Notes: generated by a model from the sequence alone, not told the origin. A stretch of 64,000 bases of DNA from Collimonas sp. OK242 (GCF_900107095.1 NZ_FNOR01000013.1:62001-126000); one strand, 5' to 3'; shown: positions 1-64,000, counted from the first letter of the stretch. Made by a program: numbers and translations.

Positions 1-276
1 GGCAGCGAAGTGAAAGCGGTTGCCGCCGGCCGGGTAGTCTTTGCCGACTGGCTGCGCGGCTTCGGCAATCTGATCATTGTTGATCATGGCAATCAGTACA
101 TGACGATTTACGGTAATAATCAGGCACTATTGAAACGTCCCGGAGATGCGGTCAAAACCGGCGACGTGATTGCCAGCGCCGGCAACAGCGGCGGTAATGA
201 ACAATCAGGTTTATACTTTGAAATTCGGCATCAAGGCCGTGCGTTTGACCCACTCGGATGGGTAACTACTAGGTGA
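1..276 (+). CDS. envC: Murein hydrolase activator EnvC, C-terminal part (5' truncated by window edge)
   Basis: The reading frame is open from base 1 and ends at TGA 274-276, so only the last 91 residues are present. They form the end of a LytM/M23 domain: the segments VDHGN, YGNN, GNSGG and YFEIRHQG are typical of EnvC. EnvC is a periplasmic protein that activates the amidases AmiA and AmiB to split septal peptidoglycan; EnvC itself usually has a degenerate metal site. The signal peptide and coiled coils must lie upstream of the window. The next gene starts 3 bases after the stop, so the two are surely cotranscribed. Confidence 0.9.
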   Translation, partial: GSEVKAVAAGRVVFADWLRGFGNLIIVDHGNQYMTIYGNNQALLKRPGDAVKTGDVIASAGNSGGNEQSGLYFEIRHQGRAFDPLGWVTTR

Positions 277-279
277 AAC

Positions 280-1791
280 ATGGGCAGTAAACTCAAGAAT
301 ATCGGTCTGATCAGCTTAGGCGTCATTGCCGGGATAGGCGCCTCCATCCAGTTCGATGCGATTGCGCAGAAAAGCGCTGCAGCGCCGTTGCCGCTGGAGG
401 AGCTGCGGCAACTGGCCGATGTTTTCGGTCTGATCAAGTCCGATTATGTCGAACCGGCCGACGATAAAAAACTGCTGACCGAAGCCATTTCCGGCATGGT
501 GGCCTCGCTCGACCCGCACTCCGCCTATCTGGACAAGAAGGCATACAAAGAGTTGCGCGAGAGCACCCAAGGCAAATTTGTCGGCCTGGGGATCGAGGTC
601 GGCATGGAAGACGGCTACATCAAGGTAGTATCGCCGATCGAGGATTCGCCGGCCTACCGCGCCGGCATCAAGTCGGGTGATCTGATCACCCGCCTCGACG
701 CCACCCCGGTCAAGGGCTTGACGCTGGATCAGGCGGTCAAGCGCATGCGCGGCGAGCCTAACACCAAGATCACCCTGACCATCACCCGCAAGGATGAAGA
801 CAAGCCGTTGATCTTCAGCATCATGCGCCAGGAAATCCGTGTCCAGAGTGTGAAGGCGAAAGTCATAGAACCAGGCTACGCCTGGTTGCGTGTGACCCAG
901 TTCCAGGAACCGACGGTCGACGACATGGCGAAGAAAATCACCACCATCTATGCGCAAGAACCGAACCTGAAGGGTCTGGTGCTGGACCTGCGCAATGATC
1001 CGGGCGGCGTGTTGCCAGGCGCGATCGGCGTTTCTGCCGCATTCCTGCCCAAGGATTCGGTGGTGGTCACCACCAACGGCCAGTTGCCAAGCTCGAAGGC
1101 TTTGTTCTACGCCAAGCGCGAGTACTACGCCAATCCCGGCAATGACCCGCTGGCGCGTCTGCCTGAAGCGCTGAAGAAAGTACCGATGGTGGTATTGGTC
1201 AACACCGGCTCCGCCTCGGCCTCGGAAATCGTGGCCGGCGCTTTGCAAGACTATAAACGCGCCACCATCATGGGCACGCAAACCTTCGGCAAGGGCTCGG
1301 TGCAATCGGTGATCGCCTTGCCGCCGGACCGTAACACCGCGGTCAAGCTGACCACCGCCCGTTACTACACGCCGAACGGCCGCTCGATCCAGGCCAGAGG
1401 CATCGTGCCGGATGTGATGGTGGATGAATATGCCGACGGTGACGGCTTGAACGGCCTGCGCCTGCGCGAAGCCGACCTCACCAAGCATCTGAGCAACGAT
1501 ACCGACAAGAGCCCTGAAGTTACCGCGCCTAAGGTCGACGAACTGGAAGAAGCGCAGCGCGTTGCTGCAGCCGAAAAGAAACGCAAACCATTGGAATTCG
1601 GCAGCAAGGACGACTTCCAGCTGGCGCAGGCGCTGAACCAGTTGAAGGGCCTGCCGGTACAAGTGTCCAAGGTGAAGCCGGAAATCCGCTCGGAAACCGA
1701 CAAGGACGACAAAGCAACGAAAGATGACAAGCCAGCGCCGGCCGAGGACGGCATCATCAAGAAGAACCTGATGAAGAACGAGAAAAAATAA
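280..1791 (+). CDS. ctpA: Carboxy-terminal processing protease, S41 family (CtpA type)
   Basis: This 503-residue exported serine protease trims or degrades periplasmic proteins from their C-termini. It starts with a short basic stretch and a hydrophobic signal or anchor segment (about residues 8-28). A PDZ domain follows at about 95-175, carrying GLGIEVG and AGIKSGD. The S41 domain contains SASASE and FGKGSVQ; spacing points to Ser313 and Lys338 as the catalytic dyad. The C-terminal 80 residues are charged and rich in Lys, Asp and Glu. It follows envC by 3 bases, a pairing common in Burkholderiales. The start ATG at 280 is the first in frame after the envC stop. Confidence 0.93.
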   Translation: MGSKLKNIGLISLGVIAGIGASIQFDAIAQKSAAAPLPLEELRQLADVFGLIKSDYVEPADDKKLLTEAISGMVASLDPHSAYLDKKAYKELRESTQGKFVGLGIEVGMEDGYIKVVSPIEDSPAYRAGIKSGDLITRLDATPVKGLTLDQAVKRMRGEPNTKITLTITRKDEDKPLIFSIMRQEIRVQSVKAKVIEPGYAWLRVTQFQEPTVDDMAKKITTIYAQEPNLKGLVLDLRNDPGGVLPGAIGVSAAFLPKDSVVVTTNGQLPSSKALFYAKREYYANPGNDPLARLPEALKKVPMVVLVNTGSASASEIVAGALQDYKRATIMGTQTFGKGSVQSVIALPPDRNTAVKLTTARYYTPNGRSIQARGIVPDVMVDEYADGDGLNGLRLREADLTKHLSNDTDKSPEVTAPKVDELEEAQRVAAAEKKRKPLEFGSKDDFQLAQALNQLKGLPVQVSKVKPEIRSETDKDDKATKDDKPAPAEDGIIKKNLMKNEKK

Positions 1792-1805
1792 TCGTTTTTC
1801 ACACT

Positions 1806-1832
1806 AAGGCCGCAGCGATGCGGCCTTTTTTA
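1806..1832 (+). terminator. Rho-independent terminator after ctpA
   Basis: AAGGCCGCA pairs with TGCGGCCTT across a four-base GCGA loop and is followed directly by a T run. It lies 15 bases after the ctpA stop and so ends the envC-ctpA transcript. Confidence 0.85.
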
Positions 1833-1916
1833 TGCTTCCGCGTTACGCTCTCCCGCGCTTGCCTGACGTCGCGGTGAAATTTCCGGAATATAGTTTTATC
1901 TATTTGACAGCATCCT

Positions 1917-2675
1917 ATGAACGACCAGCAATTACTCCGCTATTCGCGCCACATCCTGCTCGACGACATCGACATAGACGGCCAGGAAAAATTTCTGGCG
2001 GCGCATGCGTTGATCATCGGCGCCGGCGGCCTCGGCTCGCCGGTGGCGATGTATCTGGCTTCGGCCGGGGTCGGCCGCATCACGCTGGTGGATAACGACA
2101 ACGTCGACCTCACCAATCTGCAGCGGCAAATCCTGCATACCAGCGAGCGCGTCGGCCAGCCCAAGGTCAGCTCCGGCAAAACCGCCATGACGCAAATCAA
2201 TCCTGATATCCAGGTCATCGCATTAGCCGAGCGCGCTGACGAAGCACGTCTCGCGCAGCTGATCAGCGACGCCGATGTAGTCATCGACTGCAGCGACAAC
2301 TTCGCAACGCGGCAGGCCATCAACCGCACCTGTGTTGCGCATCAGGTGCCATTGGTCTCCGGTGCGGCGATCCGGTTCGACGGCCAGATCAGCGTATTCG
2401 ACGCCCGCGACGCCAGCTCACCCTGCTATGCCTGCCTGTTCCCGCCAGACCGGGAGTTCGAAGAAATAGCCTGCTCGACCATGGGCGTGTTCGCGCCGCT
2501 GGTCGGCATCATCGGCAGCATGCAGGCAGCGGAAGCGCTCAAGCTGATTGCGGGCATCGGCACTTCCTTGTCCGGATTCCTGCTGATGCTGGATGCGCGC
2601 AGCATGGAATGGACCCGCATCGGCGTCGCCCGCGATACCGCTTGCCTGGTATGTGGAAAACACGATCGCGCTTGA
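1917..2675 (+). CDS. moeB: MoeB/ThiF/HesA-family sulfur-carrier adenylyltransferase
   Basis: This 252-residue E1-like enzyme adenylates the C-terminal Gly-Gly of a ubiquitin-like sulfur carrier (MoaD or ThiS), an ATP-dependent step in molybdopterin or thiamine synthesis. The N-terminus QQLLRYSRHILL is family-typical. The nucleotide loop GAGGLG is at residues 35-40, followed by DxDxVxxxNLQRQ. Zinc ligands are the pairs CYAC and CLVC, and the ACSTMGVF segment holds the conserved cysteine near the active site. It is a stand-alone gene downstream of ctpA and its terminator. Sequence alone does not separate MoeB from ThiF; MoeB is preferred from length, the zinc site and the usual annotation in this order. 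Confidence 0.87.
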   Translation: MNDQQLLRYSRHILLDDIDIDGQEKFLAAHALIIGAGGLGSPVAMYLASAGVGRITLVDNDNVDLTNLQRQILHTSERVGQPKVSSGKTAMTQINPDIQVIALAERADEARLAQLISDADVVIDCSDNFATRQAINRTCVAHQVPLVSGAAIRFDGQISVFDARDASSPCYACLFPPDREFEEIACSTMGVFAPLVGIIGSMQAAEALKLIAGIGTSLSGFLLMLDARSMEWTRIGVARDTACLVCGKHDRA

Positions 2676-2742
2676 AATGGATCCACCACCTTGGCGCTCC
2701 GCCTTGGCGCTCGTGTTCGCGGGGACCGCATGCCAACTACGG

Positions 2743-3402
<660 letters not shown>

Positions 3403-3434
3403 TTATCAATTCCTGGCATAAGCACATCGCAACC

Positions 3435-3582
3435 TGTTCTCTCTTTATCCGGACTATACCGTCGGCCCCGGGATCGCACCGGGTCTGCTGACCTTGCCGC
3501 GGATACCGCAACAAGCGCTCGCGGGCTATGCGCATTGCACGCAATTACCGCCGGTGGGGAATCGCACCCCGCCCTGAGAACG
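3435..3582 (-). promoter_or_regulatory. FMN riboswitch (RFN element) controlling ribH
   Basis: Read on the minus strand, the element begins GTTCTCAGGGCGGGG and continues with the conserved ATTCCCCACCGGCGGTAAT, AGCCCGCGAGCG, GTCAGCAGACCCGGTG, GGGGCCGACGGT and TAGTCCGGATAAAGAGAGAAC blocks in correct order. These are the six-stem FMN aptamer motifs. It ends about 160 bases before the ribH start. No terminator with a T run is obvious in that stretch, so control of translation initiation is more likely than transcription termination; this is inference. Bases 3277-3434 hold the expression platform, and 3583-3679 show no gene. Confidence 0.95.
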
Positions 3583-3679
3583 TTTCACTCAATTTCCTGC
3601 TTGCTTTCTTGAGCGAGCAGAGAATTTATCACAGAAGCGACGGCCCTGCAGCAGCCGCCCAAATCCCGGGAACACAGCA

Positions 3680-4444
3680 TCAGCCGGCTTTCTTCGCCAG
3701 TCCGAGATAGGTATCGATCACTTTCGGATCGTGCGCCAACTCCGCAGCCGGCCCCTGCAGCACCATATCGCCGGTTTCCAGCACATAGCCATAGTCGGCA
3801 GCCTGCAAGGCGGCGCGCGCGTTTTGTTCGACCAGCAAGATGGCGACGCCGGTCTGTTTCAAGCGCACGATGATGTGGAATATCTCTTTCACGATCAGCG
3901 GCGCCAGGCCGAGGCTAGGTTCGTCCAGCATCAGCAATTGCGGCTTCGCCATCAACGCGCGTCCCAGCGCCAGCATTTGCCGTTCGCCGCCGGACAGGCT
4001 GCCGGCTTGCTGCTTGCGCCGTTCCTGCAAGCGCGGGAACAAGTCGTACACCACCGCCATCTGGTCGGCATAAGCGCGGTCGCCGGCCTGGTAGCGGCGG
4101 TAGCTGCCCAGCAGCAAATTGTCTTGCACCGTCATGCTGGCAAACAGTTCACGCGTTTCCGGCACCAGGCACATGCCGCGCGCAACCCGTGTTTCGATCG
4201 CGACGCCGTCGAGATCCTGGCCCAGCAGGCGGACCTTGCCGCGCATGCTGCCGGTGTTGGGCATGGCGCCGGCGATCGCGTTCAGCATGGTCGATTTGCC
4301 GGCGCCATTGGGGCCGATCACGGTCACGATCTGGCCGGCGCCAACTTGCAAGCTGGCGCCATGCAAGGCTTCAACCTTGCCGTAAGCAACATGCAGGTCA
4401 AGCACATCAAGCACCGGGACGGGATGGGCGGCAGAATTATTCAT
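3680..4444 (-). CDS. livF: Branched-chain amino acid-type ABC transporter ATP-binding protein LivF
   Basis: This 254-residue cytoplasmic ATPase is one of the two that power a HAAT-family importer. Walker A is GPNGAGKST at residues 44-52, the signature is LSGGERQM, and Walker B is [13 protein letters not shown]. The phrase [15 protein letters not shown] is typical of LivF rather than LivG. It is the last gene of the minus-strand operon livK-livH-livMG-livF and overlaps the preceding gene by 8 bases, which suggests translational coupling. The substrate could be branched-chain amino acids, other amino acids, urea or aromatic acids; the sequence does not decide. Confidence 0.9.
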
Positions 4445-6239
4445 CGATGCCTCCCAGATAGGCTTCCAGCACTGCCGGGTCTTGTTGGATCGCGGCCGGC
4501 AAGCCTTGCGCGATCTTGCTGCCGAACTCCATCACCACCAGATGATCCGTCAGGTTCATGACAAAATCCATATCGTGCTCTACCAGCAAAATGCTCATTC
4601 CTTCCGCCTTCAGCTTGCGCAGCAAATCCGCCAGCGCCAGCTTCTCCTGATAACGCAAACCCGCCGCCGGTTCATCCAGCAGCAGCAGGGTCGGGTCGCA
4701 GCACAGTGCGCGGGCGATTTCCAGGATCCGCTGCTGCCCAAGCGCCAGGCTGCCGGCCTCTTCATACAGCAAATGCCCGAGGCCGACGCGCTCCAGTTGT
4801 TTTTTCGCTTCAAACAGCAAGGTTTGTTCTTCGCTGCGATTGAGCCGCAACAGGCTGCGCGCAATGCCGATCACATCGTTGCGATGACCCCGCAGATGGG
4901 CGCCGATGGCGACGTTTTCCAGCACCGTCATACTGCTCATCAGCCGCACATGCTGGAAGGTGCGGGCAATGCCGCGCGCGACGATCTGGCGCGATGGCAA
5001 TCCGGAGATGCGCTGCAATTCGCTCTGCGCACGGAACTTGATCGCGCCGCTGGTCAAAGGCAAGACTCCCGTCACTAGGTTGAACATGGTCGATTTGCCG
5101 GCGCCGTTGGGACCGATCAGGCCGACGATTTCTCCCGCCCTGACGCTAAAGCTCATGTCGTTGACCGCCACCAGGCCGCCGAATTCCTTACGCGCGCGCT
5201 CGATCTCCAGCACCACGTCGGCAGCCGCATGCCTTGCTCGGACAGGCAATGCCGCAGCCGTTTGCGGCGCCAGTGCTGGCGGCTTGCTTGGCATCCATCG
5301 GCGCAGATACGGCCACAAGCCGTCGCGCGCGCGCTGCAGCAACAGCAGCATCAGGATACCGAAGACAATGGTTTCGAAATTACCGTTGGCGCCCAGCAGT
5401 TTCGGCAGCAGCGATTGCAACTGATCCTTCAGCAAGGTCAGCAACGCCGAACCGAGAATCGCGCCCCACACATAACCGGCGCCGCCCACCACCGCCATGA
5501 ACAGGTATTCGATGCCGGCGTTGAGGCCGAACGGCGTCGGACTTACCGACCGTTGCAGATGCGCATACAACCAGCCGGAGACGCTGGCCAGCAATGCCGC
5601 CAGCACAAAGATCAGCACTTTTATCCAGGTCGTGTTGACGCCCATCGCTTCGGCCATCACGGCGCCGCCGTTGAGTGCGCGGATAGCGCGGCCCGAGCGC
5701 GAGTTCAACAAGTTCTGCAAGCCGGCCAGCGCCGCCAGCAGGATCGCCCAGATCAGGTAAAACATCTTGCGGCCGCTGTCGAGATCGATGCCAAACAGCT
5801 TGAGTGCAGGAATACCGTTCAAGCCATCGTATTTGCCGAGGAACTCCAGGTTGCCGAATAAAAAATACAGCGACAGCGCCCAGGCGATCGTGCCAAGCGG
5901 CAGATAGTGGCCGGACAAACGCATCGTAATCGCGCCGATCGCCAGCGCCGCCAGCGTCGTCACGCACAAGCCGGCCAGCAAGCCGAGCCACGGCGACAGT
6001 CCGAGCTGGGTGCTCAGATAAGCCGTGGAATAAGCGCCCAGCCCGACAAAAGCAGCCTGGCCGAAAGAAGTCAGCCCACCCACCCCGGTCAGCAGCACCA
6101 GGCCCAACGCCACAATCGCGTACAGCCCGATGTAGTTGGCCAGGGTGATCCAGAATTCCGGCGTCGGCAAGACCGGCAGCAAGGCCAGAATCGCCACGCA
6201 AGCAATCAATGGCAAATTATGAAAAGAGAATTTCGGCAT
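4437..6239 (-). CDS. livM: Fused LivM permease and LivG ATPase of a branched-chain amino acid-type ABC transporter
   Basis: One 600-residue protein carries two functions. Residues 1 to about 325 are a LivM-type inner-membrane permease with eight or more hydrophobic segments and the family motif [19 protein letters not shown]. After a Pro/Ala-rich linker (about 326-345) comes a LivG ATPase with Walker [11 protein letters not shown]-loop TFQHVRLM, a signature variant [15 protein letters not shown] and Walker [18 protein letters not shown] seven bases before the ATG at 6239 sets the start; a GTG at 6242 is less well placed. It touches the livH stop and overlaps livF, so the subunits are made together. 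The junction is clean, with no frameshift sign. Confidence 0.9.
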
Positions 6240-7294
6240 CACTGATCCTCCTCATCCACTTGCTTGCTGGCCAGTGAACGCCATAACAACACCGGGATGA
6301 TCAGCGTAAACACGATCACTTCCTTGAATGCGCTGGCCCAGAACGAGGAATACGATTCCAGCAAGCCCACCAGCACAGCGCCGGCGGCGGCAATCGGATA
6401 GCTGCCGAGGCCGCCGATGATGGCGCCGACAAAACCTTTCAAGCCGATCAGGAAGCCGCTGTCGTAATACACGGTGGTCAACGGCGCGATCAGGATGCCG
6501 CACAAGGCTCCCAAGGCGGCGGCCAGCGTGAACGCCAGGCGCCCTGCTTGCGTGGTGCCGATGCCGACCAGGCGCGCGCCGAGCCGATTGACGGCCGTGG
6601 CGCGCAGAGCCTTGCCGGACAAGGTGCGCTCGAAGTAGAGGTAGAGCGCGACAATCAATAGCAGCGAGACGACGATGATCACGCAGCTTTGCCCGGAAAC
6701 GGTCAAGCCGCCGATCTCGAAACGGGCGTCGGAAAACGGTGTGGTGCGCGAACCTTCGGCGCCGAACATCAGCAGGCCGATACCGGTCAAAGCGTAATGC
6801 ACCGCCACCGATACAATCAGCAAGACCAGCGTGCTGGCTTCCGCCAGCGGCTGGAACGCCAGCCGGTAAATCATCGGCCCCATCGGCACTACGATCAGCA
6901 GGGTCAACAGGACTTGCAATGGCATCGCCAGGGCCGCATGGCCATACCAGCGCGTGACCACATAGATCGCCGCAGGCAACAACACGAACTTCAGCAGCGC
7001 CACGCCGATCTGCCGGATTTTGCGGCGTTCGCCGTGATGGCCGAACGCCACAGTCGCAGCTTCCTGGATAAAACTGAGCATGCCGAGCGCCACCAGCAGT
7101 GCCGCCGACAAGGGGAATTTATCGGCCTGAATCGCCGCCAGGGTCAAGGCGCCGAAGGCAACGAATTCACCCTGGGGGATAAAGATGACGCGGGTTACCG
7201 AAAATACCAGCACCAGCGCCAGTGCCAACAGTGCGTATACGGCGCCGCTGGTGATGCCATCCTGAGCCAGGATGGCGGCGATTGAAAGATCCAT
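6239..7294 (-). CDS. livH: Branched-chain amino acid-type ABC transporter permease LivH
   Basis: This 351-residue inner-membrane permease pairs with LivM. The start is very hydrophobic ([20 protein letters not shown]) and family motifs include [30 protein letters not shown] and [20 protein letters not shown]. It is longer than the roughly 300 residues of E. coli LivH because of an extra segment at about residues 60-105 ([18 protein letters not shown]). The start at 7294 was preferred to an in-frame ATG at 7342 because the latter would overlap the upstream gene; ribosome-site evidence is weak. It begins 20 bases after the substrate-binding protein gene. Confidence 0.87.
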
Positions 7295-7314
7295 AGATAT
7301 CGTTGTGCTGCGTT

Positions 7315-8487
7315 TTACTGCGCAGCGCCTATCAGTTTCCACTTGCCGTTAACGATCTCCACCATCACGCGCGAACGCTGGTCGAAACCGACGTGATCGG
7401 TCGGGCTCATGTTCACGATGCCTTGCGATACCGGCAGATTCTTGATCGCTTCGATAGCGTCGCGCAGCCCGGCGCGGAATTCCGGGGTTCCCGGATGTCC
7501 CTTCTTCAGCGCTTGCGGCGTGGCGGCAGCGAGCAACATGCCTGCATCCCAGGCGTGTCCGCCGAAGGTTGAAATACTGCCGACGCCGTAGGCTTTTTCG
7601 TAGGCGCTGCGATAAGCCATGGCCGATTTCTTGACGGGATTGCTGTCCGGCAGCTGCTCGGCTACCAGCAACGGTCCCGCCGGCAGGAAGGTGCCTTCGC
7701 AATCTTTGCCGCAGACGCGCAGGAAGTCGTTGTTGGCGACGCCGTGGGTCTGATAAATCTTGCCTTTGTAACCGCGCTCTTTCAATGTCTTTTGCGGCAG
7801 GGCGGCTGGGGTGCCGGCGCCGGCGATCAGGATTGCGTCAGGATTGGCGCTGACCATCTTCAGCACTTGCCCGGTGACCGAGGTGTCGTTACGGGCGAAG
7901 CGCTCGTTGGCGACAATCTTGATCTTGCGCAGCTCGGCCAGCTTGGAAAATTCACGATACCAACCTTCGCCGTAAGCATCCGAAAAACCGATAAAGGCTA
8001 CGCTCTTGATACCTGCATCAGCCATGTGGGCGATGATCGCGGTCGCCATGTGCGTATCGTTTTGCGGCGTCTTGAAAATCCAGCGGCGCTTGGCGTCTAC
8101 CGGCTCGATCAGCGCAGCCGAAGCCGCCATCGAAATCATCGGCGTGCCTGACTCTGCGGCGACATCGCTCATCGCCAGCGAACCTGGCACCGCGGTCGAG
8201 CCGATCAGCAGGTCGACCTTTTCTTCACTGATCAGCTTGCGCGCATTCTTGACGGCGGTAGTGCTGTCAGTGGCATCGTCGAGCACGATGTATTGCACCT
8301 TCTGGCCAGCGATTTCCTTCGGCAACAGAGCAAAGGTATTTTTTTCCGGGATACCCAGCGAGGCTGCGGGCCCGGTAGCGGAGACGCTAACGCCGACCTT
8401 GATCTGGGCGATGGCGCTGCTGTAGGCGGTCGCCAGCGCGACAGTCATTACTGCGGAAAGGGTAGTTCCCAGCCAATTTTTTTTCAT
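7315..8487 (-). CDS. Periplasmic substrate-binding protein of a LivK-type ABC transporter
   Basis: This 390-residue exported protein has a signal peptide ending near [10 protein letters not shown]. It then shows the type I periplasmic-binding fold (Peripla_BP_6): [17 protein letters not shown], a [14 protein letters not shown] segment, and [13 protein letters not shown]. It captures ligand and delivers it to LivH/LivM. It is first in the operon livK-livH-livMG-livF, and being the most highly needed subunit this position fits. The sequence resembles family members annotated for branched-chain amino acids, but many relatives bind aromatic acids or amides, so no ligand is assigned. Confidence 0.87.
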
Positions 8488-8514
8488 TGAATCTGCTCCA
8501 TTTTTTGTAAAGAT

Positions 8515-8530
8515 ATCGATCGCTATCGAT
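8515..8530. promoter_or_regulatory. Candidate operator upstream of the liv operon (ATCGAT repeat)
   Basis: ATCGAT-CGCT-ATCGAT is a pair of self-complementary hexamers lying 28 bases before the first liv gene. It may be a regulator site; no regulator can be named. Just beyond it, 8536-8550 form a small hairpin (GCCGG-TTATT-CCGGC). Confidence 0.3.
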
Positions 8531-8571
8531 TCGGTGCCGGTTATTCCGGCGTCAGCTACGTAGTGAATTCA

Positions 8572-9147
8572 TCAAACCAGCATCAACGCAATTTGCTGCG
8601 CGGCGTCGGCGCCCGGCTTGTGCTGGAAACGGCTTTTGGCAAAGCGCTGCCAGCGTCCCAGCACGAAGCTGGTCAGTATATTGGCGCGTAACGCCGCTTC
8701 CGCTTCATTCGCGTCCCCTTGCGACGCCGCGATCCGCAGAGCCTGCTTCAACGCCAGCTCGATGCGGTCGACGAATTGATTCATGCGCAATTGCAAACGC
8801 TCATCCTCATTCACCAGCGCATCGCCGATCATGACCCGGGTCATGCCCGGATTGCGCTCGGCAAAATTGAGCAGCATCAGTGCGATCGCCTGCGCCTGAT
8901 GCAAGCCTTTTTCCTGTTGTTCGGTAATCTGGTTGACCAGGCCGAAGACGCTGCTCTCGATAAAATCGATCAGGCCTTCGAACATCTGCGCCTTGCTGGC
9001 GAAGTGCCGATACAGCGCCGCCTCCGACACCTCGATCTTGCCCGCCAGCGCGGCGGTGGTAATCTTTTCGCCCTTGGGCTGTTCCAGCATGGTGGCCAAG
9101 GTCTGCAGAATCTGGAGTTTGCGCTCGCCGGGTTTGGTAGTTGCCAT
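8572..9147 (-). CDS. slmA: Nucleoid occlusion factor SlmA (TetR family)
   Basis: This 191-residue TetR-fold DNA-binding protein blocks FtsZ assembly over the unsegregated chromosome. The N-terminal helix-turn-helix reads ITTAALAGKIEVSEAALYRHF, SK, AQMFEGLIDFIE, very close to E. coli SlmA; the C-terminal part keeps FAERNPGMTRVMIGDAL and the final basic/aromatic SRFQHKPG stretch. Length equals the family's usual 190-200. It lies downstream of the pyrimidine 5'-nucleotidase gene on the same strand, 159 bases apart, the order found in Burkholderiales. No ligand is expected: SlmA is activated by its specific DNA sites. Confidence 0.93.
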   Translation of the reverse strand: MATTKPGERKLQILQTLATMLEQPKGEKITTAALAGKIEVSEAALYRHFASKAQMFEGLIDFIESSVFGLVNQITEQQEKGLHQAQAIALMLLNFAERNPGMTRVMIGDALVNEDERLQLRMNQFVDRIELALKQALRIAASQGDANEAEAALRANILTSFVLGRWQRFAKSRFQHKPGADAAQQIALMLV

Positions 9148-9306
9148 GATTTTTATTTTATTTTAGTAATGATGGAAAAAAACTGCGCTTGCTCCCTGCG
9201 CAAGCGGCTTCAGTTGTTTCGCTTGCTTCAGTCGCGTCATTCAGTTACTGCAACGCGGCTTCCCCGCCGCTTTCTACTCTGCCCTGCTCTACGTGAGCAA
9301 ATCGCC

Positions 9307-10005
9307 TCAACGCAAGCGGTGCAGATTCCGGCTTAGCTGCCGCACCGATTTTACTTTGACATCGACGTATTTGGGGCGCTTTATCACATTTGACTGGTCG
9401 GCCAGGTATTGCGTGACCCAGGCCGTGCGCATACCGACCCGTTTGGCCGCCTTGAGCGTAGCAATCGTGTCTTCCACCAAAATGCAGCGCCGCGCCGGGA
9501 TTTTTTCCCTGGCGAGCAGCTGGCGCAGCAGGTGGCGCGACGGTTTCGGCCGCAGCTGCCGGTGGACATGCATGGATTCGATTGAAATATGTTTACCGAA
9601 ATGGCGCTGCAGGCGCAGGTGGCGCATGACGTCGCCCGAGTAGCGCAGCGGCGCATTGGTCAGCAGTATCTTGCGCCCCGGCAGGCGCTTGAGCAGATTG
9701 ATCAGGCCGCGCTCGGCCCGTATCATGCTCTGCAGATCGTCAAAGCGGTGCGCTTCGCGCAGGAAATCCTCGGGCCGCACCTGATGATGTCTGACCAGGC
9801 CCAGCAAGGTCGCGCCGTAGCGCCGCCAATAGGCCTCGCGAGCGGCATCGACCGTGGCGGCATCGGCATCGACGCCGCCGCTGCCCAGGGTGCGCGCCAT
9901 GAAGGCGTTCATATTGTCGTGAATCGCGGGGAAAATTGCATGCGACGCGTCGTGCAGGGTATTGTCCAGATCGAACAGCCAGAGCGCTGTAGTATTCGTT
10001 ACCAT
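9307..10005 (-). CDS. HAD-family pyrimidine 5'-nucleotidase
   Basis: This 232-residue cytoplasmic phosphatase is of HAD subfamily IA, SDT1/YjjG-like, and likely dephosphorylates pyrimidine nucleoside monophosphates. Motif I is FDLDNT with nucleophile Asp12 and acid/base Asp14. Motif II is ILLTNAP, motif III the Lys in RPKPS, and motif IV VEDTIATLKAAK. The start at 10005 was chosen because upstream in-frame sequence is antisense to the divergent TraB gene and lacks homology. The C-terminus is basic. It is divergent from the TraB/GumN gene with only 54 bases between starts, which must hold both promoters, and it precedes slmA. Confidence 0.87.
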   Translation of the reverse strand: MVTNTTALWLFDLDNTLHDASHAIFPAIHDNMNAFMARTLGSGGVDADAATVDAAREAYWRRYGATLLGLVRHHQVRPEDFLREAHRFDDLQSMIRAERGLINLLKRLPGRKILLTNAPLRYSGDVMRHLRLQRHFGKHISIESMHVHRQLRPKPSRHLLRQLLAREKIPARRCILVEDTIATLKAAKRVGMRTAWVTQYLADQSNVIKRPKYVDVKVKSVRQLSRNLHRLR

Positions 10006-10059
10006 TGTGTCGGGATGTGCATTCGCATTCGTTATATCGAGGATTATCAAGGAGAAAAT

Positions 10060-10995
10060 GTGCTTCGTCAGATTATAGTGACATTGTGCTGGTTGCCGCT
10101 CAGCCTGCTTGCCCTGAGCAGCCAGGCCGGCGCCGTCGAGCCGGCGGCAACGCCAGCCCAAGTTGCGCCCGCGCGCCAGGGCGGCGCCTTGTTCAAGGTA
10201 CAGCGCGCCGGTCAAAGCGCCTACGTATTCGGCACCATCCATGTCGGCCGCGCCGACTTTTACCCCTTCGACGACAAAATCTTGCAAGCGCTGCAACACT
10301 CCTCGTCCGTAGCATTGGAAATCGATCCCGGCAATACGCAGGGATTGTCCGCTCTGGTGAGCAAATACGGTATCTATGCCGATGGCACGTCACTGCCTCC
10401 GGAATTGCCGCAAGCTTTGCAACAGCAGCTCAATCCGCTGCTGGAAAGATACGGCCTGACGCCAGCCGCCGTGGCCAACATGAAACCGTGGCTGCTGGCG
10501 ACCCTGCTGGGCATCAGCGAATACAGCTATCAAGGTTATCTGCCGCAGTATGGCGTCGACGGCAGCTTGGCCGCTTTTGCGAAAAGCCACGGCAAACCCC
10601 TGATTGAGCTGGAAACCGCCGAACAGCAATTGTCCTTGCTGGGCAAGCTGACTGCAGCTGAACAGATCCAGTTCCTGCAAGACAGCATCGATGAAATACA
10701 AGATCCGGAAAAAGCGCAACGTTCATTGCAATTGATCACGCTGTGGCGCAACGGCGATGTCGAGGGTTTGACCGCCATGCTGGCGGACATGACCAGCGAC
10801 GATACTTTCACCGGGAAATTCGTGCAGCGCGCCTTGCTGGATGAGCGCAATCCTGGCCTGGCAGACGGCATCGCCAGACTGGCGGGCACGACGCCGCGCG
10901 CTTTCGTCGGCATCGGCATGCTGCACCTGGTGGGTCAGCACAGCGTGCTGGCGCTATTGGAGCAGCGCGGCTATACGGTAACCCGGATTTATTGA
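10060..10995 (+). CDS. TraB/GumN family exported protein
   Basis: This 311-residue protein begins with GTG at 10060, five bases after AAGGAG. A signal peptide runs to about residue 24 (LSLLALSSQAGA). The TraB/GumN domain (PF01963) follows: FGTIHVGRADFYP near the start, a central helical part (MKPWLLATLLG) and GIGMLHLVGQHSVLALLEQRGYTV at the end. Distant relatives are the Tiki Wnt proteases, whose Gly-x-x-His motif matches GTIHVG, so a metal-dependent hydrolase role is possible but unproved for bacterial members. Its stop overlaps the start of mnmC, so the two genes are probably cotranscribed. Confidence 0.85.
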   Translation: MLRQIIVTLCWLPLSLLALSSQAGAVEPAATPAQVAPARQGGALFKVQRAGQSAYVFGTIHVGRADFYPFDDKILQALQHSSSVALEIDPGNTQGLSALVSKYGIYADGTSLPPELPQALQQQLNPLLERYGLTPAAVANMKPWLLATLLGISEYSYQGYLPQYGVDGSLAAFAKSHGKPLIELETAEQQLSLLGKLTAAEQIQFLQDSIDEIQDPEKAQRSLQLITLWRNGDVEGLTAMLADMTSDDTFTGKFVQRALLDERNPGLADGIARLAGTTPRAFVGIGMLHLVGQHSVLALLEQRGYTVTRIY

Positions 10996-12824
10996 CGCCT
11001 ATCTTGATCCCGCATCCAGTTACCTTGCCGACCGATCACGCGCGCCATTGGCGCGAGCGGAACAGCTTCGTGCTGCTAGAGTGCGAATTCGGCAGCGGCG
11101 AACATTTTTTCGCGACCTGGCAGGCATGGCGCGACGATCCGCAACGTCCCCGGCAATTGCATTATCTGGCGCTGCTGCCGCAACTTGTAGCACTCCACGA
11201 TCTGCAACAAGCCTCGGAGAAATTTCCGGAGTGGCAAACCTTGTACGCCGAACTGTGCCTCGCATGGCCACCAGCGGTAGCGGGTTTCCATCGGATTTTC
11301 CTGGAACATGAACAACTGGTCCTGACGCTGATGATCGGCGATGGCGCCGCCTGTCTGCGTCAGATCGTCGCCAAAGTGGACGCCTTCCGAGTGCTCGGGC
11401 GCGGCTGGCAAACATGGCCTGCCGCTGTGCTAGGCGGCCTCGGAAAATTAGCTGCACAGCATGCCAGCCTGGATATCTGCGGATTGGAAGCGGCGGCGCG
11501 CAAGCAGCTGCAGCAAGCCGGATTTGTGTTTGAAGATGACGCCGATAGAGGGCCTGAATCAGACCCTGAATTAAAAATTTCGTGCGCACGTTTTGCACCA
11601 CGTTTTAGCGCACGGTCGGCAGCGGCAATGATTCATGGCGACCGCCGCGCGATTGTCATCGGCGCCGGCCTGGCCGGCAGCGCCGCTTGCCAGCGCCTGG
11701 TGCAGCGCGGCTGGAGCGTCGATCTGATCGAAAGCCATGCAAGGCCGGCGCAACAAGCCTCCGGCAATAGCGCCGGCATTTTCATGCCGTTGCTGTCGCG
11801 CGACGACAACCCCGGCTCGCGTCTCAGCCGCAGCGCCTATCTGTTTGCCCTGCAGGCCTGGCGCCGGCTGGGCGGCATCGGCACCGCCTTTACCGGCGCT
11901 GCCTGCGGTGTCCTGCAAATCGCCCGCGACGCCGAACATGCAGACGGCCAGCAGCAACTGGCAGATTTTTGGCGCTACCCCGCCGACTATGCACAGTGGC
12001 TGGATCAGGCCGCCGCGAGCCGCCTCGCCGGCTGCCCGGTCAGCGGCGGCGGCTGGTACTTCCCCGCCGCCGGCTGGGTACGGCCGCGCAGTCTTTGCCA
12101 GGCGCTGCTGGATGACTGCAGCAGTCGTCTGCAAACCCATTTTGGACGGCACGCGGCCCTGCTCGAACGCGGGCAGGATAGCTGGAGCGTCCGCGACCGG
12201 CAAGGCGCGGAGATAGCCAACGCACCAGTGGTGATTCTGGCAAATGCCTGCGACGCCCTGCATTTCCGCCAGGCAGAAGATCTGCCCTTGAACGCCATCC
12301 GCGGCCAGATCACTTACATCGAAGCCGGGCAAGTTCCCGCCATCGCGCCGGTGATATGCGGCGAAGCCTACCTGACGCCGGCTTACCAAGGGTGGTGCAG
12401 CGCCGGGGCTTCGTATGACGAGGATCAGCAGCAGACGCTGCGCCAGGACAGCCAGGACGACAATCTGGCGCGCCTGGCCAACATCTTGCCGGGCTGGCAG
12501 GCAGGCGCATTGCCGCTGGCCGGACGTGTCGGTTTTCGCTGCGTCGCCAGCGATCGCCTGCCGTTGGTCGGCGCCTTGCCGGATAAAACCGGCGCATGTG
12601 CAGTGCGCGAAGCGAAATTGAAAGATCTGGCCCGTTTTCCGGGCTTGTACAGCCTGCTTGGCTATGCTTCGCGCGGCTTGATATGGGCGCCGCTGGCGGC
12701 GGAATTCCTGGCGTCGCAACTGAACGGAGAACCGCTGCCGATTGAAGCCGATCTGGCGGCAGCACTCGATCCGGCACGGTTTTTATTAAAAAAACAACGC
12801 CGCAACATGCCCCCGCACCAATAA
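10992..12824 (+). CDS. mnmC: MnmC: tRNA 5-methylaminomethyl-2-thiouridine synthesis protein, intact FAD half, degenerate methyltransferase half
   Basis: In E. coli MnmC the FAD domain converts cmnm5(s2)U34 of tRNA to nm5(s2)U and the methyltransferase domain makes mnm5(s2)U. Here residues about 215-610 form a good oxidoreductase, with GAGLAG at 224-229 and RVGFRCVASDRLP near the end. The first 200 residues align with the methyltransferase half but look decayed: the N-terminal strand region is about 35 residues short, the SAM loop reads FGSGEHF (33-39) instead of GFGTGxNF, and the DGFAPxxNP catalytic motif is replaced after Asp130 by unrelated residues. The start is an assumed TTG overlapping the upstream stop; no better start is visible. 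Confidence 0.85.
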   Translation: MTPILIPHPVTLPTDHARHWRERNSFVLLECEFGSGEHFFATWQAWRDDPQRPRQLHYLALLPQLVALHDLQQASEKFPEWQTLYAELCLAWPPAVAGFHRIFLEHEQLVLTLMIGDGAACLRQIVAKVDAFRVLGRGWQTWPAAVLGGLGKLAAQHASLDICGLEAAARKQLQQAGFVFEDDADRGPESDPELKISCARFAPRFSARSAAAMIHGDRRAIVIGAGLAGSAACQRLVQRGWSVDLIESHARPAQQASGNSAGIFMPLLSRDDNPGSRLSRSAYLFALQAWRRLGGIGTAFTGAACGVLQIARDAEHADGQQQLADFWRYPADYAQWLDQAAASRLAGCPVSGGGWYFPAAGWVRPRSLCQALLDDCSSRLQTHFGRHAALLERGQDSWSVRDRQGAEIANAPVVILANACDALHFRQAEDLPLNAIRGQITYIEAGQVPAIAPVICGEAYLTPAYQGWCSAGASYDEDQQQTLRQDSQDDNLARLANILPGWQAGALPLAGRVGFRCVASDRLPLVGALPDKTGACAVREAKLKDLARFPGLYSLLGYASRGLIWAPLAAEFLASQLNGEPLPIEADLAAALDPARFLLKKQRRNMPPHQ

Positions 12825-12825
12825 A

Positions 12826-12848
12826 CAGGGCGCCCCAAAGGCGCCCTG
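12826..12848 (+). terminator. Possible terminator hairpin after mnmC
   Basis: CAGGGCGCC and GGCGCCCTG flank a five-base loop, starting two bases after the mnmC stop. It is a strong GC stem but has no T run after it, so it may end transcription only partly or protect the mRNA 3' end. Confidence 0.45.
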
Positions 12849-13049
12849 CAGCTGGTTAACGATCCCAGCGGTATGGCCGCATTCGCCAGTCGCCGCGCGG
12901 GCCTTGTTCCCAGCCGGGCTGCCATTACGCCATCGCTAAGGTAAAATGGCGGCCTGCCACGCGGCATTGTCGTTTTATAAAAATAATTGCGGGATAGTGC
13001 AGCCGCAATGCGACCACACACTGTCCCCACCTGATTTCCCGGAATACCC

Positions 13050-14681
13050 ATGTTGCGATTGAATGAAATACAGCTTCCCCTCGACCATCCTGAAGACGCG
13101 CTGCAAGCCGCGATTCTGGCGCGGCTGGGAATCGCCGCCGAAGAAATGCTCGGCTACACAATTTTCCGCCGCAGTTACGACGCCCGCAAAAAGACTGCGG
13201 TGATCCTGACTTACAGCGTAGATGTCGATCTCAAGGACGAGAGCGCTATCCTCAAGCGCATGAAGGGCGATCGCAGCGTAGCGCCGACGCCTGATACCAA
13301 CTACCGTTTTGTAGCGCAAGCGCCCGGCCAGCTGACAACGCGGCCGGTGGTCATCGGCACCGGGCCATGCGGCCTGTTTGCCGGCTTGATCCTGGCGCAG
13401 ATGGGATTCAATCCGATCATCCTGGAACGCGGCAAGGCGGTGCGTGAACGCACCAAGGATACTTGGGGACTGTGGCGCAAACGCGAGCTGCAGCCGGAGT
13501 CCAACGTCCAGTTCGGCGAAGGCGGCGCCGGGACGTTTTCCGACGGCAAGCTGTGGACCCAGATCAAAGACCCGAAGCACTACGGCCGCAAGGTGCTGAC
13601 CGAATTCGTCAAGGCCGATGCGCCGGACGAGATCATGTACGTCAGCAAGCCGCATATCGGCACTTTCCGGCTGGTCAAGATGGTGGAGCAAATGCGCGCC
13701 AGCATCGAAGCGCTGGGCGGCGAGTTCCGCTTCCAGCAAAAAGTCGAGGACATCGACATCAAATGGGAAAACGGCCAGGGCCAGGTGCGCGCCGTAATAC
13801 TTGCCAGCGGTGCTTCGATCGTTACCGACCATGTCGTATTGGCGATCGGCCACAGCGCCCGCGATACCTTCCAGATGCTGTACGACCGCGGCGTGTATAT
13901 CGAAGCCAAACCGTTCTCTCTCGGCTTCCGCATCGAGCATCCGCAATCCTTGATCGACCGCTGCCGCTTCGGCCCCAGCGCCGGTAATCCGATACTGGGC
14001 GCCGCCGACTATAAATTGGTACATCACTGCGAATCTGGTCAAGCCCGCGGTCGCGCGGTCTACAGCTTCTGCATGTGCCCGGGCGGCACCGTGGTGGCCG
14101 CCACCTCGGAACCTGGGCGCGTGGTCACCAACGGCATGAGCCAATATTCGCGTAACGAACGCAATGCCAACAGCGGCATCGTGGTCGGCATTACACCAGA
14201 CGATTACCCCGGCCATCCGCTGGCCGGGATCGCCTTCCAGCGCCAGTGGGAATCGCGCGCCTTCGAGCTGGGCGGCGGCGCCTACGATGCACCCGGTCAA
14301 CTGGTTGGCGACTTTCTCGCCGGCCGGCCATCGACCACGCTCGGTTCCGTGATTCCTTCCTACAAACCCGGCGTCCACCTGGGCGATCTGAGCGCCGCCC
14401 TGCCGGATTACGCGATTGCCGCCATCCGTGAAGCGTTGCCGGTGTTCGACAAGCAGATCCGCGGTTTCGCCATGAACGACGCGGTGCTGACCGGCGTCGA
14501 GACCCGCACTTCATCGCCGGTGCGCATCAAGCGCCACGACGACAACCTGCAAAGCTTGAATACGACCGGCTTGTTTCCGGCCGGGGAAGGCGCCGGGTAT
14601 GCCGGCGGCATCATGTCGGCGGCGATTGACGGGATCCGGGTAGCGGAGGCGGTCGCATTGAGCATGCTGAACAAAAAGTAA
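13050..14681 (+). CDS. FAD-dependent dehydrogenase of unknown substrate (COG2509)
   Basis: This 543-residue soluble flavoprotein belongs to the 'uncharacterised FAD-dependent dehydrogenase' family. An N-terminal domain (1 to about 95) with GYTIFRRSYDARKK and VDVDLKDES is family-specific. The Rossmann FAD site follows: PVVIGTGPCGLFAGLILAQMG then LERGKAVRERTKD. Next are the family signatures NVQFGEGGAGTFSDGKL and, near the end, FPAGEGAGYAGGIMSAAIDGIRVAEA, which binds FAD. Length matches the family. It is monocistronic, with its own leader of about 200 bases. Relatives occur in most bacteria but the reaction is unknown; a link to tRNA or other polymer oxidation is speculation. Confidence 0.85.
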   Translation: MLRLNEIQLPLDHPEDALQAAILARLGIAAEEMLGYTIFRRSYDARKKTAVILTYSVDVDLKDESAILKRMKGDRSVAPTPDTNYRFVAQAPGQLTTRPVVIGTGPCGLFAGLILAQMGFNPIILERGKAVRERTKDTWGLWRKRELQPESNVQFGEGGAGTFSDGKLWTQIKDPKHYGRKVLTEFVKADAPDEIMYVSKPHIGTFRLVKMVEQMRASIEALGGEFRFQQKVEDIDIKWENGQGQVRAVILASGASIVTDHVVLAIGHSARDTFQMLYDRGVYIEAKPFSLGFRIEHPQSLIDRCRFGPSAGNPILGAADYKLVHHCESGQARGRAVYSFCMCPGGTVVAATSEPGRVVTNGMSQYSRNERNANSGIVVGITPDDYPGHPLAGIAFQRQWESRAFELGGGAYDAPGQLVGDFLAGRPSTTLGSVIPSYKPGVHLGDLSAALPDYAIAAIREALPVFDKQIRGFAMNDAVLTGVETRTSSPVRIKRHDDNLQSLNTTGLFPAGEGAGYAGGIMSAAIDGIRVAEAVALSMLNKK

Positions 14682-14716
14682 ACCTGCTCGATGGGGGACA
14701 ATGCGGGACTGCAGGC

Positions 14717-14998
14717 TTAACGTTTTTCTGCTGTCTTGTACACGGCGTTCCGCTCGCGCTTACCCACGGCCACGATCACTACGATCAATTCTTTGTCGCG
14801 CACTTCGTAGACTAGCCGATAGCCCGCCTGGCGCAACTTGATTTTATATCGGTTTTTAGAGCCTGACAGCTGTGCTGACGGGACGCGGGGATTCAGCAAC
14901 CGTTCTGCCAGTTTCTTTTTGAACTGCTCCCGCATGTCCTGATCCAGCTTGCGCCATTCCCCCAATGCTTCCTCAAGGAAGGCTAGTTCAAAGCTCAT
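14717..14998 (-). CDS. relE: RelE/ParE-type toxin (StbE-like)
   Basis: This 93-residue protein starts at MSFELAF and has the RelE/ParE fold pattern: FLEEALGEWRKLD helix, PRVPSAQLSGSKNRYKIKLRQAGYRLVYEV sheet region (read in two parts here), and IVVIVAVGKRERNAVY end. RelE toxins cut mRNA in the ribosome A site; the GYRLVYEV and GKRERxxVY segments hold the usual Arg/Tyr positions. Start 14998 overlaps the antitoxin stop by 11 bases, the arrangement that keeps toxin translation dependent on antitoxin translation. An in-frame start at 15049 would lie inside the antitoxin gene and is rejected. Confidence 0.87.
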   Translation of the reverse strand: MSFELAFLEEALGEWRKLDQDMREQFKKKLAERLLNPRVPSAQLSGSKNRYKIKLRQAGYRLVYEVRDKELIVVIVAVGKRERNAVYKTAEKR

Positions 14999-15236
14999 CC
15001 AGCTTGACCTTGACCACAGCCTGACCTTTCCGAGCATCTGCAACTGCATTCAACTCCATGTCTTCCAGCTTGTTCATCAGCACTTCATAGGCTTTTGCTG
15101 GAACGCAATAAAAAACCGGCTGGTTCCGGTTTAATATCGCCACAGGAAATCCTTCGCCGGCAGATACGGTTCCCATAGGGTCTTTTTTTAACTCGGAAAC
15201 GCTTGCTGTCGTTTCGGCAAGAATCAGGTGCGCCAT
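14988..15236 (-). CDS. Type II antitoxin, Phd/YefM (StbD-like) family
   Basis: This 82-residue protein starts MAHLILAETTASVSELKK. The segments ELKKDPMGTVSAGEGFPVAILNRNQP and FYCVPAKAYEVLM (shown here as separate matches) are characteristic of StbD-like antitoxins with an N-terminal Phd-type DNA-binding fold; the acidic/basic tail binds the toxin. Upstream in-frame ATGs exist, at MKDAII and earlier, but homologues begin at MAH. A perfect palindrome sits four bases upstream of this start and is the likely autoregulatory operator. The pair is the only toxin-antitoxin module in the window and is flanked by ordinary chromosomal genes. Confidence 0.85.
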   Translation of the reverse strand: MAHLILAETTASVSELKKDPMGTVSAGEGFPVAILNRNQPVFYCVPAKAYEVLMNKLEDMELNAVADARKGQAVVKVKLDEL

Positions 15237-15239
15237 AGG

Positions 15240-15257
15240 AATACTTTTAAAAGTATT
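15240..15257. promoter_or_regulatory. Palindromic operator of the toxin-antitoxin operon
   Basis: AATACTTTTAAAAGTATT is a perfect 18-base palindrome directly before the antitoxin start codon. Phd/YefM antitoxins repress their own operons by binding such palindromes. It occupies the space where a ribosome site would be, so it could also affect translation. Confidence 0.65.
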
Positions 15258-15435
15258 GTTAACAGCACCAATAATAGCATCTTTCATAGTACTTCCATGC
15301 ATATCGTCCACCTAGCGAAAAAGCCCAGTATGGACTAACTTTTGCAGCCAATTTATAAGCATGCCGTAAGTCTTGGCTGAATTTCCGTCTCGTGTTCGCG
15401 AAGTGAATGGTTTAGCCAATTTCGGTGAAGATTCT

Positions 15436-16683
15436 TTATTTGTTTGCGGATTCAGCCTGCTGCTTGATATACGCGGCGTCAGTCAGCGTTTGCAGAAAAG
15501 CCACCAGATCATCCACATCGCTATCGCTTAGTGCAGGCTTGCTGCCTTCACGCCGGTTGTATGGCACCGAATTGATGTTGACGTTTTCCCGATAGGCAGG
15601 CGGCACGTCATCGAATTTAACGCCGTTTTTATACCAGTCGCCCGGTTTGGTCGCGCGTGTTGCATAAAACGCGACGGCGTCGCGCAGCTCGCTAAATACG
15701 CCGTTATGCATGTAACTTTCGCGTACGGCGACATTGCGCAGGCTAGGGGTTTTGAAATAGCCGCACCATTGGCTGCTGTCGGGCCATTGCAATTGGGCTG
15801 CGGTTTTGCATAAGCCGACATCATAGAATTCGGGATTGCGATTTTCTGCAATCCTGCGGTTACGCGGCACCGCTACCGCATCGTAGCCAAAATCGGTGAA
15901 CATCGAACGCGCCGGATTGCCGGAGCTGTCATTGAATTTATGACAGGATGCGCAGTTGCCTTTATCCGGGTCCTTGAACAAACGCAGGCCGCGCATTTCT
16001 GCCGCGCTCAATTTAAGGCACCCGCGGATATAGTCGTCGTATCTGGAGCTGAACGGCGTCATTTCGTCACTGCGTAAAAAGGCTTGCAACGCGCGGCTGG
16101 CGGCCTGGGTCGCTGGTGCCGGCCGCTGAAATATGGCAGCGCCGAACTGGGTTCGCATCTCGGGCGCATACGCTTGTTGCAGCTTGCGCGCCAGTTGGCT
16201 GGGGTTGCGGTTATTCATTTCCAGAGGATTAAACAAAGGACCCAGAACCTGCTCTGCCAAGGTATTGGCGCGGCCATCCCAAAAGAAGCCGCCGAACGGA
16301 ATCGGCGCCAGCGCATCGTCATCCCGATAGAAAAAACGCGGCGGCGTATAGCGCAGATACAAAACCGAGGGCGTGTTGCGCGTACCCAGGCTGGTCGGAC
16401 GGCTACCTAGCGCGACACCGGTCCGTGACCCGTGATTGCCGGAAAAAGCCTGTGCCGGAGCGTGGCAACTGGCGCAACTGGTGCCGCGCGGTTCCGACAG
16501 CCGGGTATCGAAAAACAATTGCCGGCCGAGCGCCACAAGTCCCGGAGGATCTGCGGGCGCCGCTGCCGGCGCCGGCATTTCCGGATAGAGCGGCGTGTTC
16601 ACTGGCGCGGCATGCAGCGTGAACGGCGCCAGGCCGGCCAGCAGCACGTTGGCTAACAGCAGGGCCTGCCGCAGACTACGCAT
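15436..16683 (-). CDS. Exported di-haem cytochrome c peroxidase/MauG-family protein
   Basis: This 415-residue periplasmic protein has a signal peptide to about residue 25. Two c-type haem sites are present: CASCH at residues 70-74 and a second CASCH in the middle (GNCASCHKFND). The first half keeps LGRQLFFDTRLS, the mark of bacterial di-haem peroxidases, and the second has the typical KTPSLRNVAVRESYMHNGVF segment. Members reduce hydrogen peroxide or oxidise other substrates, as MauG does. Its ATG overlaps the stop of the upstream phosphoesterase by one base, so the two are cotranslated. The pairing suggests a joint function that I cannot name. Confidence 0.87.
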   Translation of the reverse strand: MRSLRQALLLANVLLAGLAPFTLHAAPVNTPLYPEMPAPAAAPADPPGLVALGRQLFFDTRLSEPRGTSCASCHAPAQAFSGNHGSRTGVALGSRPTSLGTRNTPSVLYLRYTPPRFFYRDDDALAPIPFGGFFWDGRANTLAEQVLGPLFNPLEMNNRNPSQLARKLQQAYAPEMRTQFGAAIFQRPAPATQAASRALQAFLRSDEMTPFSSRYDDYIRGCLKLSAAEMRGLRLFKDPDKGNCASCHKFNDSSGNPARSMFTDFGYDAVAVPRNRRIAENRNPEFYDVGLCKTAAQLQWPDSSQWCGYFKTPSLRNVAVRESYMHNGVFSELRDAVAFYATRATKPGDWYKNGVKFDDVPPAYRENVNINSVPYNRREGSKPALSDSDVDDLVAFLQTLTDAAYIKQQAESANK

Positions 16684-18110
16684 CAGTTTGGCGCCAGATA
16701 GCCACTCTTATCGCAACTGATGTTGTTGCCGTTTTGCAGGCAGGTGGTTAGCAGCAGTCCCTTGCGCGTATAGGCTTTGTATGCCCACGCGCCATTGCTT
16801 TGGCGATCCATCACCATGAAACCGAAGCTGCTCGTATGCGCAATCTTGTCGACAATGACGCCAGCAGCGGGACTGACGTTGGCTGGAAACGGATCGGCAA
16901 AATTCACGTCCAGATTATCGCCGCCGTTGCCGGAGACGAAAGTGGCGGGATGGTTGGATGAAAAATTGATGGCCTGGAAATCATGAACGTGGCCATGAAT
17001 CGCGGTCTTCACCCCGGCCGGATAGAAGGCGGTCGGATTGACGCTTTGCATCACCGATAGCAGAGCAGCGTTACCCGGCGCCGGCGCGGCGCCGGCCAAT
17101 GGCGCGAAACCCAGAATCGGATGGTGGTTGGTGAAAATGCTGTTGACGCCGGCCTTCGCCGCCAGGCGGTTGACTGTCTGGAACTGCACCTGATATTTGA
17201 TGAATTGCGGATCGCTGGTGGGCAACGCTGTCCGGCCCGCTTTCGATGAATCGAACACAATCACTTGCGTATCGAGACCGAGCGCCACCGCGTAAGGCTC
17301 GGAGAAATTCCCCAAGCCGTCATTGGCCGGATCGTCGCAAGACCGCCTGGCGTCGAACGGTTGCGTATCCAGGAAACGGAACCAGCCCTGGCCGGCGCGG
17401 GCGCATTCCTCGTGATTGCCGCGCACCATGATCCACGGCGCGGCAGCCATCAGCGGCGCAGCGGGCTTGAACAGATCTGCTTGCCATGCATCCCAGCCAT
17501 AACCCCATGGACTGTCTTTACAACCGGCGATATCTGCAGGACAGGCGTTTTCGCGATAGTGATAATCGCCTATGTGCAATACCAAATCCGGTTGCATGGC
17601 GGCGGCGGCGCTGGCGATCTCGGGGAATGGCCAGGCATCGCCATCGGCGCAGGCTTGCCAGGCGTTATCGGCTTTTTTCATGCGGCAACCGGTATCGGCC
17701 AGCACCACCACGCGCTGCGGCTCCTTCTTGGGTAAAGGCAAAGAACGAGAGCCCACTGTGACACCGCTGCTGTCGGCAGGCACGCTGTATTCACAAGCGG
17801 CGACGGGAAAGACTGAAGGCTTGGAGTCGGCGGCCGCGCTGGCGGTTGGGCGCAGCGCCGCCGTGGCCGGCGCTGCGCGCAAAGTCATCGCAACATAGTC
17901 GGCGCCGTCACGGATTTCGGGACAGCTGGCGTCGCTAGTGATGACCCTGACGATAGCCTGGTTGTTACTGCCGACAGTGACCCAGGCCGCCTTTACGCCA
18001 GCGTCAACGCTGTTGCTGTCGCTACCGCCGCAACCTGCGGCTGCCAGCCCTATGCTCATGGTTGCAGCCAATGAAAATGTGCTGCGCCACAGTTGCTTGG
18101 TCACGTCCAT
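16683..18110 (-). CDS. Lipoprotein metallophosphoesterase (calcineurin-like)
   Basis: This 475-residue protein carries a lipobox (LAAAGCGG, Cys near residue 27) and so is probably membrane-anchored in the periplasm. Residues up to about 130 resemble the spacer domain seen before such phosphoesterases. The metal-binding motifs of the calcineurin fold follow in order: ADTGCR, GDYHYR, GNHEEC, TNHHP and HGHVHDF. The domain should cleave phosphate mono- or diesters using two metals. It is first in a two-gene operon with the di-haem peroxidase and is preceded by a PhoB-like box and a well-placed -10, which fits a phosphate-scavenging role. An ATG at 18128 is a less likely start. Confidence 0.83.
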   Translation of the reverse strand: MDVTKQLWRSTFSLAATMSIGLAAAGCGGSDSNSVDAGVKAAWVTVGSNNQAIVRVITSDASCPEIRDGADYVAMTLRAAPATAALRPTASAAADSKPSVFPVAACEYSVPADSSGVTVGSRSLPLPKKEPQRVVVLADTGCRMKKADNAWQACADGDAWPFPEIASAAAAMQPDLVLHIGDYHYRENACPADIAGCKDSPWGYGWDAWQADLFKPAAPLMAAAPWIMVRGNHEECARAGQGWFRFLDTQPFDARRSCDDPANDGLGNFSEPYAVALGLDTQVIVFDSSKAGRTALPTSDPQFIKYQVQFQTVNRLAAKAGVNSIFTNHHPILGFAPLAGAAPAPGNAALLSVMQSVNPTAFYPAGVKTAIHGHVHDFQAINFSSNHPATFVSGNGGDNLDVNFADPFPANVSPAAGVIVDKIAHTSSFGFMVMDRQSNGAWAYKAYTRKGLLLTTCLQNGNNISCDKSGYLAPN

Positions 18111-18153
18111 ATAGCTCACCAGGGTCAAAGTTCATGCTGTCGAATGATCAAGA

Positions 18154-18198
18154 ATCATAAGAAAAAAATATGACGTAGTCATTACATCGAGTGGACAA
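18154..18198 (-). promoter_or_regulatory. Candidate PhoB box and -10 for the phosphoesterase-peroxidase operon
   Basis: On the minus strand three 7-mers recur every 11 bases: TTGTCCA (18198-18192), ATGTAAT (18187-18181) and ACGTCAT (18176-18170). The last two match the PhoB consensus CTGTCAT at five of seven positions. Exactly 10 bases after the last comes TATGAT (18159-18154), a good -10. PhoB-activated promoters have this geometry and lack a -35. The call rests on pattern only. Confidence 0.55.
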
Positions 18199-18226
18199 AA
18201 AAAATACGCAGGGATGCGTATTTTTT
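18197..18226 (-). terminator. Rho-independent terminator after the winged-helix regulator gene
   Basis: AAAATACGCA and TGCGTATTTT flank a GGGA loop, with A and T runs on both sides, so the hairpin can act in both directions. It lies about 40 bases after the regulator stop on the minus strand. Confidence 0.75.
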
Positions 18227-18264
18227 ATGACGTGGCTCCGAGCTTCGATCTACGGCCGGAACGG

Positions 18265-18627
18265 CTATTTGCCGACATCCCGCGTTGCCTGCAGCAAGCA
18301 CTTCGACAATTTATCGAAATGCAGCCACGCCGCCTGGCTCAACTCTACCTGCTTGCGGCGCGTATCGTCGGTATCCGTCAAGACTATCCAGCCCTTTTCC
18401 CGCATCGACTTCAGGCGCGCATGCAGCATGGCCGGCGAACCGAGTTCGCTTTGCGCCATCATGTCGCGTACCGACAAGCGCTCCTTGGCTTGTCCTGCGC
18501 GTGCGACAAAAGCCAAAATGCGATCTTCCAACGGGTCTAGCGACGGCAGCGACGGCAAGCCGCGCAGCGCATTCGCCAGTTGCAAAAACCGCACATAGAT
18601 ATTTGCAGGTCGATTATTTTTTTCCAT
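18265..18627 (-). CDS. Small winged-helix transcriptional regulator (MarR-like)
   Basis: This 120-residue protein has the layout of a short MarR-type winged helix without long dimerisation helices: LDPLEDRILAFVARAG, then the helix-turn-helix SVRDMMAQSELGSPAMLHARLKSM, and a wing WIVLTDTDDTRRKQVELS. The effector and targets are unknown. It is divergent from the MASE1-like membrane gene, and the space between them carries four tandem 11-base repeats, so it may be its own regulator's target or share control. Alternatives are any general MarR/PadR-type regulator; the DTRRK wing favours MarR. Confidence 0.7.
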   Translation of the reverse strand: MEKNNRPANIYVRFLQLANALRGLPSLPSLDPLEDRILAFVARAGQAKERLSVRDMMAQSELGSPAMLHARLKSMREKGWIVLTDTDDTRRKQVELSQAAWLHFDKLSKCLLQATRDVGK

Positions 18628-18665
18628 AGCACTATTGTAAGCCGTTGCCAGAAATGCTCTGCTAA

Positions 18666-18709
18666 CGTTGTTAGATCGTTGTTGATACGCTGTTAAATCG
18701 CTGTTAATT
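18666..18709 (+). repeat. Four tandem 11-base repeats, likely binding array for an OmpR/PhoB-type regulator
   Basis: Units are CGTTGTTAGAT, CGTTGTTGATA, CGCTGTTAAAT and CGCTGTTAATT, joined without gaps. Consensus CGYTGTTRAW repeats once per helical turn. The core CTGTTAA matches the PhoB half-site CTGTCAT at five of seven positions. GATAAT or TAATAC (18717-18724) lies 9-11 bases after the last core, as in PhoB promoters. The array is upstream of the MASE1-like gene and divergent from the regulator gene. Confidence 0.6.
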
Positions 18710-18793
18710 TTATATCGATAATACCCGTCATTTCACCGCAGTCGCAAGTATCTTCCAGCACCCGCGCAGATACTTCGGTAATATACGCGCGTC

Positions 18794-19363
18794 ATGACCA
18801 CTACCCCGTCCCCTGTCGAGAAATTGCGCCTCAACCTGCTGACCACCACCACCACGGTGATCGTCTACATACTGGTGTACATGACCAACGACTGGCTATT
18901 CAAGCACATCGAGTTTACCCAGGGAATTGCCTGGATCTATCTGCCGGCGGGGATACGGCTTATCTGTACTTTGCTATTTGCCGAGGCAGGCGTGCTCGGC
19001 ATCTTGATCGGCTCGCTGCTGACGTCCAGCCTCTACGCCCTCTTTCCCGGCGATCCGGTCACCACCATCGGTTACAGCGTCATCTCGGCGCTGGCGCCTT
19101 ATCTTGCCTATAGATTCACATTGCAGGAGATGCGTCTGCAGCCATCGCTGAGCAATCTGACCCCGGCCAGCCTGCTGGCCTGCATCCTGTTGTACGGGCT
19201 CGCCAATCCGCTGCTGCAGCTGGTGTGGTTTGTATTGCGCGGTATCTCCTATCATTTCTGGTCGGGCCTGATCGTGATGTCTATCGGCGACCTGAGCGGC
19301 TCTCTGATCGTGGTCTATGCGATCAAGCTCCTGCTGTCTTTCGTTCCGTTGCCGCGCCGTTAA
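18794..19363 (+). CDS. Orphan MASE1-like integral membrane protein
   Basis: This 189-residue protein is almost wholly hydrophobic, with about six membrane segments. Features such as QGIAWIYLPAGIRLICTLLF, then GILIGSLLTSSL, and the ending GDLSGSLIVVYAIKLLL resemble the MASE1 sensory membrane domain that is normally followed by a GGDEF, EAL or histidine kinase domain. No output domain follows here, so it may bind or sense something alone or partner with another protein. It lies between the regulator gene and exbD, 205 bases before the latter, and has an 11-base repeat array in its promoter. Family assignment is moderate. Confidence 0.65.
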   Translation: MTTTPSPVEKLRLNLLTTTTTVIVYILVYMTNDWLFKHIEFTQGIAWIYLPAGIRLICTLLFAEAGVLGILIGSLLTSSLYALFPGDPVTTIGYSVISALAPYLAYRFTLQEMRLQPSLSNLTPASLLACILLYGLANPLLQLVWFVLRGISYHFWSGLIVMSIGDLSGSLIVVYAIKLLLSFVPLPRR

Positions 19364-19433
19364 GCAAGCAAAGCACGCACAGCGCGCCCATCTCCGCAGC
19401 CCTGGCCGATCGCCTGCCTAACTTGCGTAGCGT

Positions 19434-19457
19434 CATCGCCACATCGCCACATCGCCA
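19434..19457 (+). repeat. Three tandem copies of CATCGCCA
   Basis: An exact 8-base unit, CATCGCCA, occurs three times in a row in the gap between the MASE1-like gene and exbD. It may be a slipped-strand tract. I see no gene in this 205-base gap, which also holds TAGCG-AATTCA-CGCTA near 19524-19539. Confidence 0.6.
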
Positions 19458-19568
19458 CCGATTGTAATACTGCCGAAATAATTCCTCGCTATTCTGCCGA
19501 CAGTTATAGAAATTATAGCGGTTAGCGAATTCACGCTATCACCGCGCATCTTTTATCGGGGTAGTGCA

Positions 19569-19976
19569 ATGCGTAGTTGGGACGAACCAAAGAAGCGGAA
19601 AGCCCGCGTCGAAATCATTCCCATGATCGACGTGATGATGTTCCTGCTGGTGTTTTTCGTGCTGATCAGCCTCAACGTAATTCCTGCGCTCGGCATGAAA
19701 ACGCATTTGCCGACAGCCAGCAGTTCACAGGATCTGAAGCCGCAAAACAAGGCGGTCGTCACGCTCGGTCTCAATGACGCATTGCAGGTCGACGGCGTCG
19801 ACACCAAAATCGGCGAGCTGCCGACGCGCCTGAATCAGGCCAAGAAGAACGGTGAAAAACTCAACGTCATCGTCAACAGCGATCGCGGAGTCGAGGTGCA
19901 GCGGCTGGTGGAAGTGATGGACACGCTGAAACAGAACGGTTTCGAATCGATCTCCATCGCCACCCGCATGCCGTGA
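19569..19976 (+). CDS. exbD: Biopolymer transport protein ExbD
   Basis: This 135-residue inner-membrane protein has a short basic cytoplasmic start, one membrane segment beginning IPMIDVMMFLLVFFVLIS and a periplasmic domain. The Asp in IDVM is the essential proton-path residue of ExbD/TolR. With ExbB it converts the proton gradient into movement of TonB. It is first of a set exbD-tonB-receptor-exbB-pld, an unusual order since exbB usually comes first. Its stop overlaps the tonB start (TGATG). Confidence 0.9.
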   Translation: MRSWDEPKKRKARVEIIPMIDVMMFLLVFFVLISLNVIPALGMKTHLPTASSSQDLKPQNKAVVTLGLNDALQVDGVDTKIGELPTRLNQAKKNGEKLNVIVNSDRGVEVQRLVEVMDTLKQNGFESISIATRMP

Positions 19977-20704
19977 TGCGAGCAATGACGACCATGCCGT
20001 TCTTCTACCGATTTCGCGATGCGCTGGCAACCTTGCCTTCGATACTCATACTCGCCATCCTGCTCTTTGCCGGCATCCAGAAAGCGGTGAAGATTGAAAC
20101 GCATACCGACGATACGCTGGTGCAGATCGCGTTGATGGAAGCGGAACCTCCGGCGCCGCCCGTCACCATACCCACGCCGCAGCCAAGCCCGACGCCGCCG
20201 CAAGTGGTCAAGCCGCTGCCGGTACCGCTGATGCAGCCGGTCCGGCAGCCGCAGCAACAGACAGTGAGCGCCACACCAGTCAGCAACACCCCCAGCGCAG
20301 AGATGGCAGCCGCGCCGACGCCTCCGAAAACCGTCGCGGCGCCTGCCGCGCCGCCAGCGCCAGATCCTGCGCCCCCCGTAGCCAAACCGAACAGCGCCAG
20401 TGCCGAGGCCGGCTATATCTCCAAGGTGCGAGCACATCTGAACAGCATCAAGCGCTATCCGACAGGCCGCGAGGCCAGCCTGCAACGGCCGCAAGGCAAG
20501 GTCAAGGTCTGGTTCGTGCTGAATCGCGACGGCACCCTGGCCGAACAAGGCATCGAAGAATCATCGAATTCCATGCTGCTCGACGAAGCTGCCCGCAAAA
20601 CCATCAACCGAGCCGCCTTTTCTGCGTTTCCCGAATCCAGCTGGGTTGGAGAAGCGACACATAGATTCAGCGCCGAGCTGGAATTCATCCCGGGCGCGGG
20701 GTAG
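19976..20704 (+). CDS. tonB: TonB family energy transducer
   Basis: This 242-residue protein has one N-terminal membrane anchor (LPSILILAILLFAGIQKAV), a long periplasmic spacer rich in Pro, Ala, Gln and Val from about residue 50 to 140, and a C-terminal TonB domain beginning AGYISKVRAHLNSIKRYP and containing GKVKVWFVLNRDGTL. It transfers energy to the outer-membrane receptor encoded next. The start is either ATG at 19976, overlapping the exbD stop, or GTG at 19973. A dedicated TonB next to one receptor suggests that the receptor does not rely on the general TonB. Confidence 0.88.
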   Translation: MRAMTTMPFFYRFRDALATLPSILILAILLFAGIQKAVKIETHTDDTLVQIALMEAEPPAPPVTIPTPQPSPTPPQVVKPLPVPLMQPVRQPQQQTVSATPVSNTPSAEMAAAPTPPKTVAAPAAPPAPDPAPPVAKPNSASAEAGYISKVRAHLNSIKRYPTGREASLQRPQGKVKVWFVLNRDGTLAEQGIEESSNSMLLDEAARKTINRAAFSAFPESSWVGEATHRFSAELEFIPGAG

Positions 20705-20790
20705 AGCGACAGCCGGCGGCGGTTGGAACACTCAGCTGCTTGAATACTTAGTTTTTACATTTCATAAAAAAACGTACAGGGAGTAATGCC

Positions 20791-23187
20791 ATGCAATTCA
20801 AAGTCACCCGGCTGTCACTGCTGATCTCCGGGTTATTCATCGCCGCCAGTCCATTGGTCCACGCTGCGGACACATCTGAAGTCGGCAAGGTCACCGTGCA
20901 AGGCGATGCCGGCGGCGGCCAGAGCACCGGCCTGATCCAGCCGGAAGAATCGGCGAAAGCGCGCAGTTCGGTCAATCGCGATTACATGGACAAGCAAAGC
21001 ACCACCAGCAATCCGTTCCAGATGATCAACCTGCTGCCGGGCGTGAACAGCTACGATACCGACGGCACCGGCCTGTTCGGCGGCAACATCCGGGTGCGCG
21101 GTTTCAACAGCGACCAGCTCGGCTTCACCATCAACGGCGCGCCGGTCAACGATTCCGGCAATTTCGCCGTCTATCCGCAGGAGTACACCGATGCGGAAAA
21201 CCTGTGCGACATCTTCGTCACCCAGGGTTCCACCGACACCGAAGCGCCGCACGTCGGCGCCACCGGCGGCAATATCGGCATGACCATGTGCACCCCCGAG
21301 GACCAGCGGCGTTTCCGTACCGAGTACACGTTTGGCTCGAATGACCTGTGGAAAGGCTATGTGCGTCTCGATTCCGGCAAGCTGTTCAACGACCGCTTCA
21401 AGTTCTTCGTTTCCTATTCCAAGACACAGGCAGACAAATTCAAGGGCACCGGCCGCGCCGACAAGGAACACGTCGACTTCAACAGCAAGCTCGACCTGGG
21501 CGGCGGCAGCTTTGTCGATACCGGCTTCATGTACAACTCGGCCCTGAACAACAACTATCGTTCGCTGACCAAGGCGCAGATCGCCCAGTTCGGACGCAAC
21601 CTGGATTTCGGCACGGTCGCGCCGATACACCAGCCAGGCGGCCCTGGCGCGCAAAATGATTCAAGCTACGGACCGAACGCCGGCATCAATACCGGCAATA
21701 AAAATCTGTATTACGGCTACAACCTGAATCCGTTCAAGAACTGGCTTGCCACCATGAATGCCCACTTCCAGCTGGCGCCGCAATCCAGCGTCGATGTCAG
21801 CCCTTACATGTGGTACGGCTTCGGCACCGGCGGCAATCAATTGCAGACCGTCAGCGAAGGCAATTCCGGCACCTTGCTGGGCGGCGGCGTGCGCGACGTC
21901 AACGGCGACGGCGATACCAAGGACACTGTGTTCGCTTATGAAGGCAGCCGTACCCGCACCTATCGGCCGGGTGTCACGCTCAAGTACAACCAGCAGATCG
22001 ACAACCACAAGCTGATGGTCGGCTACTGGTACGAACGCGCGCGTCATCAGCAAACCGGTCCATTTGCGCCGATCGACAACAACGGCAATTCCGCCGACGT
22101 CTGGCAAAACAATCCCGATGTCTGGCTGCGCAACCAGGACGGCTCTTTCGCGCAATACCGCGACACGCTCACCATCAGCACCGGGAAATCCGCTTTTGCG
22201 CAAGACAGCATCAGTCTGATGCAGGACAAGCTGAACCTGCAACTCGGCGCGCGTTACTCGAGCATAGACCGCAACTTCACCAACAACCCGAGCCAGAGCG
22301 CGCCTGGTTTTTACACCTTGCAGAAATCGTATTCCGACCTGCTCCCTAGCGTCGGCATCCGCTATCAGCTTGATCCGGCACAATCGGTATTTTTCAACGC
22401 AGCGAAGAACTTCAAGGCGCCGGGCAATTTCTCTTATTTCGGCTTGATCTCGGGCGGCAAATTCGTCAACGGCGTATATACCGGCGGCACCGTGCGGAAT
22501 GTGCCGGTGGATAAGGAAACCTCTTGGAACTACGATCTCGGTTACCGTTACACGACCGACAAATGGACGTTTTCCGGATCGGTCTTCTATGTCGATTACA
22601 AAAATCGCATAGCCACCTCGTTCAACCCGGATACCGGCAATCGTACCGATTACAACGTCGGCGATTCGACCTCCAAAGGCCTGGAGCTGGAATCCGGCTA
22701 CTCGCTCACCAAGAACCTGAGCGTGTACGGTTCGCTGTCCTATATCAAGAGCAAAATGGAAAAGGACATGCCATGGGCGGTCAACTTCAATCTGCCGACC
22801 GGCGGCAAGGAGTTTCCGGACACCCCGAACTGGTTAAGCGGCTTGAGCCTGCAGTACGCGCAAGATAGCTGGTATGTCTTCGGCCAAGCCAAATACACCG
22901 GCAAGCGTTACACCACGCTGGTCAACGACGACAGCCTGGGCGGCTATACGGTATTCAACGCTGGCGCCGGTTATACCTTCCCGTCTACCGCCTGGCTGAA
23001 AAAGCCGACGCTGCGCTTCAACCTCAACAATATCTTTGACAAGCAATACCTGAACCTGAATGCCGGCAGCGGCAGCCAGTTCACCAGCAATGCGGTCGCG
23101 ATCGGCAGCAGCGCGCCGGCAACCCCGCCAACCTTCTACGTCAGCGCGCCGCGTACCTTTAGCGTCACCCTGATGGCGGATTTCTAA
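20791..23187 (+). CDS. TonB-dependent outer-membrane receptor, cargo unknown
   Basis: This 798-residue protein has a 25-residue signal peptide, then a plug domain (about 30-190) with NLLPGVNSYDTDGTGLFGG, IRVRGFNSDQLGFTINGAP and VTQGSTDTEAPHVGATGG, then a 22-strand-type barrel ending in the required aromatic residue (SVTLMADF). Strong aromatic girdles such as SPYMWYGFGTGG are visible. Start ATG follows GGGAG. The receptor is encoded between its own tonB and exbB and before a phospholipase D-like gene, so these probably form one uptake unit. No siderophore genes or Fur box are seen nearby; a phosphorus-containing ligand is a guess from context. Confidence 0.9.
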   Translation: MQFKVTRLSLLISGLFIAASPLVHAADTSEVGKVTVQGDAGGGQSTGLIQPEESAKARSSVNRDYMDKQSTTSNPFQMINLLPGVNSYDTDGTGLFGGNIRVRGFNSDQLGFTINGAPVNDSGNFAVYPQEYTDAENLCDIFVTQGSTDTEAPHVGATGGNIGMTMCTPEDQRRFRTEYTFGSNDLWKGYVRLDSGKLFNDRFKFFVSYSKTQADKFKGTGRADKEHVDFNSKLDLGGGSFVDTGFMYNSALNNNYRSLTKAQIAQFGRNLDFGTVAPIHQPGGPGAQNDSSYGPNAGINTGNKNLYYGYNLNPFKNWLATMNAHFQLAPQSSVDVSPYMWYGFGTGGNQLQTVSEGNSGTLLGGGVRDVNGDGDTKDTVFAYEGSRTRTYRPGVTLKYNQQIDNHKLMVGYWYERARHQQTGPFAPIDNNGNSADVWQNNPDVWLRNQDGSFAQYRDTLTISTGKSAFAQDSISLMQDKLNLQLGARYSSIDRNFTNNPSQSAPGFYTLQKSYSDLLPSVGIRYQLDPAQSVFFNAAKNFKAPGNFSYFGLISGGKFVNGVYTGGTVRNVPVDKETSWNYDLGYRYTTDKWTFSGSVFYVDYKNRIATSFNPDTGNRTDYNVGDSTSKGLELESGYSLTKNLSVYGSLSYIKSKMEKDMPWAVNFNLPTGGKEFPDTPNWLSGLSLQYAQDSWYVFGQAKYTGKRYTTLVNDDSLGGYTVFNAGAGYTFPSTAWLKKPTLRFNLNNIFDKQYLNLNAGSGSQFTSNAVAIGSSAPATPPTFYVSAPRTFSVTLMADF

Positions 23188-23271
23188 TCCAGCTGCAGCA
23201 ATCCCTGGCGGCGGACCCTGAGCTGGATCCGCCGCTGCAACAAACGTGCATTCGTGCGCAGAGAGGTCACC

Positions 23272-23931
23272 ATGAACATGCAATTATTCCACGAGCTCGC
23301 TTTCTATCTGATGTACGCCTGTGCCGCCCTGGCGATATTCGTGATTGTCGAACGCGGACTGTTTTTCAACTACACGCTACGCCAGGCAATCGGCCTGGAA
23401 AGAGCCATGACGCACGCCGTGCAGCACGTGCAAGAACTGCCGGCCGCACTGACATCCCGTGCCAGCTTGCCGCTGACGCTGGTGTCCGACATCCTGGCGG
23501 AAAAACATCAGCTGGCCAGTGAAAAGGACCTGGAAGATTTCAGCGAATCGGTGTACATCGCCAACCGCGGCGAGGTGCAGCACCGGTTGTGGATTCTGGA
23601 CACCATCGTCACCGCCGCGCCCCTGCTCGGCCTGCTCGGTACGATTTTGGGTATCATCGATACTTTCAAGGCACTGGCGGTATCCGGCGTATCCGATCCG
23701 GGCCAGGTATCGCAAGGTATAGGCACCGCTTTGTATGCGACAGCGCTGGGTATCGGCATCGCGGTGGTCGGCATGTTTTTCTTTAATATGTTCCAGGAAC
23801 GGATCGAGCGCATCAACGATCATTTGAAAGTATTGATGCTGCGTGCCTGCGTCGGCCGGGCGGCTGGCAACGATATGCAGCGCGATATAAATGCGGCGGC
23901 GGCAGAATCCGGTAAATTGCATCTCGCCTGA
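23272..23931 (+). CDS. exbB: ExbB proton channel protein (MotA/TolQ/ExbB family)
   Basis: This 219-residue protein has three membrane segments: one at about residues 9-30, and two after a cytoplasmic loop, with TAAPLLGLLGTILGIIDTFKAL and GIGTALYATALGIGIAVVGMFFF. These are the conserved channel segments with the Thr and Pro positions of the family. It powers TonB together with ExbD. The start at 23272 has GAGAGG five bases upstream; an ATG-equivalent 18 bases earlier lacks one. The gene is separated from exbD by tonB and the receptor, an atypical order. Its stop overlaps the next possible start. Confidence 0.88.
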   Translation: MNMQLFHELAFYLMYACAALAIFVIVERGLFFNYTLRQAIGLERAMTHAVQHVQELPAALTSRASLPLTLVSDILAEKHQLASEKDLEDFSESVYIANRGEVQHRLWILDTIVTAAPLLGLLGTILGIIDTFKALAVSGVSDPGQVSQGIGTALYATALGIGIAVVGMFFFNMFQERIERINDHLKVLMLRACVGRAAGNDMQRDINAAAAESGKLHLA

Positions 23932-23942
23932 TGGGAATTGAA

Positions 23943-25160
23943 ATGCATAAGCTGATCACCACGCTGGCGATACTGCTCGGTTGCGCCGGCAGCGCCCAGG
24001 CCGAATTCAGCATTCCCGGTTATGAACTGGTGCACACCGCCCCGGTGGAAACCACCTTGGCAACGCCCGATTTGCGTGAACCGCTGCAAGTCTGGAGCGA
24101 AATGTTCGACGCCGCCAGGCAGCAAATCGTGCTGGGCCAGTTTTATGCGGCGAGCCAGCCTGGCGCGGCCTTCGAGCAGGTAATAGCACGGCTCGCCGCC
24201 GCCGGTGCGCGCGGCGTCAAGATCCGCTTCCTGATGGAAGAAAAAGGAAAATTCGCCTCCGATATGCCTACCATCGAAAGGCTCAGGCAGATTCCCAATC
24301 TGGAATTCCGCTATCTCGATTATTCCAAGCTGACCGGCAACGGCATCATCCACGCGAAATATTTGGTGGTCGATGGCAGCGCCGCCTACGTCGGCAGCCA
24401 GAATTTCGACTGGCGCTCGTTTGCCCACATCCATGAGACCGGCTTGCGCGTGACTGACGCCGCGGTCGTCAGCCAGCTGCAGAATATCTTCGAACACGAC
24501 TGGCATGCGCAGGAGCTGATCGCGCAGGGCAAGCAAGTGCCGAAACTTAACCAAAGCGTGGTTGCCGCCAACGACCGGCAAGCGACATTCCTGGTGGCCA
24601 GCCCGAACGCGTTTAACCCGCCCGGCGTCGGCGACTCGGAAACGGAATTGCCGAAACTGCTGGCGGCGGCCAAATCCGAGGTCCGGATCCAGCTGCTCGA
24701 CTATGCGCCGTTAAGCTACGGTCCGAATCGCACACGTCCTTATTACGCGGTGATTGATGATGCGATCCGTGCGGCGCTGGCGCGCGGCGTCAAGGTCAAG
24801 ATGATGGTGTCGAACTGGAATACCGAAAAGCCGGCGATCGCTTATTTGAAAAGCCTGGCGCTGCTGCCCGGCATGGAAATCAGGATCGTCACGCTGCCGC
24901 AGGCCAGCACCGGCTTCATTCCTTTCGCCCGCGTAATCCACAGCAAGACCATGGCGATCGACGGCCAGCTGGCATGGATAGGCACCAGCAACTGGAGCGG
25001 CGGCTATCTGGATAATTCGCGCAACCTGGAAATCGTGCTGCGCAATGAACAGATGGCGCAACGGATCGCGGAATTGCACCAGCAAACCTGGGATTCGGCA
25101 TATGCGCAGCCTATCGATGTGATGAAGGATTATCCCAAGCCGGTGAAAGGCCAGGAATAA
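23943..25160 (+). CDS. Exported phospholipase D-like protein
   Basis: This 405-residue protein has a signal peptide (MHKLITTLAILLGCAGSAQA) and two HKD motifs: His137, Lys139, Asp144 (IHAKYLVVDG) and His333, Lys335, Asp340 (IHSKTMAIDG), each followed by the usual Gly-x-Ser/Thr-x-Asn. Both halves of a phospholipase D active site are therefore intact. It should cleave phosphodiesters such as phospholipid head groups, or nucleic acid as in Nuc-type members, in the periplasm or outside. An ATG at 23931 overlapping exbB is possible but puts an acidic residue into the signal. It is last in the TonB cluster. Confidence 0.85.
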   Translation: MHKLITTLAILLGCAGSAQAEFSIPGYELVHTAPVETTLATPDLREPLQVWSEMFDAARQQIVLGQFYAASQPGAAFEQVIARLAAAGARGVKIRFLMEEKGKFASDMPTIERLRQIPNLEFRYLDYSKLTGNGIIHAKYLVVDGSAAYVGSQNFDWRSFAHIHETGLRVTDAAVVSQLQNIFEHDWHAQELIAQGKQVPKLNQSVVAANDRQATFLVASPNAFNPPGVGDSETELPKLLAAAKSEVRIQLLDYAPLSYGPNRTRPYYAVIDDAIRAALARGVKVKMMVSNWNTEKPAIAYLKSLALLPGMEIRIVTLPQASTGFIPFARVIHSKTMAIDGQLAWIGTSNWSGGYLDNSRNLEIVLRNEQMAQRIAELHQQTWDSAYAQPIDVMKDYPKPVKGQE

Positions 25161-25188
25161 TCCTGCTTGCGCCTGGCCTCAGCTAACC

Positions 25189-25986
25189 TCAGACAGCGCC
25201 GACCACGGCGGTCAGCATGCTGATGGAACCGATATCGATGCCATCGACTGCAATCGAAATCGTTTCGTCATCCTGCTTGGCGCCGGCGACGTACAGCAAA
25301 GGCAGATAGTGCTCTGGCGTCGGCACCGACAATTGCGCATCCTGGCCCTGGTCGGCATAGTCGATCAGCGACTGCATATCGCCGCTCACCAGGCTTGCGC
25401 GGATATGGTCATTGAAGCGTTGGGCCCAGTCATATCCCGGCGCAGCCTGGCTGCGGCTCATCAAGCGCAGGTTATGCACCACATCGCCGCTGCCGATGAT
25501 CAGCACACCCTGTTCGCGCAATACCGCAAGCTTGCGCCCCAGGTCAAAATGAAACTGCGCCGGCTGGGTCGCATCGATACTGAGTTGTATCACCGGTACA
25601 TCGGCCTTGGGAAAGGCTTTGACCAGCACCGACCAGGTGCCGTGATCGAGTCCCCAGGATTGATCCATGGCGACCGCTACCGGCGCCAACAGATCGCGCA
25701 CTTGCGCCGCCAGTTGCGGATCTCCCGGCGCCGGATAGCGGACATCGAACAGCGCTTGCGGAAAGCCGCCGAAATCGTGGATGGTCTTCGGCTGCGCCAT
25801 CGCGGTGACACCGGTGCCGCGCGTGTACCAATGCGCGGATACCGACAGGATCGCCCTCGGCTGCAGCTGCGCCGCGCTGGCGCCCAGCTGCTCCCAGGCC
25901 GCGGTGTAGCGATTGTCTTCGAGTGCATTCATCGGGCTGCCGTGACCGAAAAAAAACGCCGGCATGCGGGTGGCAATGGTGCTCAT
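25189..25986 (-). CDS. ygiD: 4,5-DOPA-type extradiol ring-cleavage dioxygenase (DODA/YgiD family)
   Basis: This 265-residue cytoplasmic non-haem iron enzyme has metal ligands in FFGHGSPMN, ILSVSAHWYT and GSGDVVHNLR, and the conserved LDHGTWSVL. Class III extradiol dioxygenases of this LigB-like group open catechols such as DOPA; in most bacteria the true substrate is not known. Start 25986 (MSTIATRMP) matches homologues. It follows the DoxX gene on the same strand by 20 bases, and both are divergent from a LysR gene, a layout typical of regulator-target pairs. A redox-stress or aromatic-compound response is plausible. Confidence 0.87.
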   Translation of the reverse strand: MSTIATRMPAFFFGHGSPMNALEDNRYTAAWEQLGASAAQLQPRAILSVSAHWYTRGTGVTAMAQPKTIHDFGGFPQALFDVRYPAPGDPQLAAQVRDLLAPVAVAMDQSWGLDHGTWSVLVKAFPKADVPVIQLSIDATQPAQFHFDLGRKLAVLREQGVLIIGSGDVVHNLRLMSRSQAAPGYDWAQRFNDHIRASLVSGDMQSLIDYADQGQDAQLSVPTPEHYLPLLYVAGAKQDDETISIAVDGIDIGSISMLTAVVGAV

Positions 25987-26006
25987 CTTGATCTCTTTCA
26001 ATCAGC

Positions 26007-26423
26007 TTATTTGTCAGGTTGCTTGCCGGCCTTGGCCGAGCCCAGCGCAAACGCGCCGTTGCCCAGCAAGGCAACTGCAATGGCGCTGACCACCATGAAG
26101 GCAGGATATTCCCAACCGCCGTTAGGGCTGGTGAAAACCCAACCGTTGCCGGCATGTACCGATAATGCCCCTAATAATACCGGCAGCGCAATCACGGCGG
26201 CAATCCGCGCCTGCAGGCCAAGCACCATGGCAATCCCGGTCAGCACTTCAACCGCCACCACCGGGTAGACCGACCAGGCCGGAAAACCCTGGCTGGCAAA
26301 GAAACCGGCAGCGCCCGGCAAAGTGAAAACGAAAACCTTGAGATAGGCATGCGCCAACAGCGCGATGCCTAAAGTAAGCCTGAGCAAGGTGGCGGCGTAG
26401 ATGCCAGGATGGTTGCTGTTCAT
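26007..26423 (-). CDS. DoxX-family membrane protein
   Basis: This 138-residue protein has four membrane segments. It starts with LLRLTLGIALLAHAYLKVF, has GFPAWSVYPVVAVEVLTGIAMVLG, and contains the NGWVFTSPNGGWEYPAFM segment common to DoxX/SURF4-like proteins. Members are linked to thiol and redox balance in some bacteria, but biochemistry is scarce. It is the first gene of the doxX-ygiD operon and faces a divergent LysR regulator; the 136 bases between hold a T-N11-A site. Confidence 0.85.
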   Translation of the reverse strand: MNSNHPGIYAATLLRLTLGIALLAHAYLKVFVFTLPGAAGFFASQGFPAWSVYPVVAVEVLTGIAMVLGLQARIAAVIALPVLLGALSVHAGNGWVFTSPNGGWEYPAFMVVSAIAVALLGNGAFALGSAKAGKQPDK

Positions 26424-26484
26424 GGTAGGACTTTCGCAAGAAATGGTTAACGGCCAGGAAATTCATGGAGTTTGTGTGACTATA

Positions 26485-26497
26485 TATTCTTGCAATA
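26485..26497. promoter_or_regulatory. Candidate LysR binding site between doxX and the LysR gene
   Basis: TATTCTTGCAATA has the T-N11-A form with inverted ends (TATT/AATA). It lies in the AT-rich middle of the divergent promoter region, 61 bases before the doxX start and 62 before the regulator start. Confidence 0.4.
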
Positions 26498-26559
26498 GAA
26501 AGAAAAATGACGTTTTATTGAAATACTATTTCCGAATTCCAGAATAATAAGGCCTTGCG

Positions 26560-27474
26560 ATGAATCTGTTCGAAGCCATGAAGGTGTTTGTCAAGGTGAC
26601 GGAAACCGGCAGCCTGTCGGGCGCGGCACGCAGCCTGAACCTGTCGAATCCGTCGGTGACGCGGCATATCGCCGACCTGGAGCAATACCTGGGTGCGCGC
26701 CTGTTGAACCGCAGCACGCGCCGCCTCAGCCTGACCGATACCGGCAGCGCCTATCTGGAGCGCTGCCAGCAGCTGCTGGCCGATCTGGAACAAGCGACGC
26801 TGGCGGCCGGCATGCACGCCGCCAATCCGAGCGGCGTGTTGCGTATCAATGCACCGGTGTCTTTTTCCGTCAATCATCTGGGCTTGCTTTTACCGCTCTA
26901 TGCGCAACGCTACCCCAATGTCGAACTGGATGTGACTCTATCGGACCGGATTGTCGATCTGGTCGAGGAAGGTTTCGATCTGGCGATACGCATAGGCAGA
27001 TTGCAAAATTCCAGCCTGGTGATGCGCAAACTGGCTCCCGCCCATGTGCTGACCTGCGCCGCGCCGGCCTATCTTGCGCAGCACGGCATACCGCAGCATC
27101 CCGCCGACCTGGCCCGCCATACTTGCCTGACCTATGCCTACACGCTGCCGGACAATGAATGGCGCCTGCAGCGCGGCGGCAAGATCCACACGGTACGCAT
27201 CAGCGGCGGCTTGCATTGCAATAACGGCGACCTGCTGCTGGCGGCGGCCGTTGCCGGCATGGGCGTCATACGGCAACCGACCTTCATCATCGGCGATGCG
27301 ATCCGCGACGGCCGCCTGGTGCCGATCCTGACCGACTACCATGGCGATGCGCTGGCGATTCACGCGGTGTATCCGAGCCGTCAGCATTTGTCGGCCAAGG
27401 TCCGCACCTTTGTCGATTTCCTGGTGCAGCAATTCGGCGAAGTGCCGGCCTGGGACCGCGCTCTGCCGATATGA
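26560..27474 (+). CDS. LysR-family transcriptional regulator
   Basis: This 304-residue regulator has the helix-turn-helix at about residues 18-45 (TGSLSGAARSLNLSNPSVTRHIADLE) and the LysR substrate-binding domain from about 90 to 295. It is of the subgroup with LLNRSTRRLSLTDTG, often acting on divergent neighbours. It most likely controls doxX-ygiD, but its inducer is unknown. A terminator follows right after the stop. Confidence 0.88.
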   Translation: MNLFEAMKVFVKVTETGSLSGAARSLNLSNPSVTRHIADLEQYLGARLLNRSTRRLSLTDTGSAYLERCQQLLADLEQATLAAGMHAANPSGVLRINAPVSFSVNHLGLLLPLYAQRYPNVELDVTLSDRIVDLVEEGFDLAIRIGRLQNSSLVMRKLAPAHVLTCAAPAYLAQHGIPQHPADLARHTCLTYAYTLPDNEWRLQRGGKIHTVRISGGLHCNNGDLLLAAAVAGMGVIRQPTFIIGDAIRDGRLVPILTDYHGDALAIHAVYPSRQHLSAKVRTFVDFLVQQFGEVPAWDRALPI

Positions 27475-27475
27475 A

Positions 27476-27499
27476 TAAAGGCCGCATTTGCGGCCTTTA
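27476..27499 (+). terminator. Rho-independent terminator after the LysR gene
   Basis: TAAAGGCCGC and GCGGCCTTTA pair perfectly around an ATTT loop, two bases after the stop. The convergent phasin gene ends at 27544 and may use the same hairpin in the other direction. Confidence 0.8.
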
Positions 27500-27543
27500 C
27501 TTTATCCTGAAGCTGGAAGCGCTACCGGCCTTGCTTCCCGGCC

Positions 27544-28098
27544 TTACTTCTTGCTCTTGGGCGCGGCAGCCTTGGCCACTTGTTCACTGGCGTTGTTCAG
27601 GTTGGCTTCCAAGGTCGCCACGGCCTGCTTGGCGTTCTTGGTCAGCTGTTCATAACCTGCGTTGGCGTTGCTGATCACCGATTTCAAGATCGAGATCGCG
27701 TTTTCCGAACCGGCTGGCGCGCTCTTGCTGACCTCTTCTATCAAGGCATTGATGCGGCGGCTGGTTTCCGCAACTTGCGCTTCTGCTGCGCGCGTATACT
27801 CAGCCTGGGCGCCGGAAGCGATGCCGGCCAGGTGGCGGCCGTAGGCTACTGCCTTTTCGGCTCGCGGCTTGGCTTGCGCGGCCGAGATGGAGAGGAATTC
27901 CTGCGGGTCCTTGGCGCTCAGCAGTTGCTTGGTGGCGTCCCCGGATTCTCCCATTGACGCCTTGGCGGCATTGAGATTGAGTTCGATGACTTTTTCAACG
28001 CCCTCGAAGGTTTTTGCGGTCAGGGTATTGAGCAATGCCAACTGGGCTTCAAAATGTGCTTTGGTTGCTTCGGCAAACTTTTCATGAAACGAAAACAT
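27544..28098 (-). CDS. phaP: Phasin family protein
   Basis: This 184-residue protein coats polyhydroxyalkanoate granules. It begins MFSFHEKFAEATKAHFEAQL and is wholly helical and Ala-rich, with the phasin segments FEGVEKVIELNLNAAKAS and a Lys/Ala tail (AAAPKSKK). Start 28098 has AGGAGAAGG upstream; the frame continues upstream but without homology. It is monocistronic. Its presence implies storage of polyhydroxybutyrate in this organism. No synthase or depolymerase is in the window, unless the neighbouring patatin is related to granules. Confidence 0.88.
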   Translation of the reverse strand: MFSFHEKFAEATKAHFEAQLALLNTLTAKTFEGVEKVIELNLNAAKASMGESGDATKQLLSAKDPQEFLSISAAQAKPRAEKAVAYGRHLAGIASGAQAEYTRAAEAQVAETSRRINALIEEVSKSAPAGSENAISILKSVISNANAGYEQLTKNAKQAVATLEANLNNASEQVAKAAAPKSKK

Positions 28099-28202
28099 GG
28101 CCTTCTCCTGTGTGAACAAATCATCTCTCGCTATCAACATGGCAATATTGCACATTCTGTAAGCAAAATGTGCATTTGCCTCCCGCCAAACCTGACAATC
28201 CA

Positions 28203-29012
28203 CTAACTGTCTGTTGCGGCGCAAGCCTTCCTGCCTTGCGGCTTGCCGCCATGACCGGTACGGCAAGCGCGGTAGGCGACAACCGTACTTTCGAACACCT
28301 GGCGCGCCTGCGGCGCCGGCAGTTTCGCCATCCGCTCAGCCAGCTTGCGGCTGACCTGGAAATGCTGGTAATCGACAGGTTTTTTCCAGTCGCCACCCCA
28401 AATCAGAAAGCCATGCTGCGCGAATAGTTCCACGATTTGTTCACTGCTTCCCGGCCGGCTTGCTTGCCGTTTGCCGTACGCCTGGCCAGCCGGCGGACTG
28501 TAAGCCAGCCGCCCCTGGGCATCACGCTGCACATACGGATTTTGCAAAGGATTAATATCGATCGCCAAACCGTAGGCATGCAGGGACACTGAGCTGCCGC
28601 CGGTAATCGGCCGGTCGTTAAAGGCCGAGCTATTATTTTCCGCCATCGATGCGTCGTCGTTGCCTTGATAATGCTCCATCAGGCGGGCCTGCGCAAGCGG
28701 GAAACGGCGCTTGAGAAGTTCGTCAAACAGCGCCTTCACCTGCGGCGCAACTGCAGCCATCACCATGATCTCGCCGTCGTCGTGACGTGCCCGGTCAAAG
28801 TCGACATACGAGAAACGCACTATTTGCAGCTGCCGGCAAGCGACCGGCGCGCCAGGCTGCAGCACATGCTGCTTGAGGATCGCGCATTGTTCGGCATCAA
28901 GCCCGGAAGTGCCGGATCGTGCATGCGCATGCGGCGCCAGGCCGGCCAGCAGCGGAATCACCAGCAGCATGGACAGACGCAAGCCGGCAACAGGAATGGA
29001 GAACAGCGCCAT
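28203..29012 (-). CDS. Exported M15-family peptidase (DD-/LD-carboxypeptidase-like)
   Basis: This 269-residue protein has a signal peptide ending near AHAHA. The M15_4 domain shows SLHAYGLAIDINP, giving the zinc ligands His and Asp of HxxGxAxD, and DYQHF with the third His; Glu near WGGDWKKPVD is also conserved. Such enzymes cut peptidoglycan peptide stems. It starts only 5 bases after the patatin gene, so the two are cotranscribed. An internal basic loop (GKRQASRPG) separates the metal motifs. Confidence 0.82.
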   Translation of the reverse strand: MALFSIPVAGLRLSMLLVIPLLAGLAPHAHARSGTSGLDAEQCAILKQHVLQPGAPVACRQLQIVRFSYVDFDRARHDDGEIMVMAAVAPQVKALFDELLKRRFPLAQARLMEHYQGNDDASMAENNSSAFNDRPITGGSSVSLHAYGLAIDINPLQNPYVQRDAQGRLAYSPPAGQAYGKRQASRPGSSEQIVELFAQHGFLIWGGDWKKPVDYQHFQVSRKLAERMAKLPAPQARQVFESTVVAYRACRTGHGGKPQGRKACAATDS

Positions 29013-29017
29013 CGGCT

Positions 29018-30202
29018 TCAGCTCACCGGCGGCATGACCAGTTCATGCACCACCAGGCCGGCGTCGGAATTGCCGAAGGTGTCGGCGTTGGCCCGGATCC
29101 GCTCGCCGGCCTGCATGGCGTCGGCATAACCCTGCTCCCAACGCCATTCGATCGAGCCGCGCGAAAAATTGATGTCCTTGGATGGCATGTTCCAGTCGCG
29201 GCCGCTGTAACGCAGGCGCACGATATGAATCGTGCTGTCGTCGTTCAAGCCTTGGAACTCCTTGAGGTCGGCCTTGCTGCGCAACGCTGGCGGCAGCTTG
29301 TCATACAACGCTTTCGCAGCCCGCCGCAGTTGATACATGCGCAAATAATTTTCGATATGGCGCTCTGAACGTGAAGCAAAGGTCACGTCCTTCTGACGAT
29401 TGGTGATCTGGTCCAGCGTCACCGGCTCGGGACCGTTGGCGCTCCACAAATCCACCATGACGCATAGCGTGTTGCCATCGACATCGGCCTTGGATTCGTC
29501 GTCCAGCACAACTTCCAGCGGCGTATTCGAATACAAGCCGCCATCCCAGTACAGCTCGCCGTCTATCCGTACCGGCGCAAAACCGGGCGGCAAGGCGCCG
29601 CTGGCCATGATGTGCTCAACTCCGATCTGCCGCTCGCGGGAATCGAAGTTGACCAGGCTGCCGCACGCCACCTTCATCGCACTCACGGTCAGGCGCATGG
29701 CGCCGGGAGCGTTCAGATGCTTGAAATCGACCAGACGTGCCAGCGTTTCGGCCAGCGGGGCAGTATCGTAAAAACTGGCTTGCTCAGGCAGGACCGGCCA
29801 GCCCAGCACAAAGGGATTCGGCGAGCGCGGCGAGAAAAATCCCGGCACGCCGCGGGTGGTGACGTCAGCCGTGGTCCACCAGGTATTGAACTGGCGCGCG
29901 CCATCGGTGACTTTACTCATATCCATCAGGTCGCCATGGCCGACCTGCTCCCAGAACTCCTTCAGTCGCGATAAGCGCAGATCGCGTTCGTTACCGGCGA
30001 TGATGGCGGCGTTGATGGCGCCGATCGAGGTTCCCACCACCCAGTCCGGCGTCAGGCCGTTCTCGTGCATCGCATGATAGACCCCGGCCTGATACGCCCC
30101 CAGCGCGCCCCCGCCCTGCAGCACCAGCGCCACCCGCGGGGTGAGCGATTCGGCTTTGGTTTCAGTGCGGATGTTTGCTTTGGAGGTGGTTTTATTGCTC
30201 AT
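29018..30202 (-). CDS. Patatin-like phospholipase family protein with DUF3734 domain
   Basis: This 394-residue cytoplasmic protein has the patatin core: oxyanion loop LVLQGGGALGAYQAG, nucleophile elbow GTSIG, and the catalytic Asp in WDGGLYSNTP. The C-terminal part (about 270-394), with FASRSERHIENYLRMYQLRRAAKALYD (in fragments), matches the DUF3734 domain common in Burkholderiales. Activity would be lipid acyl hydrolysis or thioester/polyester cleavage. The start at 30202 (MSNKTTSK) is preferred over one 30 bases upstream. It is followed at once by the M15 peptidase gene. Confidence 0.85.
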   Translation of the reverse strand: MSNKTTSKANIRTETKAESLTPRVALVLQGGGALGAYQAGVYHAMHENGLTPDWVVGTSIGAINAAIIAGNERDLRLSRLKEFWEQVGHGDLMDMSKVTDGARQFNTWWTTADVTTRGVPGFFSPRSPNPFVLGWPVLPEQASFYDTAPLAETLARLVDFKHLNAPGAMRLTVSAMKVACGSLVNFDSRERQIGVEHIMASGALPPGFAPVRIDGELYWDGGLYSNTPLEVVLDDESKADVDGNTLCVMVDLWSANGPEPVTLDQITNRQKDVTFASRSERHIENYLRMYQLRRAAKALYDKLPPALRSKADLKEFQGLNDDSTIHIVRLRYSGRDWNMPSKDINFSRGSIEWRWEQGYADAMQAGERIRANADTFGNSDAGLVVHELVMPPVS

Positions 30203-30308
30203 TTGATACCCATCTTGTGTTGGGAAGAGCAACCATATTAACCGATCGCGCCAAGAGACGACGACGGCCGGGCATATGCCATCAATTTGTCATCCGGCCA
30301 TCATAAAC

Positions 30309-30327
30309 GGTAACGATTCTCATTTGT
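30309..30327. promoter_or_regulatory. Candidate Fur box upstream of fbpA
   Basis: GGTAACGATTCTCATTTGT matches the 19-base Fur consensus at about 12 positions and lies 80 bases before fbpA in an AT-rich stretch. Iron repression of the binding protein is thus likely. Confidence 0.5.
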
Positions 30328-30406
30328 GTTATAGTAATCCTGCCTTAAATGTAACAATTTGTTACCGGCAATAAATCACCATTCCACCATCAAAAGAGGA
30401 GTTCCC

Positions 30407-31441
30407 ATGCTTTTGCGCTCTATCGTCGCCGGCGCCATCCTGGCCGCCAGTTCAGCCGCTGCCTTCGCGCAGGATCAAGTGTTGAACCTGTATTCCGCAC
30501 GCCACTATCAAACCGACGAAGCGCTGTATGGCAACTTCACGAAAAGCACCGGCATCAAGATCAATCGCGTCGACGGCGACGACGCCGGCACCATCGCACG
30601 CCTGAAAAGCGAAGGCGCTGCCAGTCCGGCGGATGTGATTTTGCTGGTGGATGCGGCGCGTCTGTGGCGGGCAGAAAACGACGGCCTGTTCCAGCCGGTG
30701 CAATCGGCCATCCTTGATGAACGCATCCCGCGCAACCTGCGCGGCAAGGACGACGGCAAGGGATCGCAGTGGTTTGGCTTTTCGACCCGCGCCCGCGTGA
30801 TCGTCTACAACCAGCAAAACATCCGGCCGCAAGACGTCGAGACCTACGAAGCGCTGGCCGATCCGAAGAACAAGGGCAAGCTGTGCACCCGTTCCGGTTC
30901 GCATCCTTACAATGTGTCGCTGTTCGGCTCCTTGCTGGAGCATCATGGCGAAGCCAAGACCGAAGCGCTGCTGAAGGATTACGTTGCCAACCAGGCGCGC
31001 TCGCCGGTCGGTGGCGATACCGATCAGATCAAGGCGGTCGCCTCCGGCGAATGCGGCGTGGCGATTTCGAATTCCTACTACGTTGCGCGACTGATGAAGT
31101 CGAGCAAAGCGGAAGATGTCGAAGTAATGAAAAAAGTCGGCGTGGTCTGGCCTAACCAGAACACCACCGGCGCCCATGTCAATATCGCCGGCGCCGGTGT
31201 CGCCAAGCATGCGCCGCATCGTGCAGCGGCTATCAAGTTCCTGGAGTACCTGTCCAGCGACGATGCCCAGCGTTATTTCGCCGAAGGCAATAACGAAACG
31301 CCGGCAGTCAAAGGTGTCAAGAGCGGCAACCCGGCGCTGGATGCGCTCGGCCCTTATAAAGCCGAGGTGATCGATGTCTCTGCGGTTGGCCGCAACCAGC
31401 AGAAAGTGCAGCAATTGCTGGATCGCGCCGGCTACAAATAA
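30407..31441 (+). CDS. fbpA: Ferric iron ABC transporter substrate-binding protein (FbpA/FutA type)
   Basis: This 344-residue periplasmic protein has a signal peptide ending SSAAAFAQ-DQ. It keeps VLNLYSARHYQTDEALY, typical of iron-binding FbpA/FutA with the first Tyr ligand, and SNSYYVARLM with the adjacent Tyr pair that binds ferric ion. It delivers iron to FbpB/FbpC. Start 30407 follows AAGAGGAG. The gene has its own terminator, and the ATPase and permease genes lie apart and in other orientations downstream. A Fur-like site precedes it. Confidence 0.9.
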   Translation: MLLRSIVAGAILAASSAAAFAQDQVLNLYSARHYQTDEALYGNFTKSTGIKINRVDGDDAGTIARLKSEGAASPADVILLVDAARLWRAENDGLFQPVQSAILDERIPRNLRGKDDGKGSQWFGFSTRARVIVYNQQNIRPQDVETYEALADPKNKGKLCTRSGSHPYNVSLFGSLLEHHGEAKTEALLKDYVANQARSPVGGDTDQIKAVASGECGVAISNSYYVARLMKSSKAEDVEVMKKVGVVWPNQNTTGAHVNIAGAGVAKHAPHRAAAIKFLEYLSSDDAQRYFAEGNNETPAVKGVKSGNPALDALGPYKAEVIDVSAVGRNQQKVQQLLDRAGYK

Positions 31442-31479
31442 GCAACCGGGAAAGCCCGAAAAGGGACGCTTCAAGAAGA

Positions 31480-31507
31480 CTGGCGCGCGCTGCGCCAGCC
31501 TTTTTTC
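31480..31507 (+). terminator. Rho-independent terminator after fbpA
   Basis: CTGGCGC pairs with GCGCCAG across a five-base loop and is followed by CC and six Ts, 38 bases after the fbpA stop. Confidence 0.8.
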
Positions 31508-31522
31508 CTAGCCGCGAGCTGT

Positions 31523-31606
31523 CTATTTTTTCCTGATCATGTAGATCGCCAGTCCTACCAGCAGCACCACGCCAAACTCCAAGCCAACCACAATATATTG
31601 CGCCAT
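31523..31606 (-). CDS. Predicted 27-residue single-span membrane protein downstream of fbpC
   Basis: An ATG at 31606 opens 27 codons: MAQYIVVGLEFGVVLLVGLA, then IYMIRKK and TAG. This is one clean membrane helix with a short start and a basic end, the topology of known small transporter or oxidase subunits. It starts 21 bases after the fbpC stop on the same strand and ends before the fbpA terminator, so it could be the last cistron of the fbpC transcript. No clear ribosome site is seen (TAAGTAATC region), and I recognise no family. It is too short for usual gene callers, hence moderate confidence. Confidence 0.5.
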   Translation of the reverse strand: MAQYIVVGLEFGVVLLVGLAIYMIRKK

Positions 31607-31627
31607 GATGATTACTTATTCAAAAAG

Positions 31628-32704
31628 TCATGCAATTAATGAAGGAAAGGTCACCACGTGACTCACATCCAGTTTGATGCCGATCCACTCATCGATCGCA
31701 TGATCGTGATGGGACGGCACTAATGCCAGCAACTCCTGGCCGCTCGCCAGTTGCAGCGTGTATAAGAAATCCGCGCCGCGGAAAGACTTGCGCTTGATCC
31801 GCGCCTTGAACGGGGAAGCATCGTCATGCACGATATCATCCGCGCGCAGCAATACGTCAAACGGATCGCGCCCGTGAACCTGGAGCGCCTGCAACACCGA
31901 TGCGCTGATATCCTGCAAATCGCCCAATACTGTCGATACTGCCAGCCGGCCGCCGCCGTCGACCAGGCGGCCCGGCAGCAACACCCCGTGACCGATGAAA
32001 TCGGCGACAAAGCGTGTCGCCGGACGATGGTACAAATCGTAAGGCGCCGCCCATTGCTGCAGATGGCCGTGCTGCATCACACCGACCACATCGCCGATAG
32101 CGAAGGCTTCCAGCTGATCGTGGGTCACCATCAGCGCCGTCATACCGGCCTGCTTCAGAATCTGCCGCACATCATGCGCCAGACGCTCGCGCAACTCGAT
32201 GTCCAGGCTGGAAAAAGGCTCATCGAGCAGCAGCAAACGCGGCTCCGGCGCCAAGGCGCGCGCCAACGCCACCCGCTGTTGCTGGCCGCCCGACAATTGA
32301 TGCGGATATTTTTCCTGCGCGCCTTCCAGGCCCACCAGCGCCAGCATCTCTTCAACCCGCCGCAGGCGTTGCGGGCGCGACATGCCATGCAAACCGAAAC
32401 CGACGTTGGCCGCAATGTCCAGATGCGGGAACAAGGCGAAATCCTGGAACACCATGCCGATGCGGCGCTGCTCGGCGTCGATCCTGGCTTGCGGCCCATC
32501 CAGCAAGACCTGATCCAGGGCGATTTTTCCGCTCTGCGGCTGTTCCAGGCCCGCAATCGAACGCAGCAAGGTGGTCTTGCCGCTGCCCGAGGGGCCGATC
32601 AGCACTCCGAGCTGGCCGGCAGCAAGCTGCAGCGACACGGCTTGCACCGCTGGCGCTGGTGCGCCTGGATAACTGACACTGATCTGATCGAGAGTGAGGA
32701 ACAT
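31628..32704 (-). CDS. fbpC: Ferric iron ABC transporter ATP-binding protein (FbpC type)
   Basis: This 358-residue cytoplasmic ATPase has Walker A GPSGSGKTT, Q-loop MVFQDFALFPHL, signature [15 protein letters not shown], Walker B LLLLDEPFSSLD and the switch His in VTHDQ. A C-terminal TOBE-like regulatory domain (about 240-358) follows, as in FbpC. Start 32704 (MFLTLDQ) is in line with homologues. It is divergent from the permease gene, with 178 bases between, containing 12-base tandem repeats. Iron is inferred from FbpA and FbpB nearby; thiamine or polyamine ATPases have similar cores. Confidence 0.87.
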   Translation of the reverse strand: MFLTLDQISVSYPGAPAPAVQAVSLQLAAGQLGVLIGPSGSGKTTLLRSIAGLEQPQSGKIALDQVLLDGPQARIDAEQRRIGMVFQDFALFPHLDIAANVGFGLHGMSRPQRLRRVEEMLALVGLEGAQEKYPHQLSGGQQQRVALARALAPEPRLLLLDEPFSSLDIELRERLAHDVRQILKQAGMTALMVTHDQLEAFAIGDVVGVMQHGHLQQWAAPYDLYHRPATRFVADFIGHGVLLPGRLVDGGGRLAVSTVLGDLQDISASVLQALQVHGRDPFDVLLRADDIVHDDASPFKARIKRKSFRGADFLYTLQLASGQELLALVPSHHDHAIDEWIGIKLDVSHVVTFPSLIA

Positions 32705-32796
32705 GGGAAAAGAGTACATGAAGCTGGTTACAATCCGGCTGGCTCGGGATGAACGCTTGCCTGCCGCTTAAGTCGAAGTTGTCCTGCGACACTTGA

Positions 32797-32832
32797 TACG
32801 AAGTTTTGTACGAAGTGTCGTACGAAGTTTCG
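32797..32832. repeat. Three tandem 12-base repeats in the fbpB/fbpC divergent promoter region
   Basis: TACGAAGTTTTG, TACGAAGTGTCG and TACGAAGTTTCG follow each other without gaps, with a partial fourth unit (TAGTTT). They lie 50-86 bases before fbpB and about 93 bases before fbpC. They may bind a regulator; no Fur-like site is evident here. Confidence 0.65.
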
Positions 32833-32882
32833 TAGTTTACAGCACTCTCATTTAAATCCAGCATTTCCCTTCTTTCATACAC

Positions 32883-34511
32883 ATGTCACTGATCGCCTTA
32901 ACCGCGCTGCTGATCGCTGTTCCCATACTCGGCATCGGCGCCGCCTGGCTGCAGCTGGATGCCGCGGCGCTTGATCTGCTGTCGCAGCAGATGCAGACGG
33001 TGTTGCCGGCTTATCTGGGCACATCCGCCTGGCTGGCATTGGCAGTGACTGCCGGTGTCGTGCTTGTCGGCGCCGCCACCGCGGTCACGGTCAGCCTGTT
33101 CGAATTCCGCGGCCGCCGTTTTTTCCAATGGGCGCTGCTGCTGCCCATGGCGATGCCGGCCTACGTGTCGGCCTATGCCTATACCGATTTCCTGCAATAC
33201 AGCGGCTTGCTGCAGAGCAGTTTGCGCCAGCTCATCCCGGGCTTGCGCCTGCCGGAAATACGCAGCCTGCCCGGTGCGATCTTCCTGTTCATTTTTACGC
33301 TCTATCCCTACACCTACCTGCTGGCGCGCAATGCCTTGAACGAGCGCGGAGTGCATCTGCTGGAAGCCGCGCGCTTGCTGGGCACGCCTTTAGCGGCGCG
33401 CATCCGCCGCGTGGCGCTGCCGCTGGCGCGGCCGGCGCTGATGGCCGGCGCCGCGCTGGCATTGATGGAAACGCTGGCCGACTACGGCGTTGGCGCCTAC
33501 TTCGGCCTGAGCACTTTCACCACCGGCATTTATAAGGCCTGGCTGGTCATGGACAGTCATATGGCGGCGGCACAACTGGCATCGGTATTGCTGGTTATGG
33601 TCGCACTGTTGTTGTGGGTCGAACGCAAGGGCCAGCAGCGGCTGCGCTTTTCCAGCGTGCGCGGACAACGCAGCGATGCACAGGAAACCCGGCTCACTCC
33701 CTTGCGCGATGGCCAGCGCATGCTGGCCTGGCTAATCTGCGGCTTGCCGATCATGCTCGGCTTTATCTTGCCGGTATTGATCCTGCTGCGCCTGATGGGG
33801 CGCGAATTCCTGCACCAGGAAAGCGATCCCTACCTGAATAGCGGTGTCGACTTGCTGCGTTATGCCGGCTGGGCCTGGAACAGTTTCCGCTTCGGCGCCA
33901 TCGCCGCAGTACTGGCGGTAGCGGTAGCGTTAGCGCTTAGCTATGTGCAGCGAGCCCGCAATTTACCGCCGTTCAAACTATGGCTGCTGCGCCTGGTGAC
34001 ACGCATGGCTGGCATGGGTTATGCCGTTCCCGGCTCAGTGATTGCGGTGGGCATCCTGTTGCCGTTGGCATGGCTGCAAACGGCAGCGCCGCAAAACCAG
34101 GTCGGAATTCTGGTGACGGCCACCTCAATCGGTATCTTGTACGCCTACCTGGTGCGCTTTAGCGCGGTTGCCGTGCAGTCAATCGAAGCCGGCTACGCCC
34201 GCATCCCCACCACTCTGGACGAAGCGGCGCGCACCCTCGGCAGCAGCGGCTGGCGCATCGCCCGCATCTTGCACGCGCCGCTGCTGTGGCGCTCGATGGC
34301 GACCGCATTCCTGATGGTGTTCGTGGATGTCGTTAAGGAGTTGCCAGCCACCCTGTTACTGCGGCCGTTCAACACCGATACGCTGGCGGTGATCGCCCAC
34401 AACCTGGCGCGCGACGAGCGGCTGGGCGAAGCGGCGCTGCCGGCGCTGACCATTGTTGCGGTAGGGCTGATTCCGGTATTGTTGGTCACACAGGCGCTCA
34501 GCAAGCGCTGA
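32883..34511 (+). CDS. fbpB: Ferric iron ABC transporter permease (FbpB type)
   Basis: This 542-residue inner-membrane protein has about twelve membrane segments and two permease halves, each with an EAA loop: EAARLLGTPLAARIRRVALPLARPALMAG (read in pieces) near residue 170 and DEAARTLGSSGWRIARILHAPLL near 450. The duplicated architecture is that of FbpB/AfuB/SfuB. It channels iron released from FbpA using FbpC. It is transcribed away from fbpC. Length is usual for the family. The ending is very close to the radical SAM gene (55 bases). Confidence 0.88.
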   Translation: MSLIALTALLIAVPILGIGAAWLQLDAAALDLLSQQMQTVLPAYLGTSAWLALAVTAGVVLVGAATAVTVSLFEFRGRRFFQWALLLPMAMPAYVSAYAYTDFLQYSGLLQSSLRQLIPGLRLPEIRSLPGAIFLFIFTLYPYTYLLARNALNERGVHLLEAARLLGTPLAARIRRVALPLARPALMAGAALALMETLADYGVGAYFGLSTFTTGIYKAWLVMDSHMAAAQLASVLLVMVALLLWVERKGQQRLRFSSVRGQRSDAQETRLTPLRDGQRMLAWLICGLPIMLGFILPVLILLRLMGREFLHQESDPYLNSGVDLLRYAGWAWNSFRFGAIAAVLAVAVALALSYVQRARNLPPFKLWLLRLVTRMAGMGYAVPGSVIAVGILLPLAWLQTAAPQNQVGILVTATSIGILYAYLVRFSAVAVQSIEAGYARIPTTLDEAARTLGSSGWRIARILHAPLLWRSMATAFLMVFVDVVKELPATLLLRPFNTDTLAVIAHNLARDERLGEAALPALTIVAVGLIPVLLVTQALSKR

Positions 34512-34566
34512 GGCGTAAAATGACGCATTCCGCAGTTTCTGCCGCCAAACTTTCCGCTAGCCAATT

Positions 34567-36081
34567 ATGACCATCTTGCTGTCCACGCTCAACGCGCGTT
34601 ATTCCCACGCCTCTCTCGGGTTGCGCTATTTGCAGGCGAACATGGGCGATCTGCGCGAAGCTACGCAATTGCACGAATTTGTGATCGGCGCCAAGACCAC
34701 CGATATCGTCGAGAAACTGCTGGCGCACAAGGCCGATACCGGCACTACCATCGTCGGCTTCGGCGTGTATATCTGGAATATCGAGGAAACCACCAAGGTT
34801 GTGGCGATGCTGAAACGGGTGGCGCCGGACATGGTGATCGTCCTGGGCGGACCGGAAGTGTCCTACGAATCGGCGGAACAACAAATCGTCCAGCTCGCCG
34901 ATTATCTGGTGACCGGCTGGGGCGACGTAACCTTGCCGCAGTTATGCCGGCAGATCCTGCATGGCCCGAAGCCCTTGATGAAAGTCCATGTCGGGGTGCA
35001 GCCGCCGATGGCCGATATCGTCTTGCCATATAGCTTGTACAGCGAGCATGACATCGCCCATCGCACCTTGTATGTGGAAGCCTCGCGCGGCTGTCCGTTC
35101 AAATGCGAATTCTGTTTATCGGCGCTGGACAAGACCGCATGGCCTTTCGCCCTCGATAATTTCCTGGCCGAGATGGAATCGCTGCATGCGCGCGGCGCAC
35201 GGCTGTTCAAATTCGTCGACCGCACGTTTAACCTGAACGTCAAGACCAGCCTCAAGATCCTGCAATTCTTTCTCGACAAGCTGGCGGCCAATCCCGACGA
35301 CCCGGTATTTGCCCACTTCGAGCTGGTGCCGGATCATTTGCCGGATGCCTTGAAGGAGTCGATCTCGCAATTCCCGCCCGGCGCGCTGCAATTCGAAATC
35401 GGCATCCAGAGCTTTAATCCGGAAGTCCAGGCGCTGGTCAGCCGCAAGCAAAACAATGAAAAAGCGGCAGAGAACATTCGCTGGCTGATACAGCAATCGC
35501 AGGCGCATCTGCATGTCGACCTGATCGCCGGCCTGCCGGGCGAAGATGTCGCCAGTTTCGCCCGTGGCTTCGATCGCCTGGTGGAGCTGCAACCGCATGA
35601 AATCCAGTTCGGCATCCTCAAGCGCTTGCGCGGCACGCCCATCATTCGCCATACCGAACCCTACGGCTTGATCTTCGACCCGCATCCGCCCTATACCATC
35701 CTGGCGACCAAGCAGATCGATTTCCCGACCATGCAGCGCCTGCAACGGTTCTCGCGCTACTGGGACCTGGTCGCCAATTCAGGCCGCTTCGCCCACACGT
35801 TGCCGATCTTGCTGGGCGCTACGCCGTTTGACAATTTCATGGCGTTTTCCGACTGGCTGTACGGCAAGACCGATGCCACCCACCGGATTGCACTGGATCG
35901 GCTGGCGGGCCTGGTCGGCCAGTGGTTGCGTTTGCAGGGAATGAGCGAGAGTGCGGTCAACGCCGTGCTCAGCACGGACTATGCGGGCAAAGCGGCCAAG
36001 CAAACGGATTTGCCGCCGCTCGCTGTCAAACCTGAGGGCCTGGTTGCCCCCAAGCGCCAGGCACGGCATCTAGCCCATTGA
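34567..36081 (+). CDS. B12-binding domain radical SAM protein
   Basis: This 504-residue protein joins an N-terminal cobalamin-binding-like domain (about 1-140; VGFGVYIWNIEETTKV, LGGPEVSYE) to a radical SAM core with the cluster motif CPFKCEFC (near residues 183-190). A C-terminal domain resembling DUF4080 follows. Members are class B enzymes that methylate or rearrange unreactive carbon atoms; the substrate here is unknown. The start ATG at 34567 is the first after fbpB, and the final Met-free end overlaps a convergent small gene by 12 bases. Confidence 0.87.
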   Translation: MTILLSTLNARYSHASLGLRYLQANMGDLREATQLHEFVIGAKTTDIVEKLLAHKADTGTTIVGFGVYIWNIEETTKVVAMLKRVAPDMVIVLGGPEVSYESAEQQIVQLADYLVTGWGDVTLPQLCRQILHGPKPLMKVHVGVQPPMADIVLPYSLYSEHDIAHRTLYVEASRGCPFKCEFCLSALDKTAWPFALDNFLAEMESLHARGARLFKFVDRTFNLNVKTSLKILQFFLDKLAANPDDPVFAHFELVPDHLPDALKESISQFPPGALQFEIGIQSFNPEVQALVSRKQNNEKAAENIRWLIQQSQAHLHVDLIAGLPGEDVASFARGFDRLVELQPHEIQFGILKRLRGTPIIRHTEPYGLIFDPHPPYTILATKQIDFPTMQRLQRFSRYWDLVANSGRFAHTLPILLGATPFDNFMAFSDWLYGKTDATHRIALDRLAGLVGQWLRLQGMSESAVNAVLSTDYAGKAAKQTDLPPLAVKPEGLVAPKRQARHLAH

Positions 36082-36315
36082 TTGCTTGCTGCTACTGACG
36101 TCCTGCATGGTTTGGCGCCAGGCGCCGATCAGCTGCTGCGCAACGCTGCCCATGGAGGCCAGCGCGACGCTGCTGCTGTGATTGATGATCATCAAGGCAT
36201 AGACGTCGGCGAGCGCGTTGACCTCGGGTGACAACGCGCACTCTTCCCCTACCGCAGGCCGCTGCAGGCGCCAGTAATTAATGGCTTGTTCCAGTTCGGG
36301 CATTGAGATATTCAT
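36070..36315 (-). CDS. Small DUF3717-type protein
   Basis: This 81-residue soluble protein, mostly helical, begins MNISMPELEQAINYWR. The phrase INYWRLQRP, followed by LSPEVNALADVYALMI, matches the DUF3717 family that I know only from Burkholderiales; its function is unknown. It is convergent with the radical SAM gene and overlaps it by 12 bases, and lies just upstream of the ribose operon end. Confidence 0.75.
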   Translation of the reverse strand: MNISMPELEQAINYWRLQRPAVGEECALSPEVNALADVYALMIINHSSSVALASMGSVAQQLIGAWRQTMQDVSSSKQSMG

Positions 36316-36368
36316 GGCTTTATTGTACCTGCCGAAAGGCGCTTGTCAGCTACTCGGCCAGAGTATTG

Positions 36369-36761
36369 TCAAAAAACCACGCCGGCCACCAGAATGATGT
36401 TGGCGTAAGGCGTGAACTCGCCGCTGCGGATAACGGCTTTGGCGCTCTGCGTCATATGCTTGAAATCGGCATGCGACAAGGTCCGCTTGTCGGCCAGGCC
36501 GAGAGCGTCGATCTGTTGCGCCAGCTGCGGGCTGTGCAAGGGCAGTTCGTCGGCCAGCACATGATGTTCAACCTGCATTTCCGTCAATACCGTTTGCAAG
36601 GTCACCAGGAAGCCGGGCACGCCGCGCGTCAGCGCCAGATCGATCAGCGGCACGCCGGGCGGCACCGGCAAACCGGCATCGCCAATCACGATACTTTCGC
36701 CGTGGCCGAGTGATGCAATCAGTTGCGACAGAGCGATATTCAATAAGGGGCTTTTTTTCAT
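36369..36761 (-). CDS. rbsD: D-ribose pyranase RbsD
   Basis: This 130-residue cytoplasmic enzyme interconverts the pyranose and furanose forms of ribose so that the kinase can use it. It begins [21 protein letters not shown] and keeps [36 protein letters not shown], typical of RbsD, with the catalytic His in LGHG. Start 36761 lies 1 base beyond the rbsK stop, so it is translated with it. It is last in the ribose operon. Confidence 0.92.
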
Positions 36762-36762
36762 C

Positions 36763-37677
36763 TCAGGCTTCCAGTTCGCGACGGTAAGGGATCGAGGTTT
36801 GCGCACCGATGCGCGCCACGCTCAAGGCTGCCGCGCGTTGGCCGAAGGCGATGGCCTCGGCTTCGCCGCGGCCTTCGGCCAGCGCCGCGACAAAGCCGCC
36901 GATGAAGGTATCGCCGGCGGCGGTAGTATCGACCGCCTTGGTCGGCTGCGCGGCAAAATGGACGGAACCGGACGTCAGCGCGGCATAGACGCCCTTCGCG
37001 CCCAGCGTGACCAGTATATTGGCGCTGCCGGCGGCGCGCAATGTTGCGACCGCTGCTTCGATTGCAGCATCATTATCCAGACTGGCAGCGCTCAGCCCGG
37101 CCAGCATGGCCGCCTCGATTTCGTTCGGGATCAAATATTCCACTTGCGCCAGCAAATCGGCAGGCAAGGCTTGCGCAGGCGCCGGATTCAACACTACCAC
37201 CTTACCCAGTCCGTGCGCCAGCTTGATCGCATGGCGCACCGTGGCCAGCGGCGTTTCCAGCTGCAACACGACGATACGCGCCTGTCCGATCAAACTGCGT
37301 GCAGCGTCGATATGGGCCGGGCTCAGCGCGTCGTTGGCGCCGGCGGCCAGTACGATACTGTTCTGGCCGCTGGCATCGACCAGAATCGAGGCCACGCCGG
37401 AAGCTTCGCCTTCCATTGTGCTGACATGGCTGTCGTCGACGCCGTCGTTGCGCAATGCGGCGCGCAGCTCGACGCCGAAGGCATCGTCGCCGAGGCAGGC
37501 GATCATCGCCACCTTCACGCTATCGGCGCTGAGGCGCGCGCAAGCGACTGCCTGATTCGCGCCCTTGCCGCCGGCGATGGTCTGGAAGCGGCCGCCGGAC
37601 AAGGTTTCGCCGGGATGCGGCATGCGCGGCACGCGTAGCACCAGGTCCATGTTGATACTGCCGATGATGACTATCAT
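36763..37677 (-). CDS. rbsK: Ribokinase RbsK
   Basis: This 304-residue PfkB-family kinase phosphorylates ribose at O5. It begins [25 protein letters not shown], carries [14 protein letters not shown] for sugar binding, and [13 protein letters not shown] plus the anion-hole/catalytic [13 protein letters not shown] near residue 245. Length and motif order equal E. coli RbsK. It lies between rbsR and rbsD. Confidence 0.93.
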
Positions 37678-37717
37678 GTGTGTTCTTAAAAATAAGAGTT
37701 ACGAGAACTTCCCGTCG

Positions 37718-38710
37718 TCACGACTTTACGGTCGAGTCGCGGATGTGCAATTCCGGGGCAATCGAAATACGCTGCAAAGGACGGTCGGGCGTGGCAATCC
37801 GCTGCAACAGGCATTCGGCGGTAAGTTGCCCAAGCCTGCGCGTATTCTGCGCCACGCTGGTCAAGGTCGGATGGACGAACTGCGCCAGGTCGATATCATC
37901 GAAACCCACCACCGCCAGCGCCTCAGGCACCGCGATGCCGCGCTCCGCCGCAGCGCGCAAAGCGCCGATCGCCATCAGATCGTTACAGCAGAAAATCGCA
38001 TCCGGCGCTTGCGGCAATGCCAGCAGGCTGCGTGCCGCCAGATAACCGCCGGCGCTGGTGAAATCGGCGTAGGCCAGCAAGGTCTCTGGCAATTCGACAC
38101 CTGCGGCCAGCAACGTCTGGCGCAAACCGCCGATCCGCTCGCGCGAAATGGCGATGTCTTGCGGGCCGCCGATACAAGCGATGCGGCGTCGCCCCAGGCT
38201 CAGCAGATGCGCCGCCGCCAGCGCACCGCCGGCGCCATTGTCGACCGCCACCAGATCGATCGCCATGTCTTTCGGCGCCCGGTCCAGCAGCACGGTCGGC
38301 ACCTTCATCTTGCGCAGCAGTTCGCCATCGGTCTGGGCCAGCGTCGCCACGATCAGGCCGTCGCAGCGCTTGGTCAGCAGCACATTCAGATAGTCGCGCT
38401 GCTTGGCTGGATCGTCATCCGAATTGCACAGGATGACGCTGTAGCCGGCGGCATAGCAACTGTCTTCGATGCCGCGCGCCACTTCTGAAAAATACGGATT
38501 GGTGTTGTTCGGGATAATCAGGCCGATACTGCCGGTAGTCTTGCTTTTCAAAGAGCGCGCCAGCGCGCTCGGCACATAGGCCAGCGCTGCCGCCGCCGCC
38601 AATACCCGCGCCCGGGCATCGTCGCTGACCGGGCGGGTCTGGTTCAGGACGTGCGACACCGTGGTGTATGAGACCCCGGCCGTGCGCGCCACATCCTTGA
38701 TGGTTGCCAT
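37718..38710 (-). CDS. rbsR: Ribose operon repressor RbsR (LacI family)
   Basis: This 330-residue repressor has the LacI helix-turn-helix at residues 1-25 (ATIKDVARTAGVSYTTVSHVLN), a hinge with LAYVPSALARSLKSK and a periplasmic-binding-type sugar domain (SIGLIIPNNTNPYFSEVARGIED). It should release the operator when ribose is bound. The gene sits inside the operon between rbsC and rbsK, so it regulates its own level. The likely operator is the palindrome before rbsB at 42537-42554. Confidence 0.88.
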   Translation of the reverse strand: MATIKDVARTAGVSYTTVSHVLNQTRPVSDDARARVLAAAAALAYVPSALARSLKSKTTGSIGLIIPNNTNPYFSEVARGIEDSCYAAGYSVILCNSDDDPAKQRDYLNVLLTKRCDGLIVATLAQTDGELLRKMKVPTVLLDRAPKDMAIDLVAVDNGAGGALAAAHLLSLGRRRIACIGGPQDIAISRERIGGLRQTLLAAGVELPETLLAYADFTSAGGYLAARSLLALPQAPDAIFCCNDLMAIGALRAAAERGIAVPEALAVVGFDDIDLAQFVHPTLTSVAQNTRRLGQLTAECLLQRIATPDRPLQRISIAPELHIRDSTVKS

Positions 38711-38768
38711 ATTATTTACTCAATTGCTGATTGCGGAGCCGTAGCTGAATGTACAGATAATGTAAAGA

Positions 38769-39734
38769 TTAATGGCTTGAACGCTCACCGCGGCGGCGAT
38801 AAGTATCCAGTACCACCGCGGCAACAATCACCAGTCCGGTGATGATGCGTTTCATCGGTTCGCTGACGCCGACTTGCGCCAAGCCCGCTTCCAGCACCGA
38901 AATAATCAAGACGCCGATGAAAGTGCTGATCACCGAGCCGCGCCCGCCCATCAGGCTGGTGCCGCCGATCACCACCGCCGCAATCACCTGCAGTTCCAGG
39001 CCGACGCCGCCGTTCGGATCGGCCGCTTCCAGCCGCGATACCTGGAACAGCGCGCCGACGCCGGCCAGCAAACCCATCAAGGCAAACACCAGCACCTTGC
39101 TAGGACGCGGATTGATGCCGGACAAGCGCACCGCCTCCTCATTGGTGCCGATGCCGATCCAGTGGCGTCCCAGCACGGTCTTGGTCAATACCAGCTGACC
39201 GACGATGACGATCAGGATGGCGGACAGGAAGGCCGGCGACATGCCGAACAAGATCGGCGAACTGATGCCGTCCACCGCGCTGCCGATATATTCAGTGCGC
39301 GAATTGGTGACCTGATAAGCCAGGCCGCGCGCCATTTCCAGCACGCCCAGCGAGACGATGAACGAAGGAATGCGCCAGCCGACCGAAATCAGGCCGGTCA
39401 GCATGCCGCACAGACTGGCCACGAACACGCCCAGCACGGCGGCCGTAAACAAAGGCCAGCCCCAGCGCACCATCGCCATCGACAGCACCGAGGCCGCCAG
39501 CGCCATCACCGAACCGACCGAAAGGTCGATGCCGCCGATGATCAGCACAAAGGTCATGCCGACTGCCATCACCACCAGCGTCGGAATGTCGTTGGATAAA
39601 GTAGTGAACGTGGCGGAGGTCAGGAAATTTTCGCTTAAGATAGAAAACAGCACGCACATCGCAAGCAGCGCGCCGATCAGGCCCAGGTAATTCTTCAGGC
39701 CGGACATGCTTCGGGTAACAGAGAGAATTGTCAT
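38769..39734 (-). CDS. rbsC: Ribose ABC transporter permease RbsC
   Basis: This 321-residue inner-membrane protein has about ten membrane segments. It carries VLIIGGIDLSVGSVMAL and VIGGTSLMGGRGSVISTFIGVLII, the standard RbsC motifs, and ends with a basic tail. It forms the pore for ribose using the RbsA ATPase. Only 30 bases separate it from rbsA. Confidence 0.92.
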   Translation of the reverse strand: MTILSVTRSMSGLKNYLGLIGALLAMCVLFSILSENFLTSATFTTLSNDIPTLVVMAVGMTFVLIIGGIDLSVGSVMALAASVLSMAMVRWGWPLFTAAVLGVFVASLCGMLTGLISVGWRIPSFIVSLGVLEMARGLAYQVTNSRTEYIGSAVDGISSPILFGMSPAFLSAILIVIVGQLVLTKTVLGRHWIGIGTNEEAVRLSGINPRPSKVLVFALMGLLAGVGALFQVSRLEAADPNGGVGLELQVIAAVVIGGTSLMGGRGSVISTFIGVLIISVLEAGLAQVGVSEPMKRIITGLVIVAAVVLDTYRRRGERSSH

Positions 39735-39764
39735 GATTTTCGATTATGTTGTATGCGGCGCGCT

Positions 39765-41360
39765 TCAGGCGGCTTGCGCGCTTGTTGTGTCTGCAGGAAT
39801 ATTGCCGTTGCCATTCACGTAGCCGCTGAAGGCTGCCGCCAGAATCTTCTCCTGGCTCCATTCGCCGCGCACGAAGGTGTCGACCAGCTTGCCGGCGCTC
39901 ATCACTGCGATGCGGTCGCAAATCAGCATCAGTTCGCGCAGGTCGCTGGAAACGATCAACAGCCCCTTGCCTTGCCGCGACAGTTCGGCCAGCAGCTTGT
40001 AGATATCGAATTTGGCGCCGATATCGATGCCGCGGGTCGGCTCGTCGAACAGCATGATCGGGCAATCGCGATATAGCCAGCGCGCGATAACCACCTTCTG
40101 CTGGTTGCCGCCGGAAAGTTCTCCCGCTGCCTGCAGGCCGTTGCGCGAGCGGATCCGCAAGCGCTTGATGTAGTCGCCGGCGACCTCGGCTTCTGCCTGC
40201 TTATCCAGCACCCCGAACTGGCTGACAGAAGACAGCTTGGCCAGCGTAGTGTTGAGTCCGATCGATTGCGACAGCAGCAAGCCCTGGCTCTTGCGGTCCT
40301 CGGTGATCATGGCGATGCCGGCTGCGATGGCTGCTTTCGGCGATGAAATTTTCGCCGCTTGCGCTTGATCGCCGATGAATATTTCACCCTGATCGGCGCG
40401 ATCCGCACCGAAAATCAGGCGCAGCAATTCGGTGCGGCCAGAGCCGATCAAGCCGGCGACGCCGAGAATTTCGCCCGCGTGTAAATCGAATGAGGTAGGC
40501 GCAACCACCGCGCCGCGGCCAATATCGCGCACGCGCAGCAAAGCTGCGCCGATGCTGCGATGGCCTAGATCGAGTTCAGCTTCCGCAGCGCGGCCGACCA
40601 TCAGCTGCACCAGCGCGTCCGTGCTGTAGCCGCCGATAGCGTCGTCGCATACCAGCCGGCCATCGCGCAATACGGCGATGCGGTCGGCAACCCGCTTCAA
40701 CTCTTCCAGCCGATGCGAGATATAGATGATGGCGACGCCTTCCGACTGCAGCCGCGCAATCTGCGTGAACAGTAATTCGACCTCGCGGCTGGTCAGCATG
40801 GCGGTAGGTTCGTCCAGCACCAGCAAGCGGCAGCTGCCGATCAGGTTGCGCGCAATCTCCACCATTTGCTGATGGCCCACACCCAGCTCGCCGACCGGCG
40901 TCCAGGGATCGATATCGGCCATGCCTACCGCCGCCATCTGGACTCGCGTAGCCTGCGCCAGCGCAACCTTGTCGATCCAGCCGAAGCGGTGCGGCAGCTG
41001 GTTGAAGTACAGGTTTTCGGCAATGCTCAGGGTTGGAATCAGATTCAGTTCCTGCATCACCATACGGATGCCGAGATGCTCGGCTTCCTTGCGCGAACCC
41101 GGCCGGTAGCTATGGCCGTCGAGCAGCATGCTGCCGGTGGTCGCGTCTACCAGGCCGCAGACGATTTTCGACAGCGTGCTTTTGCCGGCGCCGTTTTCAC
41201 CGGTCAGGGCAAGTATCTGACCGGGACTGATGCTGATTGAGACCTCGCTCAATACCGGTTCGACGTAGGTTTTGCCAATTCCGCTCAAGCTTAATAAAGG
41301 AACTGCGGATGCAGCGGCACGCACCTCAGACTGGTGCGCCGCGTTGAATTCATTGGACAT
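39765..41360 (-). CDS. rbsA: Ribose ABC transporter ATPase RbsA (two ATPase domains)
   Basis: This 531-residue protein contains two ABC domains in tandem. The first has a complete Walker A (GENGAGKST) and DEPTAML; the second has the degenerate GLIGSGRTEL that is normal for RbsA. Its signature LSGGNQQKV and DEPTRGIDIGAK are intact. Start 41360 has GAGGAC upstream and matches homologues; an upstream frame extension would run into the rbsB-rbsA hairpin. It energises ribose uptake with RbsB and RbsC. Confidence 0.91.
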   Translation of the reverse strand: MSNEFNAAHQSEVRAAASAVPLLSLSGIGKTYVEPVLSEVSISISPGQILALTGENGAGKSTLSKIVCGLVDATTGSMLLDGHSYRPGSRKEAEHLGIRMVMQELNLIPTLSIAENLYFNQLPHRFGWIDKVALAQATRVQMAAVGMADIDPWTPVGELGVGHQQMVEIARNLIGSCRLLVLDEPTAMLTSREVELLFTQIARLQSEGVAIIYISHRLEELKRVADRIAVLRDGRLVCDDAIGGYSTDALVQLMVGRAAEAELDLGHRSIGAALLRVRDIGRGAVVAPTSFDLHAGEILGVAGLIGSGRTELLRLIFGADRADQGEIFIGDQAQAAKISSPKAAIAAGIAMITEDRKSQGLLLSQSIGLNTTLAKLSSVSQFGVLDKQAEAEVAGDYIKRLRIRSRNGLQAAGELSGGNQQKVVIARWLYRDCPIMLFDEPTRGIDIGAKFDIYKLLAELSRQGKGLLIVSSDLRELMLICDRIAVMSAGKLVDTFVRGEWSQEKILAAAFSGYVNGNGNIPADTTSAQAA

Positions 41361-41397
41361 TCTGTCCTCCACCATGACAGCTGTACTTAAGCTGATT

Positions 41398-41451
41398 GGG
41401 AACAGGGTAAGCCGCCGCACGCTTGGCTCGGCGGCTCCTCAACCCTGTCCC
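41398..41451 (-). promoter_or_regulatory. Stem-loop between rbsB and rbsA
   Basis: GGGAACAGGGT at 41398-41408 pairs with ACCCTGTCCC at 41442-41451, and inner GCCGCCG pairs with CGGCGGC, leaving small bulges. Such hairpins after a binding-protein gene stabilise its mRNA or partly stop transcription, giving more RbsB than transporter. No T run follows. Confidence 0.6.
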
Positions 41452-41477
41452 GCAATTACGTTGCGCAGTTACGTTAA

Positions 41478-42434
41478 TTACTTGCTGTCTTTGGTCACCA
41501 GCGCAACCTTGGTTTCAACCGTGCCGCCGAGCGTGTTCTGGGCTTTTTTGTCGGTAATCGCCTTCAATACCGTCTCGATGCCGAACACCGCTTGTTGCGA
41601 AGCAAACTGATCGGCTGTCGCCAGCACGCGGCCATCTTTCAGCATCGGCTTGATGGCGTTGATGTTGTCGTAGCCAACCACCAGCACTTTGCCGGTCTTG
41701 CCGGCAGCCTTGACGGCAGCGACCGCGCCCAGGGCCATGTTGTCGTTACCAGCCAGCAATGCCTTGATGTCCGGATGCGCATTCAGCATGGCGGCGGCAA
41801 TCTGGTTGCCCGGGGCCATTTCCCATTGGCCGGATTGCACCCCAACCACGTTCGCGCCAACCGCGCTCATGGCATCCTGGAAGCCCAGGGTGCGCTGCTG
41901 CGCATTGATGGTGGTGGACACGCCTTCGATGATGCCGACCTTGTCGCCGCGCTTGATCTGCTTGGCCAGGTAGTCGCCGACCAGCTTGGCGCCCTTGCGG
42001 TTGTCCGGGCCGACGAACGGCACCGTGATGCCTTTTTCCTTGAGCGCTGCGTCGTCCAGCTTGTTGTCGATATTCACCACGATGATGCCGGCGTCGATAG
42101 CTTTCTTGATGACGGGCACCAGCGCTTTCGAATCGGCGGGAGCGATTACCAGGCCGTTGACCTTGGAAACGATCATCTGCTCGACGATCTTGATCTGGTT
42201 CGAAGTGTCTTGCTCGTCCTTGATGCCGTTGGCAATCAGCTCATATTGGGCGGCGTGGGCTTTCTGATGTTCCTTGGCGCCGTTTTCCATGGTCAGGAAA
42301 AATTCATTGGCCAGCGATTTCATCACCAGCGCAACCTTTGGTTTGGCGGCGGTTTGCGCCATGGCAGGCAGAGACGGCAAGGCACAGACCAGAACAGTGG
42401 CAGCAATCAGCTTGAGGCGGATACGGGTATTCAT
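41478..42434 (-). CDS. rbsB: Ribose ABC transporter substrate-binding protein RbsB
   Basis: This 318-residue periplasmic protein has a signal peptide ending PAMAQ-TAA. It has the Peripla_BP_4 fold: VALVMKSLANEFFLTMENGAKEHQ, QMIVSKVNGLVIAPADSKALVPVIKKA, and the ligand-contact segment VPFVGPDNRKGAKLVGDYLA. It captures ribose (or a related sugar) for RbsC/RbsA. It is first in the operon rbsB-rbsA-rbsC-rbsR-rbsK-rbsD, and has a palindromic operator 100 bases upstream. Confidence 0.91.
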   Translation of the reverse strand: MNTRIRLKLIAATVLVCALPSLPAMAQTAAKPKVALVMKSLANEFFLTMENGAKEHQKAHAAQYELIANGIKDEQDTSNQIKIVEQMIVSKVNGLVIAPADSKALVPVIKKAIDAGIIVVNIDNKLDDAALKEKGITVPFVGPDNRKGAKLVGDYLAKQIKRGDKVGIIEGVSTTINAQQRTLGFQDAMSAVGANVVGVQSGQWEMAPGNQIAAAMLNAHPDIKALLAGNDNMALGAVAAVKAAGKTGKVLVVGYDNINAIKPMLKDGRVLATADQFASQQAVFGIETVLKAITDKKAQNTLGGTVETKVALVTKDSK

Positions 42435-42495
42435 CGAAAGTCTCCTGAAAATGTTATTGAATGCGGTTTTTGAGTGCCGCTATTAAATGCTTGCT

Positions 42496-42512
42496 GAACG
42501 GCATATCCGTTC
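42496..42512 (-). promoter_or_regulatory. Leader inverted repeat upstream of rbsB
   Basis: GAACGG-CATAT-CCGTTC lies between the operator and rbsB. It may be a second binding site or an RNA hairpin in the leader; the sequence does not decide. Confidence 0.35.
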
Positions 42513-42536
42513 GGATCGGCATGCCATCATTTGGAA

Positions 42537-42554
42537 CGCGCAAACGTTTGCGCG
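42537..42554. promoter_or_regulatory. LacI-type operator (probable RbsR site) before rbsB
   Basis: CGCGCAAACGTTTGCGCG is a perfect 18-base palindrome. Its core CAAACGTTTG is typical of LacI-family operators of the PurR/RbsR type with a central CG. It lies 103 bases before the rbsB start and is the best candidate for RbsR binding. Confidence 0.75.
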
Positions 42555-42672
42555 AGTTGATGATAGCACCAGATCCGGGGAAAATTCAAGGTCGCCGTAT
42601 TGCTTGATAAAACGACAAAAATTGCCCGGGAGGCTGATTTGGAAAGATGCTGATCTTCAAGCCGGGTCCCGA

Positions 42673-43851
42673 TCAGGCCGACAAGTAGCGCTCCAGGCGC
42701 TGCGCGCCATCTGCCAGACGTTCCAGCGAACTGGCAAAACACCAGCGCACATAACCTTCGCCTTCGGGGCCGAAGGCATTGCCCGGCGCCAGGCCCAGTC
42801 CGGCATCGCGCACCAGCTGCTTGCACAGCGCCAGGCTATCGTCGACGCCGTCGACGCGGAAGAACAGATACATTGCGCCCTTCGGCCGCGGCGCAGTAAT
42901 CCCCGGCAAGGCGTTCAAGCGCTGATACAGGAAATCACGCGCTGCACGGTAACGGGCCACCGTGTTGCCGATGATTTCGTCGCCGCGCTCGATGGCGACG
43001 ACGCCGGCGCGTTGTATGAACCCCGGTGCGCAGGAAGTGTTGTACTCGATCAGCTTGCCGATATCCGTCATCAGCGCCGGCGGCGCCACCAGCCAGCCGA
43101 GCCGCCAGCCGGTCATCAGCCAGGATTTGGAAAAACTGTTGGATGAAATCAGCCGGTCGTCGGCAGCGGCGATGTCCAGGAAGGACGGCGCACACTGCGG
43201 TGCGTCGGCCTGCTCGGTGTACACCAGCCGTTCATAGACGTCGTCGGCTACGATCCAGATGCCGTGCCGGCGGCAGTGCGCCAGCACGATTTCCTGCTGC
43301 TCGCGCGGCATGACCCAGCCGGTCGGATTATTCGGCGAATTCAGCAAGACTGCGCGGGTGTCCGGCGTCAAGGCGTCCAACAACTGCTGCAGATCGAGTT
43401 CCCAGGTCTGGCCGAACTGCAAGGCCACCCGCACGACTTCGGCGCCGAGGATTTTCGGGATTTCGGCGACGTTCGGCCACAGCGGCGTTACCGCCACCAC
43501 CCGGTCGCCAGGGTTGATGATCAGTTGCGACAACACCATCAGTGCCGATACGCCGGAGGAAGTGACCGCTATCCGGCCAGCGTCCAGCGGTTGGTGCAGG
43601 GCAGATAAATAAGCGGCAATCGCCGCGCGCAAAGGCGGGATGCCGTAGTTGTGGGTGTAAAACGTGTCGCCGTCATCGAGTCCGGCCTTGGCCGCATCGC
43701 GAATGAAGCCCGGGGTCACCTGATCCGGCTCGCCGAACCAGAACGGCAATACGTCGCCGCGGCCCATACCGGCGTTGGCGACCTCGCGGATACGCGAGGC
43801 TTCAAGTTGGCGCACCACGGCGCGGGCGACAGCAGGATGATCCAAAGGCAT
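42673..43851 (-). CDS. PLP-dependent aminotransferase, class I/II
   Basis: This 392-residue cytoplasmic enzyme has the class I/II fold: FWFGEPDQVTP, SGVSALMVLSQLIINPGD, NSPNNPTGWVMP, the PLP-binding Lys in SNSFSKSWLMTGWRLGW, and the substrate-binding Arg in VRWCFAS. Substrate cannot be told; relatives are annotated as aspartate or other amino-acid transaminases. The start at 43851 (MPLDHP) is preferred; an in-frame ATG at 43914 has no homology support. It is monocistronic, transcribed toward the ribose operon promoter. Confidence 0.87.
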   Translation of the reverse strand: MPLDHPAVARAVVRQLEASRIREVANAGMGRGDVLPFWFGEPDQVTPGFIRDAAKAGLDDGDTFYTHNYGIPPLRAAIAAYLSALHQPLDAGRIAVTSSGVSALMVLSQLIINPGDRVVAVTPLWPNVAEIPKILGAEVVRVALQFGQTWELDLQQLLDALTPDTRAVLLNSPNNPTGWVMPREQQEIVLAHCRRHGIWIVADDVYERLVYTEQADAPQCAPSFLDIAAADDRLISSNSFSKSWLMTGWRLGWLVAPPALMTDIGKLIEYNTSCAPGFIQRAGVVAIERGDEIIGNTVARYRAARDFLYQRLNALPGITAPRPKGAMYLFFRVDGVDDSLALCKQLVRDAGLGLAPGNAFGPEGEGYVRWCFASSLERLADGAQRLERYLSA

Positions 43852-44004
43852 GGCAATATCCGGTGAGCGGTAATTGAGCGGAAAACAATGCCGGCGAAAG
43901 CTGGCCGGCGACAACCAAGCATGTCAGGAAGTGTAGCTGAAGCATCCCGCGTTGTGGCACGGTGGAATCACCAAGCCAATCGTCGCAGTGGTCGCCGCGG
44001 CAAT

Positions 44005-44030
44005 AAAAAAGCCGCTCGATGAGCGGCTTC
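44005..44030 (-). terminator. Rho-independent terminator after topB
   Basis: On the minus strand AAGCCGCTC pairs with GAGCGGCTT and a run of six Ts follows, about 20 bases after the topB stop. Confidence 0.85.
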
Positions 44031-44049
44031 TTCTAAGCTAGACCAACGC

Positions 44050-46692
44050 TTATGCAGCTTTACGCTTGGCGACCACTTTTTTGGGCGCCGCTTTTTTAGC
44101 CGCCGGTTTCTTGGCTGCGGGCTTCCTGGCTGCCGGCTTCTTCGCTACCGCCGCTGCCTCGCCATCTTCGCCTTCGACCGCAGCAGCTTTTGCCTTGCCC
44201 TTGGCTGGCGCCTTGGCTTTGCGCTCTTCAAACTCGAAGCTGACCTTGCCATCCTTGCCCTTGACCAGGAAGGCTTTGAACGGCCGGCGCGTACGTTGCG
44301 AGATAAAGCCCGGCAACAAATCGGTCTTGCCATCATTGAGCAGCTTCACCATTTGCTCCGGCAATATCTCTTGCTGGAGAATGATGCGGCCGCTACGGAA
44401 ATCGCAAGCTTTCGGTTTGGCTACGGATTTTTCGCAGACATAGGCCAAGCCCATTTCGTAGACGCCGCTGCCGCATTTCGGACATGGACCAAGCGCGGTC
44501 TGGCCGGTGAAATCCACACCCTCGCCATCTTCGCCTTCGCCGTCGTTCTGGCCGAAATCGAATTCCAGCTTGAAGTTCTTGATCTCTTCGTCGCGGCTGA
44601 TTTTCAGGATCGCGGCAAACGGCCGGCCCATCTTCGAGCGGAACCCTTGCAGCGGACCGATGGTGCGCTTGGTCAGCAATTCTTCGACTTCAGGAATTTC
44701 AAACTGACGGCTGCCTGGTGTCTTGCTCATCGAGAATTCGCATTTGGTACAGGCGAAGCGGCGATAGTTTTCCTTGACCACGCTGCCGCAATTCGGACAC
44801 GGCGCCAGCAAGGTGGCGTAGTCGCCGGGGATGGTGTCGTTATCGTATTCCTTGGCGCGCTTGACGATGATCTGGGTCAGCTGCGCGATCTCGCGCATGA
44901 ACTCTTCACGGCTGATGGTGCCGCGCTCGATCTGCGACAGCTTGTGTTCCCATTCGCCGGTCAGCTCCGGTTCCGTCAATTCATCCACGCCGAGACCGTG
45001 CAACAAGGTCATCAACTGGAATGCCTTGGCGGTCGGCATCATTTCCCGGCCTTCACGCAGCAGATACTTTTCGTTCAGCAAACCTTCGATGATGGCGGCG
45101 CGCGTGGCTGGCGTACCCAAACCTTTACCTGCCATGGCTTCACGCAGATCGCCGTCGTCCAGCAATTTTCCTGCGCCTTCCATCGCCGACAGCAAGGTCG
45201 CTTCGGTGTAGCGCGCAGGCGGCTTGGTGACCAGGCCGTTGGCGGTAATCTTGTCGGTCTTGACCTTTTCATCCTTGGCCACGGCAACCAGCGTGCCGCT
45301 GTTTTCCGGATCCTTGTCATCCGCGGCTTCCTTGCCGTAGATCGCCAGCCAGCCCGGATTCGTCATGACCTTGCCTTCAGTCTTGAACTGATGGCCGGAT
45401 ACTTCGGTGTAGCGGGTGGTGACCTGGAACTCGGCGGCCGGAAAAAAAACCGCCATGAAACGGCGGGTAACCAGGTCGTACAGCTTCTGCTCCGGTTCCG
45501 ACAGATTCTTCGGCGCCTGAGTGGTCGGGATGATCGCGAAGTGATCGCTGATCTTGGTGTTGTCGAAGATCCGCTTGTTCGGCTTGACCCAGCCCTTGTT
45601 CAGGATCTGCGCAGCGAACTGCTGATAGTTATTATTCTCCGACACCGTTTCCAGCGCTTGCTTGACGGTGCTCAGGTAATCTTCCGGCAGGTGACGCGAA
45701 TCGGTACGCGGATAGGTCAGCACCTTATGCTTTTCGTACAGCGCCTGCGCCAGGCCAAGCGTGTTCTTGGCGGAGAAGCCGAAGCGCGAGTTGGCTTCGC
45801 GCTGCAGGCTGGTCAGGTCGAACAGCGCCGGCGCCATCGAGGTGGTCGGCTTCGACTCCTCGCGCACGTTGCCCAGTTTGCCGCGGCAGGCGGCAACGAT
45901 GGATTCGGCGGCAGCTTTGCTCCACAGCCGCTCGGCGCGCTTTTCCGGATCGGTTTCATCCTTCTTGTGCGCGGTGTCGAGCCAGCGGCCTTCGTAGATA
46001 CCGGCAGCGCAGACGAAGTCGGCGCGCACTTCCCAGAAATCGCGTGGCACGAATTTCTTGATCTTCTCTTCGCGCTCGACCACGATCGACAAGGTCGGCG
46101 TCTGCACCCGGCCGACGGTGGTCAGGTAGAAACCGCCTTCTTTCGAATTGAAGGCAGTCATTGCGCGGGTACCGTTGATGCCGATCAGCCAGTCAGCTTC
46201 GCTGCGGCAGCGGGCGGCGTCGGCCAGCGGCAGCATGTCCTTGTCTTCACGCAAGTGGGTGAAACCGTCGCGTATCGCGCCCGGCGTCATCGATTGCAGC
46301 CAGAGCCGCTTGACCGGCTGCTTGGCTTTCGTATATTGCGCGATCAGGCGGAAAATCAGCTCGCCTTCACGCCCAGCGTCGCAGGCGTTGATCAGTGCGG
46401 TGACGTCCTTGCGCTTGATCAGCTTGTTGAGCACCTTGAGTCGCGACTCGGTCTTGGCGATCGGGTTCAGCGCGAAGTGCGGCGGAATCATCGGCAGATG
46501 GGTGAAAGTCCATTTGCCGCGCTTGACGTCGTATTCTTCAGGAACGGCGATTTCCAGCAGATGGCCGACCGCCGAGGACAGGACGTATTCGTCGGATTCA
46601 AAGTACTCATCGTGCTTGGTGAAGCCGCCGAGCGTCTTCGCGATGTCGTTCGCGACAGATGGTTTCTCAGCAATGATGAGGGTCTTGCTCAT
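44050..46692 (-). CDS. topB: DNA topoisomerase III (TopB)
   Basis: This 880-residue type IA topoisomerase relaxes and unlinks single-stranded DNA. The Toprim domain has IIAEKPSVANDIAKTLGG and DAGREGELIFR; the catalytic Tyr is in VLTYPRTDS. C-terminal zinc-binding segments have CPNCGSVVKENYRRFACTKCEF (given as fragments CPNC and CTKC) and CPKCGSGVYEMG. The last about 55 residues form an Ala/Lys/Pro-rich tail with repeated KKPAA units, like histone H1, which probably adds DNA affinity. It follows the order smg-topB seen in Burkholderiales. Confidence 0.92.
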   Translation of the reverse strand: MSKTLIIAEKPSVANDIAKTLGGFTKHDEYFESDEYVLSSAVGHLLEIAVPEEYDVKRGKWTFTHLPMIPPHFALNPIAKTESRLKVLNKLIKRKDVTALINACDAGREGELIFRLIAQYTKAKQPVKRLWLQSMTPGAIRDGFTHLREDKDMLPLADAARCRSEADWLIGINGTRAMTAFNSKEGGFYLTTVGRVQTPTLSIVVEREEKIKKFVPRDFWEVRADFVCAAGIYEGRWLDTAHKKDETDPEKRAERLWSKAAAESIVAACRGKLGNVREESKPTTSMAPALFDLTSLQREANSRFGFSAKNTLGLAQALYEKHKVLTYPRTDSRHLPEDYLSTVKQALETVSENNNYQQFAAQILNKGWVKPNKRIFDNTKISDHFAIIPTTQAPKNLSEPEQKLYDLVTRRFMAVFFPAAEFQVTTRYTEVSGHQFKTEGKVMTNPGWLAIYGKEAADDKDPENSGTLVAVAKDEKVKTDKITANGLVTKPPARYTEATLLSAMEGAGKLLDDGDLREAMAGKGLGTPATRAAIIEGLLNEKYLLREGREMMPTAKAFQLMTLLHGLGVDELTEPELTGEWEHKLSQIERGTISREEFMREIAQLTQIIVKRAKEYDNDTIPGDYATLLAPCPNCGSVVKENYRRFACTKCEFSMSKTPGSRQFEIPEVEELLTKRTIGPLQGFRSKMGRPFAAILKISRDEEIKNFKLEFDFGQNDGEGEDGEGVDFTGQTALGPCPKCGSGVYEMGLAYVCEKSVAKPKACDFRSGRIILQQEILPEQMVKLLNDGKTDLLPGFISQRTRRPFKAFLVKGKDGKVSFEFEERKAKAPAKGKAKAAAVEGEDGEAAAVAKKPAARKPAAKKPAAKKAAPKKVVAKRKAA

Positions 46693-46967
46693 AGTGTTGT
46701 CTCGAAAGTTACGCGCATCATAATAAGGATAGGGAGCGCATGTTTTTGCTTTTGCACGTAGGTGGCAGCCTGGAAATTTAGTTGCTGACGGGAAAGTCCC
46801 CGTAATATATCAGTAAACCCAGCAGCAAACTCATTGCAGTAACTCGCAACAAATTTCACAGTCTGCGCCGCATTAATGCGGCCAATGATAAGCGGGTTGT
46901 TGGAAAAATCGCAAGCGCCGTGACCCGGTCTGCGGTCTGGCCAGCCTGCGGCAGGTGTAAGCGGCGT

Positions 46968-47447
46968 TTAGTGCAGCTGGCGCGGTTCGGGATCGTCGTC
47001 TTCGTCGATAAACAGTTCGTCGAACATCAAGCCGTCCGGCTCCTTGCCCTGGCTCCAAAGCACCATCAACACGATCACCTTGAGTTTATCGAGCGGGACC
47101 GGGGTCTCGCTGACGGACAACGCACGTTCAATGACAATCTCGCGTTGCACCGGGTTGAGCATCTTGGCCGACTCCAGGAACTGGATGAAACCAATCGCGG
47201 CAATGCCCAGCACATCGATTTCCTGCTGAGCATAAATGCGGATGCCAAAAGAAAAAGCGGTTTGCTGCGGGTATTTATCGGCGAATTCGTGGTTGGTCTC
47301 CGCCAGATCGGTCAGCCAGCCGAGCGCCTTGGCGATTTCGTCTTCTTCAAAGCCGATGGCTGACAGCTTCTTGACCAAAGCCTCCGGTTCAGGGCAGGCG
47401 TCGGGCCGATAATAAGTTTCATACAGATAAACAAGGACTTCAAACAT
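46968..47447 (-). CDS. smg: Smg family protein (DUF494)
   Basis: This 159-residue acidic cytoplasmic protein begins [13 protein letters not shown] and shows [28 protein letters not shown] and [13 protein letters not shown], the conserved Smg/DUF494 segments. The gene regularly neighbours dprA, but the function is unknown. Length matches the family. A gap of 275 bases toward topB holds no gene; a 16-base palindrome at 46867-46882 lies there. Confidence 0.9.
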
Positions 47448-47629
47448 GGTTCTACTGTATCGCTAAGGTAAGGATATGACAAGGTAAGACAAGTAAAGTA
47501 CAACGGTAACCGTGAAAACAACTGCAAACTGGCTGGCTCTGCCTACTTCGTATACGTATACAAGTATCGCAGGATTTATGCAACGCTGCCCGAAATGGCA
47601 AAATGCCATCACGCCAGAGACGGTCCGTA

Positions 47630-48784
47630 TCAGCCGATACGGCGATAAATTCCACCCGGCAAAACCTCGATCAGTCCCGCCAGTTCCAGCTCAAGCAACT
47701 GGCCGTTCAGGCTGGCCGCATCGTTGCCGCTGCGCTCTGCCAGAACGTCGAAACTGACCGGATCATACCCGAGTACGGCAAGCAACTCCTGATTGGCGCT
47801 GCCAGCCACCGCGGCGACCGGCATCGCAGCAGCGCCAGCCTGAACCGCCGCCATCGCGTGCAAAGGGTCCAGCTCTTCCAGAATATCCTGTGCCGACTCC
47901 ACCAGCTTGGCCCCCTGCTTGATCAGTTGATGGCAGCCTTTGGACAACGGCGAGTGAATCGAACCGGGGATAGCGAATACGTCACGTCCTTGCTCGGCCG
48001 CCATCCTGGCCGTGATCAGCGAGCCGGACTGCGCCGCGGCCTCAACCACCAGCACACCGCGCGCCAGGCCCGAAATGATGCGGTTGCGACGCGGAAAATT
48101 GGCCGCTATGCCGGGCATCCCCAGCGGGTACTCGCTGACGATGCAACCGGCCTCGGCAATCTGATGCGCCAGCCCGCGATTGCGCGCCGGGTACACAATA
48201 TCCGCGCCGGTGCCGATGACCGCCACCGTGCTGCCGCCGTCAGGGCTGCCCGCGGCGCCGCGCAAAGCGCCTTGATGCGCAGCGGCGTCGACTCCCAAAG
48301 CCATGCCGGAGATGATGGTCAGGCCGCGCTGACTGAGGATTTCGGCGAAACGATCGGCATTGGCGATGCCCTGCGCGGTAGCGTTGCGGCTGCCGACCAC
48401 GGCCATGGCCGGCCGCGCCAGCAACTCGGCGCGCCCCTTCACATACAGTATGAGCGGCGGGTCGGCGATATCCAGCAAGGCTTGCGGATAAGCGCTGTCG
48501 GCCAAGGTGAACAGCTGATTGCCCGGTTGCTGCAGCCATTCCAGCGTGCGCGCTGTCAGTGCCCGGAGCGCATCCGACGGCGCCGCCAGCAAGGCGTAGG
48601 CGATCCGTTCCGGCACGACTTTGTGCAAGGCCGAGAAGGACGAGGAAAAGATATTTTCCGGCAGACCGAAGGCCAGCAGCAGCCGGCGCGCGGTTTCGGC
48701 GCCGACGCCGGCAGTCTGCTCGAGACGCAACCAGGCTGCCAGTTCGTCGGCCTCAGTTGCTGTGCTTGCAGCAGGGCGGCTCAT
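47630..48784 (-). CDS. dprA: DNA-processing protein DprA
   Basis: This 384-residue protein loads RecA onto incoming single-stranded DNA in natural transformation. An N-terminal SAM-like helical part (TAGVGAETARRLLLAFG) is followed by the Rossmann-like domain: AVVGSRNATAQG, IISGMALGVDAAAHQGAL, TVAVIGTGADIVYPARN, SEYPLG and NFPRRNRIISGLA. A winged-helix end (about 320-384) completes it. Start 48784 (MSRPAAS) is chosen over an upstream extension with low-complexity residues. Its presence allows, but does not prove, natural competence. Confidence 0.92.
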   Translation of the reverse strand: MSRPAASTATEADELAAWLRLEQTAGVGAETARRLLLAFGLPENIFSSSFSALHKVVPERIAYALLAAPSDALRALTARTLEWLQQPGNQLFTLADSAYPQALLDIADPPLILYVKGRAELLARPAMAVVGSRNATAQGIANADRFAEILSQRGLTIISGMALGVDAAAHQGALRGAAGSPDGGSTVAVIGTGADIVYPARNRGLAHQIAEAGCIVSEYPLGMPGIAANFPRRNRIISGLARGVLVVEAAAQSGSLITARMAAEQGRDVFAIPGSIHSPLSKGCHQLIKQGAKLVESAQDILEELDPLHAMAAVQAGAAAMPVAAVAGSANQELLAVLGYDPVSFDVLAERSGNDAASLNGQLLELELAGLIEVLPGGIYRRIG

Positions 48785-48844
48785 ACCGCCGCCATCGTGA
48801 TGATGATTATCTTTATTTATCGTTGTCAACAGCGGCAAGGACCT

Positions 48845-49918
48845 CTATTCTGGCGATCTGGCGATGTCGCCGATATCGACCGGGTGCTGGACTTCCATGA
48901 TCAAGCCATACGAAATATGGTTGAACACACGGAAAATGAACAGGGTACCGTATTGTTCGTCCGGCAGCTTGACCATGTTGTTATGATCGGCAGGATCCTT
49001 AACGGTTTTACCGAAACGGTACAGCTGCAGCACCGTGCCGACATCGATATTGTCGGCCTTGCCGCGGTTGACGGTCAGGATCTGGTTCTGCGCAGCGGTC
49101 GCCACGCCGCCATAGACCGAGACCACGCGGGCTTGGACGTCGCTGGCCGGCGCGTGCGGCACATAATTCAGGATCGGCTCGACCGGCCGTGGAATGATGC
49201 GATCGCCGACCTGCATTTCTTCCTTGGTGTCGACCACGCTGAATGTCGCCGCCTCGTCAGGAGTTTTACCTCTGCGGTCCAGTTTCAGGGTACCGAGGTA
49301 CAGCGCTTCATTGGCGATGACCTTGCCGGTATCCGGATCCTTGAGCGAATTGCCGGGACGGAAAACCTGGAACGCAGTAGCGTCCGTCAGGTCGCCGCGC
49401 ACATAGGCTTTATCGCTCTTCCCCAGGTTCAGATGGCCGTCCTGGACTGCCACGATATGCGGCGCATTCTGCAAATCGTTGTCTTCGATGATCAGCGGTT
49501 GCGACAGGAAAGGGCCGATGGCATCGGTCGAAATGGCGGTGATCGCATCGCGTCCGATGCCTTGCACGCGCGTTTGCGGCGACAACTTCACGACGCCGGG
49601 TTCGCCGCTGGTTGTATTGCCGAGGCGCAGGCGGCCGTTGGCGCGGTCGAAATAAACGATCTGGCCTGGATAAATCCAATGCGGATTGCGAATCTGGTCC
49701 TGGTTCAAGCCCCATACTTGCGGCCAGCACCACGGATGCTGCAGGAATTTCCCGGAAATTCCCCACAGCGTATCGCCGCGCACCACGACATGCTGATCCG
49801 GAGCGTTGGCTAAAAATTCACAACGCATGGTCTTGACCGCCTGGGCGTGAGCCATGCCCGAGAGGCCAAATCCGGTGCTTAAAGCAAGAAGGAGTGCAGC
49901 TGTGCTAAACTTTTTCAT
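48845..49918 (-). CDS. LysM domain protein, exported
   Basis: This 357-residue protein has a signal peptide ending SGMAHA-QA and an N-terminal LysM domain (about residues 40-95; VVRGDTLWGISGKFLQHPW, then IYPGQIVYFD). The rest is a large conserved domain with VQARVVSVYGGVATAAQNQILTVNRG and NHISYGLIMEVQ but no enzyme motifs I recognise. It should bind peptidoglycan in the periplasm. It lies between dprA and the divergent def, an order common in Burkholderiales. Confidence 0.87.
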   Translation of the reverse strand: MKKFSTAALLLALSTGFGLSGMAHAQAVKTMRCEFLANAPDQHVVVRGDTLWGISGKFLQHPWCWPQVWGLNQDQIRNPHWIYPGQIVYFDRANGRLRLGNTTSGEPGVVKLSPQTRVQGIGRDAITAISTDAIGPFLSQPLIIEDNDLQNAPHIVAVQDGHLNLGKSDKAYVRGDLTDATAFQVFRPGNSLKDPDTGKVIANEALYLGTLKLDRRGKTPDEAATFSVVDTKEEMQVGDRIIPRPVEPILNYVPHAPASDVQARVVSVYGGVATAAQNQILTVNRGKADNIDVGTVLQLYRFGKTVKDPADHNNMVKLPDEQYGTLFIFRVFNHISYGLIMEVQHPVDIGDIARSPE

Positions 49919-50093
49919 ATTGTTTCCGGTGGATACTGCGTTAAATTGGCGCCTACACCCTTATTGGTTCATCGCCACGGCTGATCGAGGCAAAGCAAAA
50001 AACTTGCCATAGTGAATCAAATTTTGCCCATAATCGATTGAACTAGCAAGAGAAAACCCCTTCCAAATAGCCTAAATTGTTACGCAATCTTGT

Positions 50094-50624
50094 ATGTCCA
50101 TATTAAATATCCTGCTTTACCCTGACGCCCGTTTGCACAAAATTGCCAAACCAGTGACAGTTTTTGACACTCGCCTCAAAAAATTGATCGCCGACATGGC
50201 CGAAACCATGTACGCAGCGCCGGGCGTCGGCCTGGCTGCCTCGCAAGTCGACGTCCATGAACAACTGGTCGTCATCGACACGTCCGATACCGGCAACGAC
50301 CTGCACGTTTTCATCAATCCGCAGATTCTCTGGGCCAGCGAAGAAAAACAGATTTACGACGAAGGCTGCCTGTCGGTGCCTGGCGTCTACGACGGCGTCG
50401 AACGCCCGGCGCGGGTCAAGGTGCGCGCCCTGGATGCCGACGGCAATCCGTTTGAAGTCGACGCCGACGGCTTGCTGGCGGTGTGTATCCAGCACGAGAT
50501 GGACCACTTGATGGGCAAGGTATTCGTTGAATACCTGTCGCCTTTGAAGCGCAACCGGATCAAGGCCAAGATGCTCAAGGAAGAACGCGAGCAGAAGCGT
50601 GACAAGCAATACGCTAGCAGATAA
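50094..50624 (+). CDS. def: Peptide deformylase
   Basis: This 176-residue cytoplasmic metalloenzyme removes the formyl group from new proteins. Its three motifs are all present: [15 protein letters not shown] (with the metal Cys) and QHEMDH (two metal His and catalytic Glu). The C-terminal helix is Lys/Arg-rich. It is followed by fmt on the same strand but separated by a long inverted repeat. Confidence 0.95.
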
Positions 50625-50638
50625 ACATCTTTTCCATG

Positions 50639-50691
50639 TTGCGGGACAAAGTGCAAGAAGCGCCTAGCGTTTCTTGCACTTTGTCCCGCAA
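50639..50691 (+). repeat. Perfect 21-base-pair inverted repeat between def and fmt
   Basis: Arms 50639-50659 and 50671-50691 are exact inverse complements (each begins or ends with TTGCGGGACAAAGTGC or its complement), around an 11-base loop. It is much longer than an ordinary terminator stem, and AATCATTTTT follows rather than a pure T run. It may stop transcription between def and fmt, or be a small repeat element. Confidence 0.8.
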
Positions 50692-50726
50692 TCATTTTTG
50701 GCCTCCAGCTGCTGTACTATCGCCCC

Positions 50727-51680
50727 ATGAAAATCATCTTCGCCGGTACCCCCGAATTCGCCGCCGTGGCGCTCAAAGCCTTACACGACGCCGGTCATCA
50801 GATCACGCTGGTGCTGACCCAGCCCGACCGGCCGGCCGGCCGCGGCATGCAACTGCATGCATCGCCGGTCAAACAGTTTGCATTGGATCATCAGATGCCG
50901 GTAGCGCAACCGGTCTCGCTGCGGCTGGATGGCAAGTATCCTGAGATAGCCAGAGAAGCGCATGCATTGTTGCAGGCAACGCCGCACGATATCATGGTGG
51001 TGGCCGCCTACGGCCTGATCCTGCCGCTCAGCGTCTTGAACATCCCGCCGCGCGGCTGCCTGAACATCCACGGCTCGCTGCTGCCGCGCTGGCGTGGCGC
51101 CGCCCCTATCCACAGGGCGATTGAAGCCGGCGACAGCGAGACCGGCATCACCATCATGCAGATGGATCAGGGGCTGGATACCGGCGCCATGCTGTTGATC
51201 GAGAAAATGGCGATCGGCGCCGACGACACCACCGGCACCCTGCATGACAAAATGGCAAAACTCGGTGGCGACATGATTGTCGAAGCGCTGCGCCGCGTGG
51301 AGCAGAACGCCCTGCCGGCGACGCCGCAGCCGGAGCAAGGCGTGAGCTATGCCGCCAAGATCGGCAAGGAAGAAGCCGCTCTCGATTTCACACTGCCAGC
51401 CGATGTGCTGGAGCGCAAGATACGCGCATTCAATCCTTTCCCCGCGGCCTCAGCCGCGTTCGCAGGAGTCGCCTTGAAATTGTGGCAGGCAAAAGTTGTT
51501 GCCTCGGATGGCAGGCACGCGCCAGGAACGATCGTCAGCGCCGATCCGCACGATGGCGTGATCGTGGCTTGCGGCAGTGACGCATTGCGTATTACAGAAT
51601 TACAGAAACCGGGCGGCAAGCGCCTGCCGGCGGCTGAGTTTCTGAAGGCGTTCCCGATGCAGGGCGGAAAGTTCGGCTAG
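50727..51680 (+). CDS. fmt: Methionyl-tRNA formyltransferase
   Basis: This 317-residue enzyme formylates initiator methionyl-tRNA. It begins [19 protein letters not shown] and has the catalytic [17 protein letters not shown] with Asn, His and the later Asp ([11 protein letters not shown]). A C-terminal tRNA-binding domain spans about residues 205-315. It pairs functionally with def. Its end overlaps the convergent mutarotase gene by 4 bases. Confidence 0.95.
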
Positions 51681-52555
51681 GTGATCAACACGCATTCCAG
51701 ATTTTGAGCCCCGCTCCAGACCGCATGCGGCGCCAATGTAATTGGATGCTCAACCGAGGCAGCCTCGACACATACGAAATGCCGATAAGAATCCAGCTTC
51801 AGATCGGCAATTTGCTCGCAGCCGTTTTCCCAGGGATTCCACACTACCGTATCGGCAAATCCGGTCTGGGTTGCGATCACGCTTTGCTTGCGGCCGCCCA
51901 GGGTAATCGGTTTATCGACCGCAAAATAAACCCGGTCGACCTCCCTGGCGATATGCAGGACCTCTTCATCCGCAATCTTGATACGGCGCTTGTCGACAGA
52001 GTCGCGATAGCGATAGCCGTCGAGTCCGTACACAGCGGCATCGGCAATATCTGCATTCAAATAGGTATGCAAGGCGCAGGTGAATTCGAAAGGCTGATCG
52101 CCATTATTCGTCACCTTCAGCTCGGTATGCAAGGCCTCGCCAGAAAATTGCACGCGCAATTCGAGCGCAAACGCGTGGGGAAATACCAGCCTGGTTTTCG
52201 CTGAATCGGCCAGGCCGAGGCGAATCGATCCGCTGCCGTCTATCTGGCGCGAAGATTCCAGCAAGGTCCAGGCGCTGGTGCGTGCAAAACCATGCTTGGG
52301 CAACGGCCCTTCGCTGGCGAATTGCGGAAAAATCACCGGAATGCCGCCACGGATGGCGCTGTCGCTAAGCCACGAATTCAACGGGCTCATGAACAAACGC
52401 TCGACGCCATCCGGCGTGCGCCAGGAACAGACATGGCCGCCATGCAGCGTCACTCCCACCTGCGCGCCGTCGGCGGCGGTTGCAATGATGAAATCGTCGG
52501 TCGCTTGCAGATTCTCTGAATTTGGCAAAATCGTGTCTCCTGTGGCTAGGTGCAT
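51677..52555 (-). CDS. D-hexose-6-phosphate mutarotase (YeaD type)
   Basis: This 292-residue cytoplasmic beta-sandwich protein begins near MHLATGD and shows [43 protein letters not shown] (the substrate-binding His) and [23 protein letters not shown] with catalytic residues of the aldose-1-epimerase fold. It should interconvert the anomers of hexose-6-phosphates. The start ATG at 52555 avoids an upstream basic low-complexity extension encoded by the 13-base repeats. Confidence 0.87.
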
Positions 52556-52561
52556 ATTATG

Positions 52562-52625
52562 CTCCCGCTTGCGGCACCCGCTTGCGGCTCCCGCTAGCGG
52601 CGCCCGCTTGTGGTTCCCGCGTGCG
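52562..52625. repeat. Five tandem 13-base repeats between the mutarotase and acetyltransferase genes
   Basis: Units read CTCCCGCTTGCGG, CACCCGCTTGCGG, CTCCCGCTAGCGG, CGCCCGCTTGTGG and TTCCCGCGTGCG. The array fills the gap between the two minus-strand genes, from 7 bases before the mutarotase start to the acetyltransferase stop. It is a minisatellite that could vary in length. The embedded CCGCTNGCGG is itself an inverted repeat, so each unit can form a small hairpin. Confidence 0.85.
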
Positions 52626-53123
52626 CTACGCCGACTTCGGAACCGGAACGGCGAGACTGATCCCGTGCTGCGTAAAACCGAAATTTTCATAGAAGCGATG
52701 CGCGTCCATGCGCTTCAGATTGGACGACAGCGCAATCTTGTAGCAACCGGCCTCGCCGGCAATCCGCACGGCATGATCCAGCATCGCGCTGCCGATACCC
52801 TGGCCGCGGCATGCGCGGCCGATGACGACGGCATCCATCACTGCCTGTAGCGTGCCTTCGTGGCTCAGGCTGCAGAAAACCAGAAGACTGAAAGTGCCCA
52901 CCGCAACCTCGTCGGCAACTACCAGGAACACCCGGAAATACGGATAGGCAGCCATCCTGGCCATGATCTGGCGGACACCGGCGGCGTCCAGCCTGGCGGC
53001 GCGCGTCGGTTCATCGTCCATCTCGGCCAGCAGCGCTGCCAGGGTCTCGGCGTCGTCGGGGGTAGCCTGGCGCACAGTAACGGTAGCGCGTGGCAAAACA
53101 TGATCGGAAGCGGTGGCGGTCAT
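52626..53123 (-). CDS. GNAT-family N-acetyltransferase
   Basis: This 165-residue cytoplasmic protein has the GNAT fold: VRQATPDDAETLAALLAEM at the start, the acetyl-CoA loop in VVIGRACRGQGIGSAML (Q/RxxGxG/A type) and RFYENFGF at the end. It transfers an acetyl group from acetyl-CoA; the acceptor is unknown. It is a single gene with the mutarotase gene downstream across the repeat array. Confidence 0.85.
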   Translation of the reverse strand: MTATASDHVLPRATVTVRQATPDDAETLAALLAEMDDEPTRAARLDAAGVRQIMARMAAYPYFRVFLVVADEVAVGTFSLLVFCSLSHEGTLQAVMDAVVIGRACRGQGIGSAMLDHAVRIAGEAGCYKIALSSNLKRMDAHRFYENFGFTQHGISLAVPVPKSA

Positions 53124-53276
53124 CGGTCTTTACTCCGTGTCGGATGCATTCGAGAAGATAAAGACTATACCGAAAATTCCGCCCATGGAAAAATGGCGCG
53201 GCCGGCTTGCGATAAATCGCAGGCGGCGCGCCAATCATTGCTGTGCAAGCAGAAACGGATTACCTGGAAGGATTGC

Positions 53277-54080
53277 TTAGATGAAGAGCTTGCGCAAACG
53301 TGACGACATCAGATCAATCACACTTACTGCAACCACGATCATGATCAGTACTGCACAAGTCTGGGCATATTCGAAGCTGCGGATCACTTCCCACAGAATC
53401 ACGCCGATGCCGCCGGCGCCGACCATGCCGACCACCGTCGCCGAACGGACATTGGCTTCGAAACGATATAGCACATAGGAAATCCACAAAGGCATCACCT
53501 GCGGCAGCACGCCGTAGACAATTTCTTCCAGCGCATTGGCGCCGGTAGCGCGTATCCCTTCGACCGGTTGCGGATCGATGGCTTCGACCGCTTCCGAAAA
53601 CAGCTTGGACAAAGTCCCGGTGGTCGCCACAAACAGCGCCAGCACGCCGGCAAACGGGCCCAGGCCAACCGCCACTACGAACAGCATCGCAAACACCATT
53701 TCATTGATCGCGCGTGCCGCATCCATCAAACGGCGCACCGGCTGGTTGACCCAGGCCGGAGCGATATTGGAAGATGCCAGCAAGCCGCACGGCACCGCGC
53801 ACACTACCGCCAATGCAGTGCCCCAGACCGCGATCTGTATGGTGACCAGCAATTCTTGCAGATAGGTGCGCCAGTCATGGAAATCGGGCGGGAAGAAACT
53901 GGCGGCGTAAGTGCCCATGTTGCCGCCGTCGCGCAACAGCTCGAGCGGGCGCATGTCGGCGCCCTTCCACGATGCGATCAGGACTGCCAGCAACACGCCC
54001 CAGAACAAGGTCCGGCCAATCGCTTGCTTGGGCGGCAAAGGGAGCGTGTTTTGCATTTTCAAAGTTGCGGGACTTGTCAT
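53277..54080 (-). CDS. phnE: Phosphonate ABC transporter permease PhnE
   Basis: This 267-residue inner-membrane permease has about six membrane segments. Its EAA loop reads [24 protein letters not shown], and the family start is PPDFHDW followed by [13 protein letters not shown]. With PhnC and PhnD it imports phosphonates or phosphite/phosphate esters. It is last in phnC-phnD-phnE and starts 3 bases beyond the phnD stop. Confidence 0.91.
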
Positions 54081-54083
54081 TGC

Positions 54084-55064
54084 TCAGGATTTGGCCAGGT
54101 CGGACAATTTACGGTTGATGTCGTCCAGCTTGCTTTTCCTGTCTTCGGCGCTCAGGTTGGCATCCGCTTCCAGCTTGCCTTTTTGCTTGAACAGTTCCAG
54201 TTGACGGATAGGGTTCAGCTGGGCATCGCTGGAGGCTTCAAAACCGCTGTATGTCAGCTTGGCCAGTTGCGCCTTTTCCTGTGCTGCGTTAGGACCGGTC
54301 TTGCCGTAGTTGACGAAGAAATCCTTGATCTTGGCTTTGACGTCTGCCGGCAGGTCTTTACGCCATACCAGCGGATCGGCTGCGATCAACGGCGATTTCC
54401 AGACAATCCGGACTTCCTTGGCAACCGCCGGCTGACGCTCTTCGATCCGGGCCATGGTGTCCGAGGCGAACACGGCGGCATCGATCTGCTTGTTGGCGAC
54501 CGCCAGGATATTGGCTTCGTGATTGGAAGTGCGGATCACTTTAAACGCAGTCTTCGAATCGACGTTGTTTTTGGCGAAAATGTAATAGCTGGGAACCAGG
54601 AAACCGGAAGTCGAATTCGGATCGCCAATACCGAAGGTCAGTCCCTTGGCATTTTTCAAGATGTCTTCAATACTCTTGTTCGGGCTGTCTTTTTGCACGC
54701 CCACCAGGCTGTAGTAACCGGCGCTGCCATCCGGATTGAGCACGTGCGCGAACACTTCGCCGCTGGCGCGATCCACCGCTTCCATCGCCGACTTGTTGCC
54801 GAACCAGCCCATCTGTACTTTACCGAAGCGCATGCCTTCGATAATGCCGGCGTAGTCGGAAGCGAAGAAACCATTCACCTTGATGCCTGTGCGCTTGCTC
54901 AGTTCATCCAGCACCGGCTGCCAGTCTTGCTTCAGGTTCTTCGACGATTCGGTCGAAATAATGCCGAAGTTCAGTTCTTTGACGTCGTCGGCAAGGGCCA
55001 CGGAAGCCGTCGCTGCCAGCAGCGCCACTGTCATTGCAGCGCCGGAAAATAATTTTGCAAGCAT
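54084..55064 (-). CDS. phnD: Phosphonate ABC transporter substrate-binding protein PhnD
   Basis: This 326-residue periplasmic protein has a signal peptide ending TASVALA-DD. It keeps LNFGIISTESSKNLKQDWQPVLDEL, FFASDYAGIIEGMRFGKVQMGWFG and GDPNSTSGFLVPSYY, the phosphonate-binding (PhnD/PtxB) motifs with Ser/Thr anion contacts. Start 55064 follows AGGAG. The ligand could be 2-aminoethylphosphonate, phosphite or hypophosphite; the genes alone do not tell. Confidence 0.91.
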   Translation of the reverse strand: MLAKLFSGAAMTVALLAATASVALADDVKELNFGIISTESSKNLKQDWQPVLDELSKRTGIKVNGFFASDYAGIIEGMRFGKVQMGWFGNKSAMEAVDRASGEVFAHVLNPDGSAGYYSLVGVQKDSPNKSIEDILKNAKGLTFGIGDPNSTSGFLVPSYYIFAKNNVDSKTAFKVIRTSNHEANILAVANKQIDAAVFASDTMARIEERQPAVAKEVRIVWKSPLIAADPLVWRKDLPADVKAKIKDFFVNYGKTGPNAAQEKAQLAKLTYSGFEASSDAQLNPIRQLELFKQKGKLEADANLSAEDRKSKLDDINRKLSDLAKS

Positions 55065-55139
55065 GATTTGAAACTCCTGATTGAAAGGGATGACGAGAGG
55101 GGCGGCGATAAGGATGAAATTCAATGACGGATTGCGCGT

Positions 55140-56000
55140 TCAGGCCGCGACTGCCAGCGCCGGTATGCTATCGAACGGCGTTGGCACCGCGGCGGTCGGC
55201 CGGGTCAGACTGTTGGAGCCGCCCAGGATGTCCTCTGCCTCGCTGCCGTACAGCTCGCGCAGCATCGCTTCCGTCAAGGCGCTGGACGGGCCGTCGTACA
55301 CCACACGGCCTTTGTGCAGGGCCACAGTGCGCGCGCAGAAGCGCAAGGCCACATCGACCTGATGCAGCGACACGATGACCGTGCTGCGGTCACGCTGGTT
55401 GACGTCGGCCAGCGTTTGCATCACGCGCCGCGCCGATTCCGGATCCAGCGATGCGATCGGCTCGTCGGCCAGCACCACGCGCGCCTTCTGCACGATGGTG
55501 CGGGCAATCGCAGCCCGTTGCTGCTGGCCGCCGGAGAGCGCGGAAGCGCGTTTGTAGGCGTGCTCGGAAATGCCGACCCGCGCCAGCGCTTCCAGGCCCA
55601 GCGCTTTCTCTTCGGCGGTAAATATTTTGAAGCAGCTGCGCCAGAGCGGCATGCGTGACAGGCCGCCGGTTAACACATTGGTCAAGACCGGCAGGCGGCC
55701 CACCAGGTTGAATTGCTGAAAGACAAAACCGACGTTGGCGCGCACCGCGCGGATATTGCGGTCGACGACGCCATCCTTCTGCACCGCATGGCCGTCGATG
55801 GAGATTGTGCCGCCGCTGTTATCTGCGGCCATCAATCCGGAAATATGCCGTAAAAGAGTCGATTTTCCAGAGCCGGATGCGCCGATCAGCGCCACCATCT
55901 CGCCTTGCGCGAAACGCAGGCTGACGTTGTCTAGGGCGCGGAATCCGCCGCGGAAGGTCTTTGACAAACCGTTGATTTCAACCATGATATTGACCGCCAT
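55140..56000 (-). CDS. phnC: Phosphonate ABC transporter ATP-binding protein PhnC
   Basis: This 286-residue cytoplasmic ATPase has Walker [11 protein letters not shown]-loop [18 protein letters not shown] (family-specific), signature [13 protein letters not shown] and Walker [13 protein letters not shown] with switch His in [11 protein letters not shown]. Starts at 56000 or 55985 are both possible with weak ribosome sites. It is the first gene of phnCDE. A PhoB-like box with a -10 lies 20-64 bases upstream, in keeping with phosphate-starvation control. Confidence 0.9.
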
Positions 56001-56019
56001 TGCGCTTTTGAATGGCCGA

Positions 56020-56064
56020 AGTATTGCGGTCAAATATGTCAGGCGTATGAAGTTTCTATGACCA
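56020..56064 (-). promoter_or_regulatory. PhoB box and -10 of phnCDE
   Basis: On the minus strand three 7-mers recur every 11 bases: TGGTCAT (56064-56058), ACTTCAT (56053-56047) and CTGACAT (56042-56036); the last matches the PhoB consensus CTGTCAT at six of seven positions. Ten bases later comes AATACT (56025-56020) as a -10. This is the geometry of PhoB-activated promoters. Confidence 0.7.
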
Positions 56065-56246
56065 TTCGGTTACAACAAAGCAAGGCGGATATCTTCAGCA
56101 AGCGTGTTTAGTCCCGTCTTTTCCAAGCTTTACTGGTTCGGCAAAGGAAGGCGCTGTTGAGCAACGACAGGAGACGGCCGGATCGGCTGTATTGGAAACG
56201 CACCGCCATCACTGGCATGTGGTTGGATTGGCAACGCCTATGCGAT

Positions 56247-57368
56247 CTAACGCTGGACGATGATCGGCGTAGCGCCGGAGCGTTGCCGGATCTGTTGCAA
56301 GACGCTGTCGGCGTCAATCCGGCTGGTGTACGGACCGGCATACAGACGATACAGGCCATTCACCGCGATGCTGTCGAGCGAAGCGACCAGCCCGGACAAC
56401 TCCTGCATCAAGCGAGCGCGGGCGCCGTCGGCATTGGCTTGCTGCGAATATGCGCCGAACTGTAGGTAATATCCGGCGGCCAGCGAACTGCTGTTGCCGG
56501 TGGCCGCGCTTGCGCTTGGCGCCTGCGCCTGTCCTTGCACCTGAGGCTCTGGATTTATGAGCAACGGTTGCGCGCTCAACACCGGCATGTCGACCGCTTC
56601 GGTAGTCACTGCGGCGGCGGCCGTGTTGTCCCTGGCCGGCTCGCTCTTGACCGGCGCCGTCGCTGTCTGCGATGCCGGCGCGTTGCCGCGCTGTTTATTA
56701 AGAGCGTCGATATCCGCCGGCAGCAAGCGTTCCACCTCCAGCTGGCTGCTGCCGCTGCCCAGATAACCCAGTTTCAGCGCTGCGGTATAAGACAGGTCGA
56801 TGATGCGGCTCGAGTGGAACGGCCCCCGGTCATTGATACGCACAATCACCTGTGCGCCGGTTTTCAGATTGGTCACCCGGGCATAGGATGGGATCGGCAA
56901 GGTTGGATGGGCGGCTGTCATCTTGTACATATCGTACAGTTCGCCGGATGATGTTTTTTGCTTATGGAATTTCTTGCCGTACCAGCTGCCGATGCCGCGC
57001 TGCTTGAACGGCTGGTCGTCTGTCAGCGGGGTGTACGTCTTGCCAAACACGACATACGGCTTGTTGCCTGTGCGCGAGTAGGGTTCAACTACGGGAATCG
57101 CATCCGGGGTATCTAACAGCCCTTCCGGCGTGGCGTCGCCCGGACCGTCATCCTTGTAGTAGCCGCCGCGCCCCGAGCCTGCCGGGGGCAGCGCGGGCCC
57201 GTTACGGCCGGCGATATTGCCGGAAGAACCGGATTTGACCGGCGCAGACGGCGTGGAAGATGTTGGCGGCGCGCTGCCGCAGCCGGCCAGAATCAGCGAC
57301 AGCAGCAAGGCACTGGAATATGTAACAACGTTGCAGCGACGGAGTTTGCCGCTTTGCTTACCTATCAT
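56247..57368 (-). CDS. rlpA: Septal ring lytic transglycosylase RlpA family lipoprotein
   Basis: This 373-residue lipoprotein has a lipobox (LILAGCGS, Cys near residue 30), a Pro/Ser-rich stretch, the double-psi beta-barrel of RlpA at about 115-215 (GIGSWYGKKFHKQKTSSGE, MYKMTAAHPTLP, VRINDRGPF, SRIIDLSYTAALKLG) and a C-terminal SPOR domain (about 295-373; YYLQFGAYSQQANAD, RLYAGPY) that targets denuded septal peptidoglycan. The Asp in INDRGP is the probable catalytic residue. It closes the rod-shape cluster. Confidence 0.92.
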   Translation of the reverse strand: MIGKQSGKLRRCNVVTYSSALLLSLILAGCGSAPPTSSTPSAPVKSGSSGNIAGRNGPALPPAGSGRGGYYKDDGPGDATPEGLLDTPDAIPVVEPYSRTGNKPYVVFGKTYTPLTDDQPFKQRGIGSWYGKKFHKQKTSSGELYDMYKMTAAHPTLPIPSYARVTNLKTGAQVIVRINDRGPFHSSRIIDLSYTAALKLGYLGSGSSQLEVERLLPADIDALNKQRGNAPASQTATAPVKSEPARDNTAAAAVTTEAVDMPVLSAQPLLINPEPQVQGQAQAPSASAATGNSSSLAAGYYLQFGAYSQQANADGARARLMQELSGLVASLDSIAVNGLYRLYAGPYTSRIDADSVLQQIRQRSGATPIIVQR

Positions 57369-57444
57369 GCACTCTCCTGACGGCGTTTGAACACAAATAA
57401 TTGCATGAATGGACCCGACTTTTGCTACACAAGTTCAACCAAGA

Positions 57445-58557
57445 TCAAGTCTGTATCAATTTGCGGTGGCGCTGGATGCTCATCAATATGCCGGCGCCCA
57501 GCCCCAGGGTGACCAGTGCGGTGCCACCATAACTCATGAATGGCAAAGGTACGCCAACTACCGGCAAAATGCCACTGACCATGCCCATATTGACAAATGC
57601 ATAAGTAAAGAAGATCAATGTGATGGACCCGGCCAGCAGGCGCGTGAACATGGTGGGTGCGTTGACCGCGATCATCATGCCGCGGCCGATCAGCAACATA
57701 TACAGGAACAACAAGACGCCGTTGCCGATCATGCCGAATTCTTCGGAAAATACCGCAAAAATAAAATCGGTGGTGCGTTCCGGGATAAATTCCAGATGCG
57801 CTTGCGTGCCTTTCAGCCAGCCCTTGCCAAAAATCCCGCCGGAGCCGACCGCGATGGTCGACTGGATGATATGGAAGCCTTTGCCGAGCGGATCCGAAGT
57901 AGGATCGATCAGCATCATCACGCGTTGCCGCTGATAGTCGTGCAACACCGACCACAGCACCGGCAGGCTGGCGCCGACGGCGACTGCCAGGCCGATCAGG
58001 ATGCGCCACGACAAGCCGGCCAGGAAGATCACATAGAATCCCGCCGCCAGCACCAGGGTGCCGGTCCCCAGATCCGGTTGCCTGATGATCAAGCCGACCG
58101 GCAGCACCAGCAAGATTGCCGCCACTAGGTAATCACGCCAGGTGATCATGCCTTCGCGCTTCTGGAAATACCAGGCCAGCATCAACGGCATCGCGATTTT
58201 CATGATTTCCGAAGGCTGGATCACCATGCCGATATTGATCCAGCGGCGCGAACCTTTTTTTACTATCCCGAACAGCGCCACCGCGATCAGCAGCGATACG
58301 CCCAGCGCGTAGGCCGGTATCGCAAACCGCATCAGGGTCTGCGGCGGAATATTCGCGGCGATCCACATGATGACGAACGCCACCAGGATATTGCGCAACT
58401 GGTCTTCGACTCTTCCTGGAAAATCGATCCCGGCCGAATACAAGGTGACGATGCCGACTGACAATATCAAAAACATGATCAGCGACAGGGCGCCGTCAAA
58501 CACCGCAATATGCGATTTGATGTTTTGCCAGACGCTATGTTTATCGGTCAGATTCAT
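57445..58557 (-). CDS. rodA: Rod shape-determining peptidoglycan polymerase RodA (SEDS)
   Basis: This 370-residue inner-membrane glycosyltransferase has about ten membrane segments and the SEDS motifs WINIGMVIQPSEIMKIAMPL, QPDLGTGTLVLAAG and EEFGMIGNGVLL, with LPFMSYGGTALVTLGLGAGIL near the end. With PBP2 it makes side-wall peptidoglycan in the elongasome. It begins 8 bases after the mrdA stop. Confidence 0.93.
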   Translation of the reverse strand: MNLTDKHSVWQNIKSHIAVFDGALSLIMFLILSVGIVTLYSAGIDFPGRVEDQLRNILVAFVIMWIAANIPPQTLMRFAIPAYALGVSLLIAVALFGIVKKGSRRWINIGMVIQPSEIMKIAMPLMLAWYFQKREGMITWRDYLVAAILLVLPVGLIIRQPDLGTGTLVLAAGFYVIFLAGLSWRILIGLAVAVGASLPVLWSVLHDYQRQRVMMLIDPTSDPLGKGFHIIQSTIAVGSGGIFGKGWLKGTQAHLEFIPERTTDFIFAVFSEEFGMIGNGVLLFLYMLLIGRGMMIAVNAPTMFTRLLAGSITLIFFTYAFVNMGMVSGILPVVGVPLPFMSYGGTALVTLGLGAGILMSIQRHRKLIQT

Positions 58558-58565
58558 GGTTCCAA

Positions 58566-60569
58566 TTACTCGCGATTACCCGGGGTTTCTTCGCCCGGCT
58601 TATAGGCGTCTTCAGTATTCTCGCCAGCCTTGGCCTGACTTTCCCGCTGTGCCGGCGCGGCATCGTCTTCCGCCGACACCGGCGCCGCTGCCGGCGACGC
58701 GGCCTTGTCGCTGTCCCCCGGACGTTTGCCTAGCAAATAGAAATCCAGTGCCTTGCGCACGATCGGTGCCGCAGCAGCGGCGCCGAAGCCGCCGTTTTCG
58801 ACAATCACCGCAATCGCGATGCGCGGCTTGTCGGCGGGTGCGAACGCGGTATACCAGGCATTATCCGCCAGGCGCGTGCCATTGTGCCTCTTGTCGTATT
58901 TTTCACCTTGTTTGATGCTTAAGACCTGGGCGGTTCCGGTTTTGCCGCCCGATTCATAACCGGCGCCGGCAAACGTTGCTCTCCCGGTGCCTTCGTGCGT
59001 TACACCCACCATCGCCTTCTTGATGAAATCGATATTTTCCTGCTTCAGCGGAATGCGGTAACTTTCCTTCGGCACGGTTTCCGTTCGCGTGCGCGTCGTG
59101 CCGTCTTCGATGATCTTTACCAGATGCGGTTTCATCACTACCCCATCGTTGACCAAGGTCGCTACCGCGTGCGCCATCTGCAGCGGCGTAAAAGCATTGA
59201 AGCCCTGGCCGATTCCAAGTGAAATCGTATCGCCTCCGACCCACTTCTGCGCTGCCACCCGTTTGTAGTATTTGCGCTTCCAGTCGGTCGACGGCAATAT
59301 TCCGCGCTGCTCGTGCTCCAGGTCGATGCCGGTAAGCTGGCCGAAACCGAACGGCTTCATGAAATCGTGGATGGTGTCGGGGCCCAGGTCGTTGGCCAGC
59401 ATGTAGTAGTAGGTATCGCAAGATTCAACGATGGACCGGTACATGTCCACCCGCCCGTGGCCGCCTACCTTGTCGTCGCGGAACTGGTGCCCGCCCAGCA
59501 TGAAATAGCCGATATCGTTGATGGCGAAAGAAGTGGTGCGTTTGCCCAGCTCCAGCGCCGCCAGCGCCATGAACGGCTTGTAGGTCGACCCGGGCGCATA
59601 AGTGCCGCTCATCGGGCGATTGATCAACGGGTGATCGGGCGAATTATTCAGCTCGTCCCAGCTTTGCTGATCGATGCCTTCGACAAACAGATTGGGGTCG
59701 AACGACGGCTGCGAGACATACGCCAGCACGTCGCCGGTGGACGGCTCGATCGCCACCAGCGCGCCGCGGCGATCGCCGAACGCTTCCTCTACCACCTTCT
59801 GCAGTTCGATATCGATCGACAGGATCAGGTTGTTGCCCGGTACCGCAGAAACGTGCGACATGCTGCGCACCGCGCGTCCGCTGGCAGCGATTTCGATTTC
59901 CTCGTAGCCGGTGGTGCCGTGCAACTGCTGCTCGTAACTCTTTTCCAGGCCATCCTTGCCGATATAGCTGGTGCCCTTATAGTTGGCGGCATCGTCGCTG
60001 TCGTCGATGCGGTCGGCATCCTTCTGGTTGATGCGGCCGATGTAACCGATCACGTGCGCCGCCACTTCGCCCAGCGGATATTGACGGAACAAGCGCGCCT
60101 GCACATCGATCCCCGGGAAGCGATAACGCTGCGCGGTGAAGCGCGCCACTTCCTCGTCGCTCAGACGGGTGCGGATCGGCAGGCTGGCAAAACTCTTGGA
60201 ATCTTCCAGCAACTTCTTGAAGCGACGCCGGTCTTTCGGCGTAATGCTGACCACCTGCGCCAGTTCGTCGATCACGCTGTCGAGATCGCCTTTGATTTTG
60301 GAACGGGTGACTTCCAGCGTATAGGCAGAATAATTGCGCGCCAGGATGGCGCCGTTGCGGTCCATGATCAGGCCGCGGTTCGGCACTACCGGCACCAGCG
60401 AAATCCGATTGTCCTCGGCTTGCGCGGCGTAGGCATCGTGGCGCACCATTTGCAACCAGATAAAACGCGCGCCCAGCAAGCCGAAACAGATCAGCACAAA
60501 AATCACGGCCGCCGAGATCCGCAACCGGAAATTTCGTAGTTCGCGCTCGGTGTTTTTAAATTCGGTCAT
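58566..60569 (-). CDS. mrdA: Penicillin-binding protein 2 (MrdA)
   Basis: This 667-residue inner-membrane transpeptidase has an N-terminal anchor (ISAAVIFVLICFGLLGARF), a dimerisation domain and a transpeptidase domain with SxxK in GSTYKP, SxD-type SCD and KTG in GGKTGTAQ. The tail after residue 600 is long, Ala/Glu/Pro-rich and likely disordered. Start 60569 (MTEFKNTE) is preferred over 60605. It cross-links side-wall peptidoglycan together with RodA. Confidence 0.93.
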   Translation of the reverse strand: MTEFKNTERELRNFRLRISAAVIFVLICFGLLGARFIWLQMVRHDAYAAQAEDNRISLVPVVPNRGLIMDRNGAILARNYSAYTLEVTRSKIKGDLDSVIDELAQVVSITPKDRRRFKKLLEDSKSFASLPIRTRLSDEEVARFTAQRYRFPGIDVQARLFRQYPLGEVAAHVIGYIGRINQKDADRIDDSDDAANYKGTSYIGKDGLEKSYEQQLHGTTGYEEIEIAASGRAVRSMSHVSAVPGNNLILSIDIELQKVVEEAFGDRRGALVAIEPSTGDVLAYVSQPSFDPNLFVEGIDQQSWDELNNSPDHPLINRPMSGTYAPGSTYKPFMALAALELGKRTTSFAINDIGYFMLGGHQFRDDKVGGHGRVDMYRSIVESCDTYYYMLANDLGPDTIHDFMKPFGFGQLTGIDLEHEQRGILPSTDWKRKYYKRVAAQKWVGGDTISLGIGQGFNAFTPLQMAHAVATLVNDGVVMKPHLVKIIEDGTTRTRTETVPKESYRIPLKQENIDFIKKAMVGVTHEGTGRATFAGAGYESGGKTGTAQVLSIKQGEKYDKRHNGTRLADNAWYTAFAPADKPRIAIAVIVENGGFGAAAAAPIVRKALDFYLLGKRPGDSDKAASPAAAPVSAEDDAAPAQRESQAKAGENTEDAYKPGEETPGNRE

Positions 60570-60634
60570 GGATAAGCTAAGGCTAAAGCTGGCATCGGGC
60601 AGCAATTGGCATCATCTGCCGCAGGCGGTGAATA

Positions 60635-61147
60635 TCAAATCGGGCGATTGTCATCGCGGTCGACCGCACGGCGTTGCGGCGCCAGCAACAGCCACACCAC
60701 CAACGGCCACAACGCCACGCAGACAAAGCTTTCGGAAAAATACAGCCAGCCCGGGAACTTGCCGCTGACAGACATGCGGATGATCAGCTGTATCAACTGC
60801 GTCAGCAACATCAAGGGCAACACGTGCAAAGCTTGAATCTCCACCGAAAACCACAGTACGCGGCGATGGATCATGATCGCAAAATACGATAGCAGCGTAT
60901 AAGCCAGCGCATTCTGGCCGAGTAACGTGGCTTCGTGCACATCCATCAGCAAGCCCATGCAAAAGGCAATGCCGATGCCGATCTTGCGCGGTTGGTGAAT
61001 ACTCCAGAACACCAGCACCAGCGCGACGAAATCCGGCACGCCCGGCCACTGCCCCCAGGGCAGCAAATTGAGCAGGAACGCCAGCAGCAATGTCATCGCA
61101 ATGAACAATGGATTGGCGGGCAGCAGGATGTAATGAGGACGCATCAT
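60635..61147 (-). CDS. mreD: Rod shape-determining protein MreD
   Basis: This 170-residue inner-membrane protein has about five membrane segments. It shows PDFVALVLVFWSIHQPRKIGIGIAFCMGLLMDV, given here as overlapping pieces, with the usual GLLMDV motif and the ending VWLLLAPQRR. It overlaps the mreC stop by up to 4 bases (two adjacent ATGs). It assists MreC in the elongasome. Confidence 0.9.
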   Translation of the reverse strand: MMRPHYILLPANPLFIAMTLLLAFLLNLLPWGQWPGVPDFVALVLVFWSIHQPRKIGIGIAFCMGLLMDVHEATLLGQNALAYTLLSYFAIMIHRRVLWFSVEIQALHVLPLMLLTQLIQLIIRMSVSGKFPGWLYFSESFVCVALWPLVVWLLLAPQRRAVDRDDNRPI

Positions 61148-62154
61148 CGGGTACCGGCTCCCTGCGGATTCTTGCGGGCCCCTTCGGGGCTATTGTCTTT
61201 CACTGCTTCTTTCGCAGCCTCTCTGGTTTTGTCGCGCGTGCTTTCGGTCAGCCGGCGCTTGCTGAGTATGTCGGCTTTGCTGTTCGGGACTGCCGCTTCG
61301 TCGTCCGGCCGCGCGGTCGGGCTCGGATCGACCAGCAGGATCAGCAACTGGGTGTGCCTGTCGATGCCGGCGATCGGCTCACAAACGATATGGGCAAATG
61401 CATCGGCCGACTTGGATTCGACCTGCACTACCTTGGCGACCGACAAGCCGGCCGGATAAACGCCGTCGATACCGGAAGTCACCAGCACGTCGCCCTTTTT
61501 GATATCGGCATTGGACGACATGAAGCGCAAATCCAGATACCCGGACTGGCCGCGCCCGTAGGCAACGCTACGCAAGCCGTTGCGCAGCACCTGCACCGGG
61601 ATCGCCTGATCCTTGTCGGTCAGCAGCGTCACCTCGGAGGTAAACGGGAAGACGCGCGTCACCTGGCCAACGATGCCGGCATCGTCAATCACCGGCTGGC
61701 CGGCGGCGACGCCATGCCGCGAACCGCGGTTCATGATCACTTTGCGAGCGAACTGATCGCGCGCGTCGTACAGGATTTCGCTCATCACGGACTTCACCGG
61801 CACACGCTGCTCGGCCCCCAGCAAATTGCGCAGTTGTGCATTTTCTGCGGCTAGCTGTTGCGCCTGCTGCAATTGCTGGGCGCGCTCGCCTTGCCGGCTG
61901 CGCAGCATCTGATTTTCTTTTTCCACCGTCGACAGCGAAGAAAAATAATCGATCACGCGATTGCTTGCATCGCGCGGCATCAGCGCCGCCATCTGCAATG
62001 GATAGAGCGCGGTGCCGACCACCTGGCGCAGCAGCTGCAAAGCATGTATGCGTGAGTCGGCGATCAGCAGCGCCAACGCGAACAGCGTGCATATCACCGC
62101 CTTGGCGCGGGCTGAAGCACCTTGCTTGAAGAGGGGTGGTGGACTGTATTCCAT
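61144..62154 (-). CDS. mreC: Rod shape-determining protein MreC
   Basis: This 336-residue protein has one membrane anchor (VICTLFALALLIAD), a coiled coil (about 70-110, LRSRQGERAQQLQQAQQLAAEN) and the MreC beta domain (GSRHGVAAGQPVIDDAGIVGQV, FMSSNADIKKGDVLVTSG). The last 50 residues are charged and Arg/Lys-rich. It activates PBP2/RodA. The start is ATG 62154, right after a TTG at 62157. Confidence 0.92.
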   Translation of the reverse strand: MEYSPPPLFKQGASARAKAVICTLFALALLIADSRIHALQLLRQVVGTALYPLQMAALMPRDASNRVIDYFSSLSTVEKENQMLRSRQGERAQQLQQAQQLAAENAQLRNLLGAEQRVPVKSVMSEILYDARDQFARKVIMNRGSRHGVAAGQPVIDDAGIVGQVTRVFPFTSEVTLLTDKDQAIPVQVLRNGLRSVAYGRGQSGYLDLRFMSSNADIKKGDVLVTSGIDGVYPAGLSVAKVVQVESKSADAFAHIVCEPIAGIDRHTQLLILLVDPSPTARPDDEAAVPNSKADILSKRRLTESTRDKTREAAKEAVKDNSPEGARKNPQGAGTR

Positions 62155-62320
62155 CAATAATGGACAGGTTCGGTGTGGTCAGTGGCTGGCGGTACGAACA
62201 GATTCATGTCGATACCGCAGATGTAACAACGGGTCGTATGCACAATGCACCGACCCGGTTGCCGCTACCCAACCTCAAGATCAAACTGAAGAAGTTGGGC
62301 AAGCGTCGCATCAGCCTGGA

Positions 62321-63394
<1,074 letters not shown>

Positions 63395-63479
63395 TCAAAC
63401 GTTTTTTAGGGGGGTGTCTAGTATCCGGCGCATGGTAAAGATCTATTACCTGCCGCATGGACGCAACATTCTACCTTAT

Positions 63480-63494
63480 AATTTGACTCAAATT
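63480..63494. promoter_or_regulatory. Dyad symmetry between mreB and gatC
   Basis: AATTTGA-C-TCAAATT is a perfect inverted repeat in the AT-rich promoter region shared by the divergent genes mreB and gatC. It may be a regulator site or chance in AT-rich DNA. Confidence 0.3.
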
Positions 63495-63611
63495 AGGGCG
63501 TATAGCGCTCAAAACGCTTGCTTTTTACAAAAATCCGAGAAGTTATCGGCAAGCAAAGTATTTCTTTTTTAACCATAACAGCAGCAGCGCCCTTGAGCGC
63601 CATCGAAAATC

Positions 63612-63914
63612 ATGTCACTAGCCCTTTCCGACGTTAAGCGCATTGCCAATTTGGCACGCCTCGAACTCACTGAAGACCAGGCCGCTTCCACGCTCGATAA
63701 ACTGAACGGCATTTTCTCGCTGGTCGAGCAAATGCGGGCGGTGGATACCGCCGGCATCGAGCCGCTGAGCCACCCGATTGCCGCGCTGCAGCAGGATTTG
63801 TCGCTGCGCTTGCGCGACGACGTGGTGACCGAGTCGAATCATCGCGAGGAATATCAAAAGGTAGCGCCGGCAACTGAAGACGGCTTGTATCTGGTGCCGA
63901 AAGTAATCGAATAA
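63612..63914 (+). CDS. gatC: Aspartyl/glutamyl-tRNA amidotransferase subunit C
   Basis: This 100-residue protein is the small subunit of GatCAB, which amidates Glu-tRNA(Gln) or Asp-tRNA(Asn). It begins [19 protein letters not shown] and has the GatC segments [16 protein letters not shown] and YLVPKVIE. Length and ending match the family. The 86 bases after its stop do not encode a recognisable GatA start, so gatA must begin further downstream. Confidence 0.93.
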
Positions 63915-64000
63915 GTCGACACATGAATGCATGCGCAATCAATTGATGCACAGCATATTGGTCGCCGCAAGACAAAGCTTGATGGCTTTCATGCGCCACC

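Follow-up and report, generated by a model that had tools for sequence, protein, structure and literature searches.

What does a TonB-dependent receptor import when it is encoded together with its own complete motor and an exported phospholipase D (PLD)-like enzyme? The question is raised by five genes that form one tight run on the + strand at positions 19569-25160 of the window, as we call the whole 64,000-nucleotide stretch of DNA analyzed here, from a Collimonas genome of 4.98 Mb. The run opens with exbD (19569..19976, +), encoding the inner-membrane partner of the TonB motor (Pfam ExbD, 5.5e-30, 104 bits), and tonB (19973..20704, +), whose product consists of an N-terminal anchor, a proline-rich spacer and the TonB C-terminal domain (Pfam TonB_C, 3.2e-9, 37.5 bits against a cut-off of 24.6). 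These are followed by the gene of a TonB-dependent outer-membrane receptor with plug and barrel (20791..23187, +; Pfam Plug and TonB_dep_Rec), by exbB for the motor subunit (23272..23931, +; Pfam MotA_ExbB, 1.6e-25, 90 bits), and by the gene of an exported phosphodiesterase of the PLD3/PLD4 type with two HKD motifs (23931..25160, +; PLDc_2, 3.4e-37, two stretches). The exbB reading frame is listed from a GTG at 23254; comparison with relatives placed the conserved start at the ATG at 23272 (MNMQLF...). The conserved start of the PLD gene is probably the ATG at 23943, and its protein has a signal peptide followed by EFSIPGYELV.

All five proteins exceeded their Pfam cut-offs in the profile search, and the complete set for TonB-dependent transport, namely ExbB, ExbD, TonB and a plug/barrel receptor, is present. 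The reading frames and the Pfam matches thus bore out the original prediction of five consecutive genes on one strand, ending in a protein with two HKD motifs, and of a self-contained, energized receptor system linked with an exported phosphodiesterase. The several overlapping stops and starts it described were found at two junctions only, exbD/tonB (TGATG) and exbB/PLD (TGATG or a 12-nt gap), whereas tonB and the receptor gene are 86 nt apart and the receptor gene and exbB about 84 nt.

The five-gene order exceeds chance. The identical order occurs in Collimonas, Glaciimonas and Solimicrobium (ten loci, and also L065) and in four loci of one further genus. Outside the window's family, we found exbD-tonB-receptor-exbB-PLD in all seven loci of one family that carry the enzyme and in 6 of the 10 of another, where L148 is a seventh such locus with the receptor gene inverted. 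Because the split of exbD from exbB recurs in several related genera and in two other families, as the search for this order in relatives revealed, we regard the unit as an inherited module. The enzyme itself is rare across the phylum (11 of 398 sampled genomes) and was found in 98 of 294 genomes of the window's family. When the class was searched at about one genome per family, no additional member came up, and the enzyme is therefore patchy outside the families sampled.

PLD3 and PLD4 are mammalian lysosomal 5'-3' exonucleases acting on DNA and RNA. The nearest solved protein to the window enzyme by sequence is SpPLD from Serratia plymuthica AS9 (7e0m; 5e-161, 62% identity), followed by PLD3 (1.8e-33), the vaccinia nicking-joining enzyme (3.7e-31) and PLD4 (1e-28), whereas the lipid-cleaving Streptomyces PLDs matched at 4e-4 or weaker. 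Fold ranked these relatives alike: the AlphaFold model of the enzyme (pLDDT 89) superposed on SpPLD with a TM of 0.97 and on PLD3/PLD4 with about 0.79; vaccinia F13 came next, and human PLD1/2, Streptomyces PLD and Moritella PLD reached about 0.55. Among characterized PLDs, PLD3 and PLD4 are therefore the best match by both sequence and fold. Both HxKxxxxD motifs have their downstream GS or GT (HAKYLVVD at 141 with GS at 155; HSKTMAID at 337 with GT at 351). Moreover, the residues of human PLD3 that contact single-stranded DNA, H201, K203, N218, D220, H416, K418 and N432 (PMC10783504), have counterparts in H141, K143, N158, D160, H337, K339 and N354, all of which are invariant in 14 bacterial sequences. 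PLD3 Tyr411, which stacks on the 5' base as a substrate contact and is not catalytic, corresponds to Phe332 in the window enzyme and to Tyr in L112 and L125-L127. Sequence and modeled fold suggest that the enzyme belongs to the PLD3/PLD4 exonuclease branch, as a bacterial representative with putative activity, and that it is better described as a nuclease than as a phospholipase. The DISARM protein DrmC was also considered and rejected (NCBIfam DrmC_I, 87.7 bits against a cut-off of 133 bits).

A phospholipid ligand had been among the guesses of the original prediction. The unit would then scavenge phospholipids or glycerophosphodiesters with a genuine phospholipase D, and the receptor would import the released head group or phosphate ester. 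The database name of 7e0m, "phospholipase", the resemblance of the enzyme fold to F13, a patatin-like gene 4 kb away (29018-30232), and phytase-like or PF04185 phosphoesterase neighbors at a few distant loci would agree with such a role. However, the lipid PLDs are far more distant from the enzyme than are PLD3/PLD4 and the vaccinia nicking-joining nuclease, and head groups do not need a TonB receptor. For SpPLD, the accessible text of the structural paper describes a charged loop that does not suit acyl chains, the absence of a lipid gate, and nuclease-like features and loops; it contains no activity assay and poses the question of nucleic-acid hydrolytic activity (PMC8004604). A Streptomyces-type lipid PLD was rejected on its weak sequence and fold match and on the absence of the gate in the 62% identical SpPLD (PMC8004604). 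No lipid gene is conserved around the unit; nucleotidase and purine genes are conserved instead. Lacking lipid neighbors and fitting lipid PLDs poorly, the phospholipid explanation was dropped as improbable.

In several Collimonas and Glaciimonas genomes, the gene of a 576-residue lipoprotein with Metallophos and 5_nucleotid_C domains, matching solved 5'-nucleotidases, is inserted between exbB and the PLD gene. Within the family, at least 94 of the 98 PLD genes adjoin an UshA-type nucleotidase and/or a receptor of the window's family; at least 70 of 98 have the nucleotidase gene as a same-strand neighbor at a median distance of 30 nt, both counts being lower bounds, and about 0.001 such adjacencies per genome are expected by chance. 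Among the matches listed, most genomes have only one such nucleotidase gene. Furthermore, six loci from several genera show the order guanine deaminase, adenosine deaminase, receptor, nucleotidase, PLD and S1/P1 nuclease, and two more show it in part. Facing this locus is a Bmp-type ABC transporter (binding protein, ATPase and two permeases), for which nucleoside cargo would follow from membership of the Bmp/PnrA family; its subunits match the NCBIfam "putative B6 transporter" models far below the cut-off throughout. The same type of locus occurs without PLD in seven cases, and one genus has just the receptor and the nucleotidase. Of the two enzymes, the nucleotidase thus accompanies the receptor more constantly, and PLD is optional.

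Beside the operon of this strain, no nucleotidase or purine gene is found, so that the assignment draws on relatives. A protein search of the genome found no nucleotidase of the operon type; a family search identified CpdB, a 2',3'-cyclic-nucleotide 2'-phosphodiesterase/3'-nucleotidase, and in L065 the cpdB gene lies upstream of the five-gene operon. Downstream of the gammaproteobacterial PLD operons, the genes encode a phytase-like protein (L123, L147) or an M20 peptidase (L120, L142) and no nucleotide enzymes, so these operons may serve a wider organophosphate role. At L125, a PF04185 phosphoesterase is found instead. Taken together, the nucleotidase, the S1/P1 nuclease, the purine deaminases, the nucleoside-type ABC transporter and a purine permease back the earlier guess of a ligand derived from nucleic acid, and we consider the nucleic-acid theme of the gene set well supported.

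The purine permease belongs to a second exbD-tonB-receptor-exbB set in the same genome (L049), whose receptor is 48-50% identical to that of the window. A purine-type permease gene (Xan_ur_permease), presumably AzgA-like, ends 22 nt before the start of this paralogous operon, and a ribokinase-like kinase is encoded nearby. In a related genus, the receptor paralogue adjoins a Bmp-type ABC transporter (L091, L092). The kinship to PLD3/PLD4, the nucleotidase and purine neighbors and the paralogue behind the permease led us to propose that the five genes are probably a TonB-driven nucleic-acid scavenging unit, a function predicted from sequence. The paralogue would also suit a receptor importing free purines or nucleosides at low concentration, with PLD and nucleotidase feeding it or acting in parallel: it stands right behind the permease with neither PLD nor nucleotidase (L049, L094), and guanine and adenosine deaminases adjoin the receptor elsewhere. 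Yet the window unit has no such neighbors and retains its nuclease-like enzyme, and small purines can diffuse through porins, which makes free-purine import rather unlikely.

The receptor alone does not tell the cargo. It has no N-terminal signaling domain recognizable by Pfam, and its model (pLDDT 76) is closest to PqqU/YncD and siderophore receptors at 14-17% identity, a generic fold that therefore gives no ligand class. The siderophore receptor family TIGR01783 was rejected (131 bits against a cut-off of 223.5 bits). That partial match, the siderophore receptors among the best folds, and a solute-binding protein gene at 30359-31441, which we take to resemble those of iron ABC transporters, could indicate a receptor for iron or another metal whose operon just happens to contain an unrelated enzyme. 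However, neither siderophore genes nor a convincing Fur box were seen, in agreement with the original prediction, and the iron-type neighbor did not appear outside Collimonas loci. That prediction had named receptors sited without PLD and linked to iron as a contrary outcome; indeed, about half of the related receptors have no adjacent PLD, but most of those stand beside a nucleotidase, and no iron link emerged. A nucleotidase or PLD gene adjoins the receptor in at least 81 of 103 cases, most of the others being either the purine-permease paralogue or cases beyond the matches listed. An iron or metal receptor is thus very improbable.

The receptor slot has also been exchanged. Glaciimonas immobilis has ExbD, ExbB, nucleotidase and PLD proteins with 70-88% identity to the reference proteins, but its receptor reaches only 34% and groups with receptors of gammaproteobacterial PLD operons with a support of 100/100. 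In other genera, the slot holds an unrelated 1147-residue Oar-like receptor (twelve loci). A receptor that changes while the enzymes stay constant would be expected in a nutrient system whose ligand varies in form.

Upstream of the exbD operon lies a conserved element, TTGTAATAC-N4-GAAATAATT...TATAGAAATTATAGC (19464..19545, +), kept across Collimonas, Glaciimonas, Solimicrobium and one further genus, which from its sequence is a probable promoter/operator of the operon. It is a single site in the whole genome and was therefore dropped as a regulon motif. Searches for Pho and Fur boxes upstream of exbD, the receptor gene and the MASE1 gene gave no match convincingly better than shuffled DNA, and the Rfam search gave no match. 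The MASE1 gene (18794..19363, +) encodes a MASE1-like membrane protein without an output domain, the MASE1 match being below the cut-off; it lies upstream of the operon in several genera (13 loci). A metallophosphatase at 16683-18128, the supposed neighbor with a phosphate theme, is confined to some Collimonas loci.

How could such a unit work? ExbB, ExbD and TonB would energize the dedicated receptor, and pieces of nucleic acid would pass into the periplasm. Mononucleotides and small purines cross the outer membrane via porins; oligonucleotides are most likely the cargo, because mononucleotides can take that route. The PLD enzyme would trim the imported pieces from the 5' end into 3'-nucleotides, since the PLD3 model gives the downstream nucleotide a 5'-OH, and the released nucleotide would have the 3'-phosphate (PMC10783504). 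Nucleotidases of the 5'- or 3'-type, encoded in the operon of many relatives and represented by CpdB elsewhere in this genome, would strip the phosphate, and nucleosides and phosphate would then reach inner-membrane transporters. The presence of CpdB fits a 3'-NMP product.

The original prediction had the reverse order, with the enzyme cutting first and the receptor importing the product. On the nucleic-acid theme, a released enzyme would digest extracellular DNA or RNA, and the receptor would import nucleotides or nucleosides. The signal peptide of the enzyme and the signal-peptide-like N-termini of the neighboring deaminases and S1/P1 nuclease could be taken in this sense. However, the enzyme has a Sec-type signal only, with the periplasm as default destination, so that import followed by periplasmic cutting is the simpler order; the cluster nucleotidases look like lipoproteins, and a TonB pump is needed mainly for pieces larger than the mononucleotides that porins pass. 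We consider extracellular digestion unlikely, and import before cutting slightly less than an even bet.

Several observations speak against the scavenging reading: the lack of an adjoining nucleotidase or purine gene in this strain, the replacement of PLD3 Tyr411 by Phe332 (Tyr in some relatives), the nearly equal fold similarity of F13, a lipid enzyme, the downstream genes of the gammaproteobacterial loci, which do not encode nucleotide enzymes, and the receptor fold, which does not reveal the ligand.

The cargoes known for TonB systems are mainly iron complexes, B12, metals, sugars and PQQ, and to our knowledge few outer-membrane pumps serve nucleic-acid feeding. Nucleic acid, taken up with a dedicated motor, would extend this list and explain DNA and RNA use by soil bacteria. 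The fullest version, a dedicated importer of nucleic-acid oligomers in Proteobacteria with a PLD3-type 5'-exonuclease and nucleotidases, we put forward tentatively, at somewhat less than an even chance. If true, the periplasm would have its counterpart of nucleic-acid digestion in lysosomes, and the name "phospholipase D" would be wrong for the bacterial family around SpPLD. For this structurally solved enzyme family, the proposal makes a directly testable prediction. The unit would also offer a simple bacterial model of PLD3 and PLD4, which are linked to Alzheimer's disease and lupus. Our literature search, with subscription journals mostly outside it, found no described equivalent of a TonB-coupled nucleic-acid scavenging system, and the conserved module is apparently undescribed.

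Among known systems, the unit resembles the canonical ExbB-ExbD-TonB set with one receptor (for iron, B12 or PQQ) in having all four motor and receptor parts above the Pfam cut-offs, but differs in its exbD-tonB-receptor-exbB order, in the linked nuclease-like enzyme, and in the genes linked to it in relatives, which concern nucleotidases and purines and not iron. The SusCD-type loci of Bacteroides for nucleosides and ribose also tie TonB-dependent uptake to nucleoside use. Unlike those loci, which belong to an unrelated lineage and are not known to include a PLD enzyme, the operon has no SusD-like surface lipoprotein or nucleoside hydrolase, and no SusD-like protein was recognized among the neighbors mapped by homology in relatives. 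Periplasmic salvage by UshA and CpdB shares a nucleotidase of that family, in the operon or the genome, but works without a TonB receptor. SpPLD is the closest relative in sequence and fold, and its close homologue in L123 lies in an exbD-tonB-receptor-exbB-PLD operon; the accessible text of its paper calls it a phospholipase D with a speculated role in plant protection and gives no genomic context (PMC8004604). The proposed scavenging role offers a context-based answer to the nuclease question posed there. Finally, the window enzyme differs from PLD3 and PLD4 in its low identity (25-27%), in Phe332, in its bacterial origin, in its operon with a TonB system and in its putative activity, but shares with them the fold, the two HKD sites, the residues for catalysis and for holding the phosphate, and export to a digestive compartment.

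The intergenic DNA 5' of exbD is kept across genera only in a stretch of about 80 nt (window 19464-19545), which carries the conserved element TTGTAATAC-N4-GAAATAATT ... TATAGAAATTATAGC, a motif that occurs once genome-wide. Directly upstream of the operon lies the gene for a MASE1-like membrane protein of 189 residues (window 18794-19363), which is without any output domain; the position of this gene just 5' of the operon is retained in several genera.

Two further upstream genes, encoding a MauG-type di-haem protein (window 15436-16683) and a secreted metallophosphatase-like lipoprotein (window 16683-18128), precede the operon in some Collimonas only. Both were present in all four mapped strains without the UshA-type operon nucleotidase, whereas only one of the five mapped strains with the nucleotidase had them. 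The pair and the nucleotidase are thus distributed as though one substitutes for the other.

The receptor itself has been replaced in Glaciimonas immobilis (L017:4110-6446), where the same operon carries a different receptor, of a type known from gammaproteobacterial PLD operons. In several genera, the purine/nucleotidase/PLD locus has, at the position of the receptor gene, one for an Oar-like receptor of 1147 residues with a CarboxypepD_reg domain (L066:1412-4855; also in loci L050, L052, L054, L057 and L061). We regard the Oar-like receptors as a candidate second nucleic-acid receptor family. A further PLD/receptor pairing, under different control, is found in a distant genome (L125:7777-13480), where the PLD homologue adjoins both a PF04185 phosphoesterase and a TonB receptor that forms a set with an ECF sigma factor and FecR. 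In the window's own genome, the paralogous operon is followed by genes for an apparent ECF-type sigma factor (L049:7994-8590) and a protein of 1554 residues (L049:9292-13956).

The adenosine deaminase-like protein of the purine/nucleotidase/PLD loci (L068:855-2291 and homologues) may be periplasmic, because its N-terminal sequence resembles a signal peptide. Such a location is unusual among bacterial purine deaminases.
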